This document shows, piece by piece, positions 1 to 29,001 of a stretch of 29,001 nt of DNA. The position numbers were made by a program, and so were the translations under genes. This DNA is from a virus: IMG/VR virus record IMGVR_UViG_3300013137_000076, positions 1 to 29,001 of that record. One strand, written 5' to 3'. Positions within the stretch are counted from its first letter, which is position 1. Each line of letters starts with the position of its first letter. The notes below the pieces were generated by a model that was not told the DNA's origin, did no database searches, and saw nothing but the letters and a program-made list of their open reading frames with translations.

Positions 1-3
1 ACA

Positions 4-372
4 ATGAATAAAAAAGGCTTGATCTGCACGGTTTACGATTCAAAACTCGGGAATTGTTCAAACGACGGCGCGAGCGCTAAATTTAAAAGCGTCGTGCTAA
101 TTGGCGAGCATATCCCGGAAATTTTTTCGCCGAGCGACGACGTCCCGGCCGTCGAGTTGTTTATTAACACGGCGCACGGGACATTAAACGTATTGTCCCG
201 CGACGTCGTCCCGTACGATAAAATTAATTATAACGCCCGCGTCCAGCGCGTTTGCGCGAAACCGGCCGACCATGCCGATAAATGGTACATGCACGGCGGC
301 GCGTTTATTTACGCGTGCGACTCGCGTTTCCCGTACGAGAACCCGATCCCGTTGTTTGATCGGTGCGAATAG
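4..372 (+). CDS. Hypothetical phage protein, 122 aa
   Basis: I do not recognise a family. The product is soluble-looking, with no signal peptide or membrane helix. It has five cysteines at scattered positions, including a C-terminal stretch with aromatic residues (GGAFIYACDSRFP). The ATG sits three bases from the window edge, so its ribosome binding site is not visible and a longer upstream start cannot be excluded. The gene is followed at once by a repeated hairpin module, which also follows the next gene. It belongs to a run of small + strand genes typical of the early or accessory region of a phage. Codon use matches the neighbours. Confidence 0.7.
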   Translation: MNKKGLICTVYDSKLGNCSNDGASAKFKSVVLIGEHIPEIFSPSDDVPAVELFINTAHGTLNVLSRDVVPYDKINYNARVQRVCAKPADHADKWYMHGGAFIYACDSRFPYENPIPLFDRCE

Positions 373-374
373 TA

Positions 375-423
375 AACCACTTAACAGCCGAGCCCGGGCC
401 GATCGCCCGGGCCGGCGGGAGGC
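375..423 (+). repeat. Intergenic hairpin/SD module, copy 1
   Basis: The module has three parts. A 16-base block AACCACTTAACAGCCG (375-390) is followed by an 8-bp stem GCCCGGGC/GCCCGGGC (392-399 and 405-412) with a 5-base loop, then CCGGCGGGAGGC (412-423), which contains a Shine-Dalgarno sequence. The same module recurs at 745-794. Here no ATG, GTG or TTG follows the Shine-Dalgarno sequence at a usable distance, unlike copy 2. Confidence 0.75.
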
Positions 424-533
424 TCGACGAATACGACGCAAACAAACACCGCGAACCCGGCGTCGAGGTAATACGCTAGGCACTAAATCGCCGGCCTCCG
501 GGCCGGCATAATTCAAACAAAGGAGGCAGTACA
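424..533 (+). other. Gene-less leader between two small genes, with a second hairpin
   Basis: No convincing coding sequence is seen. A strong hairpin GCCGGCC-TCCG-GGCCGGC occupies 490-507, without a following T run, so it is not a classical intrinsic terminator. An AAAGGAGG ribosome binding site follows for the gene at 534. Because the Shine-Dalgarno sequence at 416-422 lacks a start codon, this stretch may be the remains of a lost small gene. That is inference. Confidence 0.45.
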
Positions 534-746
534 ATGGAAAAACCGAAACACTTTAAAAACCCGCGCGACCTGTTTAATGCGTGCGGCGACGACGCGGTAT
601 TTTTTGCTAAACTTCAGGACGTACCGCACAACCTCGGAATCGATCGGCCGGCGATCTCTTATTTAATGACGTCGGCCGGCCTCGACGTTACGGCGTCGGA
701 ATCGCCCCGGGCGCCCCGGGCGTTTATCCTCGTATTTAATCAGTAA
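534..746 (+). CDS. Hypothetical small phage protein, 70 aa
   Basis: I do not recognise a family. The start is well supported by AAAGGAGG about eight bases upstream of the ATG. The N-terminal half is mixed charged and hydrophobic (KNPRDLFNACGDDAVFFAKLQDV) and the C-terminus ends in a hydrophobic strand (FILVFNQ). There are no membrane helices or known motifs. The stop codon is followed immediately by the second copy of the hairpin/SD module that also follows the gene at 4-372, suggesting that the small genes here share a common post-transcriptional layout. Confidence 0.65.
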   Translation: MEKPKHFKNPRDLFNACGDDAVFFAKLQDVPHNLGIDRPAISYLMTSAGLDVTASESPRAPRAFILVFNQ

Positions 747-794
747 CCACTTAACAGCCGGCCCGGGCCCCGCGCCCGGGCGCCGGCGGGAGGC
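745..794 (+). repeat. Intergenic hairpin/SD module, copy 2
   Basis: AACCACTTAACAGCCG (745-760) is identical to copy 1. It is followed by the same 8-bp stem GCCCGGGC/GCCCGGGC (761-768 and 774-781, 5-base loop) and CCGGCGGGAGGC (783-794). Here the GGGAGG acts as the ribosome binding site for the ATG at 801. The hairpin therefore sits just upstream of a start site and may affect translation or mRNA stability. Confidence 0.75.
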
Positions 795-800
795 GAAACA

Positions 801-1034
801 ATGGCAAGTAATAACATAGTGTCCCGTAATGAAATGCTCGGCGGATTCCCCGGGCCGGACGGCGTTAATCAACTCCGGGTATGCGAGGACACGTTCGACG
901 AGGGCCGCGTCGAATATTCGCTCGATATCGGTACAAGCCGGCACGTTTTTAAATCCGCCGCCGGCGCGCTCGATATTTATAAACAGCTATATTGCGCGCT
1001 CAACAATATACAACGCCGCCCGAATAAAATGTAA
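801..1034 (+). CDS. Hypothetical small phage protein, 77 aa
   Basis: I do not recognise a family. The ATG follows GGGAGGCGAAACA, a good ribosome binding site inside the repeated hairpin module. The product is hydrophilic, with a central segment predicted by eye as beta strands (EYSLDIGTSRHVFKS) and a C-terminal helix (AAGALDIYKQLYCALNNIQRR). There is no signal or membrane segment. It ends in TAA followed in frame by TAG. An alternative reading frame at 829-1089 overlaps it but lacks a ribosome binding site and has shadow-like Arg/Ser/Pro composition. Confidence 0.65.
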   Translation: MASNNIVSRNEMLGGFPGPDGVNQLRVCEDTFDEGRVEYSLDIGTSRHVFKSAAGALDIYKQLYCALNNIQRRPNKM

Positions 1035-1114
1035 TAGCGCCCCGGCCGGATCTTTTGGTATATTACCCGGAGCGCCGGCCAGCGCATAACCTTTAACCCG
1101 GGAGGGCCGAACGT

Positions 1115-1408
1115 ATGCAAATCGTCGACGCAAACACCACTAAAAACGGAATACAGATTTTACGGTATGTATTACCCCGGCACCGGTTAGCCGAGGGCCC
1201 GCGCCGCGATTCGGCGCTCGTCGTACCCGGGGCCCCGGTATACTACCGATCGCGCCGCGTGGGCTCGTTCGATTGGCTCCCGGGAGTTGAAATAACCGGG
1301 GGCGTCAAGCGATGCCCGATCGGCGATATATTGGACGTTATTAACGCCGGGGCGGCGTGGGCGGAGCTCGCCGACGTTGATTCCCCGGTTATATGCTGGG
1401 AGGATTAA
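1115..1408 (+). CDS. Hypothetical phage protein, 97 aa
   Basis: I do not recognise a family. The ATG follows GGGAGGGCCGAACGT, a clear ribosome binding site. The protein looks beta-rich (LRYVLPRH, ALVVPGAPVYYRSRRVGSF) with a C-terminal helix (IGDILDVINAGAAWAELADV). It contains two cysteines and no membrane segment. It ends just upstream of the tandem ribbon-helix-helix gene, and that gene's ribosome binding site (GGGAGG) lies within the last codons of this one, so the two are probably translated from one message. Confidence 0.65.
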   Translation: MQIVDANTTKNGIQILRYVLPRHRLAEGPRRDSALVVPGAPVYYRSRRVGSFDWLPGVEITGGVKRCPIGDILDVINAGAAWAELADVDSPVICWED

Positions 1409-1413
1409 AAATC

Positions 1414-1722
1414 ATGCGTGAAAATGGATACTCGTTTACATTAAGCAAACGGGCGCTCGCCGATATCGATAATACCGCCGTACGCGAAAATCGATCGCGA
1501 TCGAATATGATTAAAACCCTTTTGATCGACGCGCTCGATAACCCGCCGATAAAAGATCCCGGGCGTTATTCCCGGGCGTCGAAAACGCGGCCGATTAGCT
1601 TAAAACTCCCGCCGGCGATATCGGAGCGGCTCGATAAATACGCCGGCGAAATCTCACACTCGTGGAGTTTTACGATCGAACTTTTGATCGACGACGCGTT
1701 ACTCCGGAGGGCCCGCCGATGA
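1414..1722 (+). CDS. Tandem ribbon-helix-helix (CopG/Arc/MetJ-like) DNA-binding protein, 102 aa
   Basis: Two ribbon-helix-helix-like units can be read in one chain. The first spans about residues 5-43: strand YSFTLSKR, helix ALADIDNTAVREN, turn RSRSN, helix MIKTLLIDAL. The second spans about 59-97: strand RPISLKLPP, helix AISERLDKYAGEIS, helix SFTIELLIDDALL. RHH proteins normally dimerise to form one binding ribbon, so a tandem copy could act as a single-chain dimer, as known for TraY. The likely role is a transcriptional regulator of phage genes, which is inference. I chose ATG 1414 because GGGAGG lies 11 bases upstream; the in-frame start at 1393 lacks a good site. The gene overlaps the following start by 4 bp (ATGA). 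Confidence 0.65.
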   Translation: MRENGYSFTLSKRALADIDNTAVRENRSRSNMIKTLLIDALDNPPIKDPGRYSRASKTRPISLKLPPAISERLDKYAGEISHSWSFTIELLIDDALLRRARR

Positions 1723-1868
1723 AAATAACCGCCTCGGATATTTTCGCGTTTATTCTTTTAATCGCGCTCGTATTCGCCGGGATCCGAATCGTTGATCTTA
1801 CGAATGAAAACCGCGAGTTAAAATCTTTTATTTACGCCGAGCCCCCGGAGCCCCCCGTATGCTTTTAA
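1719..1868 (+). CDS. Single-pass membrane peptide, 49 aa
   Basis: One clear hydrophobic helix (about residues 8-26, IFAFILLIALVFAGIRIVD) is followed by a short polar coiled segment (LTNENRELKSF) and a Pro/Glu-rich tail ending in Cys-Phe. This is the architecture of a small inner-membrane anchored protein. The ATG at 1719 overlaps the stop of the RHH gene (ATGA) and has CCGGAGG about nine bases upstream, which rules out the longer frame from 1662. The next gene overlaps its last ten bases. Function is unknown; holin-like or spanin-like roles are possible but nothing specific supports them. Confidence 0.6.
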   Translation: MKITASDIFAFILLIALVFAGIRIVDLTNENRELKSFIYAEPPEPPVCF

Positions 1869-2260
1869 TTAAAGAATCGATCCGCTCGCACGGTAACGAC
1901 CCCCGGAAACTATCGCCGAAAAGCTCCCGGCGTGTCGTCGTCCGGTGCGAGCATTGCGGCCGGCCGCGCGATATCCGTTTCCGCGATTCATTTAACCGGC
2001 CGGATCATGCTTGTAACCCGTGCGCGAATTCGCTCGCGCGTCGTAAAAAAATACGATACGTTGAGAGCGCCCACGCGGCGACGATAATCCCGCGCAACCC
2101 GGAGGCCCCCTGTCGTTTCCCCGGCTGTAAAACATTAACCCGGCGATCAAACGGTTATTGTCAAGCGTGCGAGGATAAATTAAACGCGGCCCGGCTCCGG
2201 ATACGGGCCCGGGACGGCGCGCGCGATATGATACTCGAAATAATGCGCGAGGAAAAATAA
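1859..2260 (+). CDS. Protein with two zinc-ribbon-like cysteine clusters, 133 aa
   Basis: There are eight cysteines in two four-Cys sets: C30-x2-C33 with C52-x2-C55, and C85-x4-C90 with C101-x2-C104. Each set fits a zinc-ribbon or zinc-finger knuckle pair. The rest is strongly basic (RRVVVRC, SLARRKKIRY, ARLRIRARDGARD), consistent with nucleic-acid binding. I saw no HNH catalytic pattern, so I do not call it a nuclease. The start overlaps the preceding membrane-peptide gene by ten bases. It is the last gene of the + strand early block and is followed by GC hairpins and then a convergent operon. Confidence 0.6.
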   Translation: MLLIKESIRSHGNDPRKLSPKSSRRVVVRCEHCGRPRDIRFRDSFNRPDHACNPCANSLARRKKIRYVESAHAATIIPRNPEAPCRFPGCKTLTRRSNGYCQACEDKLNAARLRIRARDGARDMILEIMREEK

Positions 2261-2267
2261 AAGGAGG

Positions 2268-2306
2268 GCGGCGCCCCGCGTGCCGGCATTACACCCGGGG
2301 CGCCGC
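2268..2306. terminator. GC-rich hairpin after the early operon (perfect 11-bp stem)
   Basis: GCGGCGCCCCG (2268-2278) and CGGGGCGCCGC (2296-2306) form a perfect 11-bp stem around a 17-base loop, starting eight bases after the stop codon of the zinc protein. No T run follows on either strand, so a canonical rho-independent terminator is not certain. An AAGGAGGG Shine-Dalgarno-like sequence (2261-2268) abuts its 5' side. Confidence 0.5.
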
Positions 2307-2308
2307 TG

Positions 2309-2338
2309 GGGCCGGGTAAGGAGGGTAAACCCCGGCCC
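2309..2338. terminator. Second GC-rich hairpin between convergent operons
   Basis: GGGCCGGG (2309-2316) pairs with CCCGGCCC (2331-2338) around a 14-base loop that itself holds another AAGGAGGG (2318-2325). It lies just before the convergent stop of the hydrolase gene at 2350. There is no T run, so its role as a bidirectional terminator is inference. Confidence 0.4.
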
Positions 2339-2349
2339 GCGCGAATACT

Positions 2350-2967
2350 TTAAAAAATAAGCTCGTACAATTCCGTCGCCCCGATCCACTCCGGGCAATC
2401 GCCCGGGACGGGCGCAATTTCGCGACGATCGTAATCGTCGAACCGCCCGCCGCTCGGGGTAATCAACTCATGCAACCACGCGTAAATTTTAGAATCGTAA
2501 AACCGCGGCTCGGCCCGGCCAACTTTTCGCTGGAGCCACCAAAAAGACTCCGAACAGTTAAGCCGGGACACGTTTAAAAATATCGGGCGGATCCACGCGA
2601 GGCCGGTCGATAAAAAATCGTATTTAACTTTTTTGCGTAACAGATCCTCGGCGAGCCGTACAATCTCGAGGCGCTGTTCATCGGTATTTTTTACCGGGGC
2701 CCAAAATATGCGGCCGTGATCGCGCTCGTAAACTTTCGACAATCGATTCCGGCGCATGCCTTTTCCGAGCGCGTCGAATACGACGACAAACGGTAACGTC
2801 GACGTCGTATCACCGATAACCGGCGCGGCGTGCGACATATCGTAAAGCCCGCCGCGTAATTTCTGAATCGACGTTTGTATAAAGTTATCGCCGCGGCACC
2901 CGATAAAATCGCCGACACGGATCGCCGGCCGGGCCCACGCGTACGGGACGGTTTTAATCTCGAGCAC
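2350..2967 (-). CDS. Permuted NlpC/P60-like (YiiX/C92-type) cysteine hydrolase, 205 aa
   Basis: The order of motifs matches the circularly permuted papain-like amidase group. An N-terminal VGDFIGCRG...IQTSIQ...YDMSHAAPVIG puts the putative catalytic His at 46. A KYDF segment follows at 115-118, then LNCSESFWW with putative Cys138 and Glu140. Such enzymes cleave amide bonds in peptidoglycan or acyl groups; in a phage a lytic or virion role is plausible but unproven. I chose GTG 2967 because GGGGGCGAAA lies just upstream and the start overlaps the end of the upstream membrane-protein gene by 14 bases. The ATG at 3099 would overlap that gene fully. There is no signal peptide, so access to the wall would need a holin or other route. 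Confidence 0.65.
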   Translation of the reverse strand: MLEIKTVPYAWARPAIRVGDFIGCRGDNFIQTSIQKLRGGLYDMSHAAPVIGDTTSTLPFVVVFDALGKGMRRNRLSKVYERDHGRIFWAPVKNTDEQRLEIVRLAEDLLRKKVKYDFLSTGLAWIRPIFLNVSRLNCSESFWWLQRKVGRAEPRFYDSKIYAWLHELITPSGGRFDDYDRREIAPVPGDCPEWIGATELYELIF

Positions 2968-3223
2968 TTTCGCCCCCGGCAGTTTTCGCCGCGACAACCG
3001 CGGCCGCGATTTCGGCGGCGTATTTTTTGTTATCGTCGACTTTTGATTTACCGGCCAGCGCGGACGCGGCTCCGCTTGCGACGGCGGTACCGATAGCAAC
3101 GGCCGGGACGTATTGCGGAGGTACGGCCCCGGTACTTAGCGCGGCGCCGCCGGCCATACCTATAAAACCGAATATCGACGCGAGTATCCGTTTTGATTTA
3201 ATTCCTCGATCGGGTTTTTTCAT
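2954..3223 (-). CDS. Small two-helix membrane protein, holin candidate, 89 aa
   Basis: A short basic N-terminus (KKPDRGIKSKR) precedes two Ala/Gly-rich hydrophobic segments, about residues 13-34 and 36-55, split by a Pro-containing turn. A charged Ala-rich helical tail follows (KSKVDDNKKYAAEIAAAVVAAK). This fits a small holin-like topology. GAGGGGGACGT upstream fixes the start at 3223; a longer frame from 3274 runs through the upstream hairpin. Its stop overlaps the GTG of the downstream cysteine hydrolase, so the two are translationally coupled, which supports a lysis pairing. No family match is claimed. A structural membrane role is the alternative. Confidence 0.55.
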   Translation of the reverse strand: MKKPDRGIKSKRILASIFGFIGMAGGAALSTGAVPPQYVPAVAIGTAVASGAASALAGKSKVDDNKKYAAEIAAAVVAAKTAGGESARD

Positions 3224-3242
3224 ACGTCCCCCTCGGATATGC

Positions 3243-3272
3243 GGCGGGCCGGCCCTCGGGGGCCAGCCCGCC
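3243..3272 (-). promoter_or_regulatory. Strong intercistronic RNA hairpin between primase and membrane-protein genes
   Basis: On the - strand GGCGGGCTGGCCC and GGGCCGGCCCGCC form a 13-bp stem (one G-U pair) with a 4-base loop, just upstream of the ribosome binding site of the gene starting at 3223. A run of eight T lies on the 5' side, not the 3' side, so this is not an intrinsic terminator for leftward transcription. It may mark mRNA processing or stabilise the downstream message. Confidence 0.55.
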
Positions 3273-3303
3273 AATTAAAAAAAATACGGTACTGGAGGCC
3301 CGA

Positions 3304-5805
3304 TTATACCGCGGCTTGTTTAAAAGCGCAACCGCTTTTATCCTCGGTCGGAATCTGCGCGGCGATATAATGCTTTAAAACTTCGGCCGCCGTCGTTAAT
3401 TGCGCGTGTATATGACCGCATTTTATAAATAATCGTGGTTTTTTTCCGCCGTCGACCGCCGTCGGATTATTAACGCGGCCGTCTTTAAGGGCCGGATGCC
3501 AATCGAACCCGAGATCCTGTAAAAGCGCCCGGCGCTTATTTGGCGGAATAGCACGCGACAAGCGGAGCCGGTGCAAAAGATCGTCGACCGCGATCGACGA
3601 GATCCACCCGCCGGCGAATCCGATACGGCCCTCGTCGATCGCCTCGAGGATCTCTTGCTCGGCGGATCCGAGCGACGCCGTAACCGCCTCGCCGGTACTG
3701 CTGGTAATCGGTGCGCGCTGGCAATCGGTCGCCGGGTTAAATTTCGCCGGGATCTTATAGGTTGCTAAAAACTCGTGTACGATAGCATAACCGCCCTGAT
3801 TTTTTAACCAATCGTACAAGCGCGGGAAATAATCGCCGGCCATACCGTCGCGTACTATATCCTCGTGCGTTTGCTGTGCCGTGTAGAATACGGCGAACCG
3901 GCGGTCGTTTTGTGTTTTACGTACGGCGTCTTTATGGTTTGAGTTGAAAATAAAATTACAGCATACGTCCCGCATTGATCGCTCGGATTGCATTAAGCGG
4001 CTCGATTGCCAATCCCCGGTTATCATCGGTTTTAATATCTCGAGTAATTCGCGTTTATGCTCGGCGACCTGTATATCCTCGATCCCGATAACGATCGTAT
4101 TAAATAACCACGAGTTAAATTTTTCGCCGATTTCACTCGCCGGCGGGACGTGAGCATAACGGCGGCCGATCGCCTCGATCAAAACAAACGTAAACAGCGA
4201 CTTTCCGTTACCCTCGGCGCCCTGTAACAACGGCGACCATTTGAATTTAACGCCTTTGTATTGCACGACGGCGGCGAGCCACGCGAGTAAAATTTCCCGA
4301 TCGCGCGGATCCGGAAGCACCTTTTTTAAATGATCGAGAAACGGCGACGGATCGCCCGGGGCGCGCGGCGTGCATATATCGACGTACGAGTTAACGAGGC
4401 GCTGGCCGCACGCGTCGATTATTTCCCCGGGTTTAAGATCCGGCCGAAACGTGGCCGCGTCGGCTTTTGGGAATCGCGCGAGTTGTGATTCGGTAAACGC
4501 CTCGAACGCTTTTCGCGTCGTTTTTTCCTCGTCGAGTTGAAACGTATATCCGCCGTACACCGCGTTAAATTGTTCCGGTTTTAATAGCGATCCGTCCGGG
4601 GTAAGTATTCGATGCTGATCCTTAACGTACGTGCACCCCTTAAAATGCGCTATTTGTTGCGGCGCCGGTAAATACTGTATCCCGGATACGAGGCGCGCCG
4701 TTGTTGTTTGCGTATCCATATCCGGGGTTATTTTTCCGGCGAGCTCGGCGGCCGGCGTGGCCGCGTTATCGATCCAAAATTTTGCACTTGAAATTTGTTT
4801 TAACGTCGCCGGGATCTCGTCGGTAAATTCCGCGAATTTTTTAGCGCGAATTTCCGAGCCGGATAATTTTTGTTTTTGGGATCCGCGTAACGCAACCGCC
4901 CCGGCCGGCGGCGCCGGGATCTCTTTTTTAACGCTAAAATAATCCTTAGTGCTCGAGCACGCGTTTATAATCGTCCGTTGTATATAATCCTTGCGGGCCC
5001 ACTTGTCGCGCACGAGGCCGGATCGGAACATTAACTCCCGGATCCGCTCGCAATTCGCGCCCGTCCAGAAAGCTAAATGCACGGCGAGCGCCATATCGGC
5101 GCTTGACTCGTCGTCGTCGTACCCGCTCGTATCGCCGGCCCATAACGCCGAGAACGATCGCCCCGTAAACGCCGCGGCGGGCGAAACCGAGGCACACGCT
5201 CTAACGATCAACTCGTCGTCGGTAAGCGTGGACGTATAACCCTCGACCGGCGTATCCGTCCAGCCTCGCGAGGGCCCGGCGGCGCAATCCCGGCCGGCGA
5301 AATACTTCGCGATAACGGCGTTTAATGCGGCCGTGCAATCGGCGCCCGCGCGCCCGCGGATTTCAATCCCGGTCAACGCGACAAACCGTTTCGCCGTGTA
5401 GAGCTCGAGGCCGAGGCCGGTATTTTTGCACGCGTGCTCCGGCCGGGGCCCGGAATAACTGCCGATAATATGGAGGCCCTGCCCGGACTGCGATATTTCG
5501 ACGAGCGCCTCCGGGAACGCGGCGACCATTTCCAGCGCGAGCGGCGACCATTCGCCGGAGGGCGTCCGGCACTTGTCGACGTCGATAAAAAAGAACGGAT
5601 CGGACTCGGTAAATACAAACCCGATCCCGTACCCGGGGCCGTACGCCGGTAAAATCTGCGCCGCCGTGGCCGCGTCCAGCCACGCGGCCGGATCGTGCGC
5701 GTCGGATATCTGCGCGGTATTGTAGTTAATCGGGAATTTCCGCCCGTCGCGGATCGTCCATAAAATAAACTGTTTTACGTTTGTTAACTCCGAAAATCGA
5801 TTCAT
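3304..5805 (-). CDS. Prim-pol / SF3-type helicase fusion (primase-helicase), 833 aa
   Basis: The N-terminal domain carries the archaeo-eukaryotic primase signature: FFFIDVDK (Asp75, Asp77) and SGQGLHIIG (His112), as in bifunctional DNA primase/polymerases. The C-terminal half has a P-loop GAEGNGKS at about 527-534 and a following acidic strand (IVIGIEDIQV), as in D5/P4-type phage helicases (DUF5906-like). The enzyme would prime and unwind at the fork. The start at 5805 overlaps the upstream regulator's stop (ATGA) and has GGGGAGG upstream; the 45-residue extension to 5940 lies in another gene and is rejected. It is the largest gene of the leftward replication arm and is followed by a 13-bp hairpin. 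Confidence 0.88.
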   Translation of the reverse strand: MNRFSELTNVKQFILWTIRDGRKFPINYNTAQISDAHDPAAWLDAATAAQILPAYGPGYGIGFVFTESDPFFFIDVDKCRTPSGEWSPLALEMVAAFPEALVEISQSGQGLHIIGSYSGPRPEHACKNTGLGLELYTAKRFVALTGIEIRGRAGADCTAALNAVIAKYFAGRDCAAGPSRGWTDTPVEGYTSTLTDDELIVRACASVSPAAAFTGRSFSALWAGDTSGYDDDESSADMALAVHLAFWTGANCERIRELMFRSGLVRDKWARKDYIQRTIINACSSTKDYFSVKKEIPAPPAGAVALRGSQKQKLSGSEIRAKKFAEFTDEIPATLKQISSAKFWIDNAATPAAELAGKITPDMDTQTTTARLVSGIQYLPAPQQIAHFKGCTYVKDQHRILTPDGSLLKPEQFNAVYGGYTFQLDEEKTTRKAFEAFTESQLARFPKADAATFRPDLKPGEIIDACGQRLVNSYVDICTPRAPGDPSPFLDHLKKVLPDPRDREILLAWLAAVVQYKGVKFKWSPLLQGAEGNGKSLFTFVLIEAIGRRYAHVPPASEIGEKFNSWLFNTIVIGIEDIQVAEHKRELLEILKPMITGDWQSSRLMQSERSMRDVCCNFIFNSNHKDAVRKTQNDRRFAVFYTAQQTHEDIVRDGMAGDYFPRLYDWLKNQGGYAIVHEFLATYKIPAKFNPATDCQRAPITSSTGEAVTASLGSAEQEILEAIDEGRIGFAGGWISSIAVDDLLHRLRLSRAIPPNKRRALLQDLGFDWHPALKDGRVNNPTAVDGGKKPRLFIKCGHIHAQLTTAAEVLKHYIAAQIPTEDKSGCAFKQAAV

Positions 5806-6323
5806 ACGCGCGCCTCCCCCGTCGAAATAATCGCCGCGGCGCGTTCGATTAATTCCCGGGGCGCCCGGAGCGCGCGCGGATGCGAAACGCTCAACGCTTG
5901 CGCGACGACCCGGGGCCGCCCGCGGGTTATCGCCTCGCATAAAACAGCGTCCCGGAGGCCGTCGATCGTCCCGAAATAATGCGTAACCGTGCCGGCCGAA
6001 ACATTCGCGGCGATCGCGACGCCCCCCCGTGTTATCGTATTCCAGCCCACGCGCTCGGCGTGCTCGAGGGCGAGCGATAAAATAAGCGCCCGGCGTAACT
6101 CGGGATTTACGCGCGTTTTTGTTACGTCGCGCGCCTCGACCGGAACTCCGGATTTATAAAGCTCGGTAATAAATTCGCCGAACGATTTCCCGGTAACGTG
6201 TTTAAACGACCCCTCCGGTACGCCCGCCTCGCGACATAAATCGTACTGCGATATATTAACGAGGCCGATACGGGCCGCCATACGCCCCGCCGTGTCAATT
6301 AAAACCCGATGTTTACGTTTCAT
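5802..6323 (-). CDS. Tandem TetR-type HTH protein, 173 aa
   Basis: Two segments resemble the N-terminal DNA-binding domain of TetR regulators. The first is at about 6-52 (IDTAGRMAARIGLVNIS, LCREAGVPEGSFKHV, KSFGEFI). The second is at about 78-125 (ALEHAERVGWNTITRGGVA, AANVSAGTVTHYFGTIDGLRDAVL). The second is the better match, with the usual S-x-GTV-x-HYF recognition helix. No ligand-binding domain of about 130 residues follows, only a short basic helix. It may bind DNA as a single-chain pseudo-dimer, either as a regulator or as an origin-binding or replication accessory protein; its place between nuclease and primase favours either. Start 6323 overlaps the upstream stop (ATGA) and has GGAGG nine bases upstream; the start at 6341 is less likely. 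Confidence 0.6.
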   Translation of the reverse strand: MKRKHRVLIDTAGRMAARIGLVNISQYDLCREAGVPEGSFKHVTGKSFGEFITELYKSGVPVEARDVTKTRVNPELRRALILSLALEHAERVGWNTITRGGVAIAANVSAGTVTHYFGTIDGLRDAVLCEAITRGRPRVVAQALSVSHPRALRAPRELIERAAAIISTGEARV

Positions 6324-6793
6324 TTCGAGAACCCTCCGCATATAAATTTTGCGTCGCCTCCGAGCGAAATAACAAGCTCAATAAATCGTAATTGAGCGCG
6401 CTCGCGCTCGGTGCCGGCAAACGTCCAGCCGGGCGCCTTGCACTCCCGCGCGATAAACTGCCCGATAGTATGGCCGACAAAATTCGGCGTAATTAAAACC
6501 GGGCGTATCCCTATCAGATCCGACGACTTTATTACCACGTTTAATTTCGCCGAATCGTTCGCGAGGCCGTACCGAATAAAATCGCCGTTGTCCGTATACG
6601 CGGCCCCGACATTATTTCGGAATAAACGCGCGCCGGCCCGGCTCGCCTCGATCCGCGCGAGGGCCATAACGTCGGCCTCGGTTTTAACGATCGACGGTAA
6701 TACGACCTCCGCCTCGTCGATTCCGACGAGGCGTTTTAAATCGTCGAGCGCCGTCGCCGGAATACCATGTTTAACCGCCCATTGTGTCAGCAT
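6320..6793 (-). CDS. VRR-NUC domain nuclease, 157 aa
   Basis: The C-terminal two thirds fit the small phage VRR-NUC (PD-(D/E)XK) family. An RNN motif (59-61) precedes SSDLIGI with putative Asp92, then ARECKAPGW with Glu117 and Lys119, and the IGQFIARE segment typical of the fold. These proteins are often encoded beside SF2 helicases in phage replication modules and are thought to cut branched DNA. The gene overlaps the helicase by seven bases (ATGCTGA) and the HTH gene by four, so all three are likely translated together. The first 45 residues are a helical extension. Confidence 0.85.
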   Translation of the reverse strand: MLTQWAVKHGIPATALDDLKRLVGIDEAEVVLPSIVKTEADVMALARIEASRAGARLFRNNVGAAYTDNGDFIRYGLANDSAKLNVVIKSSDLIGIRPVLITPNFVGHTIGQFIARECKAPGWTFAGTERERAQLRFIELVISLGGDAKFICGGFSK

Positions 6794-8418
6794 GTTTTTA
6801 AATCCTCGTTAATGCGCTCCGCCAATAGTAGGGCCGCCGGTTCCCCGAGCGACTGCGCTGTTAATACGTCGACGCCGTATTTAAAAAAAAACCTTTTATA
6901 ACTTTCCCGATCCGGCCGGCCGAGGGCCCGTTGTAACCCGCCCCAACATGCTATTGAATACCGTAAAACCGCTTGCGCGTCTTGCTGTTTAACGTGCCTT
7001 TTTGTATGCGCGAGCTCGCCCAAAAACGGCGCGCCCTTTGCGCGCAATTCCGCCGCGAACAACGGGGCCGGCATATCGACACGATCGACGAGGCCCCGCA
7101 ACCGCGCGAGCGCGATCGAATCGAGCTCGACGAGATCGCCGTCGACTTGTTCCGGCGTCGATCGGGCGGCCGGGATATAAAGCTCGCCGCAATACGGACA
7201 CGCGAGTAAAACGCGCTCGTACACCCCGAGGCATTTCGCGCAAACGCGGCACGGTATTGCCCCGTCGTTCGCGGCGCGTGCCGTACGATCCCGGCGGTCG
7301 AGCGTCCAAACGCGCGCGCCGTCCGGGAGGCCGTGGCGAATAACGTTCGATACGTGATCGATTATAACGGCGTGGCTTTTTCCCTCGAGCGGGCGTAACG
7401 CCCGGCCGAATTGTTGCGCGAATAGGGCATAACTTTGCGTCGGCCGGGCCATTGATACGACTTCGATCGCCGGCAAATCGAAACCCTCGCCGAACAAATC
7501 AACGTTGACAAGCTGTAACAGATCCCGGCGGGCAAATTTACGCAATACATTAACGCGCTCGGCGTCGGGCGTTTCCGCGGTAACAACGGCCGCCGGCACC
7601 CTCGCGGCGTTAAAACGATCCGCTATAATTCCGGCCGTTTCAACGTCCGGGGCGAACGTTACGCCGAGTTTACCCGGGGCGATTTTTTTATAATGTTCGA
7701 CGACGTCGCCAATTACTCGAGATCGACGAACAGCCCGCGCCGCCGAGGCGCGATCGTAATCCCCGCCGGCCGTTATACGGATCGCCGCGAGATCGATATC
7801 CGCGGGCGGAGCGAATACTCGGTAATCCGATAAAAATCCAGCGTCGATTAATTCACGCATGCCGGGCCCGGTAATTAACGAATCGAAAAACCCGTCCGCA
7901 TGCCGACCGAGGCCGCGGCCGTCCGCGCGCGTGGGCGTGGCCGTAACACCGAGGCCCCGGGCGTTAGAAAACATTTCAACCGCGGCGCCCCATTTATTGC
8001 TTTTTAAAACGTGGTGCGCCTCGTCCATAACCCATAAACGCACCGATTGACACCACGGGGCCAGCGCGGGCCCGCGTCGTATTAATGTATCGACCCCGGC
8101 GACTGCGACGAGCGCGTCCGGGCGATAGTACGATTTATTATAATCCGTAATATGTACCGATACGGCAAGTTTTATAATATTCCGGGGCCCAATTATTTTG
8201 TGGAATACGTGCTCGCGATTTAACGCCGCGGAAATTTGACAAACGAGCTCTTGGCGATGCGCTACCGCGCACGCCGGAGCATTAACTCCCCGAATGATAT
8301 CGGAAAACACGACTGTTTTACCGCCGCCCGTCGGTAATACCGCGAGTACGTTTTTATCGCCGGACGACCAGCGCGTTATAATTTCCGATTTTAAATTTGC
8401 TTGATACGGCCGGAGCAT
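6787..8418 (-). CDS. SF2 DEAH-box helicase with zinc-ribbon insert, 543 aa
   Basis: Canonical SF2 motifs are present: RPYQ (3-6), Walker A PTGGGKT (29-35), DEAH (132-135), TATP (159-162), and a C-terminal RecA lobe with an FGRALRP motif VI. Past this a CRVCAKC...CPYC cluster at about 392-415 forms a probable zinc ribbon, and a helical tail follows. It resembles phage DNA helicases of the RadD/UvsW-like type and likely remodels replication or recombination intermediates together with the VRR-NUC nuclease. It is the first gene of the leftward arm. The ATG at 8418 lies about 40 bases from the inferred transcription start and has no clear Shine-Dalgarno sequence, only an A/T-rich leader. Confidence 0.88.
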   Translation of the reverse strand: MLRPYQANLKSEIITRWSSGDKNVLAVLPTGGGKTVVFSDIIRGVNAPACAVAHRQELVCQISAALNREHVFHKIIGPRNIIKLAVSVHITDYNKSYYRPDALVAVAGVDTLIRRGPALAPWCQSVRLWVMDEAHHVLKSNKWGAAVEMFSNARGLGVTATPTRADGRGLGRHADGFFDSLITGPGMRELIDAGFLSDYRVFAPPADIDLAAIRITAGGDYDRASAARAVRRSRVIGDVVEHYKKIAPGKLGVTFAPDVETAGIIADRFNAARVPAAVVTAETPDAERVNVLRKFARRDLLQLVNVDLFGEGFDLPAIEVVSMARPTQSYALFAQQFGRALRPLEGKSHAVIIDHVSNVIRHGLPDGARVWTLDRRDRTARAANDGAIPCRVCAKCLGVYERVLLACPYCGELYIPAARSTPEQVDGDLVELDSIALARLRGLVDRVDMPAPLFAAELRAKGAPFLGELAHTKRHVKQQDAQAVLRYSIACWGGLQRALGRPDRESYKRFFFKYGVDVLTAQSLGEPAALLLAERINEDLKTC

Positions 8419-8453
8419 TTATTTTTTAATCCGAAAAAAATTAAAATTTTGTA

Positions 8454-8480
8454 TTGACAACGCCGTTTATATGCTATATT
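8454..8480 (+). promoter_or_regulatory. Rightward sigma70-type promoter
   Basis: The -35 TTGACA (8454-8459) matches the consensus exactly. The -10 is TATATT (8475-8480), preceded by TG one base upstream (extended -10), with a 15-base spacer; a 17-base spacer would give TATTAC instead. The inferred start near 8487 leaves a leader of about 45 bases before the AAGGAGG-preceded ATG at 8532. It overlaps the leftward promoter. Confidence 0.75.
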
Positions 8481-8494
8481 ACCGTACGTGTCAA
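8466..8494 (-). promoter_or_regulatory. Leftward sigma70-type promoter
   Basis: Read on the - strand, TTGACA (8494-8489) and TATAAA (8471-8466) are separated by exactly 17 bases, near-consensus on both elements. The inferred start is near 8459, about 40 bases before the helicase ATG at 8418. Its -10 lies inside the spacer of the rightward promoter, and the rightward -10 lies inside its own spacer. Confidence 0.78.
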
Positions 8495-8531
8495 CAAAAT
8501 TTTTTTAACCCATTACAAGGAGGTAACACGT

Positions 8532-9335
8532 ATGGACGTAACAATCACAATCCCGATCCCTAACGATCGCGCCGACGAAATTATTTCGTCCCTCGTCGCG
8601 ATAGTCGCCGCCGGCAAACCGGCCGCACAACTCGCCGCGAGCTCCGGAATCATTATCGATAAAACCGGAGCGACGCCCGCGCTCCCGGCCGCACCGGCCG
8701 CACCGGCCGCACCGGCCGCACCGGTCGCACCGGTCGCACCCGTCGCACCGATCGCACCGATCGCACCGATCGCACCGATCGCACCGGTCGACCTCGGCGT
8801 CGTCGAAACGGATTCGGCCGGCCTCCCGTGGGACGAGCGTATACACTCGCGCACCCGGGCAAAAATCGCCGGCGGAGCGTGGCGCACTAAACGCGGCGTC
8901 GATCCTGCGCTCGTCGAGCAGGTACGGGCCGAGCTCCGCGCCCTTATGAACATACCGTCGCCGGCCGCACCCGTCGCACCGGCCGCACCGGCCGACGCGG
9001 CCGCGCTTTTTGGCCCCGGGGTTAGCGTATCGCCCGGCGCCGCCGTAATGCTCGCCGCAGATAACCCGCTGGCCGCACCGGCCGCACCGGCCGCACCGGC
9101 CGCACCGGCCGCACCGGCCGCACCGATCGCACCGATCGCACCGATCGCACCCGAGGGCGAAAAAATTCCGGCGACGTTTTCGGAATTTGTCGGCGCGCTT
9201 ATAATGCGCGGAATACCGACCGAGCATATTAACGCAACGCTACAAAAACACGGCGTCGCGTCCCTGCCCTTGCTGGCGATGCGCGCGGATCTTATTCCGA
9301 CGTTGTGGAGGGAATTATGCCCGGGCATGCACTAA
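8532..9335 (+). CDS. Phage protein with Ala-Pro repeat linkers, 267 aa
   Basis: The order is: an N-terminal domain (1-50); an 11-unit Pro-(Ala/Val/Ile)-Ala linker (52-84); a central segment (about 85-139) with GLPWDERIHSRTRAKIAGG and WRTKRGVDPALVEQVRAEL; a short second linker; a third 9-unit linker (180-206); and a C-terminal helical domain (208-267, TFSEFVGALIMRGIPTEHI...). To my knowledge the LPWD-RIHS...W-RGVD pattern recurs in phage proteins encoded beside replication genes, without known biochemistry. The modular bead-and-linker form suggests a scaffold or adaptor for the replication proteins of its operon, which is inference. Start 8532 follows AAGGAGG; it is the first gene after the promoter. 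It overlaps the next gene by 19 bases. Confidence 0.72.
   Translation: MDVTITIPIPNDRADEIISSLVAIVAAGKPAAQLAASSGIIIDKTGATPALPAAPAAPAAPAAPVAPVAPVAPIAPIAPIAPIAPVDLGVVETDSAGLPWDERIHSRTRAKIAGGAWRTKRGVDPALVEQVRAELRALMNIPSPAAPVAPAAPADAAALFGPGVSVSPGAAVMLAADNPLAAPAAPAAPAAPAAPAAPIAPIAPIAPEGEKIPATFSEFVGALIMRGIPTEHINATLQKHGVASLPLLAMRADLIPTLWRELCPGMH
8685..8783 (+). repeat. 9-bp tandem repeat, 11 units (Pro-Ala-Ala type)
   Basis: There are eleven in-frame units in near-ordered blocks: four CCGGCCGCA, then three CCGGTCGCA-type (one starting CCC), then four CCGATCGCA. They encode PAA, PVA and PIA. The block order suggests growth by slippage or unequal exchange after point changes. Confidence 0.9.
9069..9149 (+). 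repeat. 9-bp tandem repeat, 9 units (Pro-Ala-Ala type)
   Basis: One CTGGCCGCA, five CCGGCCGCA and three CCGATCGCA units lie in frame, encoding LAA, five PAA and three PIA. This is the same unit as at 8685-8783 in the same gene, again with the PIA form grouped at the 3' end. Confidence 0.9.
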
Positions 9336-10489
9336 TACCCCCGAGCTCCGCCGCCGCATGGGTTAATTGCCCCATGTGCGTAACGGCCGCCCTTATGTAT
9401 TCGAGCGACGAGGAAACCGCCGCCGCTCGAGCGGGCCGGTGCGCGCATGCGGTCGCGGAGCGTATTATCGACGAGGCTCGGCGCATACTAGTTACCGGCG
9501 AAAATTTTACGCCGACGTTTAACGATATGTATACGCTTGTCGGCCCGGAAATCGACGGCGAAACCGTTACCGAGGATATGATCGCCGGCGCCCGTTTATA
9601 CTCCGACGATTTTTTATCGACGGTAAAAACATTATCGGTACACGATACGCCGCTACATACCGCCGGCGAGGTCGCGCTTCGATGCCCGAGAATACACGCG
9701 GAATCATTCGGCACGCTCGACCGGTTTTTATACGCTCCGGCGCGTCGGACGTTGATCCTATGGGAGTATAAATTCGGGTATATCGTCGTCGAACCGTTCG
9801 AGAATTGGCAATTAATAAATTATTTTTCCGGTTTGCTTGATTTACTCGATATCGTCCATGACGCGGAGTTATACGTCGAATTTCGCGTCGTACAGCCCCG
9901 GGCGTATCATCGGCTCGGCCCTGTGCGTACGTGGTGCACAACGGGCGGCGCCCTGCGCGCGTACGTTAACCGGCTCGAGCACGCCGCAACCGTGGCGCTC
10001 GGCCCGAACCCGGTCGCGCAATCCGGCCCGCATTGTAAATACTGCCCGGGCCGGCATGCGTGCGAGGCCGCCCGCGTGGCCGGCTTGCAACTGTACGAGG
10101 CCGCGACGCTCGAACTCCCGGCCGAGCTTCCGCCCGGGGCGCTCGGTACGCAATTAACAATAATCCGCCGGGCGCTCGATCAACTCCGGGCGCTCGATAC
10201 GGCGTACTCGGAGCGCGTATTCGCGGCCATTAAAACCGGGGCCGTCGTGCCCGGCTGGTGCTCGAAACCGGCGTACGGGCGCGAGGCGTGGAGCGCGCAA
10301 ATCGAAAACGTTTTAAAACTCGGCGAACTGTTTAACGTCGACCTGTCAAACCCGGGAGTAAAAACCCCGGCACAAGCTAAAAAACTCGGGATCCCTGCGA
10401 ACATAATCGCCGGGTATACGACCCGAGAAAACGCCGGCTTTAAACTCGAGCCGGAAAATACAAACCGTATCAAGGAGGCTTTTTTATGA
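9317..10489 (+). CDS. RecB/Cas4-like PD-(D/E)XK nuclease (DUF2800 type), 390 aa
   Basis: The nuclease core shows LDRFLY (putative Asp135) followed by LWEYKFGY (Glu150-x-Lys152), then a helix with NWQLINYFSGL corresponding to the RecB motif Q-x3-Y. Cysteines at 18 near the N-terminus and at 240, 243 and 249 (C-x2-C-x5-C) match the four-Cys iron-sulfur cage of AddB/Cas4-type nucleases. The N-terminal PPSSAAAWVNCP is also typical of the family. It probably processes DNA ends during replication or recombination. ATG 9317 has GGAGGG five bases upstream; the upstream GTG at 9305 is less likely. The gene overlaps both neighbours slightly. Confidence 0.85.
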   Translation: MPGHALIPPSSAAAWVNCPMCVTAALMYSSDEETAAARAGRCAHAVAERIIDEARRILVTGENFTPTFNDMYTLVGPEIDGETVTEDMIAGARLYSDDFLSTVKTLSVHDTPLHTAGEVALRCPRIHAESFGTLDRFLYAPARRTLILWEYKFGYIVVEPFENWQLINYFSGLLDLLDIVHDAELYVEFRVVQPRAYHRLGPVRTWCTTGGALRAYVNRLEHAATVALGPNPVAQSGPHCKYCPGRHACEAARVAGLQLYEAATLELPAELPPGALGTQLTIIRRALDQLRALDTAYSERVFAAIKTGAVVPGWCSKPAYGREAWSAQIENVLKLGELFNVDLSNPGVKTPAQAKKLGIPANIIAGYTTRENAGFKLEPENTNRIKEAFL

Positions 10490-11358
10490 TTCAAATCACT
10501 TCACCCGTCGGCCGGCTCGTTCAAGGGCACCCGATGAAATCAAACCCCGTTATCGACGACCGTACGAATACGCCGAAAATGCGCGCGGACGGTATAACCC
10601 CGCGGTTACAAACGTTTGTCGCGATCGCTATCCCAAAAGGCCCGGAAGCGCATTGGAATCAAACCGACTGGGGCCGCGCTATATGGACGACCGGCGCCTC
10701 CGCATGGCCGGCCGGCGAATATAACGCGCCAGCGTTCGCGTGGAAAGTAACCGACGGCGATTCGACGGTACCGAATAAACGCGGCAAGATCCCGCGCGAT
10801 TCCGAGGGCTTTCCCGGGCATTGGATTATTAAAGCCACGACCGAGCTTTCGATCCGTTGTTTTCATTTCGGCAAATACGAGGCGCATCAAGTAATACAGA
10901 ATCCCGCCGAGATAAAAACCGGCGATTATATCCGGCTCGTATTGTCGGTTAAAAGCAACGACTCCCGACAAACCCCCGGCATGTATATTAACCCGGAGTT
11001 GTGCGAACTGTACCGGGCCGGCCAGCCGATTATATCCGATGGCGGCGCGTCCGCGGCGGATACTTTCGGGGCCACGCCCGCCACGCTCCCGGCTGGCGCC
11101 GTGCTCGATACGACCCCCGTCGGCGCCCCCGTCGGGCCGGCCGCACCGGCCGCCGGAGCTATGCCGGCATACACCCCGGCGCCGGATTTCTTGCGGCCCG
11201 GAGCACCGGCCGCACCGGCCGCACCGGCCGCACCGGCCGCACCGGCCGCACCGGCGCCCGTTATTCGCCGCATGGTTAACGGCGTCGCGTACCCGGAGGC
11301 CGATTTACGCGCGGCCGGATGGAATGACGCGCAAATCGCAGGGCTCCCGGTCGCATGA
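10486..11358 (+). CDS. Putative ssDNA-binding protein (DUF2815-like) with Ala-Pro linker, 290 aa
   Basis: The N-terminal 180 residues resemble DUF2815-like phage proteins: RLVQGHP, a central aromatic beta-rich part (AFAWKVTDGD, GHWIIKATTEL) and GDYIRLVLSVKSND...GMYINPELCEL. Family members lie beside DUF2800 nucleases and PolA in phage replication modules and are regarded as likely helix-destabilising proteins. An Ala-Pro-rich linker (about 205-260) follows, then a C-terminal tail (RMVNGVAYPEADLRAAGWNDAQIAGL) that could contact partners as SSB tails do. The start overlaps the nuclease stop by four bases and has AAGGAGG upstream. The stop overlaps the polymerase start by four bases. Confidence 0.72.
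   Translation: MIQITSPVGRLVQGHPMKSNPVIDDRTNTPKMRADGITPRLQTFVAIAIPKGPEAHWNQTDWGRAIWTTGASAWPAGEYNAPAFAWKVTDGDSTVPNKRGKIPRDSEGFPGHWIIKATTELSIRCFHFGKYEAHQVIQNPAEIKTGDYIRLVLSVKSNDSRQTPGMYINPELCELYRAGQPIISDGGASAADTFGATPATLPAGAVLDTTPVGAPVGPAAPAAGAMPAYTPAPDFLRPGAPAAPAAPAAPAAPAAPAPVIRRMVNGVAYPEADLRAAGWNDAQIAGLPVA
11206..11250 (+). repeat. 9-bp tandem repeat, 5 identical units (Pro-Ala-Ala)
   Basis: Five identical CCGGCCGCA units encode the linker of the ssDNA-binding candidate. The nucleotide unit is the same as in the gene at 8532-9335, about 2 kb upstream in the same orientation, so the arrays are direct repeats. Confidence 0.9.
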
Positions 11359-13478
11359 TAATAAACACGCCGCCGCCCCCGCCGCCGCCCGACCGCGTGG
11401 CCCGTATCGATTTCGAAACGTATTCCGAGGCCGGGTATATTTTTAACCCGGATCGTAACCGCTGGGAATCGATCGCGGCCTCGCCGCCCCACGGGATCGG
11501 CGCGGTCGGCGCGGCTGTTTATTCGGAGCACGAATCGACCGAAATTCTATCTCTCGCGTATGAACTTCCGGACGGACGGGGCTCGCGTTTTTGGGCCCCG
11601 GGCCTCCCGGATCCGGCCGACCTGTTCGAGCATATCCGGGCCGGCGGACTTGTCGAGGCGCATAACTCCGCGTTTGAGTTTTATATATGGCGCAACGTGG
11701 CCGCGGCTCGCCTCGGCTGGCCCGAATTACCGCTCCGGCTTTTGCGCTGTTCAATGGCCCGGGCCCGCGCGTTTTCTGTCCCGGGATCCCTCGAGGGCGC
11801 CGGCGTCGCGCTCGGGGCCGACATTAAAAAAAGCGCGGACGGCGCCCGCTTGTTACGTAAGTTTTCGATACCGCGGAACCCCTCGAAAAACGACACACGG
11901 CGGCGTATACGCCCCGAGGACGACACCGCGGACGCCGCCCGCCTGTATGCCTATAATTTGCAAGATATCGCCGCCGAGGCCGAAATACGACGCCGTACGC
12001 CCGAATTATCACCGGTCGAGCTTTCGACGTGGTATCTCGATCAGCGAATAAACGCCCGGGGCGTTTGTATTGACACGTCCGCGCTCGATAACTGTATCGA
12101 GATCGTCCGACAAGCCGATTATAAATACACCCGGGAGTTAATGATTTTAACAAACGGGGCCGTAACGAGCGCCTCCGAAATCGCAAAGTTACAAAATTGG
12201 CTCGCCGGGATCGATTGCCCGATATACGCCCTCGACTCGGATACGGTCGCGTATCATTTACGCCGGCCGGATCTCGACCCCCGGGCCCGCCGCGCGCTCG
12301 AGATCCGCGAAATATTATCGTCGGCGAGCGTTAAAAAAACGGCCGCCATATCCCGCCGGCTATGCCGGGACGGCCGGCTCCGGGATCTATTCGCCTTTTG
12401 CGGCGCCGAGCGTACGGGGCGCTGGGCCGGCCGCGGGCCGCAACCGCAAAACCTCCCGCGCTCCGGCCCGAATATCGGCGCGGAATGGAACCCGGCCGCC
12501 GTGGAGGCCGCGCTCGACGTTATCGCGCTCCGATCCCTGCCGACGGTCGAACTTGTTTATAAAAACGCCCTCGAGGCCGTGGCCGGCTGTTTACGCGGGC
12601 TTTTTGTCGCCGGGCCCGGTAAAGATCTTATATGCTCGGATTATACCGCGATCGAGGCCGTCGTGCTGGCCGAGCTCGCCGGCGAGGCGTGGCGATCCGA
12701 GGTATTTAAAACGCACGGCATGATTTACGAAACGTCGGCGTCGCGTATAACCGGTATACCGTTCGAGCATTATATCGAGCATAAAAAAAACACCGGCGAG
12801 CACCACCCGACGCGAAACAAAATCGGCAAGGTCGCCGAGCTCGCCTCGGGATACGGCGGAGGCGTGGGCGCGTGGAAACAATTCGGGGCCGATAAACATA
12901 TCGGATCCGACGAGGATATTTTAAAAGCTGTCCGAGCATGGCGCACGGCCTCGCCGGCGATCGTCGATTTTTGGTACGGCGTCGAGCGCGCGGCGATCCG
13001 GGCCGTCGAGGATCCCGGGCAAGTTTATTTTTACAGATCGATACAGTACCAGACACGCGGCGGCGTGCTTTATTGCCGGCTCCCGTCCGGGCGCGAGATC
13101 GCGTACCACGCGCCCGAGCTTGTCCCGGATCGCACGGCCGGCGGTAAACAGGTACTCGGGTTAACGTACCTCGGAAATAATTCCGACAATAAAAGCGGCG
13201 CGCGCGGCTGGAGGCGACTCCGGACGTATGGCGGAAAATTAACCGAAAATATCGTACAGGCGACGTCCCGGGATATATTGGCAAACGCAATGCTCGCCCT
13301 CGATCGCGCCGGGTATCCGATTGTTTTACACGTCCACGACGAAATCGTCGCCGAGGTGCCGGAAGGATTCGGATCGGTTGCCGAGCTCGAGGGCATTATG
13401 TCAACCCTGCCGGCGTGGGCGGTCGGCTGGCCGGTGCGCGCCTCCGGGGGCTGGCGCGGTAAACGATACAAAAAATAA
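11355..13478 (+). CDS. polA: DNA polymerase, family A, with 3'-5' exonuclease domain, 707 aa
   Basis: After a seven-proline run, RIDFETYSE supplies exonuclease motif I (Asp19, Glu21). The polymerase part shows motif A (ICSDYTAIEAVVLAELAGE, about residue 428), a motif-B-like RNKIGKVAELASGYG (about 485-500) and motif C VLHVHDEIVAE (about 659). There is no 5'-3' exonuclease domain, as usual for phage enzymes; the length is also usual. It would be the replicative polymerase. The start overlaps the upstream gene by four bases (ATGA). The 11371-11393 region is very C-rich because of the proline run. A short SEC-C gene follows. Confidence 0.92.
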   Translation: MIINTPPPPPPPDRVARIDFETYSEAGYIFNPDRNRWESIAASPPHGIGAVGAAVYSEHESTEILSLAYELPDGRGSRFWAPGLPDPADLFEHIRAGGLVEAHNSAFEFYIWRNVAAARLGWPELPLRLLRCSMARARAFSVPGSLEGAGVALGADIKKSADGARLLRKFSIPRNPSKNDTRRRIRPEDDTADAARLYAYNLQDIAAEAEIRRRTPELSPVELSTWYLDQRINARGVCIDTSALDNCIEIVRQADYKYTRELMILTNGAVTSASEIAKLQNWLAGIDCPIYALDSDTVAYHLRRPDLDPRARRALEIREILSSASVKKTAAISRRLCRDGRLRDLFAFCGAERTGRWAGRGPQPQNLPRSGPNIGAEWNPAAVEAALDVIALRSLPTVELVYKNALEAVAGCLRGLFVAGPGKDLICSDYTAIEAVVLAELAGEAWRSEVFKTHGMIYETSASRITGIPFEHYIEHKKNTGEHHPTRNKIGKVAELASGYGGGVGAWKQFGADKHIGSDEDILKAVRAWRTASPAIVDFWYGVERAAIRAVEDPGQVYFYRSIQYQTRGGVLYCRLPSGREIAYHAPELVPDRTAGGKQVLGLTYLGNNSDNKSGARGWRRLRTYGGKLTENIVQATSRDILANAMLALDRAGYPIVLHVHDEIVAEVPEGFGSVAELEGIMSTLPAWAVGWPVRASGGWRGKRYKK

Positions 13479-13491
13479 AAAGAGCGAATAT

Positions 13492-13686
13492 ATGAACATA
13501 AAAAAAATTATCGGATCCGTTTTATTATTCTTTTTCCCCCTCGCCGGCCGGACGTATATACGCCCGGTTAAAATAGGGCGTAATTCCGCATGCCCCTGCG
13601 GATCCGGGCGAAAATATAAACATTGTCATTTATCAGAAAACGAGCGCGAGATATGGACAAAATTTTACCGACAACGCAGATTTTAA
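13492..13686 (+). CDS. SEC-C motif micro-protein with N-terminal membrane helix, 64 aa
   Basis: The C-terminal half contains ACPCGSGRKYKHCH (Cys34, Cys36, Cys45, His46), the zinc-binding SEC-C motif known from the C-terminus of SecA and many small proteins. It is preceded by a hydrophobic segment at about 6-18 (IIGSVLLFFFPLA) after a basic start (MNIKK), which would place the motif at the membrane. I chose ATG 13492; the long in-frame extension to 13321 lies inside the polymerase gene and is a shadow. The ribosome binding site is weak (AAAGAG). It overlaps a further small gene by 34 bases. Its function in the phage is unknown; an effect on SecA/SecB-dependent export or an anti-host role is speculation. 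Confidence 0.6.
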   Translation: MNIKKIIGSVLLFFFPLAGRTYIRPVKIGRNSACPCGSGRKYKHCHLSENEREIWTKFYRQRRF

Positions 13687-13787
13687 TTTCGGCCGGGGCC
13701 TCGATTATTTATTTTTGCGGAGGCGATATTCGACGCGGGTTTTATTGGCTGGGCGCCGTTGTTATAACGGCCGCGGTAACTTTTTAA
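13653..13787 (+). CDS. 44-aa two-helix membrane peptide, holin-like
   Basis: Translation from ATG 13653 gives a start MDKILPTTQ, a hydrophobic stretch ILISAGASIIYFC, a short charged loop GGDIRRG, and a second hydrophobic stretch FYWLGAVVITAAVTF ending at the stop. The charge loop between two hydrophobic segments is typical of real membrane hairpins rather than of a chance frame. It overlaps the SEC-C gene by 34 bases and its 3' end overlaps the convergent M15 endolysin gene by 26. The ribosome binding site is weak (CGAG about six bases upstream). A holin paired with the neighbouring endolysin is possible, though the two are on opposite strands. Confidence 0.45.
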   Translation: MDKILPTTQILISAGASIIYFCGGDIRRGFYWLGAVVITAAVTF

Positions 13788-14241
13788 GCGCATACTCGGC
13801 GGCCGCCTCTATGCCGATATAATTCCAAACGGGCGCGCGGCCGTTATACAGTTTATTACCCTGCGCGTCGCGCGCATGCACGGCACCCCAACGGGCGCGA
13901 GTACCGCGCACGTCTAAATGAAACCCGGGCGTATTCCAATCGGGATATATGCCGAACCCGATCCGATCCGATATTTGCAAAAAATCAAAAATAGCGGATT
14001 GCATTGTATACGCGTCGTAAAACGGGATCCCCTCGACGTGATAGTCGACGGCGTTTCCAATAGTATGCTGGCTGTTCGCAACGCGCCCGGCCGCCTCGTA
14101 ACCGCAATGTATAACGATCGTATGACCGAGCGACTCGCGCACGCGATCGAGCGTTAAAAGCAACAGCCCCGATATGCGCTCCGGGGCGCCCCACTTCTCG
14201 CCATATGTAAAATACTTTAACGTGTCGAATACCGTACGCAT
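13762..14241 (-). CDS. M15-family peptidase endolysin (L-Ala-D-Glu or D-Ala-D-Ala type), 159 aa
   Basis: The zinc-binding pattern of the M15_3/VanY-like peptidases is present: SQHTIGNAVDYH with His59 and Asp66, then GFGIYPDWNTPGFHLDVRG with His108. The N-terminal FTYGEKWGAPERISGLLLLTLDRVRESLGHTIVIHCGYE also fits phage members of the family. It would cut peptide bonds in the host wall at lysis. There is no signal peptide, so it would depend on a holin. It is the last gene of the leftward late operon. The ATG at 14241 has only a modest ribosome binding site (GGGTAAAAAAAC). Confidence 0.82.
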   Translation of the reverse strand: MRTVFDTLKYFTYGEKWGAPERISGLLLLTLDRVRESLGHTIVIHCGYEAAGRVANSQHTIGNAVDYHVEGIPFYDAYTMQSAIFDFLQISDRIGFGIYPDWNTPGFHLDVRGTRARWGAVHARDAQGNKLYNGRAPVWNYIGIEAAAEYALKKLPRPL

Positions 14242-14247
14242 GTTTTT

Positions 14248-14469
14248 TTACCCGTGCACGACGGCGCGTAATCCGCGCTCGTTTATATCGTTTAAAAGTT
14301 TACGCATTATTTCAACGTCCCAGACGATATGCTCGGCCGTAACTTTTGCCCCGTCGTGCATTGTTAAGCAAACGCGGCGCTCGAACGAATTAACAAGCGC
14401 CTCGAGCTCAATAACACGCCGCCCTATATTATTTTTTATATACTTAGTACACCCCGCGCAACTGTTCAA
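14248..14469 (-). CDS. Hypothetical protein with CxxC, 73 aa (start uncertain)
   Basis: I do not recognise a family. The predicted product has a C-x2-C near the start (NSCAGCTKY), then mostly helical sequence (RRVIELEALVNSFERRV, EHIVWDVEIMRKLLNDINE). No ATG is available upstream. I chose TTG 14469, which overlaps the previous stop (TTGA) and follows GGGGGAG, though the spacing of two bases is short. GTG 14487 and TTG 14541 are alternatives. It lies between the upstream 109-aa gene and the endolysin, six bases before the latter. Lysis-accessory or spanin-like roles cannot be assigned, as it lacks a membrane helix or lipobox. Confidence 0.45.
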   Translation of the reverse strand: MNSCAGCTKYIKNNIGRRVIELEALVNSFERRVCLTMHDGAKVTAEHIVWDVEIMRKLLNDINERGLRAVVHG

Positions 14470-14795
14470 AACTCCCCCGTTTCCCACGCGCAAAAGCGCC
14501 CGCCCTGCGGCCAATGTTCGAGATAGCGCGGATCGGTACAAACGATAGCCGGATCGGTACCTATATACCCCGGGAGCGCCTCGATCGCCGCGAAATCCTC
14601 GACGCGTACGTCGATTTTACATATTACCGGGTACCCCTCAAACTCGATCCGATCTATTAAATGCGTTACGATACGCCCGTCGCGCGCAACGTCGCCGCCG
14701 AAAACTTCGACCGGGAAATCCGGGTATAGTATTTCGATACCGCCGAATCCTGTTTTTTTAAGTAACGACGTTACGACAATCGCGCTCCGGTACAT
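14466..14795 (-). CDS. Hypothetical late-region protein, 109 aa
   Basis: I do not recognise a family. The sequence looks like a small alpha/beta domain with short strands (IEILYPDFPVEVFGG, YPVICKIDVRVED) and a C-terminal part rich in Trp, Cys and Pro (HWPQGGRFCAWETGEF). There is no membrane segment. The ATG at 14795 has GGGGGCCCCGT upstream, a good ribosome binding site. It sits between the tail fibre gene and the lysis gene, where phages often carry fibre-modifying or receptor-related small genes. That is only positional evidence. Confidence 0.6.
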   Translation of the reverse strand: MYRSAIVVTSLLKKTGFGGIEILYPDFPVEVFGGDVARDGRIVTHLIDRIEFEGYPVICKIDVRVEDFAAIEALPGYIGTDPAIVCTDPRYLEHWPQGGRFCAWETGEF

Positions 14796-14807
14796 ACGGG
14801 GCCCCCG

Positions 14808-16085
14808 TTAAAATAAAGCATTGTGTATTTGTAGCATTTCCGCGGCTGTTTTCTGCGAGGCAAACAGCGCGACTTTTTTAATTAAAAAACTTTGTGATCC
14901 GACGTCCATCATCCCGACATAAATATCAACCGGGGCGATCGTCGTCCAGCGATCGGCCGCCCGCGCGCGCTCGATACCGGCGTTATAATATTCCTCGACG
15001 CCACGCCCGGACGCCGGATTATTTGAAAACGCATACCCGCACCCGTGTTTTTTAAATCTATTTGATATCGTCGACGGATATTCCGAGTTGACTTTAAAAT
15101 TAAAACTAACTTGAGAAAAAGATCCGTACCCGAGCATCGGATCCAAAGACCCGCCGAGGCCGTAACTTCCGAATACCGATTGCACAAATACAATGAGTAA
15201 ACTCGCCCCGTCGTTAAAATCGGACATTGTACGAAACGACGCGTATACCGCCCCGGCCGATGCGATCGAATTACCCGCGAATGGATACCGCAATACGTCC
15301 CGGTTGCGAGTTAACGCCCCGGGTATATACGACGAGCACCCGATACCCGCGGTAAGCTGAACGCCCCACGCGTAAAAAGATCCGACCGCGTGCGCGCTCG
15401 CGTTATCGAGTATCACAACCCGCACCGATGTTACTCCGACGGGAGTTTTAAATAATAAAAAGTGTCGACTAAATCCGGCCGGTAAAACGTACGAATCACT
15501 CGCCAATAAAACGCCGGTATCGTTACGATATGCGGCGGCGACACCCTGCGAAATGCTCCCCGGGGCCGCGTGAAACGAGAAGCAATACCACGTATTAGCC
15601 GTAACTGTAAAAACACGGGATAAAACGCCCCGGGCGAGCGTTACGTCGATTCGATCCATACCGGAGGGCGTACCGTCCGGAGCGGTAATTACCCCCGCGG
15701 AAACCGAGCACCCGCTCGCCGTCCACGCGGCGACCGTATCCGGATTAGGGATTATGTTTGTCGCGGCCGATTCAATTAATACGCCGCGCTCGCGGATAAA
15801 TCCGTTTTTATCGTACCACCCGCCAACAAATCGCGGTACGTCCGACGTCGTCGTATACCTGATAACCCCCGTCGTATCAACATACGACGCCGGATTCGAC
15901 GAGCTCCGGGACGCGGTAAACGTCGCCGTTTTATTACCGCCGACCGCCGCGTTAATTTGCCCGGCGGTATAGTCCGCGAAAAACGACGGACTAAATGCTA
16001 ATATCGACGGCGGCGCAATGCCCGAGCCGATCTCGGGCTCGATCGTGCCGTCGTTACCGACTTCCGATTCGCGAATTTCAGACAT
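14808..16085 (-). CDS. Tail fibre / receptor-binding protein with lectin-like domain, 425 aa
   Basis: Residues of about 40-115 show a pattern common in phage virion proteins: repeated T/S-rich strands, SYVDTTGVIRY, then a PRF...RGVLIESAATN stretch. The rest resembles a carbohydrate-binding, concanavalin-like beta sandwich (ANTWYCFSFHAAPG, SHAVGSFYAWGVQLTAG), followed by a second beta-rich domain to the end. It probably recognises the host surface at the baseplate. It is the second fibre-like gene of this operon, separated from the first by two small fibre-assembly-like genes and a membrane peptide. The start follows GCGGGGTTTT. Confidence 0.65.
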   Translation of the reverse strand: MSEIRESEVGNDGTIEPEIGSGIAPPSILAFSPSFFADYTAGQINAAVGGNKTATFTASRSSSNPASYVDTTGVIRYTTTSDVPRFVGGWYDKNGFIRERGVLIESAATNIIPNPDTVAAWTASGCSVSAGVITAPDGTPSGMDRIDVTLARGVLSRVFTVTANTWYCFSFHAAPGSISQGVAAAYRNDTGVLLASDSYVLPAGFSRHFLLFKTPVGVTSVRVVILDNASAHAVGSFYAWGVQLTAGIGCSSYIPGALTRNRDVLRYPFAGNSIASAGAVYASFRTMSDFNDGASLLIVFVQSVFGSYGLGGSLDPMLGYGSFSQVSFNFKVNSEYPSTISNRFKKHGCGYAFSNNPASGRGVEEYYNAGIERARAADRWTTIAPVDIYVGMMDVGSQSFLIKKVALFASQKTAAEMLQIHNALF

Positions 16086-16236
16086 AAAACCCCGCGTACT
16101 GTACGTTAATTAAAACGCAAATTAACCCGGGCCAGCCCGGCACCCGTGCGCGATTGCATGCTATGGCCGAGCTCTTGAAAATGTTTATCCGTCGCAAACG
16201 GAGACGTCGGAAACGCCCCGGCGATAGCATTACCGA

Positions 16237-16506
16237 TCATATTCCGACCCTTTCTTTTAAGCACCCGACGTCATGCTCGAGTATGTTAACCCGCAAGGTA
16301 TTCGGGCACGATTCGCGGTACAATGATAATCCGCGGTACGTGAGCACGTCGACCTCGCCTTTTTCTGTAAATAAAATTTTGTCGTGGCGATCAACCTTTT
16401 GTACGATACGATCAAACGCCCGAACCATTTTCGAGTAAAACACCCCGAGGGACGCAATAAGTATGCAGATCTGAATAATCTCGGACACGGTTAAAATATT
16501 TTCCAT
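16237..16506 (-). CDS. Small N-terminally anchored membrane protein, 89 aa
   Basis: A hydrophobic helix at about 8-25 (SEIIQICILIASLGVFYS) is followed by a helical, charged region (KMVRAFDRIVQKVDRHDKILF), and the C-terminus is soluble with two cysteines. The start follows GAGGGGGATTT, a very good ribosome binding site. The topology recalls small lysis-cassette or holin-associated phage proteins, but no family motif is seen. It lies between fibre-assembly-like genes and the second fibre gene. The 151 bases that follow before the fibre gene hold a minor 6-bp stem and no convincing gene. Confidence 0.55.
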   Translation of the reverse strand: MENILTVSEIIQICILIASLGVFYSKMVRAFDRIVQKVDRHDKILFTEKGEVDVLTYRGLSLYRESCPNTLRVNILEHDVGCLKERVGI

Positions 16507-16530
16507 AAATCCCCCTCGAGTTAAAAAAAA

Positions 16531-16833
16531 TTATTCCGGCCATACGATACCGGGAATACCGGCCGTAAACTCCGCTTTACTCGGCGCCGGCAATGTGCCC
16601 GCGCTAATACGTGATATAGTATCGACGAGATACGCGCACGCCGCGTCCCGGTATGCGATCCCGGCGCCGGCCTCGGCGGCGTACGTCGGATTCCCGCTAT
16701 TAACGTACGAGCATAGCGAAACGATACCGTCGTATCCGCGCGACTTCGCGGTCGCATCCATCGCCCGCGTTAACAGTAAATTAAAATCTCGCGAAACCTG
16801 TTCGACGAGCCGAACTTGATTTAATTTTATCAT
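16531..16833 (-). CDS. Fibre-region protein, DUF4376-like, 100 aa
   Basis: The central sequence (AKSRGYDGIVSLCSYVNSGNPTYAAEAGAGIAYRDAACAYLVD) matches the pattern known from DUF4376-like phage proteins and from the C-termini of tail fibre assembly proteins. The final part (PSKAEFTAGIPGIVWPE) also fits. Such proteins are thought to help fold or attach fibres. The start at 16833 overlaps the upstream stop (ATGA) with GGAGGGGCAGGGGT upstream; the Arg-rich extension to 16890 is a shadow of the upstream gene. Confidence 0.7.
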   Translation of the reverse strand: MIKLNQVRLVEQVSRDFNLLLTRAMDATAKSRGYDGIVSLCSYVNSGNPTYAAEAGAGIAYRDAACAYLVDTISRISAGTLPAPSKAEFTAGIPGIVWPE

Positions 16834-17054
16834 ACCCCTGCCCCTCCGACGCCGTCGGCCGGCCCGAGCGTATCCGGATCGAGCTCCCACGCGTCAAAAA
16901 ATTCTTGATCCGGGAGGGCGCTTTCGCTAACGATCCAATAAGGAACCCCCGCCGGCACGACGCGCGCCGCTATATCGCCCGCCGTCTTTTTTATCGACGA
17001 GCGTACCAGCGAAACCCGTCCGAAACTATCCGCGTAAATAATTACGTCCGACAT
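16830..17054 (-). CDS. Small fibre-region protein, 74 aa
   Basis: The product begins with a beta-rich segment (VIIYADSFGRVSLVR). It has a middle PAGVPYWIVSESALPDQEFFDAWELD that recurs, to my knowledge, in small phage genes located after tail fibres, and it ends in a Gly-rich tail. It is probably a fibre-assembly or fibre-associated component. The ATG follows GGGGATTAAAAAAT. It is translationally coupled (ATGA) to the downstream DUF4376-like gene. Confidence 0.6.
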   Translation of the reverse strand: MSDVIIYADSFGRVSLVRSSIKKTAGDIAARVVPAGVPYWIVSESALPDQEFFDAWELDPDTLGPADGVGGAGV

Positions 17055-17059
17055 ATTTT

Positions 17060-18040
17060 TTAATCCCCGAGTACAAGTAAAAGTATGTTTTCAAGATCGC
17101 CCCGGTCGCCGGAATTGTACGCAACTATCGAGAACGACCCCGCGGCAAGGTTATAAACCGATACGTTATCAATCGCGCCCGTTTCGTCGTCCGCGTCTTG
17201 CGCGACTCCAGTAAGTACGACGTAATTCGCCGAGGGCATATCGACGTCGAGCGTAACCGTATAATGTGCGGTACTAACCTTTGTAATGCTCGTTATATTG
17301 AAATCGTCGCGGATACTACCAGTAACACCGTTAAAATTTATCCACGCTTTCGCGAGGCGCTTTTTAACGTTTAACGCCTCGGTCGAACTATCCGAACATT
17401 TCGAGAACTCAACGGCGCCGGCCGCGAGTTTTGCGGTACTTATGCCCCCGGCGGTAAGGGATATATGCGGGATCGACGGCGTACCGCCGATAGTAACGAC
17501 GCCGGATTCGCCGGTTAACGAGGCGACGCCGGCCGAGGCCGATTTACTCGAGAATAAATACTCCCAACGATCGTTTGTTAGATTGTATATTAAAAAAACC
17601 GTTTCGGTAATTACCCCGGCGGCCGGGGCCGAACCCGTACGCATGGTTATACTTTTTGCACCGAGCCCGGCATAATTACACGTACAAGCGCCGGTATTAT
17701 CCGCCGACACTTTAAAGAAAATAACAAAACCGTGCATCATTGAATACGCCGTCGGCTTTATCATCGACGTTAATAGCGGCGTCGGCGCGTACGCATTAAC
17801 GGCGCCGGTATCATAACACGAGCTCGCGGAGGCGCCGATTATTGATAGCGCCCGGGCGAGTTGATACTCGTCGACCCCGGTCGGATCGAGCGTTTGCGCG
17901 GCAGAAACGACGGCGTTAACTAATTCCTCTTGCGTTATGTTGCGGTCGACGGCGTCGAGCACCGTCCCGGGCGTACCGGTGCCGACGTTTATATTAACAT
18001 ACATACCGCCGCTTGAATCTTGCGCCGCTGTTCTAAACAT
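17060..18040 (-). CDS. Tail fibre protein (Mu gp49/S position), 326 aa
   Basis: The N-terminal part (about 1-80) is helical and followed by beta-rich domains. GGISTAKLAAGAVEFSK is a repeat type typical of trimeric phage fibres, and the C-terminal AKAWINFNGVTGSIRDDFNITSITKVSTAHYTV fits a domain known from many fibre tips. It would form the thin fibre attached to the baseplate protein encoded just upstream. Its place directly after the gp48-like gene and before fibre-assembly-like genes matches the Mu order. ATG 18040 has GGGGGTTTTTAAA upstream. Confidence 0.8.
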   Translation of the reverse strand: MFRTAAQDSSGGMYVNINVGTGTPGTVLDAVDRNITQEELVNAVVSAAQTLDPTGVDEYQLARALSIIGASASSCYDTGAVNAYAPTPLLTSMIKPTAYSMMHGFVIFFKVSADNTGACTCNYAGLGAKSITMRTGSAPAAGVITETVFLIYNLTNDRWEYLFSSKSASAGVASLTGESGVVTIGGTPSIPHISLTAGGISTAKLAAGAVEFSKCSDSSTEALNVKKRLAKAWINFNGVTGSIRDDFNITSITKVSTAHYTVTLDVDMPSANYVVLTGVAQDADDETGAIDNVSVYNLAAGSFSIVAYNSGDRGDLENILLLVLGD

Positions 18041-18061
18041 TTTAAAAACCCCCGTCGTAAA

Positions 18062-18598
18062 TTATGACGCAGTGCATCGGCCTTTACCGCACACGGCGGC
18101 GCCGTATACGTTGAGATCGAGCGCGATCCCCGTATAATCCGGAGCGCAATGCGCCGGGCTTAACCGCTGAACAAGCGCCGACAAACCGAGCGCGTCCTCG
18201 GTCGTGTTTAATGTGCCTTGCAAATAAAAAACAAAAGTATCCGTCGGCGGTACACCCTCGACGATAGTAACGGATCCATAACCGGCTTGATTCAATGCGT
18301 TTTGTAAATAAATAATATCCTGCCCGCCGAGCGCGATCCACCGCGCGACCATTTGCGCGCGTTTAACGGATACGGCGCCGGCTGTTTTATATGCGGCGTC
18401 GTATTGATTAAACCACTCCTGTAACGTCGCCTCGGCCGTGCCGGGGTTTGACTCGAGAACGATACCGCGCAAAAACTCGACCATGCGTTCCGGCTCGCGC
18501 GCGAGGCCGAGCAACAGGCCGCGGGAATACGTGCCGGCAAACGCCCACGCGCGCCCGGTCGGAAATTGTTTTTTTACGACCTCGTATAAATCTATCAC
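18062..18598 (-). CDS. Baseplate wedge protein, Mu gp48 / YmfQ-like (DUF2313), 178 aa
   Basis: The N-terminus (LYEVVKKQFPTGRAWAF) and the helix RMVEFLRGIVLESNPGTAEATLQEWFNQYDAA match the DUF2313 pattern of tail proteins that join baseplate wedge and fibre. It is encoded between gp47-like and fibre genes, as in Mu. The start is GTG 18598, overlapping the gp47-like stop by four bases (GTGA). The ribosome binding site is weak, so it probably depends on coupling. Confidence 0.85.
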   Translation of the reverse strand: MIDLYEVVKKQFPTGRAWAFAGTYSRGLLLGLAREPERMVEFLRGIVLESNPGTAEATLQEWFNQYDAAYKTAGAVSVKRAQMVARWIALGGQDIIYLQNALNQAGYGSVTIVEGVPPTDTFVFYLQGTLNTTEDALGLSALVQRLSPAHCAPDYTGIALDLNVYGAAVCGKGRCTAS

Positions 18599-19716
18599 GG
18601 GAAAGTTACCGACGATAATTTACATAACTCGTTATATGCAAGCGTATGCGATTCGATCGGACTCGCGTTTCCATTAATGCAGAGCGCGAGCGTCATATAC
18701 TCCGCCCCCGACTCAATACATACCGCCTCGATCATTGATCGCGATATTACGTTACGTACGTCGAGTTGATCGAGAAATTGTTTCGGCTCGCGGGAAAGTA
18801 AAAACGACGTGATATTCGCGGTAATGGCCGATCTTATATCGGCGGTATTCGGCGACAATGCCGAAAACGTAACGGTAAACGTCCGCTCGGTCATTGCGAG
18901 AACTTCGATCGCTACCGCTTGACACGGCGCCCGGCTGGGCGAATCAATATAGGCGAGAACCTCGGCGAGCTTTGCGGAATCCGGAATCCGGGACGCGTAA
19001 TTATCCGTTAATGGATAAACGCATACGTACCCTTGCGTTATAGATCCGACCTCGCGTTTACCCCACGCAAACGCGCGCGTTACCCCGGCGACCTCCCGGG
19101 CCCATAGGATATAGTCGGTTAATGCTCCGCCCTGCGGAGGGCGTTTTTCAAAATCGGAAATACGCGTCCGGTACGCCTCGAGCGATTCGCGATCCGCGGC
19201 CGTGGTTAGTACGGACGCAACCGTCGCCGAGTTGTCAACGCTCGGTATCGGACTCATTATCGTTAATGTACCGCCGACGAGTAAATTACCCGCGGCCCCC
19301 GGGGTTAAACAATTAATCGTTATAACCGCCGATCCGGTTATAAATTCGACCGTCGTTTCGACCGCGTAAATTAACCCGTTTACCGATCCGCGGTACGTCG
19401 TACCCTCCGGAATAAATTGTCCGATTGTGCCCGTAACGTTTGCAGTTAACCGGGCGGTCGTGGCGGCGACGCGTGCGATACCATATTGCGCGCCCTTACG
19501 CTCGAGGGACTCGTCGTCTTGCGTTACTGTAAAAATTTGTTGATACGCCCAACAACCATACTTGTAAATTATCACGTAAACCAGCGCGAGCGCCGTCGCG
19601 AGCACGCGATTAAATGCCTTGTAAAACGAGGGCGTCGTTTGCCCGATCTGCGATTCGATATCGGTTATAATACGGTCGCGTATTTCTTGCGTCGTCGGTA
19701 ACGTCGGTAACGGCAT
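18595..19716 (-). CDS. Baseplate J-like protein, Mu gp47, 373 aa
   Basis: The sequence follows the baseplate J/gp47 family: LPTTQEIRDRIITDIESQIG at the N-terminus, GAQYGIARVAATTARLTANVTGTIG..IPEGTTYRG in the first third, then PPQGGALTDYILWAREVAGVTRAFAWGK and a C-terminal beta domain. It forms the wedge of the contractile baseplate. The length is normal for the family. Its ATG abuts the stop codon of the gp46-like gene. Confidence 0.92.
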   Translation of the reverse strand: MPLPTLPTTQEIRDRIITDIESQIGQTTPSFYKAFNRVLATALALVYVIIYKYGCWAYQQIFTVTQDDESLERKGAQYGIARVAATTARLTANVTGTIGQFIPEGTTYRGSVNGLIYAVETTVEFITGSAVITINCLTPGAAGNLLVGGTLTIMSPIPSVDNSATVASVLTTAADRESLEAYRTRISDFEKRPPQGGALTDYILWAREVAGVTRAFAWGKREVGSITQGYVCVYPLTDNYASRIPDSAKLAEVLAYIDSPSRAPCQAVAIEVLAMTERTFTVTFSALSPNTADIRSAITANITSFLLSREPKQFLDQLDVRNVISRSMIEAVCIESGAEYMTLALCINGNASPIESHTLAYNELCKLSSVTFP

Positions 19717-20163
19717 TTACGAAACCCCCGTATTTATCGGGCCGGCCGCGGCTCCGGCCGTCCAGTTAAGCGCGTATTTAAAGCGCGTCGGATCGGTTTG
19801 ATCCGGTTTAAAAACCTCGATAATTATATTAACCCGGTTACGCTCCGGGGCCGTCGCCGTAACTAATACCTCCCGGGCGACGCCGAGGTCGACAAGCCAC
19901 GCGAGGGCGCGCCGCCCCGAATCCTCGATATACCGCAACGCCCGGGACGACGGGCGGCCGTCGAGGTACGACTCAAAATCGGATTGTATTTGCTTTTCCG
20001 GGAAATTTTCGTCGAGCGCATTACCGTGCCAGCCCTCGCGAGTAAACAGCGAAATTAATACCGCGTTTTCGAGCCCGCCGGCGTCAAGTATCGGCTGGCC
20101 GTTACTGTATTTTATCATTCCGCCGTCGTTTGTCAATCGTAAAGCAACGTCGCCGTCGTACAT
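19717..20163 (-). CDS. Baseplate protein, Mu gp46-like, 148 aa
   Basis: It fits the GP46 family: a short beta start (GDVALRLTNDGGMIKYSNGQPIL), a LENAVLISLFTREGWHGN motif (in Mu-like proteins a conserved ...LISLFTD.R...W), ARRYIED-like helices and a C-terminal strand pair. It is the equivalent of gp25-type sheath initiators in the contractile baseplate. It starts at ATG 20163 with GGAGGTGTTGCT upstream, lies between gp45-like and gp47-like genes, and has normal length. Confidence 0.9.
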   Translation of the reverse strand: MYDGDVALRLTNDGGMIKYSNGQPILDAGGLENAVLISLFTREGWHGNALDENFPEKQIQSDFESYLDGRPSSRALRYIEDSGRRALAWLVDLGVAREVLVTATAPERNRVNIIIEVFKPDQTDPTRFKYALNWTAGAAAGPINTGVS

Positions 20164-20178
20164 AGCAACACCTCCGAA

Positions 20179-20985
20179 TTATTGCGGGACGTACGTATTA
20201 ACGGATCCACGTTGTACGCCGCCGTGAACATGCGTCGACCCGATATTAACGCCGTTATTTTGAAACGTCCCCGTCGACGTTACGTTACCCGTTATATTTA
20301 CATTGCCTTGTAAATTAATAGTCGGGGCCTGTACGGTTGCAGACAACCCCCCGTAAATCGTAACCGCCCCCGTCGAATCCATAAAAATAAAACCCGACGG
20401 GGCTAATATCGACCCAATAAGAAAACCGATCTGCGACGTTGATCCGATTGTCGCGACGCCGTCATCGCCGAGAGTTAAAACGGATTCCCCATCGGCCGAA
20501 AATTTAACATCGTCCTCGACGATCGACGTTAACTTACCCGCTTTTGTCAATTCGATATATCCGCCCGGATTCGAGAAATCGATCTCGTCGTCGGTAACGA
20601 GAGTAACCACGCCGGCCGTGGTTATCGTTATCGTACATTTCGGGTTTTTGATTAAAATAGTCCCGTCCTGTTTTAAAAAAACCTCGGCTTTTACCGCGGC
20701 GCCGTCGGCCCCGGTGCTAAATACACGCCGTTCGCCGGCGATCGCCGTCGGCGCGATCTTTTGGTTATGAAACCCGAGCGCCGTTAATTGCCCGCGCCCC
20801 CTGCCGAGCGGAAACGTTACCGCCTCGATACCGGCCGGCGGGGCGAAATCCTCGTTACACGGGCCAAACACTTGCGCTTTACGTTGATCGCCGCGGAATT
20901 CCTCGACGGCGACAAGCTGGGCGCTCGACCCGGTGCCGGATATTTTATCGGCAAACGATTTAATTATTTTTGCTAATCGTCCCAC
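20179..20985 (-). CDS. Baseplate spike protein, Mu gp45-like, 268 aa
   Basis: The N-terminal 100 residues fit the OB-fold of gp45/gpV-type spikes (AQVFGPCNEDFAPPAGIEAVTFPLGRG). The rest is a repetitive beta-helix-like run with TITTAGVVTL, GAVTIYGGLSA and GNVNITGNVTSTGTFQNNG. The tip contains THVHGG, with His252 and His254. In known spike tips (P2, phi92) an H-x-H set binds an iron ion at the apex. It is the membrane-piercing tip of the tail. GTG 20985 with GGAGG upstream is the likely start; it overlaps the gp44-like gene by 13 bases. Confidence 0.9.
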   Translation of the reverse strand: MGRLAKIIKSFADKISGTGSSAQLVAVEEFRGDQRKAQVFGPCNEDFAPPAGIEAVTFPLGRGRGQLTALGFHNQKIAPTAIAGERRVFSTGADGAAVKAEVFLKQDGTILIKNPKCTITITTAGVVTLVTDDEIDFSNPGGYIELTKAGKLTSIVEDDVKFSADGESVLTLGDDGVATIGSTSQIGFLIGSILAPSGFIFMDSTGAVTIYGGLSATVQAPTINLQGNVNITGNVTSTGTFQNNGVNIGSTHVHGGVQRGSVNTYVPQ

Positions 20986-22013
20986 GGGTACGCCTCCGGG
21001 AGCTTTCCGCTATACGCGCCGGGAATCGTTAACGCGAGCTCGGTTATATCCTTATTATCGTCCCGCTTAAACGTAACCGATTTAATTAAAAAAGTAAACG
21101 GTTTATAAATCATAATCGACGGGGCCGTTAAATTCAAAAGCGTATTAACCGACCATAATTTACGATTCGGATCGCGCCACCCCTCGACCTGTAACGGGAC
21201 GGTAATCGCCTCGGCTATTTGCGCCGATAAGGCCCACTCGGCGGACTGTGATATATTCGCCTCATTTGTGTCGTTTGCCTGTATAGCTTTCGGCCGGCGA
21301 ACCCCCGCGAGCGCGCGATCGACGGCCCGGGAATAATTGTCGTTAACGCCGTACTCCTGCCCAAAAGATTCTATCGACGAGAACCTCGCGGCCCCGTTGT
21401 AATTCGCACCGGAAACAATAACGCCTTGCTGGCCCTCTTTAAGCACCGCGACAACGCGCCCGGACGATACAGCCCGGCGGAATAATAAATCGCCGGCGGC
21501 GGTCTGCCCCATGAGTAACTGGCGCTGGCGCGCTAAGTTTTGAATAAAAATAAAAATCGTTTCCGTCGGCGACGTCGGCCCTGCCTCGCTAAAAATAGCC
21601 CCGGGCGAGGATTCAAACACGGCGGCGAAATCATATCCGGCGACGAGCTTGTCCGCAATTTCTTTTAATCCGGCGCTTGTAAATTGTAGCGGGAAATCGT
21701 CGTACTCGAAAGTAACGTCGACGAGTACGCCCGGTAAACTCCGGCCGGCGATCGCTACCTCCGACGAGCTTTCGGACGCCGACGGATCGACGGACTCAAC
21801 GCGGCCCGTAAACACGCGGTCGCCGCCGATATCGATTCTAACGCGCTGGTATTTAAACGGTTTGAATAAATCGCGATACGCCCGGGACTCCGGGAAAAAC
21901 GGCGACGTAAAGCCAAACGATCCGCCGACCTCGTCGATCGAATCCATTAAAGAAAACCCGGAAAAAAAACGTAACTTTTGATCGCTAACGTATACGTCGA
22001 GCGTATCAAGCAT
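20973..22013 (-). CDS. Baseplate hub protein, Mu gp44/P-like, 346 aa
   Basis: It fits the tail protein gpP/late control D-like family: an N-terminal strand set (LDVYVSDQKLRFFSGFSLMDSIDEVGGSFGF), RVRIDIGGDRVFTGRVESVDPS, then ITVPLQVEGWRDPNRKLWSVNTLLNLTAPSIMI near the C-terminus. Such proteins form the baseplate hub that links tube and spike. The start at ATG 22013 overlaps the upstream gp43-like gene by eight bases. Length is near that of Mu gpP. Confidence 0.9.
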   Translation of the reverse strand: MLDTLDVYVSDQKLRFFSGFSLMDSIDEVGGSFGFTSPFFPESRAYRDLFKPFKYQRVRIDIGGDRVFTGRVESVDPSASESSSEVAIAGRSLPGVLVDVTFEYDDFPLQFTSAGLKEIADKLVAGYDFAAVFESSPGAIFSEAGPTSPTETIFIFIQNLARQRQLLMGQTAAGDLLFRRAVSSGRVVAVLKEGQQGVIVSGANYNGAARFSSIESFGQEYGVNDNYSRAVDRALAGVRRPKAIQANDTNEANISQSAEWALSAQIAEAITVPLQVEGWRDPNRKLWSVNTLLNLTAPSIMIYKPFTFLIKSVTFKRDDNKDITELALTIPGAYSGKLPEAYPWDD

Positions 22014-23334
22014 AAAACACGACCTCGCGGCCCCGGGGTATCAGTAGTATATTATCCCCGGTTAACCCGTTTGTTAATATGAAATAATCGAGCGCCGCGT
22101 CGTCGACGGATCCGTAAAATCTATAACACAACTCGGGAACCGTGGCCGGCGCCGGGAGGGTAATTTTACGCTCGGTCGGCAAATCGAACGAGAGATCGAG
22201 CGCCGTTTTAATTACCCGGGCCGAAACCTCCGCGAGCGGATCGTACTCGGATAGCGCTTGTACGTAAGCGTCGAACAACGGCGAGGATTTAAAAAGCGTT
22301 TGCCCGCCGTCGAGGTACGATATAACGGCCGAGGTCGCGTTACGCAAATACAACGCGGCCGCGAGAACCTCGGCACGCGTGCGAAACCCGCTCGTTATCG
22401 CCGGGACAGTAATAACCGCGCGCCCGGAATCGGATCTTTTTACCCGCGACGTGTTAGTTATTGCTTGATTAATGCCCTCGGAAACCCCGACGACGGCACC
22501 GGTACCGACAACGCCGTCGATCAAATACCGATTTTTTGTCGCGCGATTCGGCGACGGATTCGAGGGCGGTACCAGCGCGGAAAGTAACCCGGAAAAACCC
22601 TGTAATTTTAAATCGAGCCGACCGGTAATTCGCGCCGGGAGGCGCATAACATTAAACAACGAACGCGCGAACCCGGACGGCGTCGAAACAAACGAATCGA
22701 GGCCCGTCGACATTGAGTTTAACGTTTTAAAAAATTCGCCGGCGACCTCGTCGACCGGGGCGACGGCCTCGGCGAGCGTGGTTTTTACCGCGTTTATTTT
22801 AACGAGCATATCGTCCTTAAATTTGTTTATATCGGCAAGCGTTTCGAGAAAAACATTTTTACCGAAATTATCGGCGGCCGCCGCCTCGAGATCGTCGATA
22901 TCCGCCGGGACGCCGAACTCGGAGGCCGAGCCGACCTCGGGGTACTCGCGCTCGAGCGACTCTTGAAACGTAACGTTAAAAATAGCCTCACCGGCGCCGC
23001 GTACGAATTCCTCGACTTGCGTCGGCCCGGATACTATTTGTACGCGACGTTTACCCCAACGCGGATGGACGAGCACGCCGGGGCCGCGTTCTTTTGTCGC
23101 TGTTAAAAAAGCGTCCGCGGCCTTGTCATAATCCGGCCCGGAAAAATATATCGTTAACGGGTATGTTTCGCCGCCGACGCCTTTGTCCTGATGTAGCGTA
23201 CCGTCGATTCCGGCGAACTCAAACACGCCGACCCGATGTTCGACGGCGCGCTCGAGCTTTGTATACGCGAACGTATGCACGGATCCGGACGGCGATTTAT
23301 ACGAGGCTGTTTGTAACCTATCAATAAAAGACAT
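22006..23334 (-). CDS. Mu gp43/N-like tail protein (DNA circularisation N-terminal domain), 442 aa
   Basis: The N-terminus (SFIDRLQTASYKSPSGSVHTFAYTKLERAVEHRVGVFEFAGIDGTLHQDKGVGGETYPLTIYF) is the classical DNA_circ_N domain. In Mu this protein (gpN) is a distal tail/baseplate component; the domain name is historical. The C-terminal ending (VPELCYRFYGSVDDAALDYFILTNGLTGDNILLIPRGREVVFY) resembles LysM/gp53-like baseplate domains. Its ATG overlaps the tape-measure stop (TAATG), so the genes are coupled. Confidence 0.9.
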   Translation of the reverse strand: MSFIDRLQTASYKSPSGSVHTFAYTKLERAVEHRVGVFEFAGIDGTLHQDKGVGGETYPLTIYFSGPDYDKAADAFLTATKERGPGVLVHPRWGKRRVQIVSGPTQVEEFVRGAGEAIFNVTFQESLEREYPEVGSASEFGVPADIDDLEAAAADNFGKNVFLETLADINKFKDDMLVKINAVKTTLAEAVAPVDEVAGEFFKTLNSMSTGLDSFVSTPSGFARSLFNVMRLPARITGRLDLKLQGFSGLLSALVPPSNPSPNRATKNRYLIDGVVGTGAVVGVSEGINQAITNTSRVKRSDSGRAVITVPAITSGFRTRAEVLAAALYLRNATSAVISYLDGGQTLFKSSPLFDAYVQALSEYDPLAEVSARVIKTALDLSFDLPTERKITLPAPATVPELCYRFYGSVDDAALDYFILTNGLTGDNILLIPRGREVVFYA

Positions 23335-25073
23335 TAATACGCCCCCGCAAATCCCCGCGGCAAATTAACGCCCGGGATCGGATTCGATTGTTTTACCGTC
23401 GTCCCCGCCGGCGCATTAGGTAAATTAATATCGACGACGTTACGCTCGGTACGCGTGGACTCGCTAACCCGGTCGGCCGGCGTAACAACCCGGGCGCCTT
23501 TTTTTGCTTTGCGCTGTTCAGCTAAACGTTTATACGCCGCGTCGTTTGCGCTCCTTTCGAGCACGTTCTCGCGCTGCCCAAACATATTAAATGCTAAATC
23601 CGCAACGGCGCCAATCGCCGGAATTTTTTCGAGTATTCGACCCACAACTTTATCGACGATCTCGAGTTTTGAAATCATATATCCGAGGCCGACACCGATA
23701 CCGACAATCGCCGCGCCGAGTAATACGACCGGGTTAAGCATGCAAACGGCATTAAACGCGGACATGGCGAGCGTACTGATTTTAACCGCGGCGGCGAGGC
23801 CGACGTATAGGCCGACTATCGTCGCGAGCGCGACGCGGTACTCAACGATAAATTTCAGTATATTAAAAATCGTTGTTAACACGCTGGCGACATTCTGCGC
23901 GATTAAATCCTCGTTTTGCGTAACCCACTCGGTAAAGCCCTGCACAACGCCCCGGAGCGGGCCCGATTGCATTTCGGTTATTTTAATCGCGATCGAATCG
24001 AGCTCGGACGTTAATACCTCAAAATCGCCCTTTAAAGTATTCATGCGTAAACGCGCCATTTCCTCGGCTTTCCCCTGCGCTTTATAAAGCTCGGCGGTAA
24101 GCTCTTTAACTTTCCCTTTTTTAAACAGGTCGGCTAAATTTTGCGCGGCTTTTTGTCCGCGCACGCCAACGAGATCCGCGAAAAATGCGACTTGATCGAA
24201 ATTGCCCCCGGCTTTATCCGAGGCTTTCGCCAACTGTTCTAACACCCCCTCGAGCGGAAGCATATCGCCTTTTGCTGTTTTAAAAGATATGCCCCATTTT
24301 TTCATTTGCGCGCGAATCTCTTTTGTCGGTTTTGCCATTTTTGTTAACATGGTATTAAACGCCGAGCCCGCGACCGAGGCGTCGAGACCGACGTCCTGTA
24401 ACAACGCAACCGCGGCGACTGTTTCCTCGAGAGGTACGCCGAGCGTGCGCGCCGTCCCGGCGACGTTACTTAATGATTCGCCGAGCGACGATATGCTCGA
24501 ATTAGTTTTAACCGACGCGTACGCGAGCACGTCGGCAACGCGGGCCGCGTCGGTTGTTTCGAGCCCCATACCCTTTAACGCGTTCGCTACGTGATCCGCC
24601 GACTCGGCGATCGTTATACCCTCGGCCGCGGCCGCGGCAAGTATCGCCGGCGTACCGGAAATAATATCGTTCATTTCGTAACCAGCCCGGCCCATTATTT
24701 CCATTGCGTTTGCGGCCTCCGCGGCTGTAAATTTTGTTTCGGCCCCGAGCTTTAACGCGAGATCCTCGAGCGGCTTTATCTGATCGCGCGTCATTAATGA
24801 CACGGCGCCGACGTCGGTTATCGCTTGTTCAAAATCGGCGCCGATCCCGATAACTTTCGACAACCCGTAACCGGCCGCGGCGGCCGCGGCGGTCATATAC
24901 CCCGCCGCCGTTTTCAGTTTTGAATTAAAACCCGAGAACGACTTGTCGAGGGCGTCCATTTCCCGGGAGGCTTTACGCGCGAATTTTCCGAGGCTGTTTT
25001 GCATTTTTGAAACCGGCACCGTTACCCGGTCGACTGCTTTAAAAATCGCCTCGATCGAAAACCTATCAGACAT
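23334..25073 (-). CDS. Tail tape measure protein (TP901 type), 579 aa
   Basis: The N-terminal part is alpha-helical. The core region follows TP901: GADFEQAITDVGAVS, LKLGAETKFTAAEAANAMEIMGRAGYEMNDI and LGVPLEETVAAVALLQDVGLDASVAGSAFNTML. Two hydrophobic stretches lie at about 400-475 (VALATIVGLYVGLAAAV, VVLLGAAIVGIGVGLGYM). It sets tail length and may aid DNA entry. At 579 residues it is short for a tape measure, which implies a short contractile tail. Its start overlaps the upstream 82-aa frame by eight bases. Confidence 0.92.
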   Translation of the reverse strand: MSDRFSIEAIFKAVDRVTVPVSKMQNSLGKFARKASREMDALDKSFSGFNSKLKTAAGYMTAAAAAAGYGLSKVIGIGADFEQAITDVGAVSLMTRDQIKPLEDLALKLGAETKFTAAEAANAMEIMGRAGYEMNDIISGTPAILAAAAAEGITIAESADHVANALKGMGLETTDAARVADVLAYASVKTNSSISSLGESLSNVAGTARTLGVPLEETVAAVALLQDVGLDASVAGSAFNTMLTKMAKPTKEIRAQMKKWGISFKTAKGDMLPLEGVLEQLAKASDKAGGNFDQVAFFADLVGVRGQKAAQNLADLFKKGKVKELTAELYKAQGKAEEMARLRMNTLKGDFEVLTSELDSIAIKITEMQSGPLRGVVQGFTEWVTQNEDLIAQNVASVLTTIFNILKFIVEYRVALATIVGLYVGLAAAVKISTLAMSAFNAVCMLNPVVLLGAAIVGIGVGLGYMISKLEIVDKVVGRILEKIPAIGAVADLAFNMFGQRENVLERSANDAAYKRLAEQRKAKKGARVVTPADRVSESTRTERNVVDINLPNAPAGTTVKQSNPIPGVNLPRGFAGAY

Positions 25074-25314
25074 TTTTTTCCGTCCGTTTCGCGTGATATT
25101 TTCGGAGCGTCGCGTCGAGCCCGAAATAAAAAAAACGTATTTGCGCGGCCGTTAACGTTCGCGGATCCGGTAGCCCGGGATAATCCGCCGAGATCTGTAA
25201 AAGCATTTCGGCGTATACCGCGGGCCATTGCCCGGACTCGTCGAACCTCCCGTCCCCTGCCCGGATCAATCGGCTCCGGGCTAATCCATTAAAAGCGCGA
25301 ACAGCGCCTCGCAT
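25066..25314 (-). CDS. Tail assembly chaperone, second frame (possible frameshift product), 82 aa
   Basis: This frame lies between the first chaperone gene and the tape measure gene and overlaps the first by 34 bases in the -1 frame, the usual layout of the G/GT (Mu gp41/gp41') pair. Its sequence (QWPAVYAEMLLQISADYPGLPDPRTLTAAQIRFFYFGLDATLRKYHAKRTEKN) looks like a small helical domain. A stop codon lies six bases before the ATG in this frame, so any -1 shift would have to occur within 25281-25317. I see only a weak candidate (GCTTTTAA) at about 25284-25291. Independent initiation at the ATG 25314 has no clear Shine-Dalgarno sequence. The expression mode is unresolved. Confidence 0.6.
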   Translation of the reverse strand: MRGAVRAFNGLARSRLIRAGDGRFDESGQWPAVYAEMLLQISADYPGLPDPRTLTAAQIRFFYFGLDATLRKYHAKRTEKNV

Positions 25315-25703
25315 ACTTTACAATCGTTACCTACAAGGCCCGAGAACGTTTTCGGCGGGACGCGGCAAATATCGCCGAGCATTGCGTACGTTTTCGCCGC
25401 GGCTTGATCTTTTTTATACCGATCGAGCGCCATAATCGACGCGCCCGTCCGCTCGTGAAAAACGATCGTTTCGGTATACTTCGACTCGGGGTTACGCGGC
25501 GTAAATTCGGCCTCGCCATTTTCATTGATAACCAGCGATCCGCGCATAATCTCGCGCACGATTCGCCGTTTTTGCCGATCAAAACTTTTCCGATCGTCCT
25601 CGTCCATAACCTCGGCGTCGTGATCGAGATCCATAGCCTCGGCCCATCGTTCAAACTCCACCCCCGCCAACTCCGCATTAATTTTGATTTTTTCCGCGTC
25701 CAT
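25281..25703 (-). CDS. Tail assembly chaperone, Mu gp41-like, 140 aa
   Basis: A highly charged N-terminal helical protein (EFERWAEAMDLDHDAEVMDEDDRKSFDRQKRRIVREIMRGS) is followed by a beta segment (SLVINENGEAEFTPR...TETIVFHERTG) and a C-terminal helical part with ALFALLMD. The position between the tube and the tape-measure gene is that of Mu gp41, a tail assembly chaperone that coats the tape measure during tail growth. The ribosome binding site AAAGGGCGCAATT precedes ATG 25703. Confidence 0.7.
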   Translation of the reverse strand: MDAEKIKINAELAGVEFERWAEAMDLDHDAEVMDEDDRKSFDRQKRRIVREIMRGSLVINENGEAEFTPRNPESKYTETIVFHERTGASIMALDRYKKDQAAAKTYAMLGDICRVPPKTFSGLVGNDCKVCEALFALLMD

Positions 25704-25796
25704 AATTGCGCCCTTTTTAAATAACGCGACGCCCCGAGTATCCGGGTAAGGGCAAGGGCAACCCCGCGCCGCGTAAATTAAAACCCTTGTATGCTG

Positions 25797-26177
25797 TTAA
25801 CCCTGCCGTTCGAGCACGCCGGGGCCATTGAGAGAAACCGCCGCCGTACCGTTTTTACTGCTATATTGCAACTCGCCCGAGATAATCGCCCGGCCCGAAT
25901 ACGTATCGTTCGACGCGTACGTTATCGAGATCGGGAAAAAATCAAACTCATTTGCGAGGCCCTGCAAAAACTCGTGATCGCCGCGCGCGTCGTCAACCTC
26001 GAGCGTCAAACCGTCGATCGACAAGGGCACGCGGGTTTTAATGATACGCGCGGATCCGTCGCCGTTCGCCTGTACTTCATTTTCCCAACCGCCCAACTTG
26101 CGATTAGATTCCGCGTCGGCCGCAACCGCAAAAATGCGACCCTTTAACGATACCTCGATAATACTTCCGCCGACCAT
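25797..26177 (-). CDS. Tail tube protein, Mu gpM-like, 126 aa
   Basis: It fits the Mu-like tail tube family: N-terminal IIEVSLKGRIFAVAADAESNRKLGGWENEVQANGDGSARIIKTRVPLSIDGLTLEVDD, then GDHEFLQGLANEFDFFPISITYASNDTYSGRAIISGELQYSSKNGTAAVSLNGPG. Length is close to that of Mu gpM. It makes the inner tube of the contractile tail. It is encoded directly after the sheath gene, as in Mu. GGAGGTTACTAAC lies upstream of ATG 26177. Confidence 0.92.
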   Translation of the reverse strand: MVGGSIIEVSLKGRIFAVAADAESNRKLGGWENEVQANGDGSARIIKTRVPLSIDGLTLEVDDARGDHEFLQGLANEFDFFPISITYASNDTYSGRAIISGELQYSSKNGTAAVSLNGPGVLERQG

Positions 26178-26208
26178 GTTAGTAACCTCCGTACAAAAGG
26201 GTTAATCG

Positions 26209-27705
26209 TTACGCCACGATCGCGGACGTACCGAAATAAAATCCGAACTGCAAATCGATCGAGATAATATTTGTATTTCCCGCGAGCGCGACCGGGACGA
26301 CAACGTTTAACCGTTTCGGATTCTGGTCGTCAATCTCGGCGACCGTCCCGTTTTTGGTTATGGCCGGATCGCTGATTATAGCGTTAAGCCCGAGGCTGTC
26401 CGCAACGGCGCCAATCGCGGCGCGCGCCATACGCGGCTTTTTTGCGGCCCGGTTTATTGTCGGCTGTACGTCCGGGATAAGCGGCGCGCCGTTCCATTCC
26501 GGGGCGGTAAAAATAAGGTCGATATTAAAAATAATATTCTGGAGCTTGATAATATCGATGACGTACCGGTACGCCGGGAGCGGATCGTTTGCCGGATGAT
26601 AAAACGTTACCACGTCGCCGAGCACCGCGACGCCGTCCCGGATCTCAACGGTCGAGGATCCCTTTTTAACGGCCGCGTCGCGAGAGGCGTAAAGCCATTG
26701 GCTCCCGTCGGCGCCGGGCGTCAAGCCGGCCAGATCGAGCCCGCCGAAATCAAAAGCTGGGTTACTGTTTGCCCGGACGGCGATACGCGAAACGGCCCGC
26801 GCGGCCACGACGAGCGGGAGCTCGGCGGATCCCGGAAGTACGATCTGCGCGTTAACGTTATCGGTTTTTCGCGCGTCGGATACCGTCGTCGCGTCGGCGA
26901 CCGCGGTCGCGGTATTACCTGTAAAAACGACAAACGGTTTACGCACCTGCGCGCCCCAACGCCCCGCCCCCGCCGTGTAATACTTCCCGAGCGTCGTCGT
27001 ATCGGCGATATCGAGGCAGTTAATAACCAGCGTTTCCCAAACCGGGCCGATAAGCGCGAGGGCCGTATCGACGTCCGGGTTAACGAGCCCGCCGGTCGGT
27101 TGTGTGATCGCAAAACTTACGCCGTACGTCGTCGGCCCCGTAACAGCGACCTTGATATCGTTCGCGCTTACGCCTTTCCACTTCGAGGCCAGTACGAGCA
27201 CGGTCGTATTATCTGTGGCAATAACCGGCATTTCCGGGACGGCATTAATCGCCGCGACCATAGCGTCGATCATTTGCTCGACGGACATACCGACCGAAAT
27301 AACAAACGCCGCGGAGCGAATATTATTTACGAGCACGTAATACCCGCCGGCCGCCGTGGGCGTCCCGCTCGGGGTAATATCCCCGCTGGAGGCGACGCCG
27401 GTTTGCGCGTCGTCGAGAGGATACACGGTTACGGGAATCGAGCCGACGCCGTCGCCGTTAACCGGGAATAACTGCCGGGCGGCGAGATGTATCGGCGAAC
27501 CGTACCCGTAAACCTCGCCGGCCTCGATCGCGCTTGTTATCTGCCTTTTTGTAAGCGCGTACGTCGCGGCCGTTGTGCCCTGCCCGACGATTGCAATTCT
27601 TTGCGGCAGAAAAAGGATATTACCCGGGCGTAAATCTTTGTACTCTGTTTTGATCCCTATCACGCGCGCAACGGCGGAGGGATCGATCGCGGTCGAAATT
27701 CCCAT
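26209..27705 (-). CDS. Tail sheath protein, Mu gpL-like, 498 aa
   Basis: It fits the contractile sheath family: N-terminal DLRPGNILFLPQRIAIVGQGTTAATYALTKRQITSAIEAGEVYGYGSPIHLAARQLFP, central LAGLTPGADGSQWLYASRDAAVKKGSSTVEIRDGVAVLGDVVTFYHP and C-terminal IDDQNPKRLNVVVPVALAGNTNIISIDLQFGFYFG. Length is normal for Mu-like sheaths. It polymerises around the tube and contracts on infection. The start at ATG 27705 has GGGAGGTTGCATT upstream. Confidence 0.95.
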   Translation of the reverse strand: MGISTAIDPSAVARVIGIKTEYKDLRPGNILFLPQRIAIVGQGTTAATYALTKRQITSAIEAGEVYGYGSPIHLAARQLFPVNGDGVGSIPVTVYPLDDAQTGVASSGDITPSGTPTAAGGYYVLVNNIRSAAFVISVGMSVEQMIDAMVAAINAVPEMPVIATDNTTVLVLASKWKGVSANDIKVAVTGPTTYGVSFAITQPTGGLVNPDVDTALALIGPVWETLVINCLDIADTTTLGKYYTAGAGRWGAQVRKPFVVFTGNTATAVADATTVSDARKTDNVNAQIVLPGSAELPLVVAARAVSRIAVRANSNPAFDFGGLDLAGLTPGADGSQWLYASRDAAVKKGSSTVEIRDGVAVLGDVVTFYHPANDPLPAYRYVIDIIKLQNIIFNIDLIFTAPEWNGAPLIPDVQPTINRAAKKPRMARAAIGAVADSLGLNAIISDPAITKNGTVAEIDDQNPKRLNVVVPVALAGNTNIISIDLQFGFYFGTSAIVA

Positions 27706-27720
27706 AATGCAACCTCCCGA

Positions 27721-28386
27721 TTAATTGGTAAATATATACTCGGCCTCGGCCAACACCGCGCCGTCGGGCGAGCGTTTTATCGCGACCCCTATTTCCTCGA
27801 TAATTTCCGGGGTAAGCTGGGGCGCATACTCGTTAAACATAACGCGAAAATCTATTCGACACGCAACCATATTTTCGATCGTGCCCGTGTTTGCTTGCGG
27901 CTGAAAAAATTTTATTGAAGAAATCCACCGGCGGGCAACAATCGACGGTATCGCTAAAAAAACATATTGATCGGACATGAGAATATTACGAACGAGGCGC
28001 GCCGCGCGCTGGGCCGTAATCGAGGCTTGATAATCGCCCGGGACGTGTCCGCCTGTTACCGGCGAGGAAACGCCGCACCCGTAACAATCTATGTTAAACG
28101 TTCCCTCGGCGCGCTGGCGTTCGATTAAATTACTCGCCGCCGCGTCAAAATCAACGCCCCCCGTCCAGATATTAACGATCGGACTCATATCCTCGCCGGC
28201 GAGCCCGGGATATTGCTCCCACGGGTTAGCGCGTTCCTCGTATACTCGCAATTTCCACAACGCCGCATTTTTACTACCGGCCGTGGCCTTTGCTTGCTGG
28301 GACGCCGTTTCAAGCGCGATAACGTTCGCGATCTGCGCGCGCACGAGCTCGAAATTATCCGACTTGTCGATTAATGACCCGATCAT
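27721..28386 (-). CDS. Tail terminator/completion-like protein (Mu gpK position), 221 aa
   Basis: The gene lies directly upstream of the sheath gene, where Mu carries the tail-completion gene. The sequence is alpha/beta: IGSLIDKSDNFELVRAQIANVIALE, PIVNIWTGGVDFDAAASNLIERQRAEGTFNIDCYGCG, QRAARLVRNILMSDQYVFLAI and MVACRIDFRVMFNEYAPQ. This pattern resembles tail terminators. Start 28386 overlaps the upstream stop (ATGA). The frame also runs up to 28407, less likely. I do not claim sequence homology to gpK, only the position and fold-like pattern. Confidence 0.6.
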   Translation of the reverse strand: MIGSLIDKSDNFELVRAQIANVIALETASQQAKATAGSKNAALWKLRVYEERANPWEQYPGLAGEDMSPIVNIWTGGVDFDAAASNLIERQRAEGTFNIDCYGCGVSSPVTGGHVPGDYQASITAQRAARLVRNILMSDQYVFLAIPSIVARRWISSIKFFQPQANTGTIENMVACRIDFRVMFNEYAPQLTPEIIEEIGVAIKRSPDGAVLAEAEYIFTN

Positions 28387-28769
28387 CGGTACGCCTCGAG
28401 TACACACGATAAAACGCCGACGGTACGATCCGGCATAGATTTAACGACTTTAAAAGTAAACGACGCCCCGCCGATATTGGCAAACGTAACGCGCCACGGC
28501 GCCGAATTATTTTCGGCGATCCCGTACGGTAAATCGAGGCCGGGTAAGGCCGTCGTTATGCTGGATATCCGGAGAGCAATCGTCGCGAGCCGACCGCTAA
28601 CCGTTTGCCCGGTGTCCGGATCTATTAGCTGGGATATATCCGCCGAGAATCCGACAAGCGCGGCCGAGGCCCCGCTCGGCGCGACGAGCGTTATTGGCCA
28701 GCCCGCACCGGCGAACGAATCCTCGAGGATATGCCCGAGATCTAATTCGGCAAGCGTACGAATCCCCAC
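28383..28769 (-). CDS. Head-tail joining/neck-like protein, 128 aa
   Basis: The gene lies between a truncated upstream gene and the tail-terminator candidate, the place of neck genes in myoviruses. The protein is beta-rich (PITLVAPSGASAALVGFSADIS, TVSGRLATIALRIS, APWRVTFANIGGASFTFKVVKSMPDRTVGVLSCVLEAYR), which resembles small head-completion proteins; the start region RTLAELDLGHILED is helical. Its start is GTG 28769 with GGGGTTAACGC upstream. Function comes from context and fold-like pattern only. Confidence 0.5.
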   Translation of the reverse strand: MGIRTLAELDLGHILEDSFAGAGWPITLVAPSGASAALVGFSADISQLIDPDTGQTVSGRLATIALRISSITTALPGLDLPYGIAENNSAPWRVTFANIGGASFTFKVVKSMPDRTVGVLSCVLEAYR

Positions 28770-28772
28770 GCG

Positions 28773-29001
28773 TTAACCCCGCACAATATAACCGCGGCCG
28801 ATAAGATCGGCAATCGTGGCGCCCCCGGCCGGGAAATCCTTGTCGAACGTTTCGTCCCCGGGGCCCAACACGCCGCGCATGCTGGTTATTGCACGCCCGG
28901 GAGCGATAAAAAACCGATCGTCCGCCACGTCGTCGGCGGCCGGCTGTACGTCCTCGTCGGCGGCCGGCTGTACGTCCTCGTCGGCGGCCGGCTGTACGTC
29001 C
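28773..29001 (-). CDS. C-terminal part of a late gene with tandem repeat, truncated by the window edge
   Basis: The frame is open from the window edge to a TAA at 28773-28775, giving about 75 residues. It begins with a repeat of Asp-Val-Gln-Pro-Ala-Ala-Asp-Glu (three copies, the first cut), continues with DVADDRFFIAPGRAITSMRG, VLGPGDETFDKDFPAGG and ATIADLIGRGYIVRG, and ends. The C-terminal segment resembles small phage head-region proteins that contain a short beta domain, but I cannot assign a family. It would be the neighbour upstream of the neck genes. Confidence 0.55.
   Translation of the reverse strand, partial: DVQPAADEDVQPAADEDVQPAADDVADDRFFIAPGRAITSMRGVLGPGDETFDKDFPAGGATIADLIGRGYIVRG
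28932..29001 (-). repeat. 24-bp tandem repeat, about three copies
   Basis: On the + strand the unit begins GTCGGCGGCCGGCTGT and ends ACGTCCTC. Two full copies (28932-28955 and 28956-28979) are followed by 22 bases of a third, identical within the window and in frame with the - strand gene, where the unit encodes eight residues (DVQPAADE-type). The array continues past the window edge, so its full length is unknown. Confidence 0.9.

Follow-up and report, generated by a model that had tools for sequence, protein, structure and literature searches.

Two replication arms diverge from an AT-rich junction

The window, by which we mean the whole stretch of 29,001 nucleotides analysed here (positions 1 to 29,001 of the IMG/VR virus record IMGVR_UViG_3300013137_000076), contains two divergent operons separated by a short intergenic region with a GC content of 28%, compared with 56% for the window (Table 1). 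The gene content of the leftward (helicase, primase) and rightward (exonuclease, ssDNA-binding protein, polymerase) arms supports the proposal of a preliminary description of this DNA that the two arms encode complementary parts of one replisome. The first gene of the right arm is preceded by a Shine-Dalgarno sequence, AAGGAGG, at 8517-8523, and its product, which is present in most relatives, comprises Ala/Pro repeat linkers around a conserved core, GLPWDxRIHAxSK..WKxKRGVD, followed by a conserved C-terminus, LPLLAARPDLIP. This protein was also considered as an RHH-like autoregulator, a role that was set aside on an alignment that reveals no clear RHH fold, but instead the conserved GLPWDxRIHA core.

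Table 1. Promoter elements, operators and genes of the replication region (positions in the window)
Feature	Position	Strand	Remarks
DNA primase (NrS-1 type HBD, DUF5906), left arm	3304-5940	-
Tandem TetR-type HTH protein lacking a ligand domain	5802-6341	-	179 aa; candidate repressor of both promoters
Endonuclease-like protein, left arm	6320-6793	-	phrog_93
DEAD/ResIII helicase, first left-arm gene	6787-8418	-
Operator O_L, TATTGACAACGCCGTTTATA	8452-8471	none	12/14 palindrome positions; over the rightward -35 and the leftward -10
-35 TTGACA, rightward promoter (exonuclease/SSB/polymerase arm)	8454-8459	+	TTGAC kept in all but one of 47 aligned relatives
-10 TATAAA, leftward promoter	8466-8471	-	17-bp spacer; register conserved
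Alternative extended -10, TGCTATATT (TATATT)	8475-8480	+	15-bp spacer; from the preliminary description; minor register in relatives
-10 TATTAC, rightward promoter	8477-8482	+	17-bp register; -10 score peak at 17 bp in relatives
Operator O_R, TATTACCGTACGTGTCAACA	8477-8496	none	12/14 palindrome positions; over the leftward -35 and the rightward -10
-35 TTGACA, leftward promoter (helicase/TetR-like/primase arm)	8489-8494	-	conserved in relatives
First right-arm gene, Ala/Pro-rich protein	8532-9335	+	phrog_11133, unknown function
DUF2800 / phage exonuclease	9305-10489	+
Gp2.5-like ssDNA-binding/annealing protein	10486-11358	+
Family A DNA polymerase	11355-13478	+

The promoter pair is located between the two operons, where both TTGACA copies and both -10 hexamers named in the preliminary description are present at their coordinates; the 17-bp spacer of the leftward promoter and the position of each -10 within the spacer of the opposite promoter are likewise borne out by the letters. 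The leftward promoter matches the consensus at 11 of 12 positions with a 17-bp spacer, and the rightward promoter at 10 of 12 with a 17-bp spacer (TATTAC) or at 11 of 12 with a 15-bp spacer (TATATT). In a scan that imposes no rules on spacing or on the last T, a score of 11/12 is reached at four places in the whole window, two of which are the promoter pair. A simple promoter scan of the window, which restricts both the spacing and the last T, picks up neither promoter for that reason. Both promoters have -35 and -10 hexamers within the 16-18 bp separation characteristic of the sigma70 type, and we take them to be two sigma70-type promoters of the host RNA polymerase, interlocked within 41 bp and facing outward, the use of sigma70 being assumed.

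The interlocked promoters are conserved in related phages

Using the helicase as a query against viral contigs retrieves 80 loci with 51-63% identity, most of which carry a divergent gene of ~200-300 aa and a DUF2800-sized gene upstream, with TTGAC...GTCAA at nearly every junction; the DUF2800 protein as a query retrieves 2 loci only in viral contigs. Pairs with an outer distance of 40-44 bp yield 51 sequences after removal of near-duplicates and, with four chance pairs set aside, 47 relatives, which are non-redundant yet not independent of each other. In a few loci (L008, L010, L017 and others), extra genes lie between the promoter pair and the helicase, and the pair still adjoins the right-arm gene.

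The mean -10 score, plotted against spacing, exhibits a sharp maximum at exactly 17 bp on both strands, a peak that AT-richness alone would not give. At this spacing, a -10 with A2 and T6 is found in 38 of the 51 sequences on the rightward strand and in 23 of 51 on the leftward strand, the latter rising to 43 of 51 when spacers of 16-18 bp are included. The extended -10 TATATT that was originally assigned to the rightward promoter is indeed present and preceded by TG (8472-8473), but it lies only 15 bp from the -35, whereas the conserved 17-bp register corresponds to TATTAC, where closely aligned relatives read TATTAT. The leftward -10 is observed in two registers, at 13-18 or 15-20 from the left -35, and its register follows the distance to the right -35, so that a 2-bp displacement of the -35 is matched by an equal displacement of the -10. 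Of 18 loci with a distance of at most 41, 14 have A in column 13, compared with 1 of 16 at 43 or more (Fisher p 2.8e-5, relatedness uncorrected). The leftward promoter thus shifts as a whole, which is what one would expect if it is functional.

Among 14 named phages that were fetched, 10 carry the pair at 41-44 bp. Nine of these pairs are exact, namely those of SppYZU01 (Shewanella), Scuro (Acinetobacter), PD0307 (Oceanospirillum), PY6 (Pseudoalteromonas), MR14 (Pseudomonas), Stenotrophomonas phage B2, Vibrio phages CP-T1 and CKB-S1 and Aeromonas phage AeroV_348, and that of TPWB-08 has one mismatch. The interlocked pair is absent from the remaining named phages, KpV52, MSW-3, Psp6 and Silvanus; KpV52 was considered as a further instance and rejected, since its annotated divergent promoters are arranged back to back, not interlocked as in the window. 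The comparison with related phages called for in the preliminary description therefore reveals conserved hexamers both in the 47 relatives and in the named phages, far beyond chance, and the promoters are conserved rather than fortuitous. Two divergent and mutually exclusive promoters, as originally described, are supported by the geometry as well as by the 17-bp peak, and the region is a real and widely conserved replication control region.

Two putative palindromic operators overlie both promoters

Two 20-bp palindromes of the form T(A/G)TTGAC-N6-GTCAA(C/T)A, here termed O_L and O_R, overlie the promoter pair as mirror images. Their four half-sites coincide, in order, with the rightward -35, the leftward -10, the rightward -10 (in the 17-bp register) and the leftward -35; no promoter hexamer falls outside the half-sites. 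Although each operator is imperfect, with two mismatches, O_L and O_R are the window's only matches to the palindrome at up to two mismatches; the chance expectation is 0.07, and two matches did not occur together in any of 100 shuffles. The preliminary description had regarded the outer TTGACA/TGTCAA pair as a near-palindrome that a regulator could bind. A regulator site does appear to be built into these repeats, but the outer pair is not the unit; rather, the units are TTGAC-N6-GTCAA. The full 41-bp palindrome was rejected as the operator, with only 26 of 41 positions symmetric, in favour of the two 20-bp palindromes.

In the left alignment, the columns T(-1), G/A(0), G12, C14 and A15, which neither promoter needs, are also conserved and complete the palindrome. 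On the left side, G-N-C-A is found at gap 6 in 24 of the 47 relatives, compared with 0-2 at any other gap; for the right side, the counts are 6 relatives at gap 6 and 0-2 elsewhere. O_L reaches a score of at least 11 of 14 in 42 of the 47 relatives and O_R, which is weaker, in 16 of 47. Across the loci, the palindrome occurs at 190 sites with gap 6, as against 8-38 with other gaps.

These observations bear on the possibility that nothing other than promoters is conserved here, with GTTGAC/GTCAAC acting as a strong -35 pair and the inner half-site following from the opposite -10. TTGAC is indeed a -35 and TATTG resembles a -10, so that the motifs partly coincide, and four phages keep the pair without the operator. 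However, conservation of G12, C14 and A15 is restricted to gap 6, C14 comes at a cost to the quality of the -10 (TATTGT instead of TATAAT), and the palindrome recurs upstream of tetR-like genes and elsewhere, where no opposing promoter is seen. We therefore regard conservation of the promoters only as distinctly unlikely.

Operator and promoter geometry can each occur without the other. Operators are present in KpV52 and MSW-3, which have no interlocked pair, whereas PD0307, PY6, AeroV_348 and CKB-S1 retain the interlocked promoters and encode a TetR-like protein but lack the TTGAC-N6-GTCAA operator, presumably reflecting a changed specificity of the TetR-like protein. At the divergent junctions L126, L127, L131 and L133, where the geometry is seen without the operator, there are other short repeats, for example GCTAA/TTAGC and CTAATCTAGC, which are perhaps operators of changed specificity.

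A tandem TetR-like protein is the candidate repressor

The TetR-like protein encoded on the left arm matches the Pfam family TetR_N in its second half (residues 87-133), and its first HTH also aligns to the TetR-family chains 3knw, 3rd3 and 4l62. The AlphaFold2 model (mean pLDDT 93.5) comprises two TetR-type four-helix units. Thus, the N-terminal TetR-type HTH that defines TetR-family regulators is present, and the C-terminal ligand-binding and dimerisation domain of the family is absent from the 179-aa model, making tandem TetR-type HTHs without a ligand domain an unusual form of regulator. Among solved structures, DNA-bound LuxR, HapR and SmcR come closest, with Foldseek matches that cover only the HTH part well.

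Homologues of the TetR-like protein, found in 76 of the sources searched, and so in nearly all loci, and nearly always encoded on the helicase strand, are either tandem (~167 aa) or single HTH (~100 aa) proteins, and all 14 named phages encode one. In 26 of the 76 sources, an operator lies in the 200 bp that precede the tetR-like gene, compared with 0-2 for palindromes with other gaps. The association extends to the 34 loci retrieved with the TetR protein alone as the query (a narrow alignment), 17 of them on new contigs, 15 of which have the operator upstream of the tetR-like gene, as against 0-1 for other gaps. In these loci, the copy that precedes tetR covers the -35 of a promoter whose spacer measures 17 bp, and in many relatives the operator is found on the -35 of tetR's own promoter as well as on that of further promoters. 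We suggest, from this association, that the palindromes at 8452-8496 are probably binding sites of the phage's own TetR-like repressor.

Both the TetR-type protein and an RHH (CopG-like) protein, encoded at 1393-1722 of the window, had been put forward as ligands. The operator-gene association makes the former likely. For the latter, no homologue was detected in 20 related phages by a search run without a positive control genome, making it an unlikely ligand for a site that is conserved in relatives; it was rejected in this role and is probably a local acquisition.

Comparison with known control systems

In Tn10, tetA and tetR have overlapping divergent promoters with two tandem operators (O1 and O2), and the TetR repressor shuts both directions (PMC4788846, PMC3511530). 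The phage region shares with Tn10 the divergent genes, the overlapping promoters, the two palindromic operators lying over both of them and a TetR-family gene on one side, which is on the leftward arm, but third from the promoter, not first. By contrast, the phage regulator consists of two TetR-type HTHs in one chain without a ligand domain, the targets are the two halves of a replisome, and all hexamers are embedded in operator half-sites. In tet-type systems, a small ligand acts on the C-terminal domain to bring about induction; this has no counterpart in the phage protein, whose model lacks that domain, and we therefore describe the region as working like tet control without full membership.

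The HTH fold of the phage protein is nearest to those of the TetR-family regulators LuxR, HapR and SmcR, and their site layout, TATTGA(T/C)-N6-(A/G)TCAATA, has the same length and ends as the phage operator. HapR sites from ChIP-seq (PMC10328515), with the consensus TTATTGATAATTTTGTCAATAA, have the same 20-bp layout and an operator score of 9.6/14, compared with 4.5 when shuffled. Unlike the phage protein, LuxR, HapR and SmcR are encoded by the host, carry a ligand-binding domain and govern global regulons, and the likeness is confined to the HTH part. The pLS20 conjugation switch also has overlapping divergent promoters under the control of regulators, as outlined in PMC4207663, but it belongs to a plasmid conjugation system and, in that outline, uses DNA looping. 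Further counterparts are the 'TetR family' proteins of Jedunavirus, SppYZU01 and Scuro (phrog_8723 and similar), which share the family, the position in the helicase arm and the operator, but are often single HTH proteins of ~95-105 aa, not tandem as in the window.

Probable joint repression of both replication arms

On the basis of these comparisons, we consider it likely that the region controls the replication module through interlocked sigma70-type promoters and two operators that are co-repressed by the phage's own TetR-like protein. One promoter would fire into the helicase/nuclease/TetR-like/primase operon and the other into the exonuclease/SSB/polymerase operon; with room for a single polymerase at a time, as the geometry implies, the two would share it by alternation. 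The TetR-like protein would bind O_L and O_R and block both promoters; with each operator extending over the two promoters, the simplest expectation is that they are repressed together and not switched between arms. Being made from the leftward arm, the TetR-like protein would exert negative feedback on both arms, which would shut down as it accumulates, thereby limiting and balancing replisome synthesis. The tetR-like gene of the window overlaps its upstream neighbour in the helicase operon and is not preceded by a separate operator, so the feedback loop would close at 8452-8496 alone. Thus, judging from the arrangement of the sites, the two arms are likely to be turned down together, not one against the other.

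The switch between the arms that was initially proposed is not supported by the mirror-image operators, each of which overlaps both promoters, and polymerase exclusion makes the promoters alternate, but does not latch them. A toggle with lambda-like logic, in which the bound regulator shuts off one arm while releasing or activating the other, draws on the mutual exclusion inherent in the promoter geometry and on the weakness of O_R relative to O_L in relatives, since unequal occupancy could temporarily give one promoter the advantage; an effect of this kind is suggested for Tn10 by the title of a paper on tandem tet operators cited in PMC4788846. Against this, either bound site should block both promoters, and the arms make parts of one replisome that are needed together. 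Moreover, a bistable switch of the lambda type has two mutually repressing regulators, whereas one conserved regulator is found here, with no second, opposing one (the RHH homologue being found in 0 of 20 relatives, again in the search without a positive control). We regard the toggle as unlikely.

It is very unlikely, in our estimation, that a host regulator of similar specificity, such as a LuxR/HapR type in vibrios or RutR in enterobacteria, binds the palindrome and ties phage replication to the state of the host. HapR sites do share the operator layout, and RutR binds a 16-bp palindrome, TTGACCA-NN-TGGTCAA; the inner six bases of the operator, however, are free, unlike those of the RutR box. 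In addition, the operator goes together with the phage-encoded TetR gene in phages that infect Shewanella, Acinetobacter, Klebsiella, Edwardsiella and Pseudomonas, hosts that for the most part are not known to possess HapR. The low GC content and the location between two replication arms would also suit a replication origin with the repeats as initiator or primase sites, but there is no GC-skew turn at the promoter region, for which reason an origin at this place was rejected; the repeats instead fit promoter and operator spacing and have copies at other promoters, and no initiator-like repeat array is seen. An origin is accordingly highly improbable.

Within the framework of joint repression by the TetR-like protein, the comparison of phages points to a constraint on the interlocked geometry other than the operator, one possibility being that operon balance via polymerase exclusion keeps it in place. 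A more specific reading, to which we give less than even weight, is that the geometry itself is selected: many phage lineages would retain the two promoters at 41-44 bp, even after a change of operator, because enforced alternation of a single polymerase balances the replisome halves, while a single-chain, ligand-free tandem TetR repressor sets their common level and coordinates a phage-wide regulon. If true, this would represent a clean case of polymerase exclusion at divergent promoters conserved over wide divergence, and would allow one to ask whether interlocking balances the expression of two operons. No paper describing these phage promoters was found in the literature searched. The region joins a promoter pair that is conserved to a defined operator and to a named regulator, previously annotated only as 'TetR' or 'unknown function', the latter being its entry in PHROG 8723. 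Together, they offer a testable control logic for a large group of tailed phages (Jedunavirus-, MSW-3-, CP-T1- and SppYZU01-like), most of which are uncharacterised.

Operator copies elsewhere in related genomes

Complete genomes contain many copies of the operator, with strand-counted totals of 18 in KpV52, 16 in MSW-3 and 15 in CP-T1, compared with 0-2 for the reversed pattern. The operator is usable for regulon prediction in these phages. In KpV52, four promoters annotated by the depositors (4542-4570, 14016-14044, 35487-35515 and 38157-38185) begin exactly on operators of the form TTGAC-N6-GTCA, such that much of KpV52 transcription may be one TetR-like regulon. We also note that in relatives (L088 at 28348, L087 at 32533 and L010 at 3657) the exonuclease gene contains, near its 3' end and a short distance before the SSB gene, a gap-6 palindrome that has no equivalent in the window. 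This stretch encodes the peptide IDEAVI and was first viewed as a coding coincidence, a view that was dropped because the corresponding place in KpV52 is an annotated promoter; in relatives, the exonuclease coding stretch may double as an operator.
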